From Candidatus Poribacteria bacterium (GTDB lineage Bacteria > Poribacteria > WGA-4E > PCPOR2b): a DNA stretch of 64,000 nt. Where the stretch lies: NCBI GenBank assembly GCA_028819845.1, contig JAPPKS010000030.1, positions 62,001 through 126,000 on the forward strand. Direction: 5' to 3'. The position numbers were made by a program, and so were the translations under genes. Numbering within the stretch: position 1 is the stretch's first letter; every line of letters starts with the position of its first letter. The notes beneath the pieces are model-generated. The model made no database searches. It was not told where the DNA came from and was given only the letters and a program-made list of their open reading frames with translations. Positions 1-64,000 of the stretch are shown here, piece after piece.

Positions 1-195
1 AAAGGTAAGCGCGATTTGATATCCGAAGACATCAGTTGCATTTGTAATGTCAATGTTAATTGTAAATTGCTGTGCAGCGTCAGGTGATTCCATTACAGGT
101 GGATTGAACGATACGACCGTCTGTGCAAGACTGGACGCTGGAATCGACAAGCAGACGATTGCCGCAAAAAAAGTAACCTTCAACAACTGTTTCAT
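1..195 (-). CDS. Secreted protein with cohesin-like domain (partial, N-terminus only)
   Basis: An open frame runs from an ATG at 195 off the left edge, giving 65 residues. It begins with a signal peptide: MKQLLK, a hydrophobic stretch, then an S-S-L-A-Q cleavage region near residue 24. The mature part (VVSFNPP, a run rich in alternating beta residues, then NATDVFGYQIALTF) resembles the first strands of cohesin-type domains, where an N-x-x-D-x-x-G-Y/F-x-F-x-L-x-F pattern is usual. An AAGGAGA ribosome binding site lies 6 bases before the start. Cohesin-like domains bind dockerins or act as surface adhesion modules and are frequent in Poribacteria. The rest of the gene is outside the window, so its domain order is unknown. 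Confidence 0.72.
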   Translation of the reverse strand, partial: MKQLLKVTFFAAIVCLSIPASSLAQTVVSFNPPVMESPDAAQQFTINIDITNATDVFGYQIALTF

Positions 196-300
196 TAGTT
201 TTCTCCTTGATTTAAATATTCTAACATGGCAATATAGTTTACTCAGCTCAACTTAGTTTTTTTGTTTTTATGTGCGTCATGCCACCGGTTAGCGTAGTGT

Positions 301-1158
301 TCACATCTCTCCTTCTCCGAGCAGCGCCCCTTTCAGGAAGGCAATGCCCTCTCGTGCGAGAGTCTCCGGCGACTCAGTGAAAAAACGCCAAAATCGTGCA
401 AGCGGACCTATCGGGCTCCGTGGGTTAAACGACTCAATAACCACATATCCGTCGTAGTTGATGTCCCTCAATGCGGTTGCCACGTCATCCCACTGCACTA
501 GCCCGGTTCCCGGGGTTCCACGGTGACTAGCGCTGCCGTGAAAGTGCATTAGTTTATTGTCTGCCTGCCGAATGGCATCGCCTAGATTTTTCTCCTCATG
601 ACTCATGTGGAATGTATCAAGATGTATTCCAACGGCGGGGTGATTGACGAGATTTATAAGTTCACGAGCCTCTGCCGCGGTGTTGAGGAAATTGGTCTCG
701 TAGCGATTGAGTATCTCAATCACAAATTGCACGCCCGCTTGGGCGGAATAATCCCCAAGTTCATGCAAGCACTCCGCAGCCTGATTGATACGAGATTGGC
801 GTGCATCCCCCAAAAGCAACTCCCCGCCGCCAACGCCGGCGACGGCTCCGGAAAATATCGTTGCGCCAATCTCGGCACACGTATCAACGGAGCGTTTGGC
901 GTAATCAATGCCGTTCTGCCTAACGGCGGCATCGGGGTGCGACAGATCTCGAACCGACCCGAAAACGCCGATCACGGATGCAGACATCCCTTCCCCGTCA
1001 AGTGCTTGACGCACCGCTCTGGTGTCAATCTCTGCGTCATCTTCTGTAGCAAGTTCAATTACCTCGCCGCCCCACGCTTTAATCTGAGGGATGAGTTCCA
1101 AATGTTCGTCGGTTCGAAAGGGCGAACCCCATATCCATAGATTCACGCCGATTTTCAT
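301..1158 (-). CDS. Sugar phosphate isomerase/epimerase (xylose-isomerase-like TIM barrel)
   Basis: The protein has 285 residues from the ATG at 1158, which follows GGAG at 7 bases. A longer frame starts at 1263, but that extension overlaps the upstream gene and looks non-native. It reads as an AP-endonuclease-2/xylose isomerase-like barrel: strand 1 MKIGVNLWIWG, a central E-I-L-N-R-Y-E, then G-I-H-L-D-T-F-H, H-F-H-G-S and V-I-E-S-F-N near the end. These supply the Glu, Asp, His and Glu ligands of a divalent-metal site expected for keto-sugar epimerases. The second gene of a pair (upstream partner 1175-2140, 16-base gap), it is probably co-transcribed. The sugar substrate cannot be read from sequence. 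Confidence 0.88.
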   Translation of the reverse strand: MKIGVNLWIWGSPFRTDEHLELIPQIKAWGGEVIELATEDDAEIDTRAVRQALDGEGMSASVIGVFGSVRDLSHPDAAVRQNGIDYAKRSVDTCAEIGATIFSGAVAGVGGGELLLGDARQSRINQAAECLHELGDYSAQAGVQFVIEILNRYETNFLNTAAEARELINLVNHPAVGIHLDTFHMSHEEKNLGDAIRQADNKLMHFHGSASHRGTPGTGLVQWDDVATALRDINYDGYVVIESFNPRSPIGPLARFWRFFTESPETLAREGIAFLKGALLGEGEM

Positions 1159-1174
1159 AGCAATCTCCACATTG

Positions 1175-2140
1175 CTACTCATACCACAGCTTCGCCGCCG
1201 GCTTACGGATGAGCACCTTCTGCAACACACCGACAGCAAGCTCAAATCCTTCTTCAGGATCAATCAACGGATCTTCGTGTTCGATAGATAGGACATCATC
1301 GTAACCCACTGTCCTCAGTGCACTGACAAATTTACGCCAGAATTCCTCGTCGTGCCCGTATCCGACAGTACGAAAGATCCAACTCCTGTTCTCGCAATCT
1401 TGGAAGTCTTTGGCATCTAAAATCCCGTTCACTCGGACTACATGCGGATCGGGCAAGCTATCTTTGGCGTGCGTATGGTAAATTATTTCGCCGCCAATTG
1501 TCCGAATCACCTCGTGAATGTCCATGCCCTGCCAAAACAGGTGAGACGGGTCAAGGTTGCAGCCGACGACCGGTCCGACCGCGTCGCGCAGACGCAGAAG
1601 CGCTTCGGGTTTAAATATCATGTCACCGGGGTGCATTTCAAAGCAGAGGCGAACGCCGTGATCTTCGGCAATTCGTCCGTGTTCTTTCCAATATGGGATG
1701 AGCCGCGCTTCCCACTGCCATTCGTGCATGTCCATGTTGCGCGGCGGAAACGGATATAGAATCCAATTCGGCTCCTTGTCTCCGGGAACCGCTTCAGGCA
1801 ACCCGCCCAAGAGCGTTATGCGTGTGACGCCAATCTTTTCCGCCAGTTTGCAGGTATCGCGAAAGTCTTGGTCGTAGGGTGCAGCAATTGCCGGGTCGGG
1901 GTGCAGCGGTTCGCCGTGCATAGCAAAGGCACTGATTGCCAATTCAAATTCCGCGAGCGTCTCTTGGAACGTTGCTAGCGCAGCCGAATCCGTTAACAAC
2001 TCTGCCGGATTGCAGTGGGTTTTGGGAAAGTATCCGCCCGCCCCGAGTTCGATGGACTCCAGCCCCAATGCATGCATTTTTTGGGCCGCCTCCCTCAACG
2101 GGCGCGTCATAAACACCGATGATACCGCACCGAGGTGCAT
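1175..2140 (-). CDS. Sugar phosphate isomerase/epimerase (TIM barrel)
   Basis: This 321-residue protein belongs to the xylose isomerase-like barrel family. Metal-site motifs are visible in order: C-F-E-M-H-P-G-D near residue 165, G-C-N-L-D-P-S-H-L-F near 193, Y-H-T-H-A-K-D near 220, and L-S-I-E-H-E-D near 288. An AGGAG sits about 9 bases before the ATG. The D-P-S-H and E-H-E-D signatures resemble bacterial and planctomycete isomerase/epimerase paralogs of inositol and uncommon-sugar catabolism. It is followed closely by a second, divergent barrel (301-1158), suggesting two steps on related sugars. The substrate is unknown. Confidence 0.9.
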   Translation of the reverse strand: MHLGAVSSVFMTRPLREAAQKMHALGLESIELGAGGYFPKTHCNPAELLTDSAALATFQETLAEFELAISAFAMHGEPLHPDPAIAAPYDQDFRDTCKLAEKIGVTRITLLGGLPEAVPGDKEPNWILYPFPPRNMDMHEWQWEARLIPYWKEHGRIAEDHGVRLCFEMHPGDMIFKPEALLRLRDAVGPVVGCNLDPSHLFWQGMDIHEVIRTIGGEIIYHTHAKDSLPDPHVVRVNGILDAKDFQDCENRSWIFRTVGYGHDEEFWRKFVSALRTVGYDDVLSIEHEDPLIDPEEGFELAVGVLQKVLIRKPAAKLWYE

Positions 2141-2268
2141 GGCTTTGTCTCCTGATTCTTCTAGTTCAACGCATGATTTTCAGCAAATTTCAATTCAATA
2201 ACGCACTCTGGATTATGATCCTACTAAAGCTGGTTTCATAGCGGCGTGAAACCGTTGAAATCGCGCCC

Positions 2269-2742
2269 CTAATTTAATGCATCAAGTTCGCGTATGACCT
2301 GCTTAACTGCGAGTGTATTATCCGGCGGTGCGTTTTCAATATGCTTGAAAGCAATCCTTCCTTCACCATCAATGATTATTACGCCGCGATTTGTAATCCC
2401 CACGTCGCCAAGCGCCATCCCAAACTTCGCTGATACTTCTAGATTCATATCAGACAAGAGCGGAAAATTCACACCCCCAAGATGTTCGCTCCATGCCTTG
2501 TGAGCAAACACCGAGTCACGGTTTATCGCAACCACGTCTGCGTTTTTTGAACGGATTTCGTCCAAATCTTCATTGAAGTCCGGAATCTGAACTGAGCACA
2601 CCGGAGAGAAATCAAGAGGATAAAACACTACCACCAAATTTTTCCCTTTGAAATCGCTCAACGAAACTTCGGTATCCTCGGAACCGATAGAGCCGCTAAG
2701 CGTAAAGTCAGGCGCGAGATCGCCAACACTCAAGTTTTCCAT
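2269..2742 (-). CDS. Peroxiredoxin (AhpC/TSA family, one-Cys type)
   Basis: The 157-residue protein is a thioredoxin-fold peroxidase that reduces H2O2 and organic hydroperoxides. The N-terminal G-D-x-A-P-D-F-T-L-S motif is followed by F-Y-P-L-D-F-S-P-V-C-S, with the peroxidatic cysteine at residue 49. The Arg/Asn pocket region (V-V-A-I-N-R-D-S) and S-D-M-N-L-E are also present. No other cysteine occurs, so there is no resolving Cys in the chain, and recycling must use an external thiol as in AhpE-type enzymes. A sigma-70-like promoter (2784-2812) lies upstream on the same strand, so the gene probably has its own transcript. Confidence 0.93.
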   Translation of the reverse strand: MENLSVGDLAPDFTLSGSIGSEDTEVSLSDFKGKNLVVVFYPLDFSPVCSVQIPDFNEDLDEIRSKNADVVAINRDSVFAHKAWSEHLGGVNFPLLSDMNLEVSAKFGMALGDVGITNRGVIIIDGEGRIAFKHIENAPPDNTLAVKQVIRELDALN

Positions 2743-2783
2743 GCCATATAATCCTTTCTACAGCAGCCTTAAAACTGTTTCAA

Positions 2784-2812
2784 ATTCTATCATAAACCCC
2801 CAAGTGTGTCAA
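2784..2812 (-). promoter_or_regulatory. Sigma-70-type promoter for the peroxiredoxin gene
   Basis: On the minus strand TTGACA (2812-2807) is separated by exactly 17 bases from TAGAAT (2789-2784). The predicted start of transcription is about 35 bases upstream of the peroxiredoxin ATG at 2742. Confidence 0.65.
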
Positions 2813-2870
2813 TTGAATTGGACGCACGGGAGCCGCGTTCTGGTTGAACGTTATATTTACGAATCATACG

Positions 2871-4433
2871 CTACGAAAGCTGCACATCAATAAGGACACA
2901 TTCTCTTGACATTAGCGCCTCTTTCAACGCGGGTGCAAACTCGTCGTCATTGCGTACGAGTAATCCGGGTACGCCGAACATTTCGGCAAACTTCACGCTT
3001 TCAGGCTTTTCGCCGGATTCGTGATTATTGATGACGATCACAGGAATCCCTAACCCGTATTGATTAGCCTCAATCAGTTCTCGTCCCGTCATTGAGAATT
3101 CCTCAGTATTTGTCACGGCAACCACTTGGCGGTCACGGTGTGCGCACTTGGCGCCAATCGCCGCAGGGAGTGCATATCCCATCGGCCGCAAATCACAAGT
3201 GTGCAACAACAACCGAGCGTGGGCAACCTCGAAATTCATGAGCATAGAATCTACTAAGTGCGTCCCACCGACCGAAATAATTGCACTTTCATCCAATACG
3301 TTTCGAAGTATTTCCATCGCCTTCAGGTTGAATCCGTTTCGGTTCGGAAGCGGCTTCAATTCAGGCCTGAAATCGTGCCAATGGCTCTGAACTGTTCCCG
3401 CACCGTTGTCAATGGCTTGGACGAGTTGAGCGAGCGCTTCTTTTGCGTCGGCGACAATACCAATCCGGACAGGGTAGTTCCGGCCAATCTCTTTTTCGTC
3501 AATATCAATCTGGATAAGATTTGGCAGCTTGTGCGTGTTCCAATTCCCCGCTGTTCGTTGAGACAAACTGCACCCAACGGATAAAACCACATCTGCTCGT
3601 TTGATCAGTGGAAGAATCTGGTGATTCTCATGCGTTTCTGGTGATGGAGCATGCAATGTTAATCCCGCGGACAGTAAATGGCCTGGCGGAACCACCCCCT
3701 TGCTCATTGGAGTTGTACAAACAGGAGCTTTCAGCTGTTCAGCAATTTGCATGAGTTCTACCTCTGCCTTTGCCGACACCACTCCCCCGCCAGCAATAAT
3801 AAGCGGCGATTTCGCACGTACCAATATTTCAGCCGCAAACGCGTTCAGCGAGGGTGAACCACCGGGCGTTTTTCGAATAGGCGCCGCCTTTAAGGCAACA
3901 GGTTCATTCATTTCGCTAGCCAGTAAATCCACAGGGATTTCCAGATGGACAGGCCTACGCCTCCCGGTTTGCAACGCTTTGAACGCCCGAGCCGTCGCTG
4001 ATGGGAGCGAAGCAGCGCTGTCAATCCTTGCGTTCCATTTGACGATTGGTTTGAACAGGTCGAAAAGATTGACATGCTCATTGTATCCCTTATGTTTCTC
4101 TTTGGTTCCCGTAGACGGCAACCCCGGCGACGGGACTTGTCCAGTGATAAGCAATAACGGAATGCTATCAGCATAAGCCGCCGCAAGGCTGACGGCAGTA
4201 TTAACCGCCGAGCCACCGCCGGGAGTAATGCACACACCGACATTGCCCGTTGCACGTGCGTACCCATCCGCCATAAACGACGCGGCTTGGCTGGTTTGAG
4301 CTGTGTAATACCCAATCTTTTGGCAACTGTGCAGGGCATCGCATATAGTCTTGACTTGGTCGCTGGGCGTGCCAAAGATGTGGCGGATACCGTGCAATTC
4401 GAGCAATTTAACAATCAATTCGCCGCCTGTCAT
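2871..4433 (-). CDS. Thiamine-diphosphate-fold enzyme, acetolactate synthase-like, catalytic motifs degenerate
   Basis: The protein has 520 residues from the ATG at 4433, after AGGAGG at 12 bases. A longer frame to 4502 adds 23 Cys/Arg-rich residues and is unlikely. The three-domain layout of ThDP enzymes is clear: an N-terminal Pyr domain (H-I-F-G-T-P-S-D-Q, F-M-A-D-G-Y-A-R), a central domain (S-P-L-I-I-A-G-G-G-V), and a C-terminal PP domain. Two signatures are altered. The activating Glu of the usual H-E-Q is Ser48 (T-S-Q), and the Mg/diphosphate-binding G-D-G is N-T-E (residues 442-444) with spacing kept. It may be a non-catalytic paralog or a ThDP-independent enzyme. It is divergent from the aminotransferase at 4666. 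Confidence 0.85.
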   Translation of the reverse strand: MTGGELIVKLLELHGIRHIFGTPSDQVKTICDALHSCQKIGYYTAQTSQAASFMADGYARATGNVGVCITPGGGSAVNTAVSLAAAYADSIPLLLITGQVPSPGLPSTGTKEKHKGYNEHVNLFDLFKPIVKWNARIDSAASLPSATARAFKALQTGRRRPVHLEIPVDLLASEMNEPVALKAAPIRKTPGGSPSLNAFAAEILVRAKSPLIIAGGGVVSAKAEVELMQIAEQLKAPVCTTPMSKGVVPPGHLLSAGLTLHAPSPETHENHQILPLIKRADVVLSVGCSLSQRTAGNWNTHKLPNLIQIDIDEKEIGRNYPVRIGIVADAKEALAQLVQAIDNGAGTVQSHWHDFRPELKPLPNRNGFNLKAMEILRNVLDESAIISVGGTHLVDSMLMNFEVAHARLLLHTCDLRPMGYALPAAIGAKCAHRDRQVVAVTNTEEFSMTGRELIEANQYGLGIPVIVINNHESGEKPESVKFAEMFGVPGLLVRNDDEFAPALKEALMSRECVLIDVQLS

Positions 4434-4665
4434 TCCCGATTTAGACCTCCTGCAGCATGTATAGTATTCCGCACATGTTGCTGATGACCTCGCCGTACGC
4501 ATCTATTGTGGATCGCGTGAAAGTTAGGGCAGTTAATCATGCCTTAATTCTAATGGGTTGTTGCGATTGGCAATTTACACTTTACAAATGATTCGGTTTC
4601 AATTACTATCAAGAAGAAGGTGTATACAGGAAAGCCGCCGACACAATCCCACGGAAAAGATAAAG

Positions 4666-5976
4666 ATGGAAACGTTAACCCGTTTTGCTGTTGAACTGAA
4701 TGAAAAAATTCGATTGGCGACCCCAATTGCCGCTGATTTGCTCTCATCACTCGGAACGCGAATTTACCTTCCGAAGGGTATTTTGAGCCAGAGTGCTGAA
4801 GCAGCCCAACGCGCAAACCGATTCAATGCGTCGCGGGCGATCGCGCTTGAAAACGGGGAGGTTATGCATCTCCCGAGTTCACATCAATTTGTACCGGAAA
4901 TCGATCCGAGCCGCGTCTACGGGTATGCACCGGCGCTTGGGCAAATGGGGTTGCGGTTGAGATGGAAAGCCAGATTGGAAGCTGAGAACCCATCACTCAA
5001 GGGCAAGGGGTTTAGTCTACCCATTGTTACGTGTGGACTGACGCACGGTTTCAGTTTAATTGGCGATCTCTTCGTTAATTCGGATGATACACTTGTTATG
5101 CCGGACAAAATCTGGGGAAATTACCGGCTGATTTTCCAAACGAAGTGCAGGGCAAACATTCAGACCTATCCCTTCTATAATACGGTTAGACAATTTAACA
5201 CGACAGGTTTTCGCGACACGCTTATTGAAATTAGCCGTACTACCGGCAAGCTAATTGTGCTTCTCAACTTCCCGCACAATCCCACCGGCTACGCAATTAC
5301 GGCGGAAGAAGCCGCAGAGATGACACAAGCCATTAATCAAGTTGCAGCATCGGGCTGCCGCTTACTTGTGGTTGTCGATGATGCCTACTTTGGACTATGG
5401 TACGATGACAGCGCCCTGCGGGAGTCGATCTTCGGCTGGCTGGTGGATACCCATCCGAACGTCCTACCGGTCAAAATTGACGGCGCAACCAAAGAGGAGT
5501 ATGCATGGGGGCTGCGGATAGGGTTTCTTACATTTGGTCTGGATGGGGAGTTGATGAAATGGCTGGAGGAAAAAGTGACCGCGTTGATTCGTGCAAATAC
5601 GTCAGGGGCATCTCAACTCTCTCAAACTCTGATTTTGGAAGCGATGGATTCTCCGCAATACACTCTTGAGAAAAATCAGAAGTATGAGATATTGAAAAAT
5701 CGAGCTTTGAGAGTGAGAACGGTAGCTGCTCACAAGCAGTACGCACATCTTTGGGATGTTTATCCATTCAACGCAGGATATTTCATGTGTTTACGCCTGA
5801 AGTTTGCGAAAGCGGAGACTGTGCGCCAACGACTTCTCGACGACTACGGCATCGGTGTAATTTCGATTGGGGAATCGGATCTGCGCGTAGCGTTTTCTTG
5901 TATCGAAATATCAGAGATTGATGAAGTCTTTCACGCAATCGCACAAGCGGCAATGCGGGAAAAACGTAAAAATTGA
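4666..5976 (+). CDS. PLP-dependent aminotransferase, class I/II fold
   Basis: The 436-residue protein starts at the ATG at 4666; the frame extends upstream to 4558 but that part looks non-coding. The substrate-binding stretch L-N-F-P-H-N-P-T-G-Y contains the conserved Asn-Pro-x-Gly. V-V-D-D-A-Y-F-G-L-W carries the Asp and Tyr that contact the pyridoxal ring. Lys276 in D-G-A-T-K-E-E-Y-A-W-G-L-R-I-G-F is the Schiff-base lysine, followed by the conserved Arg. A C-terminal small domain (Y-F-M-C-L-R-L-K) is present. Divergent arrangement with the degenerate ThDP-fold gene suggests a possible shared pathway, but the amino-acid substrate is unknown. Confidence 0.9.
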   Translation: METLTRFAVELNEKIRLATPIAADLLSSLGTRIYLPKGILSQSAEAAQRANRFNASRAIALENGEVMHLPSSHQFVPEIDPSRVYGYAPALGQMGLRLRWKARLEAENPSLKGKGFSLPIVTCGLTHGFSLIGDLFVNSDDTLVMPDKIWGNYRLIFQTKCRANIQTYPFYNTVRQFNTTGFRDTLIEISRTTGKLIVLLNFPHNPTGYAITAEEAAEMTQAINQVAASGCRLLVVVDDAYFGLWYDDSALRESIFGWLVDTHPNVLPVKIDGATKEEYAWGLRIGFLTFGLDGELMKWLEEKVTALIRANTSGASQLSQTLILEAMDSPQYTLEKNQKYEILKNRALRVRTVAAHKQYAHLWDVYPFNAGYFMCLRLKFAKAETVRQRLLDDYGIGVISIGESDLRVAFSCIEISEIDEVFHAIAQAAMREKRKN

Positions 5977-6133
5977 TGATAAACGGCGAAAGAAAATGGA
6001 AGAGTGGCATGAGAAGGTGTCAAGCGTCTCACGTTATTTCTAAGGTTTCACCAATCCTCCAATTTACGTGCATCCAACTTCTATTCCCTGTCTCATTACC
6101 CTGAACGCTTCCACCTTCCTCGTCACAGTTGAG

Positions 6134-7426
6134 TTACCGCAGGATGGCGCTATATACCTCTAGAATTGCATTTGCCATAGCATCATCGCTGTACGCTCTA
6201 TGTACAGTTTCTTTTCCCGCGGATCCCAATTCACGCCGATGGGTTTTGTTTGTCATCAATTGATGAATACCAGTAGCGATTGCGTCAGGAGAATGGGCGT
6301 CCACCAGTATGCCGCCGCCGCTCTCCGCTATCAATTCGGGGAAGGCGCCGTGCCGCGGCTGAACGACCGGGACGCCGTTGGCGAGTGCTTCCAAGACGTA
6401 AAGCCCTTTAGATTCCCTGTAGGTTGTCGGTACAGACAATACGTGAAGGCCGTTGAGAAACTGAATCTTTTGTGTGCGGTCAATCTCGCCCCAATATTCG
6501 AATGAATCGGTCAATCCCCACACTTCAATTTGCTTAACAATCTCTTTAAAATAAGCCTCATCTCTCTTGTTCAGGTAACCGGCGGCCTTCAGCCGAATCT
6601 GGTTCGCGCCCACTTGCTGTGTGAGCTGGTGAAAGGCATCCACTAGCAGATGCAACCCTTTTTCCGGGCAAATACGGGCTAAGTAACCGATAACAAAAGG
6701 CGTATCGCCGATTGGCTCCCCTTGATTCACGCCGTGCCCATCAAGGTTCAACCCCAACTTCACGACGTTTATCCGCTCGATAGGGATGTCCAGAAATCTT
6801 GCCATAAATTCGGCATAGTATCGGCAGGGCGAAATGAACGCATCCACGTCAGGCGCCCGCGCCCGAAGCAAATCTAGCGCATGAGATTTGTACGGTTCGA
6901 TAAGTGCTTCCAGAAAAATGTCCTCCCCTTGAAAGGCGCAAACTACTGGTACATCCAGCGCCCGCTTTATCTCCTTAGCAAACCCCGCAAACATGGAATT
7001 GGTAAGCTGGACAATATCCGGCCGATAGGATCCTTGCAGCCACTTGACGAGTTTCGCCAGTTCCTTTTTCTGCCGCCCATCCTCTCCCTGAAGCACAGAA
7101 ACGGTGAGTTCACCCAAATCCTTAGCATTAGTCGAGCCACTAAAACGAGATAACCCATTCAACAGTGTAGGCGCATCAAGTAATCGATCGAATAACCAAG
7201 GGGTATGGCGGAATAACGCTAACTTCTGTTGAAGATACACATTGATCCCGCCGAAAAAGATGCGGTCTATGCTGATATCGACCTCATCCGTCCGAATGGG
7301 AGTATAGGTAGGAATGAGGGCAACCTCGTGTCCCTTCGCTTGCAAAGCTGCGGCAAGCGTGTTATCGTGGATGCAGGTGCCGCAATACATACCTGCAGCA
7401 CCAGCAGCAATATATGCAATCTTCAT
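6134..7426 (-). CDS. Glycosyltransferase family 4 (GT-B fold)
   Basis: The protein has 430 residues. The N-terminal Rossmann half opens with MKIAYIAAGAAGMYCGTC, typical of a Planctomycetes/Poribacteria-rich GT4 subgroup. The C-terminal half has F-V-I-G-Y-L-A-R-I-C-P-E-K-G-L-H-L-L-V-D-A and then Y-R-E-S-K-G-L-Y-V-L-E-A-L-A-N-G-V-P-V-V, the E-x7-E nucleotide-sugar binding element of retaining GT-B enzymes. It is expected to transfer a hexose from a nucleotide sugar to a glycan or lipid acceptor in the cytosol. It lies downstream of the TRAP transporter genes on the same strand (80-base gap). No clear Shine-Dalgarno was seen. The acceptor is unknown. Confidence 0.9.
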   Translation of the reverse strand: MKIAYIAAGAAGMYCGTCIHDNTLAAALQAKGHEVALIPTYTPIRTDEVDISIDRIFFGGINVYLQQKLALFRHTPWLFDRLLDAPTLLNGLSRFSGSTNAKDLGELTVSVLQGEDGRQKKELAKLVKWLQGSYRPDIVQLTNSMFAGFAKEIKRALDVPVVCAFQGEDIFLEALIEPYKSHALDLLRARAPDVDAFISPCRYYAEFMARFLDIPIERINVVKLGLNLDGHGVNQGEPIGDTPFVIGYLARICPEKGLHLLVDAFHQLTQQVGANQIRLKAAGYLNKRDEAYFKEIVKQIEVWGLTDSFEYWGEIDRTQKIQFLNGLHVLSVPTTYRESKGLYVLEALANGVPVVQPRHGAFPELIAESGGGILVDAHSPDAIATGIHQLMTNKTHRRELGSAGKETVHRAYSDDAMANAILEVYSAILR

Positions 7427-7506
7427 AGTGACGATTGAACACCGATTATCAGGTATCGACGCCTGTGATTGGACTTCTGCCGAGTGAAGTAACTTCTCCT
7501 AATCTT

Positions 7507-9477
7507 TCAGACACCTTCTGAATGTGCGGCACGCCGATTAATAATACCGACAGCTCCCATGGCGATGATTGCCATCGCTTGCGCCCAAATCTGTATACCG
7601 GCGGAGGGGGCAAAAAAGAAAATGATTGCGGCGCCGAACAATACCCCCCGCTGCCATAAATTAAGCGGTCCGAACCAATAGCCGGAAACACTCGCCGCCA
7701 ACGGAACGATGCCAATAGCAGTGATTAGGACGCCGCCTGCGATAGCGAAGAATCCCGCCGAGCCTCCATCTGGAGATAAGAGCAACAATTCCGGACGCAG
7801 AACGAACGCGTAGGGTAGGGCAAATCCCACAAGTGCGAAACGGAAAGCGGCGAATGCCGTTTTCATGATACCCGCGTCCGCGATTGCAGCCGCCGTATAT
7901 GCTGCCAACGCCACCGGCGGTGTCACCATGGACATCATGCCGAAATAAAAGATGAACAGATGTGCGGCGAGCGGTACGAGTCCCAAATCCCTCAGCATCG
8001 GACCGACCAAGGTTGCCATCAGGAGATAACACACCGACGAAGGCAGCCCCATCCCCAGGATTATGGTCGACACCATCAGGAGCATCAATCCGAGGATTAG
8101 GTTGTTTTCGGCAAGCGGCAAAAGGACGCCCGCCAGATTCCTGCCGATGTCTGTCAGCGTTACAACGCCGAGGATCAGCCCCACACACGACGCCGCCGCA
8201 ACCAGCGAAACGCCGCCATGGGCAGCCTTTTCCATAGCCGCAACGACCCCCTTGATGTCGACCCGAGTGTGTTTATTAAACGCACTCAGAGCCAAAACTA
8301 GGAGCAAACTTAAGCTGACTGACCGGAAAGGCGTGTACCCGATAATCAAAAAGACAATGAGCGAGACAAATGCGCTGAAAAAGATGAACCCCTGCATTGG
8401 TGCGGCGCGTGCCGACGCTCCCGCGGGCAAATCGGAATCTTCGGCATTCACTCCTGATGTTGCGCTGGCATTTGTGCTTGAACTGGCACGTCCGGCGTAA
8501 AAGTGAACAATCAACAAGAGCGCTGTGTAGTAGAGAACAGCAGGAATCAGCGCCGATTTGATGATTTCAAGATAGGTAACCGACGGTTGAACAATCTCAA
8601 GCATCATGTAAGCTCCCGCACCCATGATGGGCGGAACCAACGCGCCGCCTGAACTGGCAGCCGCTTCTACACCGCCCGCGATATCAGGTTTGAAACCGAC
8701 ACTTCTCATCAACGGGATTGTGAAGGTGCCGGTGGTAGCTGTATTGGCGACCGCACTGCCGGACAGCGACCCCATCATTCCACTGCTCAGGACGGCAATC
8801 TTGGCAGCGCCGCCGGAACTTGAGCGAAAAAGACGCCTAGCAAAGCCGATGATATATCCGGTTGCCCCGGTTTTTTCCAATAATGTCCCGAACAGAACGA
8901 AGAGAAATACATACTTAAACATAACATTCAAGGCGATGCCAAAAACACCCTGGCTCTGCAAAAAAGTGTGGCTAATAATTCGGTCCAAAGACTGATCTTT
9001 GTGAGGAAATAGCCAGACGGGCATGGACGACCGAAAACCCGCATAAAGTAAAAAAATTAAGGATAGCACAGGCAAAGCGATGCCGATAGCGCGCCGTGTG
9101 GCCTCCAAAACCAGAAGGACGCCAATCAACCCGATGAAGTAATCTACGAATCGTTCCGAGCCCGCGCGTTGCCCAAGCGGCTGATCGTCAATCCAAAGCT
9201 GTTCAAACATGGGTTCGGTCTGAACCAGAATATAACCGAAGCTGACCACGGTGGCGATAACAAAAATGTAATCGAGAATCTGAAACGCAGCCCGGTCTTC
9301 AAATCTGCGGTGCAGGGGATATTTCAGAAAGACCAAGATTAATCCCAACATCCCAAAAATTGCCAATTGAGATTGCGGCAGCAGGTGAGGAAAATTGACC
9401 TCAATCAGAATAAAAAGACTGAGAAGGACGGCGAGGATTGGGAAAAGAGTGTTGCGGATTGGTCGGAGGAAGCTCAT
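7507..9477 (-). CDS. TRAP transporter fused permease (4TM/12TM, DctQM-type)
   Basis: This 656-residue membrane protein fuses the small DctQ-like and large DctM-like TRAP permease subunits. It has an N-terminal set of hydrophobic helices (about residues 10-160), followed by the large subunit with G-T-L-L-E-K-T-G-A-T-G-Y, M-G-S-L-S-G-S-A-V-A-N-T-A-T-T-G-T-F-T-I-P and G-A-L-V-P-P-I-M-G-A-G-A-Y. These are hallmark sequences of the TRAP 4TM/12TM fusion family, which takes up organic anions by ion symport. It partners the TAXI-type binding protein at 9538-10515, 60 bases upstream on the same strand. The substrate is not predictable; TAXI systems carry glutamate, 2-oxoglutarate and related acids. 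Confidence 0.95.
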   Translation of the reverse strand: MSFLRPIRNTLFPILAVLLSLFILIEVNFPHLLPQSQLAIFGMLGLILVFLKYPLHRRFEDRAAFQILDYIFVIATVVSFGYILVQTEPMFEQLWIDDQPLGQRAGSERFVDYFIGLIGVLLVLEATRRAIGIALPVLSLIFLLYAGFRSSMPVWLFPHKDQSLDRIISHTFLQSQGVFGIALNVMFKYVFLFVLFGTLLEKTGATGYIIGFARRLFRSSSGGAAKIAVLSSGMMGSLSGSAVANTATTGTFTIPLMRSVGFKPDIAGGVEAAASSGGALVPPIMGAGAYMMLEIVQPSVTYLEIIKSALIPAVLYYTALLLIVHFYAGRASSSTNASATSGVNAEDSDLPAGASARAAPMQGFIFFSAFVSLIVFLIIGYTPFRSVSLSLLLVLALSAFNKHTRVDIKGVVAAMEKAAHGGVSLVAAASCVGLILGVVTLTDIGRNLAGVLLPLAENNLILGLMLLMVSTIILGMGLPSSVCYLLMATLVGPMLRDLGLVPLAAHLFIFYFGMMSMVTPPVALAAYTAAAIADAGIMKTAFAAFRFALVGFALPYAFVLRPELLLLSPDGGSAGFFAIAGGVLITAIGIVPLAASVSGYWFGPLNLWQRGVLFGAAIIFFFAPSAGIQIWAQAMAIIAMGAVGIINRRAAHSEGV

Positions 9478-9537
9478 CTATTCAAAACTTAACTTGATTA
9501 TGCTGTCTAACGAGGCTAGGCTGATTTCGGAGGAATG

Positions 9538-10515
9538 CTACTCCGGCCATATCCCGACATCCTTGTAGTAACGAATTGCGCCGGGATGGAACGGCGTACC
9601 GGTGTGCTTAACGACGTTTTTGGGGTTAATCGCTTTGCCCGCGGGATGAATTTCAGCAACGTCCGCATGGTGTTCGTAGAGGATTTTCGTGAAATGGTAA
9701 ACCGTTTCTTCATCCACATCGGCGCTGGTAATCAAATGCATCGCGCCAACATTCACGCCGTTGAACGGTTCGTTCTGGTTCCGGTAAGTCGCTGCAGGAA
9801 TCGTTGCCGCGTTAAAAAACGGGTAGTCATCAAACAGCCGCTGTTTCGCCGCCTCTTGATAAGGAATGAAGTGGATATCCTGCGAAGCGCAAGCTTGTAG
9901 AATTGATGCCGTAGGCACAGCTCCGCCCAGAAACGCCGCGGCAGCGGAACCGTCTGCGAGCATATCGACTGCGCCCGACTGCGTGTTATGGAGCGGTGTG
10001 AAATCTTCGTACGCCACGCCGTGAGCCGCCAAAATAGGCTTGAGAAAATACTCGAATCCCGCACCTGCCGGCCCGACAACTACGCGCTTCTCTTTCAAAT
10101 CAGCGATTCGTTTTACTCCAGAGCGTTTTGGCGTAATGAAAAGCGCTACGTTCGGTGCGAGCGTCATTACCGTTTGAATGGAGTGTTTCTGTTTCCATGC
10201 ACCTTCACCGCGAACGGCAAAGTAAGAGATTGCTGCGTTGGCGAGGGCAAACTCCAACTCACCCTTGCTCAGGCGTCGGATATTCTCCTGTGTGCCCTTC
10301 GTTGCTTCCGCGGAAACTATCCACCCGCGGTCAGCCTGATTCTCGCTGACAACTTGCGCGATCGCGCTGCCCACGACGAAAAACGCCCCACCGGGCGGGG
10401 CAGTCCCAACACTTAGAAATTGACGTTTTTCGGCTGGCGCGCTCCTCGCCGCAACGAGTATTCCGGCAATCACCATTAGTATTCGTAAGAATCTCGATTT
10501 TTTCGAATAATTCAT
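9538..10515 (-). CDS. TAXI-family TRAP transporter substrate-binding protein
   Basis: The 325-residue protein carries an N-terminal signal peptide (Lys/Arg-rich start, hydrophobic core, A-R-S-A-P-A-E cleavage region near residue 28). The mature part shows TAXI-type signatures: F-L-S-V-G-T-A-P-P-G-G-A-F-F near the start, then A-T-K-G-T-Q-E-N-I-R-R-L, G-E-L-E-F-A-L-A-N, and K-R-V-V-V-G-P-A-G-A-G. It binds a small organic acid in the periplasm and delivers it to the fused permease encoded just downstream. GAGGGGA lies about 12 bases before the ATG, and a sigma-70-like promoter lies at 10592-10621. The two genes probably form one operon. Confidence 0.94.
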   Translation of the reverse strand: MNYSKKSRFLRILMVIAGILVAARSAPAEKRQFLSVGTAPPGGAFFVVGSAIAQVVSENQADRGWIVSAEATKGTQENIRRLSKGELEFALANAAISYFAVRGEGAWKQKHSIQTVMTLAPNVALFITPKRSGVKRIADLKEKRVVVGPAGAGFEYFLKPILAAHGVAYEDFTPLHNTQSGAVDMLADGSAAAAFLGGAVPTASILQACASQDIHFIPYQEAAKQRLFDDYPFFNAATIPAATYRNQNEPFNGVNVGAMHLITSADVDEETVYHFTKILYEHHADVAEIHPAGKAINPKNVVKHTGTPFHPGAIRYYKDVGIWPE

Positions 10516-10591
10516 ATATGATGTCCCCTCGTAAACGTCCGGTAAGAACGGTGGTTTTTGACTTAAAGCGGTACATAGAAAATCTAAATCA

Positions 10592-10621
10592 AGGATACAC
10601 TTTATCCCTTGAATCTGTCAA
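10592..10621 (-). promoter_or_regulatory. Sigma-70-type promoter for the TAXI-TRAP operon
   Basis: On the minus strand TTGACA (10621-10616) is followed after 18 bases by TATCCT (10597-10592), about 75 bases upstream of the binding-protein ATG at 10515. Confidence 0.5.
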
Positions 10622-10795
10622 GAGGAAGATGCACCTCTGTATCGGAGTAAACAGCTTCAATCAGGTTGGTTCTAGTATTTAAACAGTGTGGTGGTGGCAA
10701 AACTAACATGGCAAACCCCAATCAAATATGGTATCTTTATACACAATGTAAAAGGAGTTCGCAGTGTAAAGCGCGCAATAAGGAAGGCGTGAGGT

Positions 10796-13651
10796 ATGAG
10801 TAAATCTAGTTGCGCTTTGATATACATATTCGCAATATCCGTCTGGGTAAACGTTTGGATGTTATCGACGTTCGGCGATAACGCGGAGAAATGGCGCGAA
10901 GCATTGGAGAAAGACTACGCCGAGATACTCAACGCCGCCCATAAGAAATTGGAGCGGCATCGCGGCTTAGTCAACAAATGGCGGGAAAAGGGGCGTCTCA
11001 CAGACCTCATCAGCTTGTACGAGTCAGATGTCACCGCTGGCGGCGCGGATGCCGATGTGCATTATGGATTGGGTTATGCTTACGCGATTGGCGGCGGTGA
11101 CGAGGCGCTAGAAAAAGCCGAATCGCAGTTTCAACGCGCCATTTCCCTGCAAGCGAATTTACCCATGGCGCACTATAGTCTGGGGGGCGTCTACCAACAA
11201 CAGGGGCGGTACGATGATGCGCTGCGAGAGATAGAAACCTGCCTCCGCTTGAACTCCGAATTTTATCCCGCTTACTATAAACAGGGAGAAATTCAACTTC
11301 AGTTGGACAAATTCGATGATGCGTTCAAATCGTTTCAGATGGCGTTGGGAATCAACCCCAACTGGGTTTATGCCCACTACGGGCTGGCGACAGTCCATCT
11401 CAAACGAGGCGAGTTGAACGCCGCACGAACGGCGCTTGAGGGTACCATTCGCCGAGACAAGAAATTTGCGCCTGCATATTACAAACTCGGGCAGGTGCTC
11501 GCCAGCGAAAATCGCTTCGAGGAGGCGCTCAAGACCTACGAGCGCGCCGCCAAGCACCAAGCCTACACAGCGGAGGTCTTGTGTGATCTAGGCGAGATTT
11601 TTGAGCAAAAAGGTAAACCAGACGGTGCAATTGACTTATTCCGGCGCGCAGTTGAAGTTGATTCCGGCTACGCTCCCGCTCACCTTCAGCTTGGCGATAT
11701 ATACTACGCCAATAATCAGCGCGGCCTTGCCCTGGAACACTATAAACATGCGTTCGATGCTGATGCTGCAATCAAAGATTACTTCATTCAGCAATTTGCG
11801 AAATATCACAAAAATCAGATTGGAATCAATGCGGCAAAATCGCTGCTAGATAGAGCGGTAGCGCTGAATCCAGCCGATCCGCGTGGTTATTTCTATTACG
11901 CCCGTGTGGAAGTCGACGCTGACAATCCGTCTGAAGCCATCCGGTACTACGAAAAAACGGTGGAACTCATTGAGGCGGATAAAACACACTTGAAGACTAA
12001 ATTGCCGAGGGGTGATTTTCTCGACGCCTATGAGTCATTGGGAAATCTCTACTATCAACACGGCAACAAAGAGCGTGCGGCAGTGGTGTATCGACGCGCA
12101 ATAGAATTAGCGCCGGAACGGGAACTGCATTTTTTCAATCGGGGCAAAGCCGCTTACGACAGGGAACGTTTTCATCAGGCTATCGAACCGCTAAACAAAT
12201 TCCTCCTCATATATCCGGTACACATCGAAGCCGCCTACATTCTTGGGCGCTGCTACGAGGCGAGAGAATATCTGGACAAAGCGCTTCAGCGTTACGGCAA
12301 AGTAATCCAACTGGATCCGCATTATCAGGATGCCTTAATGCGAACCGCGAAAATTTACGTGAAACAGAACGACCCGCAAAGCGCGATCGAACGGCTTCGG
12401 CAGCTAATTGCCATCGATCCGGCGAACGTAGAGGCGCACTATATTTCGGGCTTGTCGCACATCCAGTTGAACCGCCCTGATGATGCCCTCGACGCATTCC
12501 TACAAGCGGTGCACCTCGATTCGAACCACGTTGGCGCACAGTTTCAGGCAGCCATGTTGTACGAGCAAATGGGCGACGTAGACAACGCTGTCGCTCGGTA
12601 CGAAAAAACAATCTTGCTTGATGAATCAAGCGCCGAACCTTTCTTGCGGCTAGGGGCAATCTATCATCAACGGGGTGAAATGGATAACGTCGTCCGCGTC
12701 TATGAATTGGGATTGGCGATTGAACCCAACCATCCGCAGGCGCAATACGATCTCGGCGCAATCTATGAAGAGCGTTCGGAAGTTGAAAAGGCAATCGTGC
12801 ACTTTGGGCTTGCCAACCAACACGGCGACAGTCGATATGATTGGCATTTTCGTTATGCCCGCCTGCTGGATCGCCACGCCCGGACGCTGGAGGACTATGA
12901 CAAATACGCAGCGATGGCGGTTGAAGAGTACGGCAAAACGATTGAACTCAAATCAGATTATGCACCCGCCTACTTTCATCGCGGCGTGCTTACCCGCCAT
13001 TACAAACAGATTGGCGACGCGCTTTACCGCAGCAGCCAGATAGCTGAAGATTTCAAAAAAGTAATCGCTCTCGAACCGGAGAACGTTGATGCCCACTACT
13101 TTCTCGGTATGACCTACCTCGACCTCGATCAATTTGAAAAAGCCAAAGAGGTCTTCCAAATAACCCGCGAACTCGAGCCGGCATACAAGGACGTATCCTT
13201 TCAACTTGGATCGATTGCCGAGAAAGAACAAAAATTTAAAGAAGCCATCCAACATTACGAGGCAGAGGTCACTGTCAATCCGAAATCAGTTCGTTCCTAT
13301 CAACGGCTCGGCGATCTCTACGGTATGTTTGGGTTAAATATGGGGCGCGCCAAAGAAACTTTGGAGAAGGCACTCGAGCTAGAACCTGACCATGCGGAGA
13401 CGCTTCTTAACTACGGGAATACCCTCTATTATCTGAATCAACTCGGCTCCGCGGCGGAGCAGTTTGAGCGCGTGCTGCAGTTAACCCCCCAAGACATCAG
13501 TGCTAACTACAATCTCGCGTTGATGTATGAATACAACGGCAAAAAGCAACAAGCCATTGATCGATGGAAGAAATTTCTTAAGTTAAATCCCCCTACCCAA
13601 TGGAAAGAAGACGCAGAAGAGCGTTTACGGCAACTCGGCGCGAAACCGTAA
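10796..13651 (+). CDS. Large TPR-repeat protein with N-terminal signal/anchor
   Basis: The 951-residue protein opens with a hydrophobic segment (residues 7-25), likely an uncleaved anchor or signal peptide. Most of the rest is tetratricopeptide repeats from about residue 60 to the end. The 34-residue periodicity is clear from recurring A-x-Y-x-L-G, A-[IL]-x-x-Y-x-x-A and L-x-P-x-[NHD] at repeat ends, with more than 20 units. No catalytic domain is seen, so it should be a scaffold for protein-protein contacts, probably on the outer face of the inner membrane or in the periplasm. AGGAAGG lies 10 bases before the ATG. It stands alone between a divergent TRAP operon and the biotin ligase gene. 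Confidence 0.93.
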   Translation: MSKSSCALIYIFAISVWVNVWMLSTFGDNAEKWREALEKDYAEILNAAHKKLERHRGLVNKWREKGRLTDLISLYESDVTAGGADADVHYGLGYAYAIGGGDEALEKAESQFQRAISLQANLPMAHYSLGGVYQQQGRYDDALREIETCLRLNSEFYPAYYKQGEIQLQLDKFDDAFKSFQMALGINPNWVYAHYGLATVHLKRGELNAARTALEGTIRRDKKFAPAYYKLGQVLASENRFEEALKTYERAAKHQAYTAEVLCDLGEIFEQKGKPDGAIDLFRRAVEVDSGYAPAHLQLGDIYYANNQRGLALEHYKHAFDADAAIKDYFIQQFAKYHKNQIGINAAKSLLDRAVALNPADPRGYFYYARVEVDADNPSEAIRYYEKTVELIEADKTHLKTKLPRGDFLDAYESLGNLYYQHGNKERAAVVYRRAIELAPERELHFFNRGKAAYDRERFHQAIEPLNKFLLIYPVHIEAAYILGRCYEAREYLDKALQRYGKVIQLDPHYQDALMRTAKIYVKQNDPQSAIERLRQLIAIDPANVEAHYISGLSHIQLNRPDDALDAFLQAVHLDSNHVGAQFQAAMLYEQMGDVDNAVARYEKTILLDESSAEPFLRLGAIYHQRGEMDNVVRVYELGLAIEPNHPQAQYDLGAIYEERSEVEKAIVHFGLANQHGDSRYDWHFRYARLLDRHARTLEDYDKYAAMAVEEYGKTIELKSDYAPAYFHRGVLTRHYKQIGDALYRSSQIAEDFKKVIALEPENVDAHYFLGMTYLDLDQFEKAKEVFQITRELEPAYKDVSFQLGSIAEKEQKFKEAIQHYEAEVTVNPKSVRSYQRLGDLYGMFGLNMGRAKETLEKALELEPDHAETLLNYGNTLYYLNQLGSAAEQFERVLQLTPQDISANYNLALMYEYNGKKQQAIDRWKKFLKLNPPTQWKEDAEERLRQLGAKP

Positions 13652-13668
13652 TCCCGAAACGCATTGGT

Positions 13669-13715
13669 CTGCGGGAGAAACTTCCTAGCCTCGATTATCA
13701 ATCAGTCAATTCCCC
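13669..13715. repeat. Palindromic intergenic repeat, family A (diverged copy)
   Basis: The stretch GCGGGAGAAACTTCCTAGCC followed by TCGATTATCAATCAGTCAAT is a diverged copy of the element seen complete at 22564-22622. It shares wording with the copy at 26679. It lies between the TPR and biotin ligase genes. Confidence 0.7.
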
Positions 13716-13737
13716 ATTGTGTAAAAATTGAACCAAA

Positions 13738-14553
13738 ATGACCTTAGCAGCGAAGAAATTGACGGCTTCTGAAATCCGGGATGGACTCCGAACCCAAACG
13801 GTCGGGCGCAAGATTGAAATTCACAAAGAAGTTGAATCGACAAACGATCTTGCTCGAATACGCGGGGTTGAGGGCGCCCCGGACGGGACGCTAATCTTGG
13901 CAGATAGCCAAATCGCCGGACGCGGACGGCACGGGAGGCGGTGGCACGCGCCGCCCGGTTCAAGTATCCTCGCATCGCTAATCCTACGGCATCGGTTGTT
14001 GGCGAACCAAATAGGGTTGCCCAGCATCGCCGGTGCTACCGCCATTGCCGCGGCAATTCGAAAACTGACAAATCTCGACGCGGCGATTCGGTGGCCCAAC
14101 GATGTGCTCATCCGCGGAAAAAAATTGAGCGGCGTCTTGACAGAGCTGGAGTATGATCAGGAACGGCAACCCTTCTTGGTCATGGGATTCGGCGTCAATG
14201 TCAACACAATACTAACCGAATTTCCGCAGGAGTTACAGGCTTCCGCGACGTCCTTACGTGTCGAAACAGGTACGGCATTCTCTCGTGTAGCAGTGATCCA
14301 ATCCATTTTGCATCGGCTAGAGGAATACTATCTGCACCTGAAAAACGGCGAAGTTGCAACTTTAATCGCACGTGCAAATACGCTCTCAGCCACGATTGGG
14401 AGTGAGGTACAGGTTCAAACGGCATTTAAGATTATTGAGGGTAAAGATGAGGGAATCGATCAAGATGGCGGGCTCCTGATACGAGATGAACACGGATGTG
14501 TCCGGAAGTTTCTGGTAGGGGAAGTTATTCATACCGAGGAATGCAGGTCATAA
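13738..14553 (+). CDS. birA: Biotin--[acetyl-CoA-carboxylase] ligase (no DNA-binding domain)
   Basis: The 271-residue protein activates biotin as biotinyl-AMP and attaches it to the biotin carrier domain of carboxylases. The biotinyl-AMP loop G-R-G-R-H-G-R-R-W is at residues 61-69, preceded by S-T-N-D (34-37). R-W-P-N-D-V-L-I-R-G-K-K-L-S-G-V-L near 118 and G-F-G-V-N-V-N near 152 complete the catalytic core. A short C-terminal domain follows. Only about 27 residues precede the core, too few for the winged helix of E. coli BirA. It is therefore a group I ligase unlikely to repress biotin genes directly. No clear ribosome binding site precedes the ATG, and a family A repeat sits just upstream. 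Confidence 0.93.
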   Translation: MTLAAKKLTASEIRDGLRTQTVGRKIEIHKEVESTNDLARIRGVEGAPDGTLILADSQIAGRGRHGRRWHAPPGSSILASLILRHRLLANQIGLPSIAGATAIAAAIRKLTNLDAAIRWPNDVLIRGKKLSGVLTELEYDQERQPFLVMGFGVNVNTILTEFPQELQASATSLRVETGTAFSRVAVIQSILHRLEEYYLHLKNGEVATLIARANTLSATIGSEVQVQTAFKIIEGKDEGIDQDGGLLIRDEHGCVRKFLVGEVIHTEECRS

Positions 14554-14598
14554 GGCTATTCAAGGCGATTTTGCTATTAACACAATCCCATGACGTTG

Positions 14599-15621
14599 TC
14601 ACTTCGCCTTGACCTCGGTCCAAGCCCGATCGTAATTCCGAGTGAATTCTCCAAGATCCCTCAGCGATTCAAGCTTGTTTAAAACCTCTTCCGGGGGGTA
14701 GATGCCCGGATGATTGCGCAGCGCATCGGGCAGGTGTTCTCGCGCCGCGGGCACGCAGGTGCCGTATTTTGTAAATTCGGTAACCTTCGCGTTAATCTTC
14801 GGACGAAGTAGATAGTTGATAAACTGTGCCGCGGCCGCTTTATTCGGTGCTGATGCCGGAATGCAGACGGTGTCAATGAACTGGGTTGCGCCCTCTTTGG
14901 GAATTACATACTTGATACTTGAACGGCGCGCGGCTGCCCGGAAGGCGTCGCCGCTCCAGCAGTGCGCCATCACCACATCGCCGGAGCCTAGAATTTCGTC
15001 CGCCTCGTTCTTATACTGTTTGACCAGCGGTTTCTGCTCAATTAACTTCGCTTTGGCTTCCGCAAGTGCACGGAGATCGGTGCTGTTAACCGAATACCCC
15101 AACAGTTTAAGCGCCGCACCGATGGATTCCCGTTGATCATCCAGCATACTAAACTTGCCGCTGTACCGCTTGTCCCACAGCGCGGACAAGCTGTCGGGCG
15201 GCGGATTAACAACGGACGAGTCGTAGCCGATGCCCGCCGTTCCCCACGTGTACGGAATGGAATACCGGTTTTCCGGATCGAAATCCCGTTTCAGAAACTG
15301 CCCGCTAATGTTATTGAAGTTCGGGATCTTGGACAAATCCAGAGGCGATAGCAGGTTCTCTTTGACCATTATCGCGACCATATAATCCGACGGCATTATA
15401 ACATCGTAACCGGAGGCGCCCGATTTCAATTTAGCCAGCAAATCTTCGTTGCTCGCAAACACATCGACAACGACCCGCACGCCGAATTCACTCTCGAATC
15501 CCGTTCTTATTTCATCACCGACGTAATTTGCCCACGTGAAGACATGCAGCCGATTCTGCTCACCGCCGCAACCCAAGAAAGTAACGGTGAGGATTAAACC
15601 CAGCAGCATCCGTTTTAACAT
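14599..15621 (-). CDS. Spermidine/putrescine-type ABC transporter binding lipoprotein (PotD-like)
   Basis: The 340-residue protein starts at 15621, where AAAGGA lies about 8 bases upstream; an in-frame ATG at 15642 has weaker support. The N-terminal lipobox L-G-C-G-G (Cys near residue 18) anchors it to the membrane. The mature sequence L-H-V-F-T-W-A-N-Y-V-G-D, S-G-A-S-G-Y-D-V-I-M-P-S-D-Y and Y-T-W-G-T-A-G-I-G-Y-D matches PotD/PotF polyamine-binding proteins. No PotA, PotB or PotC gene is nearby, so the transporter core must be elsewhere or the protein acts as a sensor. Polyamine binding is inferred from the family. Confidence 0.92.
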   Translation of the reverse strand: MLKRMLLGLILTVTFLGCGGEQNRLHVFTWANYVGDEIRTGFESEFGVRVVVDVFASNEDLLAKLKSGASGYDVIMPSDYMVAIMVKENLLSPLDLSKIPNFNNISGQFLKRDFDPENRYSIPYTWGTAGIGYDSSVVNPPPDSLSALWDKRYSGKFSMLDDQRESIGAALKLLGYSVNSTDLRALAEAKAKLIEQKPLVKQYKNEADEILGSGDVVMAHCWSGDAFRAAARRSSIKYVIPKEGATQFIDTVCIPASAPNKAAAAQFINYLLRPKINAKVTEFTKYGTCVPAAREHLPDALRNHPGIYPPEEVLNKLESLRDLGEFTRNYDRAWTEVKAK

Positions 15622-16061
15622 CTGTAATTCCTTTACCAACACATAAATATTCTGTGGTTTTCGCCTGTGGGAAGGGCTTCCTAGCCCTGATTATCGTGAC
15701 AGGGATGTCCCTGCCAAAGTTTACACCATACCGAAATGAACAATCGTTCTTAGCCCCAACATAACCGGCGTTTACCTCAAGGGACTTGTGGGTAATAGTA
15801 AGCTTGCCAAGGGGGAGTAAGAGGGGGTTAGTGTTTTGTATCGTATCCGTTATCACCTTGAAGAATTCAGGTTCTCGTCATCCACGCTGGAATAGGCGTT
15901 GCCTGCCACAGCAACCTTATGATATACTCCCTCACAGCGAAAACTCGTTTTAAAGTCAATCAACGGCGGTATTAACGGATTTAGGGGCAATGATACCAAA
16001 TGATGGGATCGCATTGAATACAAGACGCGGTATAAGGGGTGCCGGTGTAGGCGTTTTGCGT
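15622..16061. other. 440-base intergenic region with dispersed repeats
   Basis: No gene was supported here. It contains a family A palindrome (15665-15715) and a diverged family B segment (around 15806-15832, AAGGGGGAGTAAGAGGGGG). The remainder shows no coding or RNA signal that I can recognise. Confidence 0.6.
15665..15715. repeat. Palindromic intergenic repeat, family A
   Basis: CTGTGGGA (15665-15672) is followed by the hairpin AGGGCT-TCCT-AGCCCT (15673-15688) and then by GACAGGGATGTCC. It is nearly identical to the copy at 22564-22622 but lacks the right terminal arm TCCCACAG. Confidence 0.8.
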
Positions 16062-16505
16062 TTAGGATGAATCCTGACTGCCTTCCTCTTCAGCCGCCGA
16101 TTCCAAAGGTACCCAGTCTTGAGGCCCCTCTGTCACCACAGATTTATCAATCGGCAACCCTGCGGATTTCCAACCTCGAAATCCACCGCTCAATACGGAT
16201 GCGTTCTCGTACCCCATGATTTGAAGGGTATGCGCCGACAGAGAGCCGCGAGTTTCGCCGCCGCAATACGTGACCACCTTCGTATCTTGGTCAGGCACAA
16301 CCTCATCAATATCGAGTTCAATGGCGGCGCGTGGAAGTGAAATCGCGCCGGGAAGATGTCCCGCCAAATACAAGTCTTTGTCGCGAACATCCAAAATTAC
16401 AATCGGCTCCTCATTTTCGATAGCCGACTTGAGTTCCTCATCGGAGACACGTCCGATGTTCGCCTTAGCTTCAGAAACAAGTTGTTCCAAGGTTTTTCCG
16501 CGCAT
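16062..16505 (-). CDS. Rhodanese-domain sulfurtransferase
   Basis: The 147-residue protein starts at the ATG at 16505, preceded by GGAG at 9 bases; the frame continues upstream without a better start. A single rhodanese domain spans about residues 17-125: I-V-I-L-D-V-R-D, G-H-L-P-G-A-I-S-L-P, and the active loop Y-C-G-G-E-T-R-G whose Cys would carry the persulfide. L-S-G-G-F-R-G-W follows. It probably relays sulfur or detoxifies cyanide/sulfide in the cytosol. The C-terminal tail is acidic and serine-rich. A sigma-70-like promoter precedes it (16549-16577). It is divergent from the gene at 16599. Confidence 0.92.
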   Translation of the reverse strand: MRGKTLEQLVSEAKANIGRVSDEELKSAIENEEPIVILDVRDKDLYLAGHLPGAISLPRAAIELDIDEVVPDQDTKVVTYCGGETRGSLSAHTLQIMGYENASVLSGGFRGWKSAGLPIDKSVVTEGPQDWVPLESAAEEEGSQDSS

Positions 16506-16548
16506 AAATTCTATCTCCATTAAGATATTTGAGTATCGCTGATTCCGA

Positions 16549-16577
16549 ATTTTAACACAGTTTGCTGGTCCCGTCAA
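16549..16577 (-). promoter_or_regulatory. Sigma-70-type promoter for the rhodanese gene
   Basis: On the minus strand TTGACG (16577-16572) and TAAAAT (16554-16549) are 17 bases apart, about 45 bases upstream of the ATG at 16505. Confidence 0.6.
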
Positions 16578-16598
16578 GTGACGTTAAGCAGTTCAGAG

Positions 16599-17075
16599 AT
16601 GGGACGGTTGAATCAGAAGGATCGGATCGTGAAATTACTTCAACAATCCGTTAGCTCGGTTATCGCTGAAGGGCGAATCGGCAGTCCGGTATTCCTGCGG
16701 TGTATGGTGCAGATTACGTTAACCGGCGCAAGTGTTGTGAGCAGCATGGCGGCTGTGGCTGCCGCCGCAAATACTTGGATGCCGTCCGAACCGGAACGAA
16801 TTTACATTCCGGATAAAGCAGACGCAACGCAGATGACAGCGATGGTTCAATATGCCGGAGGACAGACCGCCATGCTCAGCCTTAATCGCACCCCAGCAGT
16901 GGGTGAAGCATCCGTGAACCTAATGCTAGTCGGAAATAAGGGTGTAATCCATCATGACACGCCTGGTGGGCGTCACCGCCGCATGCAGCCGCCGATTGAA
17001 TTCAGCGGCGGCGAGGACTTAATTACGCTGATAGAGACGGCAATCAATACCACAACCCCTGTAAAATTCAATTAG
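16599..17075 (+). CDS. Small Gfo/Idh/MocA-like protein of unknown function
   Basis: From the ATG at 16599 the product is 158 residues. The middle part (M-V-Q-Y-A-G-G-Q-T-A-M-L-S-L-N-R-T, then V-N-L-M-L-V-G-N-K-G-V-I-H-H-D) resembles the C-terminal substrate-domain sheet of Gfo/Idh/MocA oxidoreductases, where a G-T-K-G-x-[IV] turn is common. The NAD-binding Rossmann half is absent. The last residues (L-I-T-L-I-E-T-A-I-N-T) again resemble the family C-terminus. A full-length oxidoreductase lies downstream at 17499. It could be a stand-alone accessory protein or a truncated relative. The start is uncertain and no strong ribosome binding site was found. Confidence 0.68.
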   Translation: MGRLNQKDRIVKLLQQSVSSVIAEGRIGSPVFLRCMVQITLTGASVVSSMAAVAAAANTWMPSEPERIYIPDKADATQMTAMVQYAGGQTAMLSLNRTPAVGEASVNLMLVGNKGVIHHDTPGGRHRRMQPPIEFSGGEDLITLIETAINTTTPVKFN

Positions 17076-17498
17076 TAAGAAACCGAGTTTTGGCAGAAAC
17101 TCGGTTTCTATATTCGACATCACTTCCTTGCATAAGTTCTTGTAGGTTGGGTAGAGCGGTATCGGCGAAATGCGTATCATATTGTCTTTGCGTCTCGGTA
17201 ATGCGTGACGTTTGAAATCTCCTACGACAAAGCGAAACCCAACGCTTTTATGTCTCTCGTTATAAAAAAAGCGCTAGTCGTTTGTGTAGCGAAAGTAATC
17301 TCGGTCTTGTTCAACAAAATTCAAGACCTACAACGCCTCTGCGCTTACTCGGCGTAAATGACCATAGTCTTGTGCTCTAACGGAGCAGAATGTGATTCTT
17401 TAAACCGAGTTTTTTCCTTGAAAACTCGGTTTCTATACTCGACACAACCACCTTGCAAAAACCGACTGATCCAAACTAATCTGAGGGTGTAAACCTAA
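17076..17498. repeat. Intergenic region with two direct copies of a hairpin repeat
   Basis: A hairpin GAAACCGAGTTT-N6-AAACTCGGTTTC (17079-17108) is repeated as AAACCGAGTTTT-N7-AAAACTCGGTTT (17402-17432). Both copies are followed by similar flanks (CTATATTCGACATCAC and CTATACTCGACACAAC, then CCTTGCA). Between them lies a family C fragment (GTAGGTTGGGTAGAGCGG near 17143) and sequence without recognisable genes. The hairpins may act as terminators or mRNA-end stabilisers, but lack a clear U-tract. Confidence 0.75.
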
Positions 17499-18635
17499 AT
17501 GCCAATCCAAGAAAAATACGGCGTATTGCTCCTCGGCGGACTCCGGACGCACCAAGAAAATTACGCCCTTGGGTTTGCGGAAGATTCGCGCTGCCGCCTA
17601 ATCGCCGTGTCGGATGAACCTGATGCCCCATTGGAACGTATCGAACTCAATCGAGGTCTCGCAGAGGAATTGGAAATCCCCTATATCCGCAATCTCGGCG
17701 AAGCCTTAGCGCGCGATGATGTCCACATCGTCAGCGTCTGCGTCGAAACCGAACGGCGCGGCCGGGTCGCTGTCCAGTGCGCTCAAGCGGGAAAACACCT
17801 CTACCTGGATAAACCGCTGGCAAAAACTGTTGAAGACGCGCAAGCGATTGTCGCCGCGGTAAAACGCGCCGGTGTCCGGAGCCAGGTGTTCAGCAACGTG
17901 TACAGCCGATGGGCGGGCGCCGCTCGGCGAGCACTTGAAGGCGGTGAAATCGGCGAACTGCGCGCCATCCATTGCGATGTCTTGTTCGGTAAGGGTAATG
18001 CGGGTACCGCACCGGTAGGCCGCAAACGGATCGAAAAGCCGCATGTTGAGCGTTACACCTTCGTTGAGGCGAAGCGGGAGATGTTTGACATCGGCGTCTA
18101 TGCAGTGGCGATGGTGAATTGGCTCAGCCGAAAATCGGTCAAATCGGTCTTTGGAACCACGGCAAACTACTTCTTCAAAGAGCACTTGTCCTGCGATATC
18201 GAAGATCTCGGCGCGCTGGTGCTAACGCTGGACGACAGCGTGACTGCCACAGTTTCGGGAGGCCGCATCGGCTGGATGAGCCGCGGCGTACAGTGCCTGC
18301 ATCTAGTCGGAACCCGCGGGGTGTTGACCTTTGACGCTTGGCAGCCTCGGCTCGAGATTTTTGCGGATGAACCGTCCTTCCAACCGCCTCCGCCTCCCTC
18401 TGTGGATCCCATGAGCATGTGGGGCAGCACACAGCAGGACAAACCCCCGCCCAAACGCCCGTGGATCCCGCTCACGGTAGAACGCACCCAGCATTACGAT
18501 GCCCGCGCCTTCGTCGACTGTATCGAATCTGGGGTAGAAAGCGAGATGAACGCGGAGTTGGGGGCGCAATCCATCGCCGTCATTTCTGCAGGCTATCGCT
18601 CAGCAGCCAGCGGACAGGTCGTCGTCCTCTCGTAA
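17499..18635 (+). CDS. Gfo/Idh/MocA family oxidoreductase
   Basis: The 378-residue protein is an NAD(P)-dependent sugar or inositol dehydrogenase-like enzyme. The N-terminal Rossmann half (Y-G-V-L-L-L-G-G-L-R-T-H, then L-I-A-V-S-D-E-P) has a degenerate dinucleotide glycine motif. The characteristic Lys-Pro lies in L-Y-L-D-K-P-L-A-K-T near residue 108. The C-terminal half shows F-D-I-G-V-Y-A-V, the conserved G-x-Y region, and G-T-R-G-V-L-T-F-D. A GAGGG about 10 bases upstream supports the ATG. It follows the small Gfo/Idh-like gene at 16599 on the same strand, but a repeat-filled 420-base gap argues against a shared transcript. The substrate is unknown. Confidence 0.9.
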   Translation: MPIQEKYGVLLLGGLRTHQENYALGFAEDSRCRLIAVSDEPDAPLERIELNRGLAEELEIPYIRNLGEALARDDVHIVSVCVETERRGRVAVQCAQAGKHLYLDKPLAKTVEDAQAIVAAVKRAGVRSQVFSNVYSRWAGAARRALEGGEIGELRAIHCDVLFGKGNAGTAPVGRKRIEKPHVERYTFVEAKREMFDIGVYAVAMVNWLSRKSVKSVFGTTANYFFKEHLSCDIEDLGALVLTLDDSVTATVSGGRIGWMSRGVQCLHLVGTRGVLTFDAWQPRLEIFADEPSFQPPPPPSVDPMSMWGSTQQDKPPPKRPWIPLTVERTQHYDARAFVDCIESGVESEMNAELGAQSIAVISAGYRSAASGQVVVLS

Positions 18636-18720
18636 ATTGCGTCAACAGTCGGCAAAGAAGGTATGAGCGCTCCACCCATCGTCGGTAGAATCAAGCGGCG
18701 TCTAAAATCGCATTTCCGCG

Positions 18721-18749
18721 TTGACATTATCGGGCGGCAGTGATATATT
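18721..18749 (+). promoter_or_regulatory. Sigma-70-type promoter for the methyltransferase gene
   Basis: TTGACA (18721-18726), 17-base spacer, TATATT (18744-18749). It ends 59 bases before the ATG at 18809 and may drive the methyltransferase and the anti-sigma/STAS genes behind it. Confidence 0.7.
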
Positions 18750-18808
18750 TATCTCACGACGCAACGCGGTATCAACTGCGGCGAGGCTGCCCGCAAGGAA
18801 AATTTTTC

Positions 18809-19510
18809 ATGAAAGAAGATTGTACAATTCGTTCATGGGATAGAGTTGCCGACGACTGGGTGCAACATGTTGAAACGAACGACTATCGCAATGTGTTTCT
18901 GACGCCTGCTACGCTTGAGCGGCTTAATGACGTGTCTGGCAAGAGGATTCTCGACCTAGGGTGCGGCGAGGGAAGTTATTGCCGCGTACTCAAAAAACGG
19001 GGGGCGGATGTCACCGGAATTGACGGTAGTGAAAAGATGATTAACATCGCAGAGGCGCGCTCAGACAGTTCAATTAAGTTTCTGGTGCGAAATGCCAATG
19101 ATCTTGACGGAATCGTGGAAAACTCGTTTGAAATCGTCGTCGCTGCTATGAGTCTGATGGATGTAGAGGACTACGAAGGAAGTATTTCTGAAGTACGGCG
19201 CGTCCTAAAGGAGGGCGGTTTTCTGCTGATGAGCATTCTTCATCCCTGCTTTTCAGATCACTTTACGCATCGCCAAGCCTACTTCAATCGACACGTCTGG
19301 CACGAACATGTTACCACCGAATTTAGTCATCCCGTACTACGAAGGCACAAACCGCTATCGGACTTCATTAATCCGCTGGTTGACCAGGGATTTCGATTGA
19401 AACGCTTTCATGAACCCGTTCCGACCGATGAGCAGATACAAGCCGCGCCCCGATTAAAAAAACTTCGTCAGATTCCGCTGTTTCTTTTCATGGAATGGGA
19501 GAATCAGTAG
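18809..19510 (+). CDS. Class I SAM-dependent methyltransferase
   Basis: The 233-residue protein starts at 18809 after AAGGAAA; an in-frame start at 18740 overlaps the promoter and was rejected. Motif I I-L-D-L-G-C-G-E-G-S-Y binds S-adenosylmethionine, followed by the acidic residue in V-T-G-I-D-G-S-E-K. Motif IV-like V-V-A-A-M-S-L-M-D-V and the post-motif R-R-V-L-K-E-G-G-F-L-L are also present. It is a UbiE/Methyltransf_11-type small-molecule methyltransferase; the substrate is not evident. The anti-sigma-type gene begins 31 bases downstream, so the two may be co-transcribed. Confidence 0.9.
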   Translation: MKEDCTIRSWDRVADDWVQHVETNDYRNVFLTPATLERLNDVSGKRILDLGCGEGSYCRVLKKRGADVTGIDGSEKMINIAEARSDSSIKFLVRNANDLDGIVENSFEIVVAAMSLMDVEDYEGSISEVRRVLKEGGFLLMSILHPCFSDHFTHRQAYFNRHVWHEHVTTEFSHPVLRRHKPLSDFINPLVDQGFRLKRFHEPVPTDEQIQAAPRLKKLRQIPLFLFMEWENQ

Positions 19511-19541
19511 AATGTAATGTCTTGTATGAGGAGATTTTAGG

Positions 19542-19991
19542 GTGTCGAATCAAGTCAATCGCGAAGTCATTCTCATTATTCCAATGTTCCCGAACATTGA
19601 ACTCGCCGCGGCGCAAACCGCCTTTAGCCTCGCCGAAATGATGGATTTTGACGAAGACGATATTGATGAGATTCAACTCGCGATTATCGAAACTTGCATT
19701 AACGCCTTTGAGCACAGCAAAAGTGAGGACAATCGGGTCTCCATAAAATTTATCATGAGAGATAATGAGTTGGAACTGAAAATTACGGATTGCGGCGTCG
19801 GCTTTCGGCTCGATCATGCCAAGCCTGCAAAAATCGGCGAGGTCGGGTTAAAGAAACGCGGATGGGGACTGGAGATTATCCGGAACATGATGGACGAAGT
19901 CAGCATCGAAAGCAGCGATAAGGGAACGACTATTACCATGATTAAGCGGAAAATGGCTCCAATCCGAGGCGAGGCGATCTCCAACGCTTAA
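19542..19991 (+). CDS. Anti-sigma-factor-type serine kinase (GHKL ATPase, RsbW/SpoIIAB-like)
   Basis: The 149-residue protein uses a GTG start at 19542 with GAGGAG about 8 bases upstream. The HATPase fold is indicated by the N-box I-I-E-T-C-I-N-A-F-E-H-S, the G1 box I-T-D-C-G-V-G-F, and the G2-like R-G-W-G-L-E-I-I-R-N-M-M-D-E-V. Family members bind a sigma factor and phosphorylate a STAS antagonist. The STAS gene at 20023 follows after 31 bases, making a probable partner-switching pair. The N-terminus (residues 1-20) is slightly longer than in RsbW. No alternative sigma factor or PP2C phosphatase gene is near. Confidence 0.9.
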   Translation: MSNQVNREVILIIPMFPNIELAAAQTAFSLAEMMDFDEDDIDEIQLAIIETCINAFEHSKSEDNRVSIKFIMRDNELELKITDCGVGFRLDHAKPAKIGEVGLKKRGWGLEIIRNMMDEVSIESSDKGTTITMIKRKMAPIRGEAISNA

Positions 19992-20022
19992 AGACGGGGC
20001 ATCGAACGAGGAGTGACGGTAA

Positions 20023-20361
20023 ATGCGATTCAATCTTGTCACGCGAACAGAAGATTCTTACGCGGTGATTCAAACCGAGGGGTACTTGAACGGCCCCTCC
20101 GGCGAGAAACTTGCGGATACGGCGAAAGAACTCATAGCAGAAGGCTATACCAAACTTGTCATAAATCTTGAACAGACGCGGCTCATTAACAGCATTGGCA
20201 TCTCGATATTGATTGAGATTATCGAATTGATACACCAACAAGAGGGCGTCGTACACTTCTGCAGCTTGACACCGGTAATCCAGCGGACGTTCAAAATCAT
20301 GGGGCTAGTCCAACACGCCGGAATCTTCCCGAACGAAGGCGCCGCCATCGCCAATTTATAA
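20023..20361 (+). CDS. STAS-domain anti-sigma factor antagonist
   Basis: The 112-residue protein is a single STAS domain like SpoIIAA/RsbV. After the N-terminal strands (Y-A-V-I-Q-T-E-G-Y-L-N-G), L-V-I-N-L-E-Q-T-R-L-I-N-S-I-G-I-S-I-L carries the Ser that is normally phosphorylated. The preceding Asp of the usual D-S pair is Asn here. An AGGAG lies about 11 bases before the ATG. It is predicted to be the phosphorylation substrate and release partner of the kinase encoded just upstream. The Asp to Asn change is seen in some STAS proteins and does not by itself imply loss of function. Confidence 0.9.
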   Translation: MRFNLVTRTEDSYAVIQTEGYLNGPSGEKLADTAKELIAEGYTKLVINLEQTRLINSIGISILIEIIELIHQQEGVVHFCSLTPVIQRTFKIMGLVQHAGIFPNEGAAIANL

Positions 20362-20566
20362 CACCATGTCCAAACCGTCTCCCAGTCTAATCATATGGTC
20401 GAAAATAATTCGCGTGACCGCGCTGCCGGGTATGTTAGTACCCAGTCGGACAAGTAATTTACTACATTTCCGTAGGTGATTCGCACGGGTTACTGCTGTC
20501 GCCTTCACTGTTCAGCTGTCGCAACATGACAGAATGTGAACGCTGAAGTTTGAGTAGTTTCGTCCA

Positions 20567-20755
20567 ATGAAGGTTAGAAACCTCATTAAGTTGATTGAAA
20601 GGGATGGTTGGTATTTGGTTCGGACTCGGGGTAGTCACCGGCAGTTCCGACACCCGACCAAATTTGGCACTGTTACGGTTTCTGGAAAATTAGCACTGGA
20701 TGTGCCTATAGGTACACTGAACAGTGTTCTCAAACAAGCCCGCCTCAAAGACTAA
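20567..20755 (+). CDS. hicA: HicA-type mRNA interferase toxin
   Basis: The 62-residue protein is a YcfA/HicA-family double-stranded-RNA-binding-fold toxin. V-R-N-L-I-K-L-I-E-R-D-G-W, then R-T-R-G-S-H-R-Q-F-R-H-P gives the catalytic histidine (S-H), followed by a strand (G-T-V-T-V-S-G) and L-A-L-D-V-P-I-G-T-L-N-S-V-L-K-Q-A for the last helix. It cleaves mRNA unless bound by HicB, whose gene starts 13 bases downstream. Toxin first, antitoxin second is the usual hicAB order. It sits at the left border of the phosphorothioation island. Confidence 0.94.
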   Translation: MKVRNLIKLIERDGWYLVRTRGSHRQFRHPTKFGTVTVSGKLALDVPIGTLNSVLKQARLKD

Positions 20756-20768
20756 CTTGGAGGATTCC

Positions 20769-20984
20769 ATGCAATACCTCGTAATTTTTGAAAAAGGAGA
20801 GAATAGTTACGGAGCCTATGTGCCGGACTTACCCGGCTGCGCCGCAGTTGGAGAGACGATGGACGAGGCGCGCGGATTAATAACAGAAGCCATCCAATTC
20901 CATATTGAGGGTCTGCGTGAAGATGGTTGTGTTGTTCCACTGCCATCTTCAACCGTTGCATTTATTGATGTCGCTGCTGTCTGA
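20769..20984 (+). CDS. hicB: HicB-type antitoxin
   Basis: The 71-residue protein starts at 20769 with GGAGG 6 bases upstream. The degraded RNase H-like fold of HicB is visible: Q-Y-L-V-I-F-E-K-G-E-N-S-Y-G-A-Y-V-P-D-L-P-G-C-A-A-V-G-E-T and E-A-R-G-L-I-T-E-A-I-Q-F-H-I-E-G-L. It neutralises HicA. No C-terminal DNA-binding domain is attached, so autoregulation, if any, needs another factor. It is translationally close to hicA (20567-20755). Confidence 0.94.
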   Translation: MQYLVIFEKGENSYGAYVPDLPGCAAVGETMDEARGLITEAIQFHIEGLREDGCVVPLPSSTVAFIDVAAV

Positions 20985-21116
20985 TCGTCCGTAAACAACT
21001 ACTCCGCCGAAATGTGGTGTGATTTTAAACCGCATATAGTCACACAATAATGAATATTAGTAAAAACCCGAATTTGCGGCAATAATGTAAAACCTTTTCT
21101 GGTTGATGGGACGGCA

Positions 21117-22049
21117 ATGACGCAATATTCAAAATCTCCCCCAGAAAAAATCAAACCCTCCTTCTCCGGTCACGAAACTTTCCCGTTCCGCTACACTTGG
21201 TTAAAAAAAGGCGTTGACGCGGTGAAAAATGACCCCGCCGTCTTTAGCAGTGACCGCGCCACAATCACGCTCGGCGTCGGCAAGAACATGGTGCGTTCCA
21301 TTCGCCACTGGTGCATTACTGCGGGATTCATTCAGGCAAGTGCGGATCGTAAGCGTTTTGAACCGACCCCCCTCGGCAGCGCCATCTTCGCCGATGGCGG
21401 GTTCGACCCATACCTTGAGGACACCGCGACCCTCTGGCTAATCCACGCGCAACTAGCGGCGAACGCCGACCGCGCCACCACGTGGTATTGGGCGTTTGGT
21501 GTTTTTGCCCAGAGTGAGTTTGGGAAGAAGAAGTTTACCGCCGATCTGATGGATTGGTCTGAAAGGAGTGGAGCGAAACGAATCGCGGAAAATTCGATTA
21601 AACGCGATGTCGATTGCTTTCTCCGTACCTACGTCTCCTCTCGGCTAACACAAACTACGATTTTGGAAGATTCTTTCAACTGTCCGCTCGTTGAATTAAA
21701 TCTCATCTCCGATTCCGCCGACGAAACGACATTTCTATTTCATCGCGGACCAAAAGATTCGCTGCCGACCGAGGTTTTCGCCGCTGCACTGTCCCAATTC
21801 TGGGATTCTAATTTTTACGGTCGAAGTTCGCTTGCGTTAGGTGAAATTACATATTCACCAAAAAGCCCCGGCAAGATTTTTAAGCTGGACGTGGATTCCG
21901 TCGTCCAATATCTTGAGGAGGTCGAAACCCTCACCGACGGCGCCCTGCGCTACGACGAAACCGCAGGCTTAAAACAGGTCTACCGTGACCGAAAAATCTC
22001 CCCGATGAATCTACTGAGTAGGTACTACGGCAAAAGCTACAACAAATGA
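21117..22049 (+). CDS. DUF4007 protein, SspB-like phosphorothioation component
   Basis: The 310-residue protein begins K-P-S-F-S-G-H-E-T-F-P-F-R-Y-T-W-L-K-K-G, the hallmark of DUF4007. It continues I-T-L-G-V-G-K-N-M-V-R-S-I-R-H-W, P-T-P-L-G-S-A-I-F, and a W-x-I-H-A-Q-L region. As I recall it, the nickase SspB of SspABCD systems (single-strand DNA phosphorothioation) is of this family; that assignment is from memory. The C-terminus K-I-S-P-M-N-L-L-S-R-Y-Y is also typical. In this window it precedes SspC-, SspD- and SspE-like genes on the same strand, which supports the role. No catalytic residues could be assigned from sequence alone. Confidence 0.88.
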   Translation: MTQYSKSPPEKIKPSFSGHETFPFRYTWLKKGVDAVKNDPAVFSSDRATITLGVGKNMVRSIRHWCITAGFIQASADRKRFEPTPLGSAIFADGGFDPYLEDTATLWLIHAQLAANADRATTWYWAFGVFAQSEFGKKKFTADLMDWSERSGAKRIAENSIKRDVDCFLRTYVSSRLTQTTILEDSFNCPLVELNLISDSADETTFLFHRGPKDSLPTEVFAAALSQFWDSNFYGRSSLALGEITYSPKSPGKIFKLDVDSVVQYLEEVETLTDGALRYDETAGLKQVYRDRKISPMNLLSRYYGKSYNK

Positions 22050-22096
22050 ATTTTGCCCATGATAGAATCATTCATGAACCGACTTAGGTGGATGAT

Positions 22097-22285
22097 ATGA
22101 ACAAATATAGCGGTAGTAACTTTGATGATTTTCTCCGCGAAGACGGTATACTTGAGGAAGTATCAGAGCGTGCACGATTGCGGCTTTTAACACTGCAAAT
22201 CAAGGATAAAACGGCTGAGTCTCGCGACGAAGACGATACAGATTACAAGTTGAGAAACCACATCCGCGTAACGACGAACTGGTGA
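22097..22285 (+). pseudogene. Probable remnant of a HigA/XRE-type antitoxin
   Basis: A 62-residue frame starts at 22097 (AGGTGG 6 bases upstream). Residues 1-33 (N-K-Y-S-G-S-N-F-D-D-F-L-R-E-D-G-I-L-E-E-V) match the N-terminus of about 100-residue addiction-module antitoxins with a C-terminal helix-turn-helix. After T-L-Q-I-K the sequence diverges into an acidic tail and stops, so the helix-turn-helix is missing. It may be a truncated antitoxin gene or a small diverged gene. No toxin partner is adjacent. It lies between the SspB- and SspC-like genes. Confidence 0.55.
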
Positions 22286-22563
22286 TTGCGATTCTAGAAT
22301 GAATTACCTATCTTGTATGCACACCAAATCGCGGCGTTGTAAGAGGCATGCTAATCTTGGTAGGGCAGGACAAGGTAGAGAGAGCTACCGATTTTCAAGC
22401 CAATTAGAGGCGCATTCACGAGATTCGGACTTGACTCTCGAAAGCCGTACATTACAAAGATTCTCCCCCTTAACAAGCTTACGATTACCCACAAGTCCGC
22501 AAAGTCGGATAGGGTAGGGGTTTCCTCCCCTCATTCTTGAGGTAACCATGCTGTGAAGCACCT

Positions 22564-22622
22564 GTGGGAAGGGCTTCCTAGCCCTGATTATCTATCGGGA
22601 CAGGGATGTCCCTCCCACAGCG
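22564..22622. repeat. Family A cloverleaf palindrome (complete copy)
   Basis: Terminal arms CTGTGGGA (22564-22571) and TCCCACAG (22615-22622) enclose two hairpins: AGGGCT-TCCT-AGCCCT (22572-22587) and GGGACA-GGGA-TGTCCC (22599-22614). As single strand it could fold as a three-way junction. Other copies are at 13669, 15665 and 26677. Confidence 0.85.
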
Positions 22623-22656
22623 GGATGTCTTGTTGATTCATTACAATTATCATTCC

Positions 22657-22737
22657 CCTCCTTACCAAGGAGGGGTTAGGGGAGGTTGAATCGACGATTT
22701 GACAGACCCCCTCTAACTCCCCCTTGGCAAGGGGGAG
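22657..22737. repeat. Family B palindrome pair
   Basis: CCCCTCCTT-ACC-AAGGAGGGG (22657-22677) and CTCCCCCTTG-G-CAAGGGGGAG (22717-22737) lie 39 bases apart. Related units occur at 15806, 27479 and 38789-38902. Confidence 0.8.
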
Positions 22738-22820
22738 AATTTTTCTGTTTTATTCCCCTTCTTAATGAAGAGGATTAACCCAACCTACGGGAGCTGTGCG
22801 CTGTGTGGGAGAATCATTGA

Positions 22821-25800
22821 ATGTTTGCTCTCCACTCGCCACTCACCACTATGAACAAACCACTCTCCGAGCTCTTTCAGGTCACCGGGCGTTTTCGTAG
22901 ATCGGTTCACCTTGAACGTGACTTCTATGCCGAAAACTCGCTGGATGGCTACGTCGTAACCGTCACCGCACGCGAATCGTTGCGCCGTCTGATTTCCGCA
23001 CTTGAAAACGGTGCTGAGACCAAAGCTTGGTCGTTCACAGGCCCCTACGGCTCAGGCAAATCCGCATTCGCGCTTTTTGCCGCGAAACTGCTCGGAGACC
23101 CGGGTTCACCGGCGACCCAAAGCGCACTGAATCTGCTTGAACGCGGCGATATCTTCTTATGGGATCGGTTCGTCGAGGCGCGTAACAACCGGCGGAAGGA
23201 ACGGGGTTTCTGTCCTGTCCTTATCTCCGGCGAACGTGCTCCCATCACAACCAGTTTGCTGCGCGGACTAGTAAAAGGTCTCACCCAATTCGATAGTAAT
23301 GGCTCAGAGATTCGTTCGCTAATCTCCGAGGTCGACGCACGCTTGGACGCCGCGGCTAACGGAACCCTTCCCCCTGCGTCCGAAATCACAGGTCTTTTTG
23401 AATCGGCAACGGTACAGATTGGCGCTGCAGGCGGCGCTGGACTAATATTGGTCGTCGACGAGCTTGGCAAGTTCCTCGAATATGCGGCGCAACACCCGTC
23501 CCACGGGGACGTGTTCGTCCTGCAAAGCCTGGCGGAATTTGCATCGAGAAGCGAAGAAAGCCCTCTATTCTTGCTCACAATCCTCCATCAAGCCTTTGAA
23601 CATTATGCACAGCGAATGGGAGCATCGCAACGCGAGGAGTGGGCGAAAATTCAAGGCCGGTTCGAGGATGTCGCCTTCATGGAACCGGCGGAACAGGTGC
23701 TCCGCCTGATTGGAAACGCGATTGAAAGAGATGTTGTTGCGCCGCAGGATTTAGATCGTAGCGTTCTCGCCGATTCGGTCGACTTAGAACTCAAACCGCG
23801 CCAACTGAGTACCTCTGATTTTCTACAAATCCTTGAAAGCTGCCTGCCGCTTCACCCGACAGTTGCCCTCATGGTCGGATCGCTTTTTCGCCGATTCGCG
23901 CAAAACGAACGCTCACTGTTCGCCCTGCTCAACTCCGCCGAACCGCACGGACTCCAAGATTTTCTTGTAACCCATTCATATGACGGCAACCGGTTTCCGC
24001 TATTTTCACTCCCCGATTTGTACGACTATATCAACACCGCCCTTGGGAATCGCCTGTATACCGCTAGCGACGGCAAGAAATGGGCGGGGATTGAATCCGC
24101 CATCTCGCGATTGCCGAACCCATCGCCGATGACCGTGAAAATAATCAAAACCATCGGCCTTCTCGGCGTCGTCGGGGAGGTGAGCGCAAATCTGAAGTGC
24201 TCAAAGCCCCTACTCCGGTATGCGCTTGACGATGGCACGCATACTTTCTCTCAAGAATTTGAGCATGCAATGTCGGAATTGGTAAAGCGATCGATTGCGA
24301 TTTACCGCCGGTACAACGACGCCTATGCCCTCTGGGAAGGGAGCGACATCGACATTGAATCACGCCTCGCCGAAGCGGCAGCACAGTTTGATTTAAATCA
24401 AGGATTGGCGTCCACCATTTCGTCGCTGCTGCCGCCCCGACCGCTCATTGCCCGGCGGCATCTCCATCTGACTGGAACATTGCGGTATTTCGTGGTTCGA
24501 TACACTGACGTTGGACGGTTTGAATCCGATCTCGGAAAGCCTATAGAGGATGCCGACGGTATAATTCTCTATACGCTCCCTACAAGCGAATCTGAAGCCG
24601 AGTCGCTTGCGAAGAAAGTAGCCAAAGCGTCCGTCGCCGATCGAAACGATGTTATCGTCGCGATTCCTCGTTCCATCGGTCTCTTGCAGGAGGCTGTCGT
24701 TGAACTAGCGCGTTTGCGCTGGGTTAAAGATAAAACACCCGAACTCGATGGCGACGCTACGGCGCGCCGCGAACTCGCGGCGCGCACGACGGAGGCGGAA
24801 CGTGCCGTATCTGACCAGTTGACATCCCTCTTCGGTTCAAACATCGCCGCACAGGATGGAGGAAAATGTATTTGGTATTATGGCGGCAATGCAATACCGA
24901 TTGCTACAAGGCGAGATTTGAACGCACTTCTTTCCAAAATATGCGATAGCGTGTACCACAAAGCACCAATTATCCGTAACGAACTCATCAATCAACGTCG
25001 TCTGTCTCACTCCGCCTCACGGGCGCGAAAAATGCTAATTGCCGCAATGCTTGAGCGCGCAGATCAAGCGAACCTCGGTATCGACGGCTATCCGCCGGAA
25101 ATGAGCGTTTACCTCTCACTACTATCGGACACCGGTATACATCGCAACGAGTCGGGTGAATGGGGGTTTCACCCGCCAAAAACAGATAACGACGGCAGGA
25201 TGTCTTATACTTGGTCAACGATTGAGACGTTTCTTGATGAATGTGAGATGGAGCGTCAATGTATCTCAAAGCTCTACGACCGTTTAGAAAAACCGCCAAT
25301 CGGTTTGCGAAATGGACCTATACCAATCCTGCTGTGCTCAGTTTTGCTGCATTACGAATCCGAAATCGCACTTTACGAAGATGGTTCCTTTGTCACGGAC
25401 ATCTCGTCCGCCGTTTTTGAGCGGATAATCAAGTCGCCGGAGAAATTTGAACTCAAGCGTTTCCGCATGAGCGGAATTCGATCAGAGGTGTTCACGCAAT
25501 TCTTGGGACTGCTTTCACAACCGCCGCCCCTAACGGGACCGCCGAGCTTGTTAGCTGTCGTTAAGCCGCTCGTCCGTTTCGTCGCCAAACTGCCGCGGTA
25601 CACGATGCTCACTCAAGAACTGAGCTGCGAAGCAATCGAATTGCGGAAAACCATAAGCGATGCGCGAGAACCCGACACACTTCTGTTCGTTCAATTGCCT
25701 CAAGCACTCGGGTTTGATGCGTTCGGTCCTTACGAAGAAATGGATTCAACGACTGTTGGCAGATTTTTCAATACATTGCGTAGAGAATTGTCTCAGCTAA

Positions 25801-26390
25801 ATCGGGCGTATGACGACTTATTGACATCGCTCGCACAACTCATTGCTTCAGCATTCTCATTAAAAGGAGGCACCGAAACGATTCAAGTGGAACTCAATAC
25901 GCGAGCCGAACCGCTGCTGGAGTTAACCATTGAGACAAAACTCAAGGGCTTTCTTATTCGGGTCTGTGATGCTGAACTTAATTTCAAGAATTGGCTTGAA
26001 GCAATCGGCACCTATATAGTCCAAAAACCTCCGGCAGCGTGGAATGACACGGACAAAACCCAGTTTGAGATGGACCTCTCCGAACTCGCACGGAAGTTCC
26101 ACCACTTTGAAGCCGTTTCCTTTGAGCGGCACAAGCAATCTGATGAATTTGCAGATAGTGCGGGGGAAGTCATGCGCGTCGGCATAACCACGCTCACAGC
26201 AAAGGAGCAAGAACGTGTCATATCTATACCTCCGACCGCCGAGGAAGAAGCAAAATTCATTGAGCGCGAAATTGAGGGAGTTTTCGACGCCTATGATCCC
26301 GATGGAGATGCAGAATTTCGCCTCGCCGTTCTCGCGCGCATCTCACGAAAATTGATGGAGCAAATTGAAGACCAGACAGCGAAAGAATAA
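22821..26390 (+). CDS. Large P-loop ATPase, SspC-like phosphorothioation component
   Basis: The 1189-residue protein has Walker A G-P-Y-G-S-G-K-S at residues 74-81 and Walker B L-I-L-V-V-D-E-L-G-K-F at 208-218, an AAA/STAND-like N-terminal ATPase. The remaining ~900 residues have no domain that I recognise. The start at 22821 follows GGGAG at 10 bases; the ATG at 22851 (M-N-K-P-L-S-E-L-F) is a credible alternative. Position between DUF4007 and PAPS-reductase-like genes fits SspC, the ATPase of SspABCD systems, thought to drive the modification complex on DNA. The 78-residue gene at 26395 begins 4 bases after its stop, so they are co-transcribed. Confidence 0.85.
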   Translation: MFALHSPLTTMNKPLSELFQVTGRFRRSVHLERDFYAENSLDGYVVTVTARESLRRLISALENGAETKAWSFTGPYGSGKSAFALFAAKLLGDPGSPATQSALNLLERGDIFLWDRFVEARNNRRKERGFCPVLISGERAPITTSLLRGLVKGLTQFDSNGSEIRSLISEVDARLDAAANGTLPPASEITGLFESATVQIGAAGGAGLILVVDELGKFLEYAAQHPSHGDVFVLQSLAEFASRSEESPLFLLTILHQAFEHYAQRMGASQREEWAKIQGRFEDVAFMEPAEQVLRLIGNAIERDVVAPQDLDRSVLADSVDLELKPRQLSTSDFLQILESCLPLHPTVALMVGSLFRRFAQNERSLFALLNSAEPHGLQDFLVTHSYDGNRFPLFSLPDLYDYINTALGNRLYTASDGKKWAGIESAISRLPNPSPMTVKIIKTIGLLGVVGEVSANLKCSKPLLRYALDDGTHTFSQEFEHAMSELVKRSIAIYRRYNDAYALWEGSDIDIESRLAEAAAQFDLNQGLASTISSLLPPRPLIARRHLHLTGTLRYFVVRYTDVGRFESDLGKPIEDADGIILYTLPTSESEAESLAKKVAKASVADRNDVIVAIPRSIGLLQEAVVELARLRWVKDKTPELDGDATARRELAARTTEAERAVSDQLTSLFGSNIAAQDGGKCIWYYGGNAIPIATRRDLNALLSKICDSVYHKAPIIRNELINQRRLSHSASRARKMLIAAMLERADQANLGIDGYPPEMSVYLSLLSDTGIHRNESGEWGFHPPKTDNDGRMSYTWSTIETFLDECEMERQCISKLYDRLEKPPIGLRNGPIPILLCSVLLHYESEIALYEDGSFVTDISSAVFERIIKSPEKFELKRFRMSGIRSEVFTQFLGLLSQPPPLTGPPSLLAVVKPLVRFVAKLPRYTMLTQELSCEAIELRKTISDAREPDTLLFVQLPQALGFDAFGPYEEMDSTTVGRFFNTLRRELSQLNRAYDDLLTSLAQLIASAFSLKGGTETIQVELNTRAEPLLELTIETKLKGFLIRVCDAELNFKNWLEAIGTYIVQKPPAAWNDTDKTQFEMDLSELARKFHHFEAVSFERHKQSDEFADSAGEVMRVGITTLTAKEQERVISIPPTAEEEAKFIEREIEGVFDAYDPDGDAEFRLAVLARISRKLMEQIEDQTAKE

Positions 26391-26394
26391 ATTA

Positions 26395-26631
26395 ATGGCA
26401 GGTAAGAGCACAATGCAAGATGAACTTCGACCGCAATATGACTTGAAAAACCTGCAGGTGAGGAAGACGGGACGTGAGCGAAAGCACTTTGGTAGGTTGG
26501 TTGTAAAGCTAGAACCTGATGTTGCCGCGGTGTTTCCAAACGCGGCATCTGTGAATAAGGCACCGCGATTTCTGATCCGAATCACCAAGGAAAACGGGGA
26601 GGCACTTCCCATTCCTGAGGATAAAGCCTGA
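26395..26631 (+). CDS. Small conserved protein of unknown function
   Basis: From the ATG at 26395 the product is 78 residues, starting 4 bases after the stop of the SspC-like gene. The sequence Y-D-L-K-N-L-Q-V-R-K-T-G-R-E-R-K-H-F-G and L-E-P-D-V-A-A-V-F-P-N-A-A-S-V-N-K-A-P-R-F-L-I looks like a small conserved protein family found scattered in diverse bacteria, often as the second gene next to toxin-like or accessory genes. No catalytic motif is evident. The tight spacing suggests translation coupled with SspC, and a role in the system is possible but unproven. Confidence 0.72.
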   Translation: MAGKSTMQDELRPQYDLKNLQVRKTGRERKHFGRLVVKLEPDVAAVFPNAASVNKAPRFLIRITKENGEALPIPEDKA

Positions 26632-27010
26632 CATTTATAGCCATTGCGACTTAAAAGTATACATTTACTCATTGCTTTGTGGGAGAAGATTCCTAGCCTC
26701 GATTATCAATCAGTCGATTCCTTCTTAAGAAAATATAAACCGAAAGAAAATTGCTCGAAATCACGGAGAGGTCATATTCCATATACCTGCGTGAGTTCTA
26801 ACAAAAAGCGGATAACATGATTAGGTTTTGTTGACATTTGGCATCCCGTAGGTTGAATTGAACGGTTAAACGGCAGTCCCTATCAAGTACAAAGGAATCT
26901 TTTGTAACACAATCTGTTAGATTGTGATCCGAGCCCGCAAACTAACAGTTTGCGCTACTTATATCAGATTATCCAATGGTGACAACGTTTGCCGAATCAG
27001 TAGCCTCAAA
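26632..27010. repeat. 379-base intergenic region with repeats, including a twin-hairpin unit
   Basis: A diverged family A copy lies at 26677-26722 (GGGAGAAGATTCCTAGCC). A twin hairpin lies at 26908-26954 and a family C end at about 26849 (CGTAGGTTGAATTGAACGG). No gene was recognised. Confidence 0.7.
26908..26954. repeat. Twin-hairpin (REPIN-like) element
   Basis: CACAATCT-GTT-AGATTGTG (26908-26926) and CGCAAACT-AAC-AGTTTGCG (26936-26954) are perfect 8-bp hairpins 9 bases apart. The second is close to the reverse complement of the first, so the pair behaves as two related hairpins in inverted orientation, the layout of REPIN/BIME elements. Confidence 0.75.
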
Positions 27011-27271
27011 ATGTCAACAGAACCTAGAAACAAAGACGGCATGAAAATCTTTTATGACTGTGAAGCCGACGTTCTTTACGTCACTTGTGGGACACCGGGA
27101 TTCACAGACTATGTTGAATACTCCGAAGATGTGATTCTGCGTCTTGATCCTGAATCCAAACGGTTAATCGGATTTACAATCATTGATTTTTCGTATCACT
27201 TCGCCAAACAGGAAGCAGACATCACGCTTCCCTTCCGTGTTGATTTCCAAATGTTTGAACAAGCCAGCTAG
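27011..27271 (+). CDS. DUF2283-family small protein
   Basis: The product has 86 residues from 27011, or 76 from the ATG at 27041, which is where DUF2283 proteins usually begin. The core M-K-I-F-Y-D-C-E-A-D-V-L-Y-V, V-E-Y-S-E-D-V-I-L-R-L-D, G-F-T-I-I-D-F-S is typical of this family of small beta proteins, which often sit beside toxin-antitoxin modules and other mobile gene sets. The biochemical role of the family is not known. It lies between the SspC- and SspD-like genes, surrounded by repeats. Confidence 0.8.
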   Translation: MSTEPRNKDGMKIFYDCEADVLYVTCGTPGFTDYVEYSEDVILRLDPESKRLIGFTIIDFSYHFAKQEADITLPFRVDFQMFEQAS

Positions 27272-27651
27272 AACGCATGAAACTAGGGGTTTGAAGTTCC
27301 TATCTACACATGATACAATATGGAAATAGGCTTAAAAGCCCCCCCTGACAAGGGATCAACTGAGCGAATAGCGAAGGATCAATCGAATGAATAGTGAGGG
27401 CGATAGTTTTACGCCTTCATTAGTCTTAAAATGCCTTTCCCAATGTGAGAACGCCTTGTCTATTCATCACAATAATCATTCCCCTCCTTACTATGGAGGA
27501 TCAACTGACCGAATAGGGAAGGCGATAGTTTTTGTAGTTTTTCTTGGTTCATGTAGATTGGGTTAATCGCTGTTCCTAGCATCCTCATTAAGATGTAAGT
27601 AATAGTAAGCTGACAAGTGCAACACATGCGTAGAAACCAGAGAACAAACCA
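27272..27651. repeat. 380-base intergenic region with family B and C fragments
   Basis: Two copies of a short unit (GGATCAACTGACCGAATAGG and GGATCAACTGAGCGAATAGC, each followed by GCGATAGTTTT-like sequence) occur near 27353-27410 and 27493-27532. A family B half (CCCCTCCTTACTATGGAGG) lies near 27480-27498. No gene was recognised. Confidence 0.65.
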
Positions 27652-28485
27652 ATGAAGAACGATTCCACAGAACAAAATAGACGCCACATCCTCGGGCTCT
27701 CGGGCGGCAAAGATAGCTCCGCACTCGCAGTGTACATGCGGGACAAAGTACCGGATATGGAATACGCCTTCTGCGACACTGGAAAAGAGTTGCCGGAGAC
27801 TTACGAATTTCTCGATCGGTTGGAAGCGTTTCTGGGCAAGAAGGTTGAACGACTTAACGCCGAGCGCGAATTCGATCATTGGCTATCGGTATTCGGCGGA
27901 TTGCTTCCATCGGCTCAGGTGCGCTGGTGTACGCGCCTACTCAAAATCAAACCCTTTGAGGAATTCGTCGGCGATGATCTGGCTTACAACTACGTCGCCA
28001 TCCGCGCCGACGAAGACCGCGTCGGTTACAAACCCCTCAAGACCGTTGCACTCCGAAACATTGAACCCAAGTACCCGTTCAAAGAGGACGGTATAACTGA
28101 GACCGATGTCTATCGCATTCTGGAGGAGAGCGGTCTCGGCTTGCCGGAATACTATAAATGGCGAACCCGTTCCGGATGCTATTTCTGTTTCTACCAACGC
28201 AAAGCCGAATGGGTTGGGTTGATGGAGAATCACTCCGATCTATTTGAACTCGCTAAGGGTTACGAGAAGTTCAACGAAGAAACAGGTGAAAGATTCACGT
28301 GGAGTCAAGGCGAGAGCCTTGTAGAACTCTCTGACACTGAAAGAATTAAGCAAATCAAGGAAAACTACAGGAAAGCGATTGAACGGACTAAGGCGTCCCA
28401 ACCAAATCGACGGTTGTTAGAAATTTTTGGCGATGTGCTAGATGACGAAGACAATGAGGAACCGTGTTTGATATGTCATAAGTAA
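27652..28485 (+). CDS. PAPS-reductase-family ATP pyrophosphatase, SspD/DndC-like
   Basis: The 277-residue protein has the PP-loop S-G-G-K-D-S at residues 17-22, which binds ATP for substrate adenylation. F-C-D-T-G-K-E-L-P-E-T-Y is the typical second motif of the PAPS reductase/DndC family. Cysteines in V-R-W-C-T-R, G-C-Y-F-C-F-Y and the C-terminal C-L-I-C-H could bind an Fe-S cluster or zinc, as reported for DndC. It is predicted to activate DNA phosphate for sulfur transfer in phosphorothioation. The SspE-like gene follows after 36 bases. It resembles SspD more by context than by any single residue. Confidence 0.9.
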   Translation: MKNDSTEQNRRHILGLSGGKDSSALAVYMRDKVPDMEYAFCDTGKELPETYEFLDRLEAFLGKKVERLNAEREFDHWLSVFGGLLPSAQVRWCTRLLKIKPFEEFVGDDLAYNYVAIRADEDRVGYKPLKTVALRNIEPKYPFKEDGITETDVYRILEESGLGLPEYYKWRTRSGCYFCFYQRKAEWVGLMENHSDLFELAKGYEKFNEETGERFTWSQGESLVELSDTERIKQIKENYRKAIERTKASQPNRRLLEIFGDVLDDEDNEEPCLICHK

Positions 28486-28521
28486 TAATTCGTATTAGGC
28501 TATATTATGAGGAGAATTTTC

Positions 28522-30810
28522 GTGCGACCAGTCTCGGATATTTTCAAAGCAGAAGCTGATAATTTTGAAAACACGATGAACAGTCATGGCGGAGATGTCG
28601 GTTTTCGGGTTCCGGAATATCAACGTACCTACGATTGGAACAAAGAAAATATCAAACGACTCCTTGAGGATTGTTTAAATGGATTCTACTATCTTTCTAG
28701 CCCCAATAATGAATCGTATACCTTCCTAGGGACATTAATTCTTGTCTCAGAGAATCCCGAGCCTTCGTTTGATGGAACTTCACTTTCTATAGTGGACGGA
28801 CAACAGAGATTAACAACGCTAACCCTTCTCTGCTGTGCGTTAATTGAGGAATTGTTTCTCCGACAGGATGAGGTTTGCCATCTTCAAGAAGCCACTATTA
28901 GCTGGATAAAAAGGGAGATTGAATACATTCACGAAAGGTTATTTGACTGTGTTAGAGGACAACTTCGCAGGCGCGATCTAATAGCTAGATTTCCTCGTGT
29001 AGTCCGTCTTCCCGACGATAACCGCGGGTTTAGTCCTTCCGAGGCAGAGTATCGTTCGGTAATCGCCAATTTCTTGATAAATTTTGCCAATCACTATTCA
29101 CAAAGCGACTCTGACTTCATTCCTGCGACATCAGAAAATGATGTTGAGGCAGGTCGATTTTTTCAAAACTATAAATACATAAAAGAACAAGTTAAACTAG
29201 GCATATATAAAGGCGACGATACACCGACTGCCGGGAAACAAAGCGAACTAGATCACAATCAAATTGGTCATGAGGATTTTCAGAAATCAGGATTGCGCAA
29301 TTTATTTGAAAAACTTAACACGCTGCCTGAACAAGCGGAGAAAGATCGCGCGATTAGCGACATCGCTAGCAATTCCTATTCAAGTGGACTTATTCGAATC
29401 ATGTTATTTTCTCATTACGTGTTGAGATCCGTTATTCTAACACGGGTTGAAACGGACGATGAAGATACAGCCTTTGATATTTTTGACTCTCTCAATACAA
29501 CAGGCGAACCGTTGACAGCTATTGAGACCTTCAAACCTCGGGTAATGAGTTTTGAACGCAATACCGAAAATGCTAGTTACAGTGGATCCGAGAGTGCGAG
29601 ACAGTTTGAAAGGCTTGAGGCTAATTTAAATGATATTTATCTCGAAACTGACAAACGGCAGAAAGAGACTAAAGAATTACTTGTTACATTTGCCTTATAT
29701 CTAGAAGGCCGCAAGTTGCCACTAAACCTTAATTCTCAGCGCAGTTATTTGCGATTAAAATTTGAAGAAGCTGCGAATTCAAACTTCAAGCGTCGAATCG
29801 TTCGATTGTTAGCGGACATTGCAGAATTTCGACAAACTTATTGGAACCGAGACTCTATCCGAACTCTCGACAGTATCCATCCCAACTCCGCGAGTGATTG
29901 GCTAAAATTGTGCTGCACAGTCATATCTGACATGAAAACAAGTTTGGCCATTCCAATAATGGCAAGATTTTGGGCACAATATCAGCAGGATAAAATCGAG
30001 CATAATTTCGCGGATGCAGTGAAGGCAATAACCGCATTTCTTATCTTAAGGCGGTCGGTAACAGGCAATACGGGAAGAATTGATTCCGACTTTAGAAAGA
30101 TGATGGGAACACTGTGCATAGGCTTAAATGATTCAAATTCAATTCCTAGTTTGGATGATTTTAAGAAGATATTGAGAGAATATTTGGCTGTTCGGCGTAT
30201 CGGAGTGGAAAACAAAGACACTTGGGTTGCTAAAGTGTGTGAAGTACCTTTAGCTGAACATTCACAGCCTTTGTGTCGGTTCTTACTCTTTGCCGCTTCC
30301 AACAATGCTATAATGGATCAGGAGAAACCGGGGCTTCTTACACGCGAAACAGTAATCCCCAGCGATCAATTGGCCTACCTTAACTATAGCAAATGGAAAG
30401 ATGATAAATATGCGACCGTTGAGCACGTAGCACCGGTTTCGAACTCCGATGGCTGGGACGAAGAAATATACTCGCCGTTAGACACTCATAATTTGATAGG
30501 TAACATTATTCTGCTTCCGCAAAAGGAAAACTCAAGTGTTGGCAACGCCCCTTGGGCGAAGAAAAAGATATTTTACCGAGCGTTAGTCGCGGAAAGGGAA
30601 CCAGAAAGAAACAGTCAATTTGAAAAAGCAAAGGAGGAAGGGTTAACTTTCAAGAATCAGACCATAGATTTGCTCAACGCACAAGGACGGCTTGATATGC
30701 TAGATCCTATTGCTAAAGTGAATCGGTGGACAAAATCAACTATACAAAAACGGACGAAAAACATCCTCCAACTCGCATGGGATGAAATATCACCTTGGCT
30801 AGGTTACTGA
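28522..30810 (+). CDS. DUF262 + DUF1524 (HNH) restriction effector, SspE-like
   Basis: The 762-residue product starts at GTG 28522, 7 bases after GAGGAG; the in-frame ATG at 28507 overlaps that site. The N-terminal DUF262 domain has R-V-P-E-Y-Q-R-T-Y-D-W (about residues 29-39) and V-D-G-Q-Q-R-L-T-T-L (91-100), the nucleotide-binding DGQQR of GmrS/SspE proteins. The C-terminal DUF1524 HNH-type domain has E-H-V-A-P (near 634) and H-N-L-I-G-N (near 656) with N-S-S-V-G-N and a lysine-rich helix. SspE senses phosphorothioate and nicks unmodified phage DNA. Codons look more A+T-rich than in the SspC-like gene. Confidence 0.9.
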   Translation: MRPVSDIFKAEADNFENTMNSHGGDVGFRVPEYQRTYDWNKENIKRLLEDCLNGFYYLSSPNNESYTFLGTLILVSENPEPSFDGTSLSIVDGQQRLTTLTLLCCALIEELFLRQDEVCHLQEATISWIKREIEYIHERLFDCVRGQLRRRDLIARFPRVVRLPDDNRGFSPSEAEYRSVIANFLINFANHYSQSDSDFIPATSENDVEAGRFFQNYKYIKEQVKLGIYKGDDTPTAGKQSELDHNQIGHEDFQKSGLRNLFEKLNTLPEQAEKDRAISDIASNSYSSGLIRIMLFSHYVLRSVILTRVETDDEDTAFDIFDSLNTTGEPLTAIETFKPRVMSFERNTENASYSGSESARQFERLEANLNDIYLETDKRQKETKELLVTFALYLEGRKLPLNLNSQRSYLRLKFEEAANSNFKRRIVRLLADIAEFRQTYWNRDSIRTLDSIHPNSASDWLKLCCTVISDMKTSLAIPIMARFWAQYQQDKIEHNFADAVKAITAFLILRRSVTGNTGRIDSDFRKMMGTLCIGLNDSNSIPSLDDFKKILREYLAVRRIGVENKDTWVAKVCEVPLAEHSQPLCRFLLFAASNNAIMDQEKPGLLTRETVIPSDQLAYLNYSKWKDDKYATVEHVAPVSNSDGWDEEIYSPLDTHNLIGNIILLPQKENSSVGNAPWAKKKIFYRALVAEREPERNSQFEKAKEEGLTFKNQTIDLLNAQGRLDMLDPIAKVNRWTKSTIQKRTKNILQLAWDEISPWLGY

Positions 30811-31423
30811 CGTACACAGTGAATGTAGGTTGGGTTGAACGGGCTGGCGAATCCCAACGATCAACTGAGCGGATAAGGAAGGCGATTGCCTTCAAGTCTT
30901 CACCTCGTAACCAATTGTAGCCCAATTGGTTAATCGCAAAGCCTTTTAAACCCACCCGATGACTGACACCGCTGCAATTCACCCCTTGTTTTATGGATTG
31001 TAAGAGCTGGAACTCGCTGGTCAAAGACCAGTCAGTTGCTCTTGAGCGAGACAGTGTACCTGAGAACAAGGTGCGTATGCTATCTGTGTGACGTTCAAAA
31101 CACTGAATTTCTACCAAAACTCCTTTAAGACTCTCAATGAAATTATCTGCGTGGAAAAATTAAACTGTCTTCGTAGGCAATTCCTTGAACACTGTGACCG
31201 CGCTAGACTTGGAGTTCAGCTAGCAAAGGGGTGTATTGGCAATAACTTTGAATATCGGTTTACAATTGTCGATGCTAACGAATTGATGAACTTGATACCT
31301 GTTTGATTGAATGCTTTGAGGCGCCGACAAATCTTAAATATAGACATATTGCAGCGAGAATAGGAAGTTCAAAACCGGCTTGATGGTGCGACAAACCATC
31401 AAGTTCAATGGAGGAAGTCTCTG
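30811..31423. repeat. 613-base intergenic region with a family C repeat
   Basis: A family C element starts at about 30823 (TGTAGGTTGGGTTGAACGG) and continues with ATCAACTGAGCGGATAAGG, a CTTCAAGTCTTCACC segment and CTTTTAAACCCACCCGATGA to about 31020. A 72-residue frame at 31088-31306 has no homolog that I can see and was not called. A promoter-like sequence lies at 31316-31344. Confidence 0.65.
31316..31344 (+). promoter_or_regulatory. Possible sigma-70 promoter for the DndB-like gene
   Basis: TTGAGG (31316-31321), 17-base spacer, TATAGA (31339-31344), 79 bases before the ATG at 31424. It would let the putative regulator be expressed separately from the SspD/E-like genes. Confidence 0.45.
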
Positions 31424-32827
31424 ATGAATATTTATCCCGCATTACGTTCTAGAATGGGAACGTTTAGTTACTATGTCGTGAAGATGAGTGCGCGAGAACT
31501 AAGTGAAAACGTGAAATTTGCTTCTGAAGTTTATGAAGATCGCACCCTTGATGAAGCAATTCAGCGAGTCTTAAGACACGACAGAGTCAATAAGGAAATC
31601 GTCGAATATCTGAAACACCAACCCAATCGTTTCTTCTCCTCTTTGGTCGTGGCCGCGTTAGAAGGCAATCCGATGTTCTATCCTGTTGAGATTACTGACG
31701 ATCCACATTTCGCAATTTTTCATGATGATCAGCGACTCAACGAGTCTTTTGGAGTCTTGAAGTTCGATGGAACCCAGAAATACTATGCCCTTGATGGACA
31801 GCATCGCCTCTCAGCCATCAAGACTTTGCTTGATCGAAACAATCCAATTTCCGATGGTGCTCCTGAAAATTTTGAGAACGATGAACTTTCCGTAATCGTC
31901 ATTGTACCTAGTCGGGAAGAGTCCGACTTCTTGCCAAAGTACCGGCGATTGTTCTCCAATCTTAACCGCTATGCCAAACCGACGGATGCAGCAACGAACA
32001 TCATAATGGATGAAGACGATACGTTTGCCATTCTCACACGGCGCTTGATTACCGAGCATAATTTCTTCAAATCTGAAGGCAGACAGATAGAATCAAGGCG
32101 TATAAAAACACAAAAAGGAAAAAACCTCAAGAGTATTGATCCGTACTTCACTAGCCTCGAAACCTTGTACGAGATGAACACAGCGCTGCTTAGTTCGGCA
32201 CGCCGAACGCCAAGAGGATGGGGTCCAATTTTGGACCAAGGACAAGATTTGAAGAATTTCAAGCGGTTTCGTCCCCCCGAAGACTACATTGATGCGCTTT
32301 ACGAAGAATTGGAGATGTATTGGAATGCCTTAATCGCCGAAATCCCAGATCTTCAAAAATCTCCACCCCTGATGCGGGTTCATCACATTGAATTAATCGA
32401 GGGCGAAGAGATGACAGATTCCCTTTTGTTTTGGCCTATAGGTCAACAGTTGCTAGCCGAATTCGCGAGAACCCTACTCGACAACAACCTTCCCAATGTG
32501 GCAACTCCGACTGCTGATGGGGTCCGTACAGCGTTAAAGGGACTTGGCAGGTTAGAATGGCGGCTGCATCAAGCTCCTTGGCGGTATCTCCTGTTGGTAC
32601 GCAACGCAAAGGGTGACTGGGCAATGCGTAATGAGGAGAGGAAGGAGGCAGTCCGTTGCGGGCGTAGAATTCAACAGTGGATAATTGGTCTAGAGGAGCT
32701 TGACGAGAGTGGTGTTGACGAACTGAAAAGGCTTTGGAGTAGTATGCTGATTCCGCAGCCGCGTGGAGAAGATCGTGACAAATTGTGGAAACGCGTTGAA
32801 GACCTGAAATTGTCCGTAAGTGGGTGA
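31424..32827 (+). CDS. DGQHR-domain protein, DndB-like
   Basis: The 467-residue protein carries Y-A-L-D-G-Q-H-R-L-S-A-I at residues 121-132, the defining DGQHR motif of DndB and its relatives. The N-terminus with F-S-Y-Y-V-V-K-M-S-A-R-E-L and the stretch R-F-F-S-S-L-V-V-A-A-L-E-G-N-P also fits DNA sulfur modification protein DndB. DndB represses the dnd operon and binds DNA in Dnd systems; here it is expected to regulate or tune the Ssp-like genes. GGAGGA lies about 8 bases upstream of the ATG. It is separated from the SspE-like gene by 613 bases of repeats and may have its own promoter. Confidence 0.88.
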   Translation: MNIYPALRSRMGTFSYYVVKMSARELSENVKFASEVYEDRTLDEAIQRVLRHDRVNKEIVEYLKHQPNRFFSSLVVAALEGNPMFYPVEITDDPHFAIFHDDQRLNESFGVLKFDGTQKYYALDGQHRLSAIKTLLDRNNPISDGAPENFENDELSVIVIVPSREESDFLPKYRRLFSNLNRYAKPTDAATNIIMDEDDTFAILTRRLITEHNFFKSEGRQIESRRIKTQKGKNLKSIDPYFTSLETLYEMNTALLSSARRTPRGWGPILDQGQDLKNFKRFRPPEDYIDALYEELEMYWNALIAEIPDLQKSPPLMRVHHIELIEGEEMTDSLLFWPIGQQLLAEFARTLLDNNLPNVATPTADGVRTALKGLGRLEWRLHQAPWRYLLLVRNAKGDWAMRNEERKEAVRCGRRIQQWIIGLEELDESGVDELKRLWSSMLIPQPRGEDRDKLWKRVEDLKLSVSG

Positions 32828-33158
32828 GTCGTCAAAATAATTGGTTTTGCTGTAAAACATTTGACGAATTTCGGACAAACTGAAAAAAACCAGGAGAATT
32901 TGGAGGTTTTTGCAGTCATTGTCACACGATTTGATTGTATCTAATCACATACAGTAAAATTCTGGAAATAATTGTGGTTGGACAACACGGGTAGGCAAAT
33001 TCCTTCGCAAAGTGTCCTGGGTCAACAGCGGATAGGAAGATGCGACAATAATGGTAGTATCGGATGTACGCCTGGAAACAAAAGTTATTCAATTGCACGC
33101 ACGAATTACAGTTCCGTAAGCATAGTCCTGCCTTTAATGCAATATATGGTCTACACCT
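32828..33158. other. 331-base intergenic region
   Basis: I found no gene, repeat of the named families, or structured RNA that I could support. It separates the DndB-like gene from the small unknown gene at 33159. Confidence 0.5.
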
Positions 33159-33515
33159 ATGGCGCAAAAGGTTGTCCCGTGGTTAATCGTTGAAATCGAG
33201 TGGATAGAGCTTGGAGTTGTCTGCGAACCGACGATCGTCCTAACATCCCGAGGATATGCCCCCACTTTGCGGGTTCAAGAGTCTGGCACAGGTGCTGAGT
33301 TTAAGTTATCCATTCGCGCGAAATCAATCGCACAGCCCTTAGAAGCACTTCGACAGAACAATCAGGGAGAATTTAAGGGACTTCACTTTCGAATTCGAAA
33401 ACGGAGCAAGGATCCCAAGTCGCAATACGAGATTCAAGCAATGCCGACTGAAAGGCCCGTGAAGGGAACAATCAAAAGGCCAATACATGCCTATAAAAAA
33501 AATTTAACCCTATGA
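33159..33515 (+). CDS. Small protein of unknown function downstream of the DndB-like gene
   Basis: The 118-residue frame has sound protein-like composition: a beta-rich N-terminal half (P-W-L-I-V-E-I-E-W-I-E-L-G-V-V, T-I-V-L-T-S-R-G-Y), and a basic C-terminal part (F-R-I-R-K-R-S-K-D-P, R-P-V-K-G-T-I-K-R-P) suited to nucleic-acid binding. I do not recognise the family. There is no clear Shine-Dalgarno before the ATG at 33159, so the start is uncertain. It is on the same strand as the phosphorothioation genes and directly followed by a family C element. It could be a further component, an unrelated passenger, or not expressed. Confidence 0.5.
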   Translation: MAQKVVPWLIVEIEWIELGVVCEPTIVLTSRGYAPTLRVQESGTGAEFKLSIRAKSIAQPLEALRQNNQGEFKGLHFRIRKRSKDPKSQYEIQAMPTERPVKGTIKRPIHAYKKNLTL

Positions 33516-33524
33516 AGTTCTACA

Positions 33525-33750
33525 GTGAATGTGTGTTGGGTTGAGCGAGTTCGCCAAACCCAACGCCTTTAAACCCGCCCGATAACAAGCACTGCTGCAA
33601 TATTCCCCTTTTTTTTTATGGACTGTAAAAACTGTAATTTTCGCTGACATTTGGGGGTAAAATCTTAGTGTTGTTGATAGTTGCCTTGCCCCCCTGAACG
33701 CTTCAAATTCGTTGGGTTTCACTAAAACTGCTCAACCCAACCTACAAGGA
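33525..33750. repeat. Family C MITE-like element, copy 1
   Basis: The left end reads GTGTTGGGTTGAGCGAG and the right end CTCAACCCAACCTAC, forming terminal inverted repeats. Each end also forms its own smaller hairpin (GTTGGGTTgagcgagttcgccAAACCCAAC on the left is described here by its arms only). The interior carries no open frame of interest. Confidence 0.75.
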
Positions 33751-34319
33751 TTTGTTTGCATACAAGCCAACCCATTGCTACCGAAGCTTGAATTCGCCCC
33801 AAACCCGCATTAACTTCTGTCCGCCCCGTCTCGCTCATACGGCAGACAGAAACATCGTCGCTGAACCGTGAAAATCCCTGAATGGTAGCACTCTCACTTG
33901 AAATGTGCTAAATTGGGTGGTAAACTCTCATCATGATGTTCGAACTAAAATTTGGTAAATCGGGCATAAACTCTACTATCAATCCATTTTGTTTTATGAT
34001 GACGAAAACAAACGCCATGCGCATTATCCACGATTTGTGCGAGAAATTTGGGATAAAGGAAAAATCCGGCAATCAAAAAGTGTTCCTCAAAAATGAGCAT
34101 TCTCAACTTATTTTCTCAAATACTCACAAATACTCAACGCCGCGAACCCGTACCCTGACTAGTGTTTCGCCCATTTTCGCTTATTTTTCCAAACCTCAAA
34201 TGCTCACAAAATAAGTAAATCAGATATCCTGTATTTTCCCTCTTTCAAACGCAATTTCAGCACCGCTGTGCATTCACGAAATTCATCGTTTCCGCTATAA
34301 TCGTAGTCATTGTAATGCA

Positions 34320-34771
34320 GTAGGTTGGGTAGAACCGAAGGCGAACCCCAACGACCAACTGAGCGGATAGATCAAGCGACTGGATAAGGAGCGCGATAGT
34401 TTTCCCTCGGATCAAGCGACCGAACAGCGAGTGCGATAGTCTCCAAGTCTTCAAGTCTTCACCTTTTAGCTAATCACAGTGCAATTGCTAAACCCAACGA
34501 TCAACTGAGCGGATAGCGAAGGCGATAGTCTTCAAGTCTTCACTCCATAACCAATCGCAGCGCAATTGGCAAACCCAACGCCTTTAAACCCGCCCGATAA
34601 CAATCACTGCTGCAATATTCCCCTTTTTTTATGGACTGTAAAAACTGTAATTTTCGCTGACATTTGGGGGTTCAATCTTCGTGTTGTTGATATTTGCCTT
34701 GCCCCCCTGAACGCTTCGAATACGTTAGGTTTCACCAAAACCGCTCAACAAAACCTACGAAGATTCGTGCC
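34320..34771. repeat. Family C composite element, copy 2
   Basis: It opens with GTAGGTTGGGTAGAACCGAA, then repeats a unit of the form GATCAAGCGAC/GATCAACTGAGCGGATAG ending in GCGATAGT at least three times (34346-34532). The CTTCAAGTCTTCA segment follows twice. The last 200 bases duplicate copy 1 with few changes. Confidence 0.75.
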
Positions 34772-34957
34772 GCCATTGTATTTCTCCCTACTCCAAGAAG
34801 CAGCTAAGTTTCACAGTTAGAATTTCCTATTTTTGGAGCATAACCGAAAGAGATGCAGTCCCAGACTGCGTTTAGCGCTTCCCGAACCTCAGTTTGATGT
34901 CCGATCCGTTTCAATTTACTGTGAAAACTGTGAAATGCGAACTCTCTTGGAAAGACT

Positions 34958-34986
34958 TTGCCGTTTCTTGATTGGAGTGATATAAT
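34958..34986 (+). promoter_or_regulatory. Possible sigma-70 promoter for the orphan HicB gene
   Basis: TTGCCG (34958-34963), 17-base spacer, TATAAT (34981-34986), 94 bases before the ATG at 35081. Confidence 0.5.
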
Positions 34987-35080
34987 TGTGAATGAGCAGG
35001 GTTGAGCCTATCCTTGACGTTGGATACAGGTCCTGCAGTTTTATTTCACGAAGAATATTAACCAGTATTTGGGGTAAACA

Positions 35081-35308
35081 ATGAAAAACCTCGTCGTCAC
35101 GGAAGAAATTTGGCAAGAGGGCAACATGTACACCGCTTACTGTCCAGAGCTAGATGTTGCAAGTTGCGGAAGCGATGTTGAACAGGCGAGAAAAAATCTC
35201 CTTGAGGCTATTGAGATTCAACTTGAAGAAACAACTAAACTTGGAACACTCAAGGCTTTTTTAAATGTTCCCAAAATATGTTATCATTCCCAAATTGACG
35301 AACATTGA
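35081..35308 (+). CDS. Orphan HicB-like antitoxin domain protein
   Basis: The 75-residue protein has the HicB/UPF0150 pattern: L-V-V-T-E-E-I-W-Q-E-G-N-M-Y-T-A-Y-C-P-E-L-D-V-A-S-C-G and D-V-E-Q-A-R-K-N-L-L-E-A-I-E-I-Q-L-E-E. No HicA gene is adjacent on either side, so it is an orphan or its toxin has been lost. The C-terminal residues (K-I-C-Y-H-S-Q-I-D-E-H) are not typical and may mark a truncation. It is followed after 46 bases by an unknown gene on the same strand. It mirrors the hicAB pair at the other end of the island. Confidence 0.82.
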   Translation: MKNLVVTEEIWQEGNMYTAYCPELDVASCGSDVEQARKNLLEAIEIQLEETTKLGTLKAFLNVPKICYHSQIDEH

Positions 35309-35354
35309 TAATAGAGACAGTAAACCTCTTCAAGGCAATCACTTTGGACGTTAA

Positions 35355-36095
35355 ATGTCTTCTCAACAGGAATCCATAGAACCTCTAGCAATGGGAGATT
35401 CTAAACCTTCGTCATATACGGGAAGAATGGTTGGGCTAGATTGTAAGAGCGAACCCTGTTATCAGATCACTGTAGTTCCTACGCAGCACAATCCTCATGC
35501 GGTCTTTACAAATAATTCAAACATACGTGAAATTCTCATAAACCCACGGAATGTCCGCAGAACCGGATTTGGCTTCATAGGAGCCAAGCGGATAGAACCT
35601 TCGCTGCAAGGAATAAAAGGAATAGATGCTTGGGGCTATGAAGTCTTACTTTTGCGGAACGGATTACTCGAGCTCCAAAGTCCACTGTCTCGCATTCAGT
35701 TTCAGTGGTACAAGGCAGAAAGCGGAATTCCTTCCCATTTAAACTGGTTGTATCCGTATGGGGTCTGTGAGTATCCAGTTACGTTCATGAGATTGGTCAA
35801 GGAAATTTACCAAGCCGCTGGCATCCATTCTCAGGTTCATGTGCAGCAGGAGTATCATAATCTCAGTGGATTTCTATTGGTGGGAAGACATCCCCTCAAT
35901 CCGCTTTTTGGAACGCTTGAACATGAGCGGAATGTGTACTCGTCGACTGCACCGATTGTTTCCAAACATACTGTAGACCCGAATTTTGTCCCAGATCAGG
36001 TTGCTTACAGTTTGGTAAAGGACGTATATGCAGCTTTTGGCTTGGGTAAGGACCTGATACCTCTTTTTGATGCGAAACACAACTTCACCCCTTGA
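35355..36095 (+). CDS. Protein of unknown function
   Basis: The 246-residue protein is not recognised. It is soluble, with no signal peptide or membrane segment. The N-terminal half (C-Y-Q-I-T-V-V-P-T, I-R-E-I-L-I-N-P-R-N-V-R-R-T-G-F-G-F) looks beta-rich, and the C-terminal half (V-P-D-Q-V-A-Y-S-L-V-K-D-V-Y-A-A-F-G) helical. The general style recalls C-terminal regions of AlbA_2/Schlafen-like ATP-binding proteins, but I cannot confirm it. The start at 35355 has no strong ribosome binding site. It follows the orphan HicB gene and could belong to the same transcript. Confidence 0.7.
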   Translation: MSSQQESIEPLAMGDSKPSSYTGRMVGLDCKSEPCYQITVVPTQHNPHAVFTNNSNIREILINPRNVRRTGFGFIGAKRIEPSLQGIKGIDAWGYEVLLLRNGLLELQSPLSRIQFQWYKAESGIPSHLNWLYPYGVCEYPVTFMRLVKEIYQAAGIHSQVHVQQEYHNLSGFLLVGRHPLNPLFGTLEHERNVYSSTAPIVSKHTVDPNFVPDQVAYSLVKDVYAAFGLGKDLIPLFDAKHNFTP

Positions 36096-36236
36096 AACTT
36101 CACCTCAAATCTAATGTCCCCTTAGGTGGATCCAAAACCGCCCCGTAAATAATCTCGTCGCCCATGATTCTATGCCAACGATTAGCTATAACTCTCAATT
36201 GCACGGCGTTGCTTGGTGGAAGGAGGCCTAGAGTTT

Positions 36237-36851
36237 ATGTCAAGAGAAATGTGCCCCAAATCATTCCAAGAAAGGTTTGACGCCTATTTTCGTAGATGGA
36301 ATATAGGCGTTTCAATTCTATTTGTCGTCGCGTTTTCGCTGTTTTTCGTCCCCATGTTAGTCCGGGCAACAAACTCGGAACTTCCTCCGTTTATCCGCTC
36401 AATGGTTAATTTTGGGTTCTCTACCGAAATAGGGATAGAGACATTCGGGTTCATCACTATCGGGATAATCGCTGTTGGAATTGTGACAGTTGGCGTGATT
36501 GCTGTCGGTCCTTGCTCTATTGGTGTCCTCGCATTTGGAGCGGGCTCCGTCGGTATCTTCGCGTTTGGCGGCAACGCGATTGGAGTAATCGCGCTTGGCG
36601 CGGGTTCGCGTTATGGTGCAATCGACAAGTGGTCTGCACCAAGAGGTCGGTTCAACATCGGACGAGCGGTTGGATTGGTTGCTATGGGGCCAACAGCCCA
36701 CGGTCGCTATACACTGTCTTATGCAGGCAAAGGCCGCTATGTGTTTTCACCCAACCGTCAAGATGAAGAAGCCGTGGCGCTGTTCACACGGTGGCTGCCA
36801 AAGTTCAGCGACGTGTTTTCTCCCTCTTCTGCAGTTCCAAAAAGTAGGTAG
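36237..36851 (+). CDS. Membrane-associated protein with glycine-anchored pentapeptide repeats
   Basis: The 204-residue product starts at 36237 after AGGAGG; a TTG at 36213 in frame is less likely. A transmembrane helix spans about residues 23-43. Residues 66-125 form twelve consecutive five-residue units with glycine at position 1, Ala/Ser/Thr usually at position 4 and a large hydrophobic residue at position 5 (for example G-I-I-A-V, G-V-I-A-V, G-V-L-A-F, G-I-F-A-F). This suggests a compact right-handed beta-helix or a membrane-inserted repeat. The C-terminal 70 residues are soluble and end in a helix. The function is unknown. Confidence 0.82.
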   Translation: MSREMCPKSFQERFDAYFRRWNIGVSILFVVAFSLFFVPMLVRATNSELPPFIRSMVNFGFSTEIGIETFGFITIGIIAVGIVTVGVIAVGPCSIGVLAFGAGSVGIFAFGGNAIGVIALGAGSRYGAIDKWSAPRGRFNIGRAVGLVAMGPTAHGRYTLSYAGKGRYVFSPNRQDEEAVALFTRWLPKFSDVFSPSSAVPKSR

Positions 36852-36925
36852 TTAGAATCTAACGAATCCAGAAATTAGTCCCAACCCTTTTCTGAACCAC
36901 TTAATTCATCCGAGGAGCTACTGAA

Positions 36926-38776
36926 ATGACCCAAAAAATCAGCACCTATTATGTCTTTGCAGGCATTTTTGTTTGCCTTATTGGCATCTGTTCGTGCGGT
37001 GTGAAACCGCAGCTAGAACCTGTAGCTGAGGCGGCGCCCACTCCATCCCTCATGGACATTGCACCGGCAGATGCCTTACTCGTGATGCAAATAAAGGACG
37101 CCGCCGAAGCACTCGCGCTGATTGAAAACTCCCGAGCGTGGCAGCAACTTCTTGAAGCGCCAATCTGGGAGCCGCTGCAAGGGGTTTTTGAAAGAGAAGC
37201 CGAGGTAAAGGAAATGCACCGCCTCATCATGCCAAGCCTCTCCATCCTTTCTAGACTACTTGGACAGGAAATCCTAATTGTCGTTCCCAAGTTCCGGGAT
37301 TTGAGTGAATTTTCCCCAACACTCATGGTCAACCTGGATCAAACAGATGACCTCGGAGAGATACTTTCGGCGGCGATTATGGTTGGAATGGCGAACATAC
37401 CAGACGCGGAACGCCGTGAATACAACGGGTACTTTTTTATGTCGGCCGAGCCTGAGCCGAATCTAGTCATTTCATGCGGGCTGATCGACAACTTTCTGAT
37501 TGCCAGCTTGGGAGAAGCGTTGATGCGCCGGACAATAGACCTCTACCTAGGCAAGTCGGACGCCAGCCTCGCCAAAGACCCGAAATTTGTCCAACATATC
37601 GACCGATTTCAGGGTGAAAGCGTGACCGATTTTCAGACGGTATTCTACCTCGATTTAAGCTCAATCCCTGAATTGGCAGAGTCGTTTTATCCAATGGTCC
37701 GCGGCGAGTTGGATGACGAGGTCAGATTACTTGCGGATCGGGCAATTAGGTGGTTGGACCTGGTGCAATGGATGGGCGGGGTTACGAACCTCGCGAACAA
37801 TGGGATTGTGTCGCAGAGCTACATCAAACTCAATCCCCACGCGACAGCCAACAACTTCCGGGAGATGTTGCTAACCGAGCCGACGCAACACGATTCCATA
37901 AAGTTCGCGCACGCTGACGTAATTTCTTATAATGCGTCCAATCTCATTGATCTTCCCAAGCTCTGGCAAATGCTGATGAACTTCGTCGAGTCCATGCCGC
38001 CTGAAATGAGCCGAGAGGCATTCGGCAGCCTAGAGCAGATTCAGGCAATGATGGACATTGACATCGAAGTTGACCTACTTTCGTGGATGGGAAATGAAAT
38101 TGCATTCTTCCAGACGGGGTTCACCATGTTATCGCCCCCAATGGGCGTTGGTTCAGGCGGCGCATTGCCGCAATTCCTGCTTTCAATACAAACGTCAGAC
38201 AGCGAGAATGCCGCCGAAAGTCTCGGACAATTTACAGATACGGTTGCGATGACTTTGGGCGCAATCATGGGCGTGGCACTGAACTGGGAGACTGTTGACC
38301 ATGCCGGGCACCAGATTCGCACGGCTGAACTTCCTAACATTCCATATCAACCGAGCTACGTTGTAACCGAGCAATATGTGTTGGTTTCCACCGGACTCGC
38401 AGACCTAAAACTTGCGCTTGATTGTGCGAGCGGTACCGCGGAAAATCTGTTAACACAGACCCAGTTTAAAGAATTCCGTAGTATGGCGCCAGAGACGGTC
38501 AATAACATGGTTTACTCTAATCCAGCCCGGTCGCTTGAACAGATGGTGGATACGCTTGCCGAGCAGATTCCCGTCGTGTTTGAAGGTGAGGAATCAGGGG
38601 CGGAAATTGAGTTGATTCGATCAATACTCCCGTCCACGATAGATTTTGTCCGTGAGATTGTTAGAACTCTCGTGGGTCAGATTCAATATACCGTAAACGA
38701 TGGCGGTGGTTTACGTAGCTACTCATACTTAAAGGTGCGCGATATTGACGGTAATTTCGTGTGGGGTGTGGAATGA
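36926..38776 (+). CDS. Lipoprotein, DUF3352-like
   Basis: The 616-residue protein has a lipobox I-G-I-C-S-C-G with the likely lipidated Cys at residue 23 or 25. The mature start M-D-I-A-P-A-D-A-L-L-V-M-Q-I-K-D resembles DUF3352-type proteins, which open with a P-A-D-A-x-x-[VF] strand. Several segments with G-N-E-I-A-F-F and Q-F-L-L-S-I-Q-T-S-D-S point to a two-lobed beta/alpha fold. No enzymatic motif is seen. AGGAGC lies about 9 bases upstream of the ATG. It follows the pentad-repeat membrane protein by 74 bases, so the two may be co-expressed envelope proteins. The function is unknown. Confidence 0.85.
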   Translation: MTQKISTYYVFAGIFVCLIGICSCGVKPQLEPVAEAAPTPSLMDIAPADALLVMQIKDAAEALALIENSRAWQQLLEAPIWEPLQGVFEREAEVKEMHRLIMPSLSILSRLLGQEILIVVPKFRDLSEFSPTLMVNLDQTDDLGEILSAAIMVGMANIPDAERREYNGYFFMSAEPEPNLVISCGLIDNFLIASLGEALMRRTIDLYLGKSDASLAKDPKFVQHIDRFQGESVTDFQTVFYLDLSSIPELAESFYPMVRGELDDEVRLLADRAIRWLDLVQWMGGVTNLANNGIVSQSYIKLNPHATANNFREMLLTEPTQHDSIKFAHADVISYNASNLIDLPKLWQMLMNFVESMPPEMSREAFGSLEQIQAMMDIDIEVDLLSWMGNEIAFFQTGFTMLSPPMGVGSGGALPQFLLSIQTSDSENAAESLGQFTDTVAMTLGAIMGVALNWETVDHAGHQIRTAELPNIPYQPSYVVTEQYVLVSTGLADLKLALDCASGTAENLLTQTQFKEFRSMAPETVNNMVYSNPARSLEQMVDTLAEQIPVVFEGEESGAEIELIRSILPSTIDFVREIVRTLVGQIQYTVNDGGGLRSYSYLKVRDIDGNFVWGVE

Positions 38777-38910
38777 AACAGAAAAATCCTCCCCCTTGGC
38801 AAGGGAGAGTAAGAGGGGGTGTGTCAACGCGCCGATTCAATCTCCCTTAACCCCACCTTGGTAAGGGAGGGGAAAATACAAGACCTTGGCAAGGGGGAGT
38901 TAGTGTGGGT
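38777..38910. repeat. Family B repeat cluster overlapping the end of the CcmD-like gene
   Basis: Three CCTTGG-centred units (around 38789-38808, 38853-38871 and 38882-38900) are arranged with AAGAGGGGGTGTG spacers. The rightmost unit reaches the stop codon and last residues of the minus-strand gene at 38900-39262. Confidence 0.75.
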
Positions 38911-39262
38911 GTGTTCCGCGCGGTTCTAGGCTGGCTTGCAGCTGATCTAATCGTTTGCGCATCTGCGACTGGGTGTGCGAAATCCGCAGCGTGTAGAGGA
39001 TAAGGATAAGCCAGATGACGAAGTAAGCGGATACCAGATACCTAAGCCGTTTTGATTGGCGCGCTTCCAAATTCTCAATTGATTTCTCCACCACCCGCTG
39101 AACCTCGGCACTATCCACGGTTGAATTCGATTCAGCGATGGCATCGCTTACAGCTACAACTATCTCATCTTGGGTGATTGCGATTGGCACCTTGAGAAAA
39201 GTAAAGAGACCGAAAAAGAGTGCGAAAATAATAAGGACAATAATCCATAACGTTTTATTCAT
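38900..39262 (-). CDS. CcmD-like membrane protein
   Basis: The 120-residue protein has an N-terminal transmembrane helix (residues 5-25) and a second helix near 76-93. The second part, R-Y-L-V-S-A-Y-F-V-I-W-L-I-L-I-L-Y-T-L followed by a charged helix (S-Q-M-R-K-R-L-D-Q-L), is the CcmD pattern, a small haem-exporter-associated subunit of cytochrome c maturation. No other ccm genes are near, so the role in cytochrome biogenesis is inferred from family only. TGGAG lies about 8 bases upstream of the ATG. The final residues and TAA stop are formed by a family B repeat. Confidence 0.75.
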   Translation of the reverse strand: MNKTLWIIVLIIFALFFGLFTFLKVPIAITQDEIVVAVSDAIAESNSTVDSAEVQRVVEKSIENLEARQSKRLRYLVSAYFVIWLILILYTLRISHTQSQMRKRLDQLQASLEPRGTHPH

Positions 39263-39413
39263 TCAAAATCTCCAAGCGTGATGCGCATAGCAGTTGCGAA
39301 TATTTCCCGGGAAGCCGGTTCGGTTTTTGTGCGCATCCAACTTTTGCCAAAATCATACCATACTTCAAACGTGTTCATCAAGGGAAAGACGAAAGGCGTG
39401 CGTGCTTCAGGTG

Positions 39414-41309
39414 TCATTCAAGAAACAGGATTCGCAAGATGATCCCAAGACAGCCCACCACAACCTGGCCCAAGACCAATCCCAAGAAAAACGGCACCAA
39501 CTGCCGATAGCGCCGTATACCGCTGAACTTTAGAATGCTCCATTTGATCGCCCACGCAATCAGAATTGAAAACCACAAGTGGTGTATCATCGCACCCGAT
39601 GCGACGGCGTAGCCGACCGGATGGAACGGAAAGCCGACGAAACGGCGATGCAGTGCGGTGAGCAGTATGGTTATTCCCGCCCCCAACCCGACCTCTCTGA
39701 GCATGAAGGGTTCCGGCGAGCCCAGCATTTTTAACCAGACCTCCAATCGGCGAAACGCTTCGCCGCCTATATTGTGGGCAACGTTTCCAGCGCCATAGCG
39801 GTACATGGCGGTTAGAAATGCCCAAAAACCGCAGATCGTGCCTACGACTGATGCGACCATCATTGCGGTCAGGAATTTTCGACTCGACGCCCCCACGGTT
39901 TGTGCGATTTTGAATCCCTCTAACTGGTGTCCGACGGGATGCGAACGATATGCCCGGCTCATCCAATAAATGGAGCTAAACATGGCAATGCTCCGTTGGC
40001 CGACACGGCGAGCACCCAGCGCGTTGAGGATTAACTGTTCCGGCCCCATGAACTCCGCGTCGTGCGCGGGGGGACCGACTTCGGCGCGTATGCGTGCGAT
40101 TGCCAGCGCATATAGCACGTAAATTGTTAGGAAGAGGATTGCGATGTGCAATGATATTCCAATATAGGCTAGGAATAGGATGAGGGCGCCGGTGCCAATC
40201 ACCATTCCAATCAGCGCACTCCGGTAAGTCATGGGGTCCTCGCCCCGTTTGTCATCTGCGATTTGATGCCGAGCGGTGGTGTATACCTGTTTTAGGTGCT
40301 TTCGGCTCATCCACAATGCTGCTATGGCTACAACCATCCACGCTCCCGCTGTCGCATAACTGCGGAACGGGCCCGGTGTCGCCCAGATGCCGACCGCATT
40401 TCGAAAGACTAGTTCGGCTTTCGAGAACAGCAGAAAGAACCATGTCGAGAATGCCAAGCTTAGCGGCAGGAAGTAGCTGAGTCCCACGACGAAGGGTTCG
40501 ATTTCGATGAATAGCCCACCGGCGGGGTATGGAAGCAGGGCATTCCAGGGCTTTGCCACAAACAGCGGTGTGAGATTGTATCCCAGCCGAAGCACGGGAA
40601 ATACCGGAAAGAACGCATGCAGAATTCTGTTGAGACTGATTGCTCCGGCAATTGTGAATCCAAACCACAGCCACCGATTGCCGAGCGTCCCCGCGCCCGA
40701 GCCAGTTAATTCAAGCGGTAGTTGGATGATTGGATACGACAGTTTTTCATTCTCCGTCCACTGTTTCCGGATTATTGTGTTGATACAGGCAAGAACAAAG
40801 AGGAGCACAATGAGAAATCCGCCCCAACAGACGGAAGGGATGAGCCAAGCGTTGAGATTCCGTACCGTGTACAGTGATTCACCGCCGTGGAAATATCCGT
40901 GAAGTGCCCTTTCATCGTAGACGGTGAGCCAGTGGGGTACATATCGCCCGTAAAACACCAACCACTCGTTTTCCGGCGACGCAAATCCGAAACCCGCCAA
41001 ATGCTGAACCATTACCAGCATCAGGTCATGCCCGAAAATTCCGGTGGCGATGGAAAGCATGGTGTAGACTATTAGCAGCTCACTCGAATCGAACGCTAAC
41101 TTCGGGCTGGAACGCTTGAGCAACGCGTTGAGTAGGGTTAGGACGAAGAGTGTGAAAACGACGTTGAAAAAGAGCGTAAAAACCGAGAAGAAAAATAAAT
41201 TGTGTACGGTTTCCGACAGCATTGTCCAATAAAGATTGGGAGGGATAAGCAACGCGCCGACTATCAACGCACGGTAGGACTTGACGGGTGGACGGGGATT
41301 TTGTTTCAT
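39414..41309 (-). CDS. Polytopic membrane protein, DUF6785-like
   Basis: The 631-residue protein has at least twelve predicted transmembrane helices. The N-terminal helices (A-L-I-V-G-A-L-L-I-P-P-N-L-Y-W), the loop W-T-E-N-E-K-L-S-Y-P-I-I-Q-L-P-L-E-L and the C-terminal H-P-V-G-Y-A-V-A-S-G resemble the DUF6785/DUF6784 family, which is common in Poribacteria and planctomycete-like genomes and distantly similar to oligopeptide transporters. The E-N-E-K-L-x-[YF]-P motif is shared with OPT-type proteins. No substrate can be given. No clear ribosome binding site was seen. It is divergent from the isomerase cluster at 41535. Confidence 0.82.
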   Translation of the reverse strand: MKQNPRPPVKSYRALIVGALLIPPNLYWTMLSETVHNLFFFSVFTLFFNVVFTLFVLTLLNALLKRSSPKLAFDSSELLIVYTMLSIATGIFGHDLMLVMVQHLAGFGFASPENEWLVFYGRYVPHWLTVYDERALHGYFHGGESLYTVRNLNAWLIPSVCWGGFLIVLLFVLACINTIIRKQWTENEKLSYPIIQLPLELTGSGAGTLGNRWLWFGFTIAGAISLNRILHAFFPVFPVLRLGYNLTPLFVAKPWNALLPYPAGGLFIEIEPFVVGLSYFLPLSLAFSTWFFLLFSKAELVFRNAVGIWATPGPFRSYATAGAWMVVAIAALWMSRKHLKQVYTTARHQIADDKRGEDPMTYRSALIGMVIGTGALILFLAYIGISLHIAILFLTIYVLYALAIARIRAEVGPPAHDAEFMGPEQLILNALGARRVGQRSIAMFSSIYWMSRAYRSHPVGHQLEGFKIAQTVGASSRKFLTAMMVASVVGTICGFWAFLTAMYRYGAGNVAHNIGGEAFRRLEVWLKMLGSPEPFMLREVGLGAGITILLTALHRRFVGFPFHPVGYAVASGAMIHHLWFSILIAWAIKWSILKFSGIRRYRQLVPFFLGLVLGQVVVGCLGIILRILFLE

Positions 41310-41447
41310 TGGGCATGTGGCATGTCTGGCGATGGTGTCTCAGTGCAGTAGGCCGAAATTGGATCGTTCGAAATATGGTAACATGCCGCCCGTTGGAGAT
41401 CAACTGATTTGTGCCGCAGAGCGGGATAAGGCGTACCGACTTCGCAA

Positions 41448-41476
41448 TTGACACATTATCGCTTGGACGGTATAAT
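41448..41476 (+). promoter_or_regulatory. Perfect-consensus sigma-70 promoter
   Basis: TTGACA (41448-41453), 17-base spacer, TATAAT (41471-41476), 59 bases before the ATG at 41535. It should drive the isomerase, Rieske and epimerase genes. Confidence 0.85.
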
Positions 41477-41534
41477 GTGAGTACGAATTTCGCTCTCACG
41501 GAGAGCCGGATAGATACACATACGCGGAGGCGCA

Positions 41535-42362
41535 ATGATGCCAAAATTGGGAATGGTTCACTACAACTTCCCCAATTTTTCATTCGATGAATTTCTTGAA
41601 TTTGTCAGTGTTACAGGCTTCGACAATGTTGAACTGCAGGTGAACGATGTTTGGCATCCGGGGATTGACGTCCCTGAGAAATACGCCGAGGCGATTCGCA
41701 AAAAGGTCGAATCTTACGGATTAAACGTGTGTGCATTCGCAGCGGGAAACGACTTCGTTGTCCTAGATGAGGAAGCTGTTCGGTTTCAGGTAGATCGAAT
41801 GCGGCGAATCGTCAGACTAACAAAAATCTTGGGCGCCACGGCGATTCGCACTGAGGGTGGTTCGCCGAAAGAAAGCGTACCTGAGAACCGATGGATTGAG
41901 GCGATGGCCGGCTGCTTGAACCGCTGCGCCGAGTTCGCTGAGACTGAAGCGGTCTATCTCGCCGTGGACAATCACGGGTTTGTAACTAACGACGGAGATC
42001 GCCAGGTTGAGTTGTTTGAGCGCATCGGGTCAAAATTTGTCGGTGCAACCCTCGATACGATGAACTACCGCTGGTTTGGACACGACTTGCAAACTGTTGA
42101 GCGGTATTATGAAATTATCGCGCCCTACACGCTGCATCTACACCTGAAGGACGGCAGAGGAATACGCAGTGAGTATCGCGGCGAGGCGCTTGGCGAGGGC
42201 GAAATAAACCTCATGAAAGCGATTCACTGTCTCAAAGCCGCCGGCTACCAAGGCTCGTGGTGTTGCGAATATGAGGGGCGCGAGAACGATGGGCGAGGCC
42301 AGCGGAAGTGTTACGAATACCTGAAGGCGAATTTAGATACCTCGGCTGCCAACGGCTCCTGA
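41535..42362 (+). CDS. Sugar phosphate isomerase/epimerase (TIM barrel)
   Basis: The 275-residue protein is a third xylose isomerase-like barrel in this window, not closely similar to the two at 301-2140. Expected metal-site residues appear in A-I-R-T-E-G-G-S near 108, V-D-N-H-G near 146, G-A-T-L-D-T-M-N-Y near 175, H-L-H-L-K-D-G near 200 and the C-terminal C-C-E-Y-E-G-R-E near 246. GGAGG lies 5 bases before the ATG, behind a consensus promoter. It heads a same-strand group with a Rieske ferredoxin and an NAD-dependent epimerase/dehydratase. The sugar substrate is unknown. Confidence 0.92.
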   Translation: MMPKLGMVHYNFPNFSFDEFLEFVSVTGFDNVELQVNDVWHPGIDVPEKYAEAIRKKVESYGLNVCAFAAGNDFVVLDEEAVRFQVDRMRRIVRLTKILGATAIRTEGGSPKESVPENRWIEAMAGCLNRCAEFAETEAVYLAVDNHGFVTNDGDRQVELFERIGSKFVGATLDTMNYRWFGHDLQTVERYYEIIAPYTLHLHLKDGRGIRSEYRGEALGEGEINLMKAIHCLKAAGYQGSWCCEYEGRENDGRGQRKCYEYLKANLDTSAANGS

Positions 42363-42445
42363 GCGCATCCGTTCCACGCCGGATGGGATGGCATGATGTG
42401 TTCAGCAAGTCTTATCAATATTTGAGAGAAAGGACATTCATTTAA

Positions 42446-42772
42446 TTGTCTCGGTTTTTTAAGGCTGCTACAACCGATGAAGTTGAACCCGGAAGCGGCA
42501 TCGGTGTCAAGGTAGAGGGTGTCTTTGTCGGAATCTACAACGTCAATGGGGAATACTATGCGATAAATAATATCTGCCCCCATCTCGGCGGCGTTTTGCA
42601 CTACGGATTTTTGGAGAATCAGGTCATTACGTGTCCGCTGCATCTATGGCAGTTCGACGTGAAAACGGGCAAATGCGTCTGGCCGGGCAAAGAACGGATT
42701 GTTACGTATCCTGTGGAAGTCGAAGGAAACGATATTCTTGTGGATGTAAACACACCCAGATACCTAGATTGA
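42446..42772 (+). CDS. Rieske [2Fe-2S] ferredoxin-like protein
   Basis: The 108-residue protein starts at TTG 42446 after AAAGGA; no in-frame ATG is available. C-P-H-L-G-G (near residue 44) and C-P-L-H-L-W-Q-F-D (near 64) supply the two Cys and two His ligands of the Rieske cluster. The size and order fit NirD-like or dioxygenase-type small ferredoxins. It would deliver electrons to an oxygenase or reductase. No such enzyme is encoded beside it; the neighbours are a sugar isomerase and a nucleotide-sugar-like epimerase, so its redox partner is unknown. Confidence 0.92.
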   Translation: MSRFFKAATTDEVEPGSGIGVKVEGVFVGIYNVNGEYYAINNICPHLGGVLHYGFLENQVITCPLHLWQFDVKTGKCVWPGKERIVTYPVEVEGNDILVDVNTPRYLD

Positions 42773-42798
42773 AAGATTGAAGAAGGGGCATAAAGAAG

Positions 42799-43758
42799 AT
42801 GGCGTATTTGATCACCGGTGGCATGGGGTGCATCGGATCCTACGTGATTCGTGATCTCCTAAATGCCGGCGAAAAACTCATCGTTTTTGATTCGATACAC
42901 GATTTAACCATTCCTAAGCTGGTATTGTCGCCTCAACAACTTGAAGGCTTCACCTTTGTCCAAGGGGATATTACTGATTTACCGCACGTCTTGCGTACGG
43001 TTAAGGAACATAAAGTCGATCGGATTATCCATCTAGCGTCGTGGCAGGTCCCCGCATGCGACGCCAATCCGCCGCAGGCATTAAGGGTGGTGTGCGAAGG
43101 CACAATCAATATGTTCGAAGCGGCGCGCGTCTTCAATCTAAAACGCGTTGTGTGGGCGAGCACAGTTGCAGTTTTTGGAGCGCCAGAAGATTACAACCAC
43201 CAGCAGATTCAAAATGACGCGCCGCATTACCCGAAGTTCATTTACGGGGCTTGCAAATCCCTGAACGAAAGGTATGCGTCTTTCTACTTCGACAACTACA
43301 ACGTGGACATCATCGGACTGAGGTTTACAGCCGTGTACGGGGTTGGGCGAACGCGGGGAATGAGTTCATTTTCGACAAAAATGATTGAAGATGTCGCGAT
43401 GGGCAGGCCGAGTGTTGTGCCCTTCGGTGACGACGCTGTGGATTGGCAATATGTTGAAGATGTCTCCCAATCCATATTGATGGCGTGTTCCTGTCCAACG
43501 ACGCGCACGCGGGTTTTCAATGTCAGCGGCGGCATTCGCCCGGTACGCGAAGCCGCCGAATATTTGAAGCAGATTGTACCCGATGCGAAGATTACGCTTG
43601 AATCGGGCGTATTTGGAATCTCATGGGACTATGACGCTACGCCAGTTGCAGAAGAAATCGGATTCACGCCCATGTATTCGATGGAAGAGGGAATCCAAAA
43701 AACGGTCAGCCGATTCCGTGAACTTGCTGCATCGCGGGCGGCGGAACGCTGGCGGTAA
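42799..43758 (+). CDS. NAD-dependent epimerase/dehydratase (extended SDR)
   Basis: The 319-residue protein has the cofactor motif T-G-G-M-G-C-I-G-S (residues 6-14), the acidic residue at the end of strand 2 in L-I-V-F-D-S, and the catalytic Y-G-A-C-K (Tyr/Lys) in F-I-Y-G-A-C-K-S-L-N-E-R. A Thr/Ser in A-S-T-V-A-V-F-G completes the extended-SDR triad. It acts on nucleotide sugars or similar polyols. It follows the Rieske gene after 26 bases, and the isomerase/Rieske/epimerase trio likely forms one operon. Confidence 0.92.
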   Translation: MAYLITGGMGCIGSYVIRDLLNAGEKLIVFDSIHDLTIPKLVLSPQQLEGFTFVQGDITDLPHVLRTVKEHKVDRIIHLASWQVPACDANPPQALRVVCEGTINMFEAARVFNLKRVVWASTVAVFGAPEDYNHQQIQNDAPHYPKFIYGACKSLNERYASFYFDNYNVDIIGLRFTAVYGVGRTRGMSSFSTKMIEDVAMGRPSVVPFGDDAVDWQYVEDVSQSILMACSCPTTRTRVFNVSGGIRPVREAAEYLKQIVPDAKITLESGVFGISWDYDATPVAEEIGFTPMYSMEEGIQKTVSRFRELAASRAAERWR

Positions 43759-43866
43759 GAGACTGCGAAACATTCCGCTTCTTCCGCCAATTATTGCCAC
43801 CTAAGCCCGATAGGCGCTAGGGCGACTCGAAACAACAGGGGACGAAAGCGTTACAAAAATGGCGCG

Positions 43867-45255
43867 TTATAACAACTCTTCGAGATACTGCACGCGCGTG
43901 TGATGCCGCAGTTTGCGAAGCGCTTCGTCCTCGATTTGGCGAACTCTTTCCCGGCTAATGCCAAGTTGGCGCCCGATTTCGGCGAGCGTGTATTCTGTGC
44001 CGTCTTGCAAGCCGTAACGCAGTTTGATTACGTGCTTTTCACGGGGCGCCAAGGTGTTGAGCACCCTTTCGAGCGATTCTTTTTCCGAACTGCAAAGCAG
44101 TTCCTCTTCAGGTGTTATTTGGGAATCGTCGGCGAGCAGGTCAGAGATAGTCGCATCGGGTGATGAATCGCTGAGCGGAGAGTCAAGCGAAATTGTACCC
44201 TTTGTACTTTGAAGAATTTCAACCACACGACTCTCAGTCATCTTGACGAGTTCAGCAATCTCTTTAATATCCGGCTCACGTTCGAGGTCCCTCGCGAGTT
44301 TTGTTTGGGCTTGCTTGATAGACCGCCGGGTTTCTCCTACGTAACACGGAATGCGAATTGTCTGGCTCTGTTGATCCAGCGCCCGCTTAATCGCTTGCAT
44401 AATCCACCAAGTCGCATAAGTGCTGAAGCGATACCCTCTTTGAAGGTCGAATTTCTCGACCGCCTTCATCAATCCTATACTTCCCTCCTGCATCAGATCT
44501 AGAAATGAGAGCGACGATCGATTGAAATTGTGTTGTTTCGCGATGCTCGCGACGAGTAGAAGGTTTGCCTCAACAAGCTTAAGTTTGGCTTCTTGAATCT
44601 TTTGGGCCGCTTTGCCGAGTTCAATCCAAAGTTGGTCAAGGAATTCGCGCACTTCGCGGGCATCTCCTGTTTCGATGCCGTCATCGGTTTCGCCGCGTTG
44701 ATAAATCTTGATTTCTGTGTGAATCTGCTCCAAGGTTGTGGCGAGGTTCATGGGACTCCACCAAATGCCATTCGGCGACTTCTGTTTTGCGCCGCGCTTT
44801 GGCTTCGCTTTTGGGCGAACTTCGTCCAGTATTGAGATGGGGAGCTGGTCAAATAATTCTGTAATCCACTGCTTGCCCTCTTCAAATTTCTCGAAGAGTT
44901 TAACCTCTTCTTCAGGGGTGAGCAGCGGTGTACGGGCTATCTCCTGAAGATATGAAAATGCTTCGTCTTTTGTGCTGTCAGTGACATCGCTGCGCGATCT
45001 AAAAGACGAGATCAGATGGTCATTATCTTCATCATCAATCTCATTTTCATCGGAATCATCAGTGGGCAACGCGGACACAAATTCGTCATCTTCCCCAAAT
45101 TCGAGTTCGCCATTAATATTGGAAACGCCCCTAACTGGACTATCCGTGAATTCGTCACGACTTGCCACGATTCGATCGCCTCGATTCTTCTGTTTAATCT
45201 TGGATAAAATATCATCAAACTTCATAGGGTTCTTGTCTTCTGCGATGTTTTTCAT
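43867..45255 (-). CDS. rpoD: Primary RNA polymerase sigma factor (sigma-70 group 1)
   Basis: The 462-residue protein has region 1.2 (D-E-A-F-S-Y-L-Q-E-I-A-R-T-P-L-L-T-P-E-E-E), then a variable segment, then region 2 (L-S-F-L-D-L-M-Q-E-G-S-I-G-L-M-K-A-V-E-K-F-D, Y-R-F-S-T-Y-A-T-W-W-I-M-Q-A-I-K-R-A), which melts and reads the -10 element. Region 3 and region 4 (E-Y-T-L-A-E-I-G-R-Q-L-G-I-S-R-E-R-V-R-Q-I-E), which reads the -35, follow. Region 1.1 is short and acidic. The several near-consensus promoters in this window fit its expected specificity. The start may be 45255 or the ATG ten codons later. Confidence 0.95.
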   Translation of the reverse strand: MKNIAEDKNPMKFDDILSKIKQKNRGDRIVASRDEFTDSPVRGVSNINGELEFGEDDEFVSALPTDDSDENEIDDEDNDHLISSFRSRSDVTDSTKDEAFSYLQEIARTPLLTPEEEVKLFEKFEEGKQWITELFDQLPISILDEVRPKAKPKRGAKQKSPNGIWWSPMNLATTLEQIHTEIKIYQRGETDDGIETGDAREVREFLDQLWIELGKAAQKIQEAKLKLVEANLLLVASIAKQHNFNRSSLSFLDLMQEGSIGLMKAVEKFDLQRGYRFSTYATWWIMQAIKRALDQQSQTIRIPCYVGETRRSIKQAQTKLARDLEREPDIKEIAELVKMTESRVVEILQSTKGTISLDSPLSDSSPDATISDLLADDSQITPEEELLCSSEKESLERVLNTLAPREKHVIKLRYGLQDGTEYTLAEIGRQLGISRERVRQIEDEALRKLRHHTRVQYLEELL

Positions 45256-45445
45256 TCGGGTTCCATATTCCTTGACACTTTTCCATTGATTTACAATTCA
45301 GTCTTGCTCATCAACGCAAGATTCCAAAAGTGTCATAGCAAAATAACCTTCGTATTCGAGCAACGCTTTTAATGCAGAAATTTTTTGGGTGAAATTTTCT
45401 TAGCTTTTCATTGAGACGTGTAATCCTTGCATCAAGTTTACTGAT

Positions 45446-47266
45446 TTATTCCTGCCGCTGCATTTGACGCAATGTACGATAGATTCCGCCCTTGTCTAAC
45501 AACTCCTGGTGCGTCCCGCTTTCGACGATTCTGCCGCCATTGAGCACAAGAATTCTGTCCGCGTTAACGACGGTGGATAGCCGATGGGCGATGACGAAGG
45601 TTGTTCGCCCCCGCATCAAGTACCCGAGTGATTGCTGGACTAGCGCTTCTGACTGACTGTCTAGTGCTGAAGTTGCTTCATCGAGTATAAGAATGCGCGG
45701 GTTCTTCAAGATTGCCCGCGCAATTGAGATGCGCTGCTGTTGCCCGCCGGATAACTTGACCCCGGATTCACCGATTGGTGTATCGTATCCGTTGGGCATC
45801 AGAGCGATAAATTCGTGCGCATTGGCTTGTTTCGCCGCTGCAATGGCGTCGCCGCGATTGGCTGCCGGTTGACCATAGATGATGTTATCCAGCACCGTTC
45901 CGCCAAAAAGGATTGTATCTTGCGGTACAATCGCTATCTGCCGACGGAGAGAATCCAGTGAAACTTGGTCAATCGGGTACCCGTCAATCAGTATTTTTCC
46001 TGAATCCAATTCGTAGAAGCGGGGCAAGAGATTGACTAACGTGGTTTTACCGCCGCCGCTCGGTCCAACCAAGGCGATGACTTCGCCCGGTTTGACACAA
46101 AAATTAATGTGCTTTATTATCTCATCGTCTCGGTCATATCCGAAAATTACGTCGCGAAATTCGACTTCACCGCGTACAGGCGGCAGGTGAGGTAATTTGT
46201 CCTCTTCGTTGCCTTCTTTCTCGAAGTCGAGCACATAGAATATTCGTTCTGCCGATGCGAGGCTTTGTTGCAGGACGTTATTGAATTGCCCAACCGTCTT
46301 GATTGGTTTGAACATCCTGCCAATCATCGCCACATAAACAATAAACGAACCGGTTGTAAGGCCCCCTTGAATTACCTGCCAACATCCCAATCCAAAAACT
46401 GTTGCAATTCCGACCGCGCTAATCAATTCGACGAGCGGCGGCAGCATCGCAGTAGATCGAGAGCGTCGCAATGCTGAACGATATTGGCTCCTATTGGTTT
46501 CTTTAAATCGACTGGACTCTAGTTTTTCCGCTGTAAAACTTTTAATGATTTTAATGCCAAAGATGGTCTCTTTCAACTGCGAAGAGACATCCGCTGTCTG
46601 CTGTTGAATCTCGGTACTTGTGCCACGGATACGCCGTCCAAACCGGCTAATCAGATGACCAAGCAGCGGGAATAGAACCAACACCAAGACAGTCATCTGG
46701 AAACTCTTGAACAACAGCACGGCAACGAAGACGGGCAATAGCACAACATCCCGCATAACATTTGCGGTCGATCCGGCTGTATACTGCCAGGTGCGTACAT
46801 CGTCTGTGACCCGTGCCATTAGGTCTCCTGTGCGGTGCTCTTTCAGAGTCCCCAATGGTGCAAAGGCAATTCGCTCATACATCTCGTTGCGAACTCGGAT
46901 AATGAGTTTATTCCCAACCCGTGCCATCAAATAGTCGTTGCAATAAGTGAATGCCCCCTTGATTATTACGAGTGTAAAAATCCCTCCCAATACCCAAACT
47001 ACAAGGGTGATGGCTGCATCAGCGTCCGGAAGTGGAATTTCAATTCCTTCGAAGACATCTTTAACATAGAAATATCGGACATGTATTGGACCGTCGCCAG
47101 TGTTAGTTTCAATCAGCTTGAGTGCGTCCGTTGTGTCTCCCAGAATTTGAAAATAGCCCACCTCGCAGATAGCCATCACCAACGCACACATGAACGCCAA
47201 TCCAATTGAACCGATGTACGGCTTCAGATACTTTGCGAAGCGCAGAAACGTCGGCATCGAAATCAC
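45446..47266 (-). CDS. ABC exporter, fused permease and ATPase (MsbA-like)
   Basis: The 606-residue half-transporter has a six-helix transmembrane domain (residues 1-330) and a nucleotide-binding domain. The latter shows Walker A G-P-S-G-G-G-K-T-T, the Q-loop in I-A-I-V-P-Q-D-T, signature L-S-G-G-Q-Q-Q-R and Walker B I-L-I-L-D-E-A-T-S-A-L-D, then the switch His in F-V-I-A-H-R-L-S-T. It acts as a homodimer that moves a lipid, lipid-linked or other amphipathic substrate outward. Its start overlaps the stop of the upstream methyltransferase by 4 bases (ATGA), so the two are translationally coupled. Confidence 0.95.
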   Translation of the reverse strand: MISMPTFLRFAKYLKPYIGSIGLAFMCALVMAICEVGYFQILGDTTDALKLIETNTGDGPIHVRYFYVKDVFEGIEIPLPDADAAITLVVWVLGGIFTLVIIKGAFTYCNDYLMARVGNKLIIRVRNEMYERIAFAPLGTLKEHRTGDLMARVTDDVRTWQYTAGSTANVMRDVVLLPVFVAVLLFKSFQMTVLVLVLFPLLGHLISRFGRRIRGTSTEIQQQTADVSSQLKETIFGIKIIKSFTAEKLESSRFKETNRSQYRSALRRSRSTAMLPPLVELISAVGIATVFGLGCWQVIQGGLTTGSFIVYVAMIGRMFKPIKTVGQFNNVLQQSLASAERIFYVLDFEKEGNEEDKLPHLPPVRGEVEFRDVIFGYDRDDEIIKHINFCVKPGEVIALVGPSGGGKTTLVNLLPRFYELDSGKILIDGYPIDQVSLDSLRRQIAIVPQDTILFGGTVLDNIIYGQPAANRGDAIAAAKQANAHEFIALMPNGYDTPIGESGVKLSGGQQQRISIARAILKNPRILILDEATSALDSQSEALVQQSLGYLMRGRTTFVIAHRLSTVVNADRILVLNGGRIVESGTHQELLDKGGIYRTLRQMQRQE

Positions 47267-47979
47267 CTTTCTGCGATTGTAATCATCCGCCTCGCATCAA
47301 TCAGAAACGGGCTATAATCGAAATCTCCGTACGTCGCACATACTTTCAAAGCGGCATCATCCAACATTGATTTGAGTTCGGTTGGAAAGTAGAACCGAAG
47401 TCGATTGACCGCCTTTTGGATGGTTCCGGAGGAGAGTTTAATGACCGTTCGATAGTCTGAGATACACCCAGATTCGGGATGGTATTCAACCTCTGCGAGT
47501 GCAAGCATGGATTCAGAGATCCACCACCAATTTCGTGACCGGTCCAAATCAACGACGGCATGGGGATTCCAGTATTCCACCAGGAATTTTCCACCGGGCT
47601 TGAGGACTGCGGCAACTTCTGAAAGAACCTGTCGGTTTCCGTCCTCCCCAAAGAATCCAAAACTCGAAAAAAGATTGATGACCGCATCGCACGATGATTT
47701 GAGTGGAATATGGCGCATATCTCCTTCAATAAAATGGATGCCGTATTCCGTTGAAAGTATGTCTTTTCGCGCTTCGTCCAGCAGAAAACGCGAACTGTCT
47801 AAGCCGATGACAGTTACGTTTTGGTCCGCAAGCATTTGTCCGTGCCGTCCATTCCCACAGCACAAATCCAAAACGATTGCGCCTCGACGGAGTTCTAGCA
47901 CATCACGAATGAATTCAACTTCCTCTTCTGTCTCGGCTTTTGAAGGGAGCTCGGTAAGCAGGTAAGTATTATCCCACAT
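47263..47979 (-). CDS. Class I SAM-dependent methyltransferase
   Basis: The 238-residue protein has motif I I-V-L-D-L-C-C-G-N-G-R-H-G and then V-I-G-L-D-S-S-R. The later N-L-F-S-S-F-G-F-F and V-L-K-P-G-G-K-F-L-V-E-Y are typical of small-molecule methyltransferases. The substrate cannot be inferred. A 4-base overlap with the following ABC exporter gene suggests that methylation is linked to export of its product or to a shared regulon. No clear ribosome binding site precedes the ATG at 47979. Confidence 0.9.
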   Translation of the reverse strand: MWDNTYLLTELPSKAETEEEVEFIRDVLELRRGAIVLDLCCGNGRHGQMLADQNVTVIGLDSSRFLLDEARKDILSTEYGIHFIEGDMRHIPLKSSCDAVINLFSSFGFFGEDGNRQVLSEVAAVLKPGGKFLVEYWNPHAVVDLDRSRNWWWISESMLALAEVEYHPESGCISDYRTVIKLSSGTIQKAVNRLRFYFPTELKSMLDDAALKVCATYGDFDYSPFLIDARRMITIAER

Positions 47980-48026
47980 AATCGGTGTGTTATCCGTAAT
48001 GTGTAGAACATGAATCGATCAGCCTT

Positions 48027-49058
48027 TCAATTTCCTTTTTCCTTGTGTTGTCCAAACTGAACTATTTTTGTCGCAGACGCACAATTGGGTTTGCAAAGAA
48101 TCTGCAGCTCATTAGATAGAAAATCGACGGATTCAAGTACGCCAATAGAAAGCGTTTTCATCGAGTTGTCAAGCATGCCGATTAGACGCTGCTCAAAATA
48201 CATTGGCGTTTCGGAAACTAAGGAGGTCAGACTGTATTGGCTTTTCACCCGTGCTTGGACCAGTTTTGAAAGCATGTTTGGCGTAACAAGCGAAAGCGAT
48301 CGATGCCCCCATTCCGCATAGAGGACGTCTTCGCCGGCAAAATCAGCGAGAATTTCCCGTTCTTTTGTATTCGCCCCCCGTCCAATGAAGAAATGCGACC
48401 GCTGCCCACGGATTTGGTCAAAGTTTACACGCTCCCGAACTGCATCAGCGAAGTAATGCGCGAAGCGCGTTTCGCGGTATTTTCTTCGAAATTCAAAACT
48501 CTTGGAAGCCGCATCCCTATGCGGTGAAAGGTGGTGAATTTGGATAGTGCTAAGCCCGTCAAATCCCGCTACGATTGGATTTAATTCGCTGGATCGGTGG
48601 ATACAGATTAGGTAATCTGGCTGGATAATCTCAATTTTCTGTCTTTTGAGTGCAACTGCGGCGGCGCCTTCAACATAGCCGGTTGTATCAATTACGACAA
48701 TCTCGGCGCCAGCTTTACGCGCTGCGTCAACCATCAACTGCGTGCCCGTTACACATTGAAGCAGGTGATTATCGGGAGACACCGATCCCACAAAATACAA
48801 ATCATTTGGATTCGACGCCGAAGAATGATGGAAAACCTTCAACCCGATTGTAGTGGGCGGTCCAATCTGTGACTGCCCAATGTCGGCATCAACAAAAGCG
48901 ACCTTTAATCCTTTCGCCGCGCCTTGGTCAACCAAAAACCTGCAAAACGTCGATTTCCCGACATCGGTGCTGCCAATTACGAGCACAACCCCTTTAGCCT
49001 TTACGATATGCCGCGCGGTGCGTTCCCAATCATGATTCACTTGGTAGGAGTTTGTCAT
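48027..49058 (-). CDS. Clp1/Nol9-type polynucleotide 5'-kinase
   Basis: The 343-residue protein opens with a P-loop G-S-T-D-V-G-K-S (residues 29-36) followed by V-D-A-D-I-G-Q-S-Q-I-G-P-P-T-T (about 56-70), the Clp1_P signature in which the D-x-D-x-G-Q segment supports metal and lid function. V-I-D-T-T-G-Y (about 121-127) follows. These are the features of RNA 5'-OH kinases of the Clp1/Grc3/Nol9 family. The C-terminal part is less conserved. Such kinases are known from eukaryotes and archaea and occur patchily in bacteria. RNA or DNA preference is unknown. Confidence 0.88.
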   Translation of the reverse strand: MTNSYQVNHDWERTARHIVKAKGVVLVIGSTDVGKSTFCRFLVDQGAAKGLKVAFVDADIGQSQIGPPTTIGLKVFHHSSASNPNDLYFVGSVSPDNHLLQCVTGTQLMVDAARKAGAEIVVIDTTGYVEGAAAVALKRQKIEIIQPDYLICIHRSSELNPIVAGFDGLSTIQIHHLSPHRDAASKSFEFRRKYRETRFAHYFADAVRERVNFDQIRGQRSHFFIGRGANTKEREILADFAGEDVLYAEWGHRSLSLVTPNMLSKLVQARVKSQYSLTSLVSETPMYFEQRLIGMLDNSMKTLSIGVLESVDFLSNELQILCKPNCASATKIVQFGQHKEKGN

Positions 49059-49200
49059 AAAATGCGGGAATGGTTGCTACTGTATTGTACCGATATCGGC
49101 GTTTCCGGCCCACCTCCTTCAAACACCACATCAATGGACTTCACAAAATTGCATGTATGCTGCGGAAAGCATCAAATGAAATTTCAATACTGACGCCGTA

Positions 49201-50070
49201 TCAATCTCCCAAATCGAATTCATACCGAAATGAAATCCCCGGTCCACTAAGTAAACGACCTAAATTTTGCTGGCTCGTGTTTCCTAAGAGGCGTTCGATC
49301 AGAGGCACTTTGCGCTTATCACGGATAACCTTCGGTTTGCCCGAGATGCCGCTTAGCGTCCCCGCAAGCTCGATTGCGTCCGGCAAATTGCCGAGGACAT
49401 CTAGCAGTTTATAGTCTAGAGCTTGTTGACCGGAAAAGATTCGGCCGTCAGCAAGTGCAGCGATTTCCTCACGGGCAAGATGGGCTTTACGCCCTTCAAA
49501 TACGGCATCGACAAATTGGCTGTGAACATCATCAATGGTGTCTTGTAACAAGGCGCGTTCCGCATCGGTAAGCCCGCGGCCGGGCGAACCGGTGTCCTTA
49601 AACTCGCCGCTTTTCACGACCTGATCTTCCAATCCCACCTTTTCGTAAAGCCCTTCCAACTTCATAAACCGCAAGATAACACCGATACTACCAGTGATGG
49701 AACCGCGATTTGCAACAATTTGATCCGCAGCGCATGCGATGTAATACCCGCCTGACGCGGCTGTGTTTCCCATAGAAGCAACAACCGGTTTTTCCAGTTT
49801 TGCGAGTTCGGTGTGAATTTCTTGCACTGCGCCGACGCTTCCGCCGGGGGAATCAATGCGAACAACAATTGCCTTAACCGTTTGATCGTCGCGAAATCGG
49901 TGAATTTGCTCAATTGACTTATCCGATTTTGAAATCGCACCGATGATTTCGACAACAGCAACCTTGTCACCAAACTGTCCACCCTTGGTGGTGAATGAAC
50001 GGACGACCAGTATCAATACCAAGAGGGCTACACCGATAATCAAGAATTTAAAGAATCTCTTCCGTTTCAT
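49201..50070 (-). CDS. sppA: Signal peptide peptidase SppA (short form)
   Basis: The 289-residue protein has an N-terminal membrane anchor (residues 7-24) and the S49 protease core. R-I-D-S-P-G-G-S-V-G precedes the nucleophile region M-G-N-T-A-A-S-G-G-Y-Y (Ser near 107), and the general-base lysine lies in V-K-S-G-E-F-K-D-T-G-S-P (near 159). It cleaves leftover signal peptides in the membrane. The single-domain length matches the Bacillus/archaeal-type SppA rather than the 600-residue E. coli form. It lies between the Clp1-like and CapD-like genes on the same strand. Confidence 0.94.
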   Translation of the reverse strand: MKRKRFFKFLIIGVALLVLILVVRSFTTKGGQFGDKVAVVEIIGAISKSDKSIEQIHRFRDDQTVKAIVVRIDSPGGSVGAVQEIHTELAKLEKPVVASMGNTAASGGYYIACAADQIVANRGSITGSIGVILRFMKLEGLYEKVGLEDQVVKSGEFKDTGSPGRGLTDAERALLQDTIDDVHSQFVDAVFEGRKAHLAREEIAALADGRIFSGQQALDYKLLDVLGNLPDAIELAGTLSGISGKPKVIRDKRKVPLIERLLGNTSQQNLGRLLSGPGISFRYEFDLGD

Positions 50071-50125
50071 AAGTTACCGAATCAGATAAGAATTTGGTAA
50101 TCGAACATACGTCGGTTAAGGTTTG

Positions 50126-52129
50126 TTAAATGCGTTCGGAAGCACTTCCAAACTCGCGCTTTCCGTCGAGTTTTCGACTATTTGCCAGATTAATCACCTG
50201 TACCTCAGATTTTTTAATTTTCTCGTCGTATGAGGTCTTTGCAATCGCTCGGTTGGGTTCATAAGTCGGCACAATTTGCTGAAGTTCGGCGATAATCCCT
50301 TCCGTATCCAAGTGGTTCGCCATTTCGGCAAGTTCATCAATTTTAGCCAACAACTTTTTTTCCTCAATCGTTTCGAGTTGAGCGACAAAGATACGCTGAT
50401 GCTTCGTAGCGGTAACCCCTTCTTGAACGGTCAAGAGCTCCTCGTATAATTTCTCACCCGGTTCTAAGCCCGTGAACTCTATTTTGATGTCGCGGTCCAC
50501 TTCCAGCCCGGATAGCCTGATTAAATCCCGCGCCAGATCCAAGATTTTGATTGGTTCACCCATATCCAAAATGAAGATTTCACCACCGAGGCCCATCGCG
50601 CCAGCCTGAATAAGCAATTGAACGGATTCCGGAATTGTCATGAAGTATCGAATTACGTCACGGTGCGTAACAGTTACGGGCCCTCCTTTCATTATCTGGC
50701 GCTTAAACTTTGGCAATACACTTCCCCGGCTGTCAATTACGTTTCCGAATCGAACGCCGATAAACTCGGTGCCGTTCCGTTTCGCCTTACACTGAATGAG
50801 TTTTTCCGTGACACGCTTTGAAGCGCCCATGACGCTTGTTGGGTTGACCGCCTTGTCTGATGACACCAAAATAAACGCTTCAACGTGATGTTTAATTGCG
50901 GCATCCACCAAATTCTTGGTGCCTATGATGTTATTCTTGACGGCTTCGTCCGGGTGAATCTCCATAAACTTTACGTGTTTGTGCGCTGCAGCATGGAAGA
51001 TAATCTGCGGGCGATATTTTGCGATGACTTGATCAACCTTCGAGCAATCTCGAATATCGCCAATAATCATCGCACGATTTAGATTCGGTTCATTCTCGCT
51101 AAGTTCGTTCTCAATGTGGTAGATGCTGTTCTCACCGCGCCCAAAGAGAATGAGAAATTCGGGGTTAAATTTTGCTACCTGCCGGCAGAGTTCAGAGCCG
51201 ATTGAACCGCCTGCGCCCGTTACCATCACCCGTTTTCCGGATAAGTATTTGGATACTTCGGGCAAATCAATTCGGGAAGTTGGACGGTTCAGCAGATCCT
51301 CGACCCGTACCTCCCGAATCTGGCTGATACTGACATGTCCGGCGAGAATTGCATGGATGCTAGGGACGATTTTAAATTTACAACCCTTGTATTCGCACTG
51401 TTGAATAATTTCACGAATTCGGCTTCCTGAAGCAGAAGGCATGGCGATAACAATCTCACCAACTTGCCGCTTGCGTGCGATGTATGCCAATTCACGCGTG
51501 GTACCAAGGACATTAAGCCCCTGAATGCTTTTCCCGACTTTACGCGGATGGTCATCAATAAACCCGATGGGAACGTACCCTTTTTCAGGATGATTCCGAA
51601 TCTCCCTTAAAACGCCGACGCCCGCAGCGCCCGCGCCGACAATCAATACTCTGGTTTTGGGAGGAGCGACATCCCTTCGCCTATATTCTTCAGCAATGCG
51701 AAAAGAAAATTTTGCCAAGCCCACGAAAGTGATGTTATATAATCCGTCAATTAGAAAGAATGCCCAGGATTGAAAAAGATTTACGAAATACAGAATAAGA
51801 ATGAGGGCAATGGTACCTGAACATGCGGCTCCAACAATCGCCCAAAATTCCCGAACGCTCGCGTAACGCCAAACCGGTTTGTACAGTTGGAAGGCGAAAA
51901 AGGTACACATGCGGATTGCGGTAACGGTTAAAGCGATGATAAAAAGAATCCGGCCTGGTGATTGAGTAGCCCATAAGGACGGCGAAGATTCATTTTCAGA
52001 AAGATTGAACAACTCAAGTAAATTTAATCCGAGTAGGTTGCAGGTTTGATAAGCACATAGGAAAGCTAGGTTAATTAACAATATGTCGGTTATAATTGAA
52101 AAACCCAGCCTTATTTTTCGTTCACGCAT
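50126..52129 (-). CDS. Polysaccharide biosynthesis nucleoside-diphosphate-sugar dehydratase/epimerase (CapD/FlaA1-type)
   Basis: The 667-residue protein has four N-terminal transmembrane helices, then a CoA-binding-like Rossmann region (V-G-A-G-A-A-G-V-G-V-L-R-E-I), then the catalytic SDR domain with T-G-A-G-G-S-I-G-S-E. S-S-D-K-A-V-N-P-T-S-V-M-G-A-S-K-R shows the Met-x-x-x-Lys variant of the catalytic Tyr/Lys, normal for membrane-bound 4,6-dehydratases such as PglF/CapD. It would convert UDP-GlcNAc to a 4-keto-6-deoxy sugar for surface glycans. The glycosyltransferase at 52169 is 39 bases upstream on the same strand. Confidence 0.95.
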   Translation of the reverse strand: MRERKIRLGFSIITDILLINLAFLCAYQTCNLLGLNLLELFNLSENESSPSLWATQSPGRILFIIALTVTAIRMCTFFAFQLYKPVWRYASVREFWAIVGAACSGTIALILILYFVNLFQSWAFFLIDGLYNITFVGLAKFSFRIAEEYRRRDVAPPKTRVLIVGAGAAGVGVLREIRNHPEKGYVPIGFIDDHPRKVGKSIQGLNVLGTTRELAYIARKRQVGEIVIAMPSASGSRIREIIQQCEYKGCKFKIVPSIHAILAGHVSISQIREVRVEDLLNRPTSRIDLPEVSKYLSGKRVMVTGAGGSIGSELCRQVAKFNPEFLILFGRGENSIYHIENELSENEPNLNRAMIIGDIRDCSKVDQVIAKYRPQIIFHAAAHKHVKFMEIHPDEAVKNNIIGTKNLVDAAIKHHVEAFILVSSDKAVNPTSVMGASKRVTEKLIQCKAKRNGTEFIGVRFGNVIDSRGSVLPKFKRQIMKGGPVTVTHRDVIRYFMTIPESVQLLIQAGAMGLGGEIFILDMGEPIKILDLARDLIRLSGLEVDRDIKIEFTGLEPGEKLYEELLTVQEGVTATKHQRIFVAQLETIEEKKLLAKIDELAEMANHLDTEGIIAELQQIVPTYEPNRAIAKTSYDEKIKKSEVQVINLANSRKLDGKREFGSASERI

Positions 52130-52168
52130 CTTCCTTCCTTTAATCTATTTTGATATATTATGAGTTTG

Positions 52169-53347
52169 TCAGTTGCAAATCCGAGAGTAAACTGCTTCTA
52201 AACGTTTAGCTAAAATAGGCCAGTTATATTTGGTTTCGACGAGCTGTCTTCCGGCGTCCCCAATTTTTAGGCGCAGATCGGGAGATTGAATTAAATCAAT
52301 TACGTGCCTCGCAAAGTCTTCTGGCGCATCTGCGATTAAAATGTCTTTCCCAGCTTCTACCTCCAACCCTTGTGCGCCAATTGAAGTTGTGACAACGGGA
52401 ACGCCCATTCCCATCGCTTCCAGATTTTTCACCTGAACCCCAGATCCTGACCGCAGCGGAGAAACAAACACAGCAGCCTGTTCGAAATAGGGGCGTATAT
52501 CGGGAACGTGTCCGGTAACAACGACATCGTTGCCATTGGATAGCCGTTTAATCTGCTCTGGCGGGTGGTTGCCGACGATATTAAACGTTATCTCGGGGTG
52601 CACGGTTTGAATCAGCGGGAGGATTTGCTCATAAAAAAATAGTGCGGCGTCCCAATTTGGAAAGTAGCTCATTGTACCTGTGAAGAGCAGATGCGGTTGA
52701 TACGCTGTTGAAGTGGGTTGAAAGAATTCTAAATCGACACCCATCGGCACAATTGAAAGATTCAGGGAATCGTCCTGTTCAAGCAGATAATCTCGATCGC
52801 TATCTGCAACTACGGTCCCCCAATCAAAAGACTTTGCAATCTCAACCTCATATTCGCGTACACGGCGTTCTTCAAGCCTAACCAGCGGCCGTTTTAGACT
52901 TCGATCCAAAACTAATCGACGCTGCAAGTTCAACGCGAGCGAGTCACACAAATCTAACATCTTCGGTATTCCATGACGGTGGGAGACATATTGCGCCATG
53001 CGAAAGAGTTGAACATGAATCAGATTGAAGTCATACTTTTCCAGCAGCCTATCAACCGTTCGCTGCATTTGCGAGGCATACCAATAATGCAGTTGTAATG
53101 GCTGGTTAGAAAAACTGTGGATTAGAGCATTGAGACAAGCTCGATTCCGGTGAAAACGTACCCATTCAACACGATCACAAAATGCTTCCATCTGCTTGAC
53201 ATTAGATATTTCTTGGTCCGATTCGACAAACGAGACAAAAGTTAGAGAATGGTGTTCAGCAAGCTGCTTGCTGAAATGATAGGCTCGAATTCGATCTCCC
53301 CGGTGAGGCGGAAACGGGAATCTAAGGCTCAAAAATAATATCTTCAT
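52169..53347 (-). CDS. Glycosyltransferase family 4
   Basis: The 392-residue protein begins I-L-F-L-S-L-R-F-P-F-P-P-H-R-G-D-R-I-R-A-Y, as in sugar transferases linked to exopolysaccharide and exosortase systems. The C-terminal donor-binding region shows F-V-S-P-L-R-S-G-S-G-V-Q-V-K-N-L-E-A-M-G-M-G-V-P-V-V, the conserved E of retaining GT-B enzymes included. It overlaps the preceding Trm112-like gene by 4 bases (ATGA). With the CapD-like gene it forms a small glycan-synthesis group. The acceptor is unknown. Confidence 0.93.
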   Translation of the reverse strand: MKILFLSLRFPFPPHRGDRIRAYHFSKQLAEHHSLTFVSFVESDQEISNVKQMEAFCDRVEWVRFHRNRACLNALIHSFSNQPLQLHYWYASQMQRTVDRLLEKYDFNLIHVQLFRMAQYVSHRHGIPKMLDLCDSLALNLQRRLVLDRSLKRPLVRLEERRVREYEVEIAKSFDWGTVVADSDRDYLLEQDDSLNLSIVPMGVDLEFFQPTSTAYQPHLLFTGTMSYFPNWDAALFFYEQILPLIQTVHPEITFNIVGNHPPEQIKRLSNGNDVVVTGHVPDIRPYFEQAAVFVSPLRSGSGVQVKNLEAMGMGVPVVTTSIGAQGLEVEAGKDILIADAPEDFARHVIDLIQSPDLRLKIGDAGRQLVETKYNWPILAKRLEAVYSRICN

Positions 53348-53529
53348 GTCGGCAATTCGGCTTCATCAATCAGCATAACTGGTATTCCATCACGAATTGG
53401 GTAACGGCGCTTGCACTCACCGGCGCAGATTAGCTTCTGATCTTCCCGTGCATATTCAATATCGCCTTTGCACGCAGGACAAGCCAAAATGGCAAGCAAC
53501 TCTTGGCTGATTTCTTCTCGTGAGTCCAT
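53344..53529 (-). CDS. Trm112/YcaR-like small zinc-ribbon protein
   Basis: The 61-residue product starts at 53529 with GAGGG upstream; an earlier in-frame ATG is possible. L-A-C-P-A-C-K-G-D-I then L-I-C-A-G-E-C-K-R-R-Y-P-I-R-D-G-I-P-V-M-L-I-D-E-A is the Trm112/UPF0434 pattern with two Cys pairs for zinc. Such proteins bind and activate methyltransferases. Translational coupling with the downstream glycosyltransferase is likely from the 4-base overlap. Confidence 0.92.
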   Translation of the reverse strand: MDSREEISQELLAILACPACKGDIEYAREDQKLICAGECKRRYPIRDGIPVMLIDEAELPT

Positions 53530-53687
53530 AGCCGCCCTCACCAATGTCAATTGGATGCTATGTTATGCGGCAAACCATTGACCAGTTTTGAGATTGGGAT
53601 GAATTGACCGAATATATCTTTGTACTTATTTGAAAAACCGCCGCAATTCGGGAAATACAATACTCCGATGTTTACTAGCGTATTCAC

Positions 53688-56441
53688 CTATCCGCCGTGG
53701 CATTTTTTGTACTTTTTGCCGCTTCCGCACGGACACGCTTCATTGCGTCCAACCTTCGGCACCCGAGCGGCGGTTTGCTGCGTCGCAAAGGCATCGGAAT
53801 CGATTGCGCCCCCATCGCTTGATTGCGGCATTGCGTCTCGACGCCGCCCATGTTGCGGCATAGTACGGCGGGAGCGAAAACCTGCTCTGCCTTGTGCCGC
53901 ATGCCTTGACTTAGCCTGCCGAATCTGGGTCTCTGTATCAACGATACGCGCCTTAAACATGTACTCGCTGACTTCCTCTTCAATTCGCTGATACATGGTT
54001 TCAAATACCCCATAGGCTTCGTTCTTGAAGACAACAATAGGGTCTTTTCCTCCATACCCGCGGAGGTGGATTCCTTCCTCAATGTAGTCAATGTTATACA
54101 AATGATCTTTCCAGTGACTGTCTATACGATCGAGCAGCACGAGGCGTTCAAGGGCGCGTATGTGTTCAACTCCCATTTCGGTTTCGCGTTTCTCGTAGAG
54201 TTCAAGCAGCATTTTCGAAGTCTCTTCTCGGAACTCTTCCCGGCTCATCTTGTCAGGCGTGGTTTCCCAATCCGAGGGATTAATGGGGAAGGTATGGCTT
54301 AACCAATTGACAAGACTTTCAATATCCCGGTCTTCCTCGCGTTCGGGCAGGTCGGCTTCAAAATGATCGTCGAGCGTATCTTCCATCATATCCCGAATTG
54401 TGTTTTTGAGATTCTCGCCTTCAAGGATGCTATTTCGCATATCATAGATGGTTTGACGTTGCGTATTCATCACATCGTCAAATTTTAATACGTTTTTCCG
54501 TATCTCGAAGTGCCGTTCTTCAACCCGCCGCTGAGCTTTTTCGATAGCCTTGGTTACCCACGGGTGTTCAATCGGAATGTCTTCCTCCATACCGACTCTA
54601 TCCATCATTCCCGACAGGCGATCAGATCCGAATTTGCGCATGAGGTCGTCTTCGAGCGAGAGATAAAACCGAGATGAACCGGGATCTCCCTGCCGCCCTG
54701 AACGTCCACGCAATTGGTTGTCAATTCGCCGCGAATCGTGCCGCTCAGTTCCAATGATGTGAAGACCACCCGATTTTAGGACTTCCTCACGATTTTCGTC
54801 ACAAACGGTTTTAGCTTCTTCAAAGGCGGCGTTCCACTCCTCCGAATCCTCTTCAACGGTTGCGGGATCAGTCTTCTTTTTGCGCAGGCTATCCATCACC
54901 ATGCCTTCGGGATTGCCGCCGAGCAAAATATCGACACCACGCCCTGCCATGTTAGTGGCGATTGTCACGGCACCGGGCAAACCCGCTTGTGCGATAATTG
55001 TTGCTTCACGGTCGTGTTCTTTTGCATTCAATACCTGATGCCGAATGTCGCGCCGTTTCGCGCGAAGCATTTTGCTCAATTTTTCCGATTTCTCAATCGA
55101 AATTGTCCCTACCAGCACAGGACGCCCGTGTTCGTGCTGTTCGATTATGTCTTGAAGCACCGCTCGAAACTTTGCATCCTCCGTCTTGTAAATTTGGTCA
55201 GAATTATCGATTCGGATCATCGGTTCGTTCGTCGGAATGACGGCAACATCAAGACGGTAAATATGAGCAAATTCCGCGGCTTCCGTCTCTGCGGTTCCTG
55301 TCATTCCCGCTAGTTTCTCATAGGTGCGAAAATAGTTTTGGTAGGAGATTTTTGCGCCGGTCTGACTTTCTTGAACGATTTTGACTCGTTCTTTCGATTC
55401 CATGGCTTGATGGAGGCCTTCACTCCATCGCCTGCCGGGTTGCTTTCTCCCCGTGAACTCATCTACGATGATGACCTCTCCGTTTTCGACGACGTAGTCA
55501 ACATCGCGTTTCCAGAGGTGATGAGCTGCCAATGCTTGGTTGACATGGTGTACGACATGCATATTGGTGGAATCGTAAAGATCTCTTCCATCAAGAACAG
55601 TGTCGCCGAGAATACGCTGAACTTCATCGACACCATCTTCCGTTAGGCTGACCGTGCCTCGCTTACTGCTTTTTTCATCAATTTCATAGTGTTTACCCGC
55701 TTGAAGTTGGCGCACAGTGCGGTCAAGCCTGGCATAAAGTTCAACTGGTTCACCGTGGGGTTCGGCAATAATCAGCGGAGTGCGGGCTTCATCAATAAGA
55801 ATGCTATCAACTTCATCGACAATCGCGTAATAGTGTCCACGCTGTACCCTTCCATCAAGGTGTGTTGATTTGTTGTCTCGAAGGTAGTCAAAACCAAATT
55901 CGCTATGCACACCGTAAGTAATGTCCGCTTTGTAGCCGAGCTTTTTCAGTTCATCGGGCATGATGCTAAGTGTCAATCCGACGGAAAGGCCGAGAAAGTT
56001 GTAAATTTTCCCCATCCATTCCGCGTCGCGTTTAGCAAGATAATCATTGACGGTAGCAACATGGACGCCTTTTCCCGTTAGCGCATTTAAATAAACCGCA
56101 AGCGTCGAGGTTAGGGTTTTTCCCTCACCTGTTTTCATTTCAGCAATATTGCCATTATGAAGGGCAACCCCCCCCATGATTTGCACATCGTAGTGACGTT
56201 GCGCTAAAGTCCGAATAGCGGCTTCACGCACCACGGCAAATGCCTCGGGCAAAAGCGAATCAAGGTCTGCGCCGGCGTCAACTTTCTCGCGAAAATACGG
56301 CGTTTTTGACCGCAATTCTGCATCGGATAAGCGTTTGACGTCAGACTCCTGTTGATTTACCGCTTCAACGATTGGCTGAAATCGCTTCGCATCCCGGTCC
56401 TGCTTATTGCCGAAAACTCTGGCTAAAACGCTCTGAAACAT
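53688..56441 (-). CDS. secA: Preprotein translocase ATPase SecA
   Basis: The 917-residue protein is the motor of Sec export. The Walker [10 protein letters not shown], the DEAD-like [28 protein letters not shown] and [12 protein letters not shown] motifs are all present. The C-terminal zinc-binding tail [13 protein letters not shown] (SecB/SRP-type) is intact, preceded by a ~60-residue Arg/Gln-rich linker. Length is usual. It lies downstream of a polytopic membrane protein and upstream of the Trm112/glycosyltransferase group, all on the minus strand. Confidence 0.98.
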
Positions 56442-56496
56442 AAACCGTCATCACCTTTGTATAACATCCGTTATGAAACCATTACGAATCATATTT

Positions 56497-57714
56497 TTAT
56501 TCGGTTGCACCATTGTTCGTACTTTCTTCACTACCAGACTGTGCTTCTGATATCTCGTCATTTTCCGGCTGCGCCGCCTCCGGTTGGGATTCGCCTTGAT
56601 TCGGAGTAGCCGGCGATATGGGTATTTCCTCTTTCTCCTCATCCACATCCAATAAATCTTCTCCGTCTACGCGCTTTCTAAGTATGGTGTAAATGAGCGT
56701 ATTCCCGGCGGAGGCTATTGAGAGCAAGTAAGCTATAATCAGACCCATGATGCCCAAAAGTGAAATCGCCATGAAAATTGAAGCTATTTTAAGCGCAATT
56801 GGAAGATTTGCGGGTTCGGCAAGATGGAATACTTTGACAGCCTCAATGTATGGCAATCCAGCAAGTTTACCAATCAAACCACCAAGCCATTTGTCAGCCT
56901 GACCCATAATCACCTTCATATCCGTTGGAACCAGCAGACGGACGGGCAACATTGCAATAACAAATCCCGCCAAGCAGAAAAACGCCCAAATCGCGGAGCA
57001 AATCACTTTCACTCCAAACAGAAGGATTTCGTACAGGACGATGCGCCACGGTTGATTCCAAATGATGGAGAAATGCTGATATACCGTTTCAAAGGTGTCG
57101 GAATTAGCGGCGGCAACTACTGACGGCACAAGAAACAGACTCAATCCAAAAACAACAACCAGATAGGCCATCAATAACCCAAGCATGAAGGCGAAGGGAG
57201 TCAAGATTGACGCCAGCATAACGATAATGTTACCAACGACAGGAATCCTGCCGAGCAGCCCTACAACAATCGGTGCTACCGCGCATAACACAAAAATGAC
57301 GATCAATCCGATGAACGTTCCGAAAACTACCTTCCAATTTTTCTTGGCGAAGCCAATAGACTCTCCCATCGAGAAAAAGTGATCGCCCCGCAATTGTTGC
57401 ATAGTGATTTTGGAAACCATTGTGCTCATCGAAAAGAACAACACGAAGAGCACAAGCGTACCAGTTCCCATTGCCGCGGCAGTGATGGTCTCAAAGTCAC
57501 CATTGACAATGGGGAGCGCCGGCAATAATCCATACTTATCCCAAAAGTCTTTCGCCGCAGTACCGCCCGCTATTAAGAGGCTAAGATAAACAAGTATTTC
57601 ATAGATGAGATATGCCAGCACAAGTCCTAAAAAATGCAGAGAAATTTTCTTCCCACTAAACCCGTAACGTCCGACCCGGAAAATATCACGAAAATCATTG
57701 TGTAGTTCCGCCAT
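56497..57714 (-). CDS. Polytopic membrane protein of unknown function
   Basis: The 405-residue product starts at 57714, where GGAGG lies 6 bases upstream; an in-frame start at 57732 is weaker. About seven hydrophobic segments are visible between residues 25 and 345, and the last ~60 residues are a soluble tail rich in Glu, Gln, Ser and Asn. The F-V-L-C-A-V-A-P-I-V-V-G-L-L-G-R-I-P-V-V-G and the repeated small-residue helices look like a general membrane-insertion or transport-associated protein. I do not recognise a named family. It precedes SecA on the same strand. Confidence 0.85.
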   Translation of the reverse strand: MAELHNDFRDIFRVGRYGFSGKKISLHFLGLVLAYLIYEILVYLSLLIAGGTAAKDFWDKYGLLPALPIVNGDFETITAAAMGTGTLVLFVLFFSMSTMVSKITMQQLRGDHFFSMGESIGFAKKNWKVVFGTFIGLIVIFVLCAVAPIVVGLLGRIPVVGNIIVMLASILTPFAFMLGLLMAYLVVVFGLSLFLVPSVVAAANSDTFETVYQHFSIIWNQPWRIVLYEILLFGVKVICSAIWAFFCLAGFVIAMLPVRLLVPTDMKVIMGQADKWLGGLIGKLAGLPYIEAVKVFHLAEPANLPIALKIASIFMAISLLGIMGLIIAYLLSIASAGNTLIYTILRKRVDGEDLLDVDEEKEEIPISPATPNQGESQPEAAQPENDEISEAQSGSEESTNNGATE

Positions 57715-57889
57715 GCTTTCCTCCAGTTGCAATTAAGTCTATGACTAGCATCCACGAAATTTTCAGCGGCTTTGTGACGTGGAATTTTGCGCGGCTATAT
57801 ATTACAACAATTGCAATCTTCTGTCAACAAGAACCTTGGCAATAATTTGTTCTACCAGCCTTGCTTTGCGCGAAGGCATTGAATTTAAC

Positions 57890-57918
57890 TTGACTTCCCG
57901 GGGTAATCTGAATAAAAT
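57890..57918 (+). promoter_or_regulatory. Sigma-70-type promoter for the PCD gene
   Basis: TTGACT (57890-57895), 17-base spacer, TAAAAT (57913-57918), 89 bases before the ATG at 58007. Confidence 0.6.
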
Positions 57919-58006
57919 GCCAACTAAATCAGGTGTGGCTTCATGCAAATGCGAAAGTGGAATTGAGTTTACAATATATTTTCAACAAACGATTGAAAGG
58001 GATTGT

Positions 58007-58294
58007 ATGGTGGTCGAAAAACTTAACGACGATAAAATTGAAGCAAAACTCGATAATCTGCCAGGATGGACTGTTGTAGATGGCAAACTACACAAGCAGT
58101 TTCAGTTCAGTTCTTTTGTAGAAGCATTTGGATTTATGGCTCGCGTTGCATTAGCCGCGGAATCAATGAACCACCACCCTGAGTGGTTTAACGTTTACAA
58201 CCGCGTAACGATTGATCTTATGACGCACGATGCCGGTGGTATCAGCGAGTTAGATTTTGAGTTGGCAAAGCGAGTTGAAGCTTTGGCAGGCTGA
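58007..58294 (+). CDS. Pterin-4-alpha-carbinolamine dehydratase (PCD/DCoH family)
   Basis: The 95-residue product starts at 58007 after AAAGGGAT; the frame extends upstream to 57779 but the extra part crosses the promoter and is not family-like. The active-site [16 protein letters not shown] and [10 protein letters not shown] contain the His pair, the Pro-Glu-Trp and the T-H-D-A-G-G typical of PCD. It dehydrates carbinolamine during pterin recycling. No aromatic amino-acid hydroxylase is near. It precedes the lipid A acyltransferase gene, with 47 bases between them. Confidence 0.95.
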
Positions 58295-58341
58295 CATACT
58301 TTGGACTCAGCGCATTCGAATTTAGTTCGTCAATTGAGATT

Positions 58342-59262
58342 GTGAACCATCTTCAACGGATTGGTGCAAAGTCCTTGATAGGTGAATGGTTAATCTATTC
58401 TTGCGTTTGGGTTTTAGCTGCGATAGCCCGCCGTCTCCCAAAGCAGTTGGCGATGCGCTTAGGCAGCGGCATTGGGGACGTGCTCTACTTCACCTCCAAG
58501 AGACGCCGCAATATCGCGCTGGAAAATTTGCAGATAGTGTTTGGAACTGAGAAATCGGGCAGAGAACGGAAGAAAATTTGCAGGGAAAACTTTCGCAATC
58601 TCGGTAAGACGGCTGTTGAATTTCTCCAGTTTCCAAATATGACCTTCGATAATATCTGGGCGCAGGTCACTGTTGACGGTAAAGAGAACCTCATAAATGC
58701 GCTAGATCTCGGAAAAGGCGCCATCGTGTTTCTGCCGCATTTCGGGAATTGGGAACTTCTCGCCCTAGTTTACGGTGTACTGCTTCCAAACCGTGCAATG
58801 GCAATTGCGCTGCCAATCAAAAACAAATTCCTCAATGCACTTATCTGGAAATACCGGCAGCACTTGGGCTTAAAACTCATACCTCGGCATCAAGCTGTGA
58901 GGGAAACACTCCGTGCGCTTCGGGACAAATTTGCAGTGGGTTTTTTCGCGGATCAAGATGCTGGGAGAGACGGGGTATTTGTTGAGTTCTTTGGCGAACA
59001 CGCCTCAGCGGTTCGGGGGCCGGCTGCGCTCGCTCTCAAGACAGGGGCGCCGATTCTATTCTCAATTGATGTGCGGCAGTGCGATAATCGGCATCGCGTG
59101 TTTATCTCTCCGCCGGTTGAACTTGAAATCTCGGGAGATTTTGAACAAGATGTTCAGATCAATACAGCCCGCCTTCTGAAAATTCTTGAGGATTATGTAC
59201 GCCAGTTCCCATCCCAGTGGTTATGGGTTCATAATCGGTGGAAAACTCAGCCGGAACGATAG
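58342..59262 (+). CDS. Lipid A biosynthesis acyltransferase (LpxL/HtrB-like)
   Basis: The 306-residue protein begins with GTG 58342. An N-terminal helix serves as membrane anchor. The acyltransferase signature F-L-P-H-F-G-N-W-E-L contains the catalytic His and Glu of the H-x4-[DE] type used by LpxL/LpxM. F-F-A-D-Q-D-A-G-R-D-G-V-F-V-E-F-F-G and G-P-A-A-L-A-L-K-T-G-A-P-I follow as in the family. It adds a secondary acyl chain to lipid A, implying an outer membrane with lipopolysaccharide or a related lipid. Its start region lacks a strong ribosome binding site. Confidence 0.93.
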   Translation: MNHLQRIGAKSLIGEWLIYSCVWVLAAIARRLPKQLAMRLGSGIGDVLYFTSKRRRNIALENLQIVFGTEKSGRERKKICRENFRNLGKTAVEFLQFPNMTFDNIWAQVTVDGKENLINALDLGKGAIVFLPHFGNWELLALVYGVLLPNRAMAIALPIKNKFLNALIWKYRQHLGLKLIPRHQAVRETLRALRDKFAVGFFADQDAGRDGVFVEFFGEHASAVRGPAALALKTGAPILFSIDVRQCDNRHRVFISPPVELEISGDFEQDVQINTARLLKILEDYVRQFPSQWLWVHNRWKTQPER

Positions 59263-59352
59263 AAGCATGTGAAACACCAATTTATGAAAAGAGTGAGAAG
59301 GTAGTAAAACAGTATGAAACCTTGACGGGGACTTTGGGGTGAAAAGTAAAAT

Positions 59353-59380
59353 AGGCTGAAAATGGCATGAAGTTCAGCCT
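59353..59380 (+). terminator. Possible hairpin after the acyltransferase gene
   Basis: AGGCTGAA (59353-59360) and TTCAGCCT (59373-59380) form an 8-bp stem with a 12-base loop, followed by TTCG. The U-tract is weak, so it is only a possible terminator. Confidence 0.35.
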
Positions 59381-59432
59381 TTCGTGTGATCGCTGTTCCC
59401 ATTGACCACTTGATGTGATTTCACTTTCATCG

Positions 59433-59461
59433 TTGCGGTGCAACACACGGTGTGCTATAAT
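59433..59461 (+). promoter_or_regulatory. Sigma-70-type promoter for the S41 protease gene
   Basis: TTGCGG (59433-59438), 17-base spacer, TATAAT (59456-59461), 48 bases before the ATG at 59509. Confidence 0.6.
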
Positions 59462-59508
59462 TACCACAATTGTACGAAACAGGCAAATCGTAAACCCAGG
59501 GAGTTGTT

Positions 59509-61206
59509 ATGTTTCATTCCAAAAAACACGCGATAATCATCATCGCGGTGATTGTTGCAGCCATTACTTCGCTCCTCTTCATACCGGTAGGAGGAAAACG
59601 TGCCTTCAGTGATCGGGATGGGAAGCGGAACACATACACCATGCTTGACGCTTTAAACACCGTCATTAAGGAATCGGAGAGGAATTATTACAAGGAAGTA
59701 AATCGGGAAGATATGTATGAAGGAGCGATCAAAGGCGCACTAGGTGCCCTAGAAGATCCGTACGCTTTCTATCTTTCGCCAAGAAGTCTGAAACGTGAGG
59801 CTGAAAATCTCTACCATGGGGCTTTTGGTGGACTCGGCATCCGAATCGTTGAGGATAAAGGATTCATAAAAATTACCCGCCCAATGCCCAATTCCCCTGC
59901 ACTGCGATCTGGCTTGCGAGCCGGTGATTTTATTACAAAGGTGAATGGCGACCAAATAAGAATTAGTCCAAGCGGGCAGTCGATTTTTGATGTTGTGGAC
60001 ATTTTGAGAGGTAAAGTTGGGACACAAGTCACAATTACGGTCCAACGCCGTGGTAATCCTGAAGCATTTGATGTGACGTTGACGCGGGATGTAATCAAAC
60101 CGCCCAGCGTTGAGAAAGCGATGATTGGCGATGGAATTGGATATATCGCAATCAGTCAATTCACCGGAAGAACAAGCCAAGAATTCCAAGAAAGGTTAGA
60201 AGAACTTCAGCAAGCCGAAGGCGATGGGCTGAAATCTCTCATCCTAGATCTCAGATATAATTCCGGCGGCATCCTTGATCATGCCTACTTCGTTGCAGAT
60301 GCCTTTATTTCCGAAGGGGTCATCGTATCTACAAAGGGGAGAACTCCGGAATCCAATCAAGTGTACATGGCACGGCCTAAAGTACTTTGCGACGCCGATG
60401 TGAATCTGATTGTCCTAGTTAATGGATTAAGCGCCAGCGGCGCTGAAATTGTTGCCGGAGCTATCAAGGACTCCAAACGGGGTAAATTGCTCGGTACCGA
60501 AACTTTCGGAAAGGGTGTGGTGAACAAACGCTATGTCCTTGAGAAGATAGGAGGCGCTTTTTCGCTAACAATTTCGACCTACTATACTCCAAGCGGTGTT
60601 TCAATTAATGAAGACGGAATCATCCCCAATTATATTGTCGATCCGACGCTGGATATTGTGGACGCCGCGAAGGTCACCAAGGCGCGAAATTATGTTGAGG
60701 CGTTTGTCGAGAAATGGATTGAAGAGGAGGAAAAGCTGCACGGCGAAACCCCGATTGAGTTTTCTAAAATTGAGGCAGAGTTACCCCGATTGATTGACAC
60801 ACTTTTGGAAAATGACATTGATATTGACCCAGCATTAGTTAAGGTTAATGTCCTTCGGACTTTCAATAACAATGTTGGCCTTGCCCCAATCTTTGATTTG
60901 GAACATGATAAACAGTTGCAAGAAGCAGTCCGCATCATTAAGGCGGGAAATGCCGAAGAGATTCCAAACTCACCATCCACAGCATCTGTGAAAGCGCAAC
61001 GAGAACGCGTTTGGATTACGGATTCACAGGTTACGCGATTAAATCGCTTGGCAAAATCAAAGGACGAAGGATTATCTGAACTTGTCAGGCATGCCGTTGA
61101 TAACTATTTGAACAGCCAGGAGGCGTCTTTGGGGCTGGGTTTCCCGGAGGAAGAATCCGTGGAGACTGAAAATCTCGATTCAAAAGTTTCATCAAGAGGA
61201 AATTAA
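59509..61206 (+). CDS. S41 carboxy-terminal processing protease (CtpA-like) with extra C-terminal region
   Basis: The 565-residue protein has an N-terminal anchor (residues 8-27), a PDZ domain (about 95-190: G-G-L-G-I-R-I, L-R-A-G-D-F-I-T-K-V-N-G) and an S41 protease domain. Catalytic Ser310 (G-L-S-A-S-G-A-E-I) and Lys335 (E-T-F-G-K-G) are in place. Usual Ctp proteins end soon after the protease core; here about 170 extra residues follow. The last part (about 500-535: V-W-I-T-D-S-Q-V-T-R-L, E-L-V-R-H-A-V-D-N-Y-L) looks like a ribbon-helix-helix (CopG-type) fold. It has a sigma-70-like promoter (59433-59461). Confidence 0.93.
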   Translation: MFHSKKHAIIIIAVIVAAITSLLFIPVGGKRAFSDRDGKRNTYTMLDALNTVIKESERNYYKEVNREDMYEGAIKGALGALEDPYAFYLSPRSLKREAENLYHGAFGGLGIRIVEDKGFIKITRPMPNSPALRSGLRAGDFITKVNGDQIRISPSGQSIFDVVDILRGKVGTQVTITVQRRGNPEAFDVTLTRDVIKPPSVEKAMIGDGIGYIAISQFTGRTSQEFQERLEELQQAEGDGLKSLILDLRYNSGGILDHAYFVADAFISEGVIVSTKGRTPESNQVYMARPKVLCDADVNLIVLVNGLSASGAEIVAGAIKDSKRGKLLGTETFGKGVVNKRYVLEKIGGAFSLTISTYYTPSGVSINEDGIIPNYIVDPTLDIVDAAKVTKARNYVEAFVEKWIEEEEKLHGETPIEFSKIEAELPRLIDTLLENDIDIDPALVKVNVLRTFNNNVGLAPIFDLEHDKQLQEAVRIIKAGNAEEIPNSPSTASVKAQRERVWITDSQVTRLNRLAKSKDEGLSELVRHAVDNYLNSQEASLGLGFPEEESVETENLDSKVSSRGN

Positions 61207-61228
61207 CACCGAATTTGCCCAACCTTTA

Positions 61229-62218
61229 TCAGGCATAAAGATGTTTGACATATTCAGCGTAACCGTTATAAAGAAGGGTTGGGCGCCTCTCCCATGAGGA
61301 AGCGCGCCCGGGGCCAATCATACGTTCTGTGGCTTGCGACCAACGCGGGTGAGGCTTATTAGGATTGACATTGGCTTCAAAATCGTATTCGGTCGGTTGG
61401 AGGGTATTCCAGAACGTAGCGGGCTGCTTGTCGATGAACTCAATTTTGACAATTGATTTAGCACCTTTGAAACCGTATTTCCACGGTACGACTTCGCGGA
61501 TGGGTGCACCGTGTTGTTTTGGAAGTGCGTGCCCGTAGATGCCGACGGCAAAGAACGCAAGTTCGTTTGCCATCTCGTCTATGCGGAGACCTTCTGTATA
61601 CGGCCAGGGTAGCCGAGACGCGGGCGGCCAAAACGGGCCTTTAGTAATTTTCCGATTGTAATACGTGGTAAACCGCACGAATTTCGCCGCTGATGCAGGT
61701 TGCACGTCTTCAATAAGCAATCTCATTGGGAACCCTGTCCACGGAACAACCATTGCCCACGCCTCAACGCAGCGGAAACGGTAGACGCGCTCTTCTAACG
61801 GGAACTTCTTCCCAATATCGTCCAGATCGTAGGTTCGAGGATTCTGGACCATGCCTGAAACTTCCACCTTCCAGTTTTCCGTCGGCAGGGCTTGAGCCTT
61901 TTTCCAAATGGACTTCGTACCCCCGAATTCATAAAAGTTATTGTATTTGGCTGCCAACGCTTCATCAGTTAGCGGGCGGTCGACTTTAGCAAAATTTGGA
62001 TTCCGTTCAAATGATTCAAAGTTTGTGAAGTTGGCGTCAGATTTGGTCGGAGTCTTTGATTCCGAGTTGCTTTCACACCCAAGGAGTGAAGCGCCAGCTA
62101 TCGAAAGTCCCGCACCGGCTATGCCTGTTAGGAAGCGGCGGCGGTTTATAAAATCCGCTTCTGGTGTAACTTCCCGCTCGGGGATGTTCCACGGTTTTGG
62201 AATATGGACCCTTGCCAT
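61229..62218 (-). CDS. msrP: Protein-methionine-sulfoxide reductase catalytic subunit MsrP (YedY)
   Basis: The 329-residue protein has a twin-arginine signal (N-R-R-R-F-L-T-G, residues 25-32) and then the Moco-binding sulfite oxidase-type fold. R-F-R-C-V-E-A-W-A-M-V-V-P-W carries the molybdenum-ligating Cys150. L-P-K-Q-H-G-A-P-I-R-E-V-V-P-W-K-Y-G-F-K also matches MsrP. It repairs oxidised periplasmic methionine using electrons from the haem membrane subunit MsrQ, for which no gene is seen in the window. A GGGAGGG lies 6 bases before the ATG. Confidence 0.95.
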   Translation of the reverse strand: MARVHIPKPWNIPEREVTPEADFINRRRFLTGIAGAGLSIAGASLLGCESNSESKTPTKSDANFTNFESFERNPNFAKVDRPLTDEALAAKYNNFYEFGGTKSIWKKAQALPTENWKVEVSGMVQNPRTYDLDDIGKKFPLEERVYRFRCVEAWAMVVPWTGFPMRLLIEDVQPASAAKFVRFTTYYNRKITKGPFWPPASRLPWPYTEGLRIDEMANELAFFAVGIYGHALPKQHGAPIREVVPWKYGFKGAKSIVKIEFIDKQPATFWNTLQPTEYDFEANVNPNKPHPRWSQATERMIGPGRASSWERRPTLLYNGYAEYVKHLYA

Positions 62219-62425
62219 GAGTTTGCCCTCCCACTACAATCTGAGACCTTGCCGCCGCCTTCTTGAGAATTGGGCGTATACAGATTGATTTCCAAGAAAT
62301 ATAGAATGCCTCGCCATGAGTTGCTCTGATTCACATTGAAAATCCTTGCGGGATGATGACCGCCTTTACTTCTCGGATTACCGTTGTGAATACATTAACT
62401 ATGAACGCCCGTCCAAAAAATGGCA

Positions 62426-63406
62426 TTATCGCCAAAATGTTACTCGCTCCTGATGTTTGAGCTTGCCCCAGATGGAGGGGTGTTTGCCTGCGGGAGAAAC
62501 GGCGAACTCCCCTGCAAAAGCTGGGTCAAACCACGACGGATTACGATTCCAGCCACCGCCCTCCAGACTTTCTGCATTATCCCCATCAGCATCCATCACC
62601 CAGACATCGATGGTTCCATCCCGCGCGGCGGTGAAGGCAATTTGTTTCCCATCCGGCGACCATGCAGGCTCATTATCAGGTGTGGGTACGTCAGTAATCT
62701 GATCGACCTTTCCCCCATCTGCGTCCATCACAAAAATGTTGTCAGGCCCCGCCCGATCTGAGGCGAAAACAATCTTATTACCATTCGGCGACCAGTCCGG
62801 TTGAATGTCTTCAGCATCGTTGTTTGTCAGATTGGTTGGATTCTGTCCGTCGGTGTCCATTACGTAGATTTCAGCATTTCCATCGCGGGAAGTGTAGAAA
62901 GCAATCTTGCGGCCGTTGGGAGACCATGACGGGTCGTAGTCTGCATCGGGGTGGTTGGTGATATTCTGCTTTCCTTCGCCATTGGCATCCATCACGTAAA
63001 TTTCAAGGTTTCCGTCGCGTTTGGATGTGAAAGCCATCCTTTGACCGTTTGGGTGCCAGGTGGGCCACCTGTCAGCTTTAAGGTGTTCCGTCATCCTTTG
63101 GAGATTCTGTCCATCAGCATCTATCACAAACACGTCAATGTTGCCATCTACCTCAGCGTAGTAAGCAATCTTTCGGCCATCCGGCGACCACTCGATTCCA
63201 AGAGACGCCCCGGGAGCGTTCGGCACAGCGCGCGCATTGTCACCATCCGGGTCAACTAGCCAGAGACTACCGCCTCCGCGCGATGTGGCAAAGGCGATGG
63301 TCGGTTCATCGGGTGCTTGTGCCAAGGCAGGCAATGAAAGCCCGACATGGCTCAACAGGATTGCAGTGCACAACGCGAAAAACGCGGACTTCACTCTAGA
63401 ATACAT
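62426..63406 (-). CDS. TolB-like beta-propeller protein (PD40 repeats)
   Basis: The 326-residue protein has an N-terminal signal peptide (about residues 1-30, ending in A-L-A-Q-A). The mature part has six to seven PD40/TolB repeats of about 42 residues, each with W-S-P-[DN]-G-[RK]-[KQ]-I-A-F and a following I-Y-V-M-D-[AT]-D-G. The C-terminal tail W-F-D-P-A-F-A-G-E-F-A-V-S-P-A-G-K is shared with the neighbouring gene at 63543. It would be a periplasmic protein-binding scaffold. No enzymatic residues are seen. Confidence 0.93.
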   Translation of the reverse strand: MYSRVKSAFFALCTAILLSHVGLSLPALAQAPDEPTIAFATSRGGGSLWLVDPDGDNARAVPNAPGASLGIEWSPDGRKIAYYAEVDGNIDVFVIDADGQNLQRMTEHLKADRWPTWHPNGQRMAFTSKRDGNLEIYVMDANGEGKQNITNHPDADYDPSWSPNGRKIAFYTSRDGNAEIYVMDTDGQNPTNLTNNDAEDIQPDWSPNGNKIVFASDRAGPDNIFVMDADGGKVDQITDVPTPDNEPAWSPDGKQIAFTAARDGTIDVWVMDADGDNAESLEGGGWNRNPSWFDPAFAGEFAVSPAGKHPSIWGKLKHQERVTFWR

Positions 63407-63542
63407 GATAACCTCCTATTTAGCTTACTATTTTATGTTAAGAAATTCTCTTCCTTTGGATTGCCGCAACAGCGGTCACAGTCCAGCGCCGCCTATTGTA
63501 CACTACCCTCTGGCACCACCTAGTAACCCTAACTAAACCGCT

Positions 63543-64000
63543 TTATTTCTGAGGTAGGACACGTCCGAACCTCTTGAGCCAACCCCAGGTCAATGGGCGC
63601 TTGTCAGCAGGTGAAACGGAAAACCGCTGTGCAAAGGCGGGGTCAAACCAATCTGCCGAACGGTTCCAGTGGGCTTCCTTTGTGAGTTTTTCAGGTTCAC
63701 CCTTTCCGTTTGCGTCCATCACCCAAATGTCAACTTTTCCACCTCGAGCGCTCGTAAAGACAATCTTTTCACCATCTGGCGACCACGCAGGCTCAGTGTC
63801 TGGTTGAGGCACATTTGTGAGCCGCTTGAGGTTATTCCCATCTACGCCTATCACAAAGATGTTATTGCCGTCCCGCCGGTCAGAGACAAAGGCAATCTTT
63901 TGACTGTCTGGCGACCAGTCCGGTTGGATGTCTTCAGCGTTATGGTTGGTGAGGTTCTGCGCATCCATTCCGTCGGCGTCCATCACATAGATTTCCGCAT
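63543..64000 (-). CDS. TolB-like beta-propeller protein (partial, 3' part)
   Basis: The frame is open to the right edge of the window, so the start is missing. It shows three PD40 repeats (W-S-P-D-S-Q-K-I-A-F, W-S-P-D-G-E-K-I-V-F) and the tail W-F-D-P-A-F-A-Q-R-F-S-V-S-P-A-D-K, which matches the downstream gene at 62426 closely. The two are tandem paralogs on the same strand with 136 bases between them. Confidence 0.9.
   Translation of the reverse strand, partial: AEIYVMDADGMDAQNLTNHNAEDIQPDWSPDSQKIAFVSDRRDGNNIFVIGVDGNNLKRLTNVPQPDTEPAWSPDGEKIVFTSARGGKVDIWVMDANGKGEPEKLTKEAHWNRSADWFDPAFAQRFSVSPADKRPLTWGWLKRFGRVLPQK

Follow-up and report, generated by a model that had tools for sequence, protein, structure and literature searches.

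Analysis of a 64-kb stretch of Candidatus Poribacteria DNA (the window) indicates that the DGQHR-motif gene lying downstream of its phosphorothioation genes encodes a protein that is not DndB but a member of a different family. We propose that this protein forms the ParB/Srx half of a mobile cassette, made up of GIY-YIG and DGQHR genes with or without an SNF2 helicase gene, which occupies the variable effector slot of phosphorothioation (PT) systems, mainly SspBCD and sometimes Dnd, and in which NTP and PT sensing would gate a nuclease. We assign this reading a probability of roughly 0.55. The family of the protein, its intactness, its linkage to PT genes, its pairing with GIY-YIG, the GIY-YIG relic beside it and its separation from DndB were observed or computed directly.

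The Ssp locus and its DGQHR gene

The window carries SspB, SspC, SspD and SspE as PADLOC matches that are contiguous, in order and on the same strand, and that together constitute an Ssp gene set (Table 1). SspA was not found in the 64 kb, and SspF, SspG and SspH had no PADLOC match among the ten window proteins scanned. SspE looks intact, keeping DGQQR at residue 97 and YQR at residue 38, the latter resembling Y30-Q31-R32, the phosphorothioate pocket residues of Streptomyces SspE (PMC9646914). The preliminary description of this DNA had raised the prospect of a third variant of phosphorothioation, an idea at odds with SspB, SspC and SspD, all of which are ordinary.

Table 1. Features of the Ssp locus, in window coordinates
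Feature	Coordinates	Strand	Evidence or state
SspB (DUF4007)	21117..22049	+	PADLOC SspB 3.8e-99, Pfam DUF4007 6.4e-91
SspC (BrxC-like ATPase)	22821..26390	+	PADLOC SspC E 0, 1088 bits
SspD (PAPS-reductase-like sulfurtransferase)	27652..28485	+	PADLOC SspD 7.6e-116
SspE (GmrSD_N/DUF262 + HNH/DUF1524)	28507..30810	+	PADLOC SspE 6.1e-255, Pfam
Decayed, frame-shifted GIY-YIG nuclease gene (relic)	31009..31380	+	Three collinear tblastn blocks, two frames
DGQHR (ParB/Srx-superfamily, DndB-like) protein gene	31424..32827	+	Intact, ATG start, 467 aa
Small ORF, 118 aa	33159..33515	+	blastp 2.8e-32 to 2.3e-7 to relatives, alignment

Several other features of the neighborhood were recorded. A 1.26-kb gap separates sspC from sspD (26391-27651) and contains a DUF2283 ORF (26924-27271); most relatives have tight sspCD spacing. 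Just 5' of sspB (20567-20984) are two small ORFs that, on sequence impression, look like a HicA/HicB toxin-antitoxin pair. Elsewhere in the same genome, contig C34 (L271, 8240-11727) bears a DndC (573 bits, above cut-off) and DndD pair. In other Poribacteria, relatives of the 118-aa ORF sit 3' of PbeA/PbeC cassettes; in other phyla they are fused into a protein of about 255 aa directly upstream of GIY-YIG-DGQHR-SNF2. This ORF is possibly a component of the cassette.

The DGQHR gene itself has a Shine-Dalgarno-like GGAGG immediately 5' of its ATG, and the N-terminus of its orthologues (MNIYPAL) agrees with the called start. A sequence check placed the DGQHR motif exactly at residues 124-128, as previously described. 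The protein matches the Pfam DndB family PF14072 at 118.7 bits (E 3.8e-34; cut-off 29.1) and the TIGR03187 DGQHR domain at 105 bits (cut-off 58.9), and it is the only PF14072 match in the 4.6-Mb genome, where no DndB was found elsewhere and no other protein matched the DndB superfamily. All three superfamily motifs, DGQHR, QR and FxxxN, are present (D124-R128, R69 and F177-N181); these are invariant across the family of the window protein, which keeps every family-invariant residue. Divergence from L031, its nearest relative, is 0.21, 0.15 and 0.48 at the first, second and third codon positions, and this third-position bias suggests that the gene is under purifying selection. A sequence-profile search for solved structures of the protein found none, a fold search with its model yielded no more than weak matches to ParB-N (best E 0.11, probability 0.72), which are not counted as proof, and no HNH domain was found in the protein. 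A phage origin of the gene was considered and set aside, as there were just three weak matches to phage records, one of which is a Salmonella chromosomal contig.

Relationship to DndB

The preliminary description treated DGQHR as the hallmark of DndB and proposed a DndB-like regulator captured from Dnd; model scores, the tree and coexistence with true DndB all argue against this proposal. The motif belongs to the superfamily at large and thus gives no sign of capture from Dnd: SspE carries its own DGQQR, and the GmrS/DUF262 and DGQHR domains have DGQ(Q/H)R, QR and FxxxN motifs in common (PMC4619093). Against the DndB equivalog model TIGR03233 the window protein scores 51.1 bits, well below the curated cut-off of 328. 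Membership of TIGR04172 (DGQHR_dnd_1), a Dnd satellite family with no assigned role (PMC3226654), was ruled out by a score of 23.6 bits relative to a cut-off of 450. That family resembles the window protein in comprising DGQHR proteins that adjoin a PT system and are distinct from DndB, but it falls on another branch of the tree and is reported with Dnd only.

In the phylogeny called for by the preliminary description (96 rows, from a quick search, with some long branches elsewhere and an unsure deep order), the nine reference DndB sequences, like the DndB of Desulfospira, are separated from the window protein by a branch with SH-aLRT support of 96, which places it outside canonical DndB. Its own clade comprises 33 rows with support of 91, and within this clade a fully supported poribacterial group holds the window protein. 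In each of two genomes a true DndB (531 and 506 bits) coexists with a protein related to the window family (84 and 70 bits), and in Rhizobium sp. NXC14 and in a Salmonella Infantis element dndB lies next to a distinct DGQHR gene. Gene order differs as well: the DGQHR gene lies downstream of sspBCD-sspE and not ahead of dndCDE, and the window has no DndC or DndD. The window protein thus shares with DndB the PF14072/DGQHR superfamily and a phosphorothioation context, but differs in its separate clade, longer C-terminus, downstream position and the pairing of its family with a nuclease. In NCBI-style annotation, DGQHR proteins linked to GIY-YIG genes (L260, 8002-9288, and L261, 8986-10239) carry the name "DndB", in Rhizobium sp. 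NXC14 although the true dndB is the neighboring gene. The "DndB" label is thus over-applied.

The nuclease partner and its linkage to phosphorothioation systems

Among the best 80 loci of a cross-phylum scan of 84,980 species genomes, at least 56 have a gene of 145-200 aa encoding a GIY-YIG protein directly 5' of the DGQHR gene, a number that rises if merged ORFs are included, and in 12 the two genes overlap by 4 bp. A partner gene directly upstream is likewise present in 23 of 36 poribacterial loci. An alignment of 31 GIY-YIG members showed G-Y, Y-G, R and E to be invariant and N nearly so; Pfam GIY_YIG_2 was above cut-off for one member. The AlphaFold model of the partner (pLDDT 90) has UvrC GIY-YIG and R.Eco29kI as its top PDB matches, both with a probability of 1.00. 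By sequence and modeled fold, the upstream partner in these intact relatives belongs to the GIY-YIG nuclease family. The "hypothetical" gene upstream of DGQHR in four annotated records belongs to the same partner family (E 1e-30 to 1e-39), and PADLOC-DB 2.0.0 gave no match for any GIY-YIG partner protein scanned. A SWI2/SNF2 helicase gene follows DGQHR in 23 of the best 80 loci, giving the array SspB-SspC-SspD-GIY-YIG-DGQHR-SNF2 in, for example, L121, L122, L125, L126 and L131.

The window retains only a trace of this arrangement. A relic fills part of the 614 bp that separate SspE from the DGQHR gene. It was detected as blocks at 31009-31029, 31070-31294 and 31279-31380 (best E 1.6e-19, in comparison with the unbroken GIY-YIG genes of related loci) and stops 44 bp short of the start of the DGQHR gene; the corresponding spacing in the intact loci L034 and L038 is 37-39 bp. 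Three active-site residues of the catalytic signature (Y, G and R) are lost: the YIG-type motif reads CVE and the arginine is changed, which goes beyond a sequencing slip and makes this gene a pseudogene. The GIY-YIG gene of L031 is also frame-shifted. No SNF2 helicase was found in the window. The separate promoter formerly suggested for the DGQHR gene at 31316-31344 (TTGAGG-N17-TATAGA, with 8 of its 12 positions fitting the consensus by eye) falls within the last of the relic's coding blocks, and it is absent from the 7 promoter-like sites returned by a consensus scan, a number to be read against a chance expectation of 3.8 ± 2.0.

Comparison of poribacterial loci points to an exchange of effectors. 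The slot after SspD may hold SspE, GIY-YIG plus DGQHR, a GmrSD_N-HNH protein, PbeA/PbeC, a gene of about 220 aa with a 715-790 aa DndB-like protein, or others. Of 11 poribacterial loci compared, all four in which no other effector separates SspD from DGQHR have an intact GIY-YIG gene, whereas six of the seven with such an effector lack the gene or carry a broken copy (Fisher p = 0.015, uncorrected for kinship). This contrast fits a GIY-YIG nuclease that can be replaced by SspE and the like while DGQHR is retained.

Other occupants of the slot, and a further neighbor of the pair, were also observed. A second recurrent Ssp cassette consists of, in many cases, the gene of about 220 aa followed by the 715-790 aa protein, which has a weakly DndB-like N-terminus (L042 3473-6461, L037, L094, L096, L100, L209, L213-L215 and L217); roughly 7 of the 55 randomly drawn Ssp loci encode the long protein. 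DndB-like proteins of a third group (604-642 aa) occupy the Ssp effector slot of L132 (7254-9520), L134, L135, L136, L140, L064 and L091, usually after a gene of about 150-270 aa. PbeA/PbeC-type genes, described with Dnd in archaea, lie directly 3' of SspD in place of SspE in L044 (8662-13226), L093, L095, L098, L099 and L171, with the assignment made by PADLOC match for L044 and by similarity or by size and order for the others. A 416-aa GmrSD_N+HNH protein, far shorter than SspE, sits in the SspE position of L034 (11600-12850), L036 and L039, and a protein of about 818 aa with a HATPase_c_3 (MORC/Hsp90-like) match adjoins GIY-YIG+DGQHR in L042 (6474-8930), L043, L045, L047 and L061.

The attachment of a DndB-superfamily gene to an Ssp set, as originally described, is genuine and recurs across phyla; it is neither limited to this genome nor unrelated to phosphorothioation, since the clade is tied to PT genes and recurs in other genomes. 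A survey of 85 poribacterial genomes found full-length close relatives (62-72% identity) in ten others, in all ten cases downstream of SspBCD on the same strand. In L033 (8907-12170) and L035 (8506-11537) the DGQHR gene is tandem-duplicated behind one GIY-YIG gene. Of the best 80 loci from the cross-phylum scan, 56 have at least two of SspB, SspC and SspD, 10 have DndC and DndD, and 14 have neither, this last group including several on short contigs and three with one Ssp gene. Thus 66 of the 80 are tied to two unrelated PT modification systems, mostly contiguously and on the same strand, in more than 10 phyla. Among the genomes scanned, the close relatives are Candidatus Poribacteria MAGs, which places the window in that phylum. 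Outside Poribacteria, 24 of the 30 loci of the window's clade are Ssp-linked, which represents all 24 with adequate flanks; contigs end near the gene in the remaining six, one of which nonetheless has SspC.

In the reverse direction, the GIY-YIG+DGQHR pair was present in 1 of 55 random Ssp loci drawn from Pseudomonadota, Cyanobacteriota, Chloroflexota and Actinomycetota. This draw rules out the cassette as a general Ssp component; it is a minority cassette among Ssp loci. In Poribacteria, about 16 of 57 SspD loci have a DGQHR gene of the window kind within 10 kb. DndC/DndD genes adjoin the pair in several genomes with a second poribacterial subfamily (L048-L062), which weakens the idea that this subfamily has no tie to phosphorothioation; in five genomes bearing it, neither SspD nor DndC was found.

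Proposed function and alternatives

In SspE, the pocket that recognizes PT adjoins the DGQQR site for NTP, whose hydrolysis switches the HNH nickase of the protein (PMC9646914); DndI acts likewise on Dnd marks (PMC11662687). SspE, DndI and GmrSD (DUF262+DUF1524) resemble the DGQHR protein in their ParB/Srx-type domain, their DGQ(Q/H)R, QR and FxxxN motifs, their PT context and their use of the same effector slot. Unlike the DGQHR cassette with its separate GIY-YIG gene, SspE and DndI have the HNH nuclease fused. By analogy, we infer that the DGQHR protein would bind NTP through its DGQHR site and would sense self DNA bearing PT marks, much as SspE, a distant relative, does by means of DGQQR, and that this sensing would gate a nuclease against unmarked DNA. 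The nuclease would be the separate GIY-YIG protein, with a helicase added in many loci. In the window, DGQHR could be either an auxiliary PT sensor or regulator beside SspE, perhaps cooperating with it, or a survivor on its way out.

Some observations count against the cassette reading. DGQHR also occurs beside SspE, PbeA/C and SspFGH-like genes, as a pure regulator would, and the nuclease partner is dead in the window's genome, making the proposed working impossible there. The rarity of the pair in the random Ssp draw, the weak ParB-N fold matches and the five genomes that lack both SspD and DndC point in the same direction. We also consider, more tentatively and at slightly less than even odds, that GIY-YIG+DGQHR(+SNF2) is an undescribed PT restriction module, with a DGQHR protein of ParB/Srx type that would read the sulfur mark and so control the GIY-YIG nuclease encoded beside it. 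It would then be one of several missing partners of "orphan" sspBCD, with the window caught midway in its exchange for SspE.

The alternative that survives best, although we regard it as unlikely, is that the protein is a DndB-like repressor of the ssp operon, an autoregulator limiting phosphorothioation independently of any nuclease. It belongs to the same superfamily as DndB, which represses dndBCDE in Salmonella (PMC4507180), and in L042 and L043 the DGQHR gene is just upstream of sspB. This explanation retains some weight because the DGQHR gene outlives its nucleases, persisting as they change in the window, L036, L037, L039 and L040. Yet the protein is no DndB equivalog, sits in a separate clade and has relatives that coexist with true DndB; its gene usually closes the array, in translational coupling with a nuclease gene, instead of opening a modification operon; and its family is rare in Ssp systems overall, though all would need regulation. 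The Salmonella DndB-type operator palindrome TACG-N10-CGTA, from which an operator here may differ, was absent upstream of both sspB and the DGQHR gene and occurred at chance level across the window.

A somewhat poorer explanation, which we consider improbable, is that the DGQHR gene no longer functions here and is left over from a GIY-YIG cassette in decay, activity being confined to SspBCD-SspE. The frame-shifted partner without its active-site residues, the lack of SNF2 in the window and the apparently intact SspE would all be expected in this case, but the DGQHR ORF is itself intact, with family-invariant residues and the codon-position bias of a constrained gene, and the orthologues in L036, L037, L039 and L040, which are without any GIY-YIG gene, are intact as well. 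That the gene is a mere hitch-hiker in a defense island, adjacent to Ssp with no functional tie to phosphorothioation, is very improbable: six relatives' loci with usable flanks have no Ssp or Dnd gene nearby and some genomes are without SspD and DndC, but the PT linkage of the best 80 loci across phyla is far beyond what island clustering would give.

The cassette proposed here has partial parallels among described systems. SspABCD-SspFGH (PMC8092258) also attaches a multi-gene restriction module to sspBCD and is compatible with SspE, but its SspF is a Walker-A protein and its SspH an FtsK-like protein, and no GIY-YIG or DGQHR component is described. URI/GIY-YIG nucleases from the vicinity of Dnd genes appear in a list of nucleases in a 2024 survey (PMC10853773), which likewise places a GIY-YIG nuclease in a PT gene neighborhood; the part of that account considered here concerns Dnd only, without DGQHR pairing or a link to Ssp, whereas the GIY-YIG+DGQHR pair adjoins both Dnd and Ssp systems. 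No published link of DGQHR to Ssp was found in the open-access literature searched, and the novelty of the cassette is accordingly provisional.

In conclusion, these sequence comparisons point to an apparently new candidate restriction cassette for PT systems, found attached to Ssp and also to Dnd. A prior survey found that 2,211 of 2,678 sspBCD sets are without sspE and sspFGH and asked about other restriction partners (Wang et al. 2021, PMC8092258). While it would cover a minority of such loci, the GIY-YIG+DGQHR(+SNF2) cassette provides a testable candidate, and may be among the restriction partners so far missing for "orphan" sspBCD.
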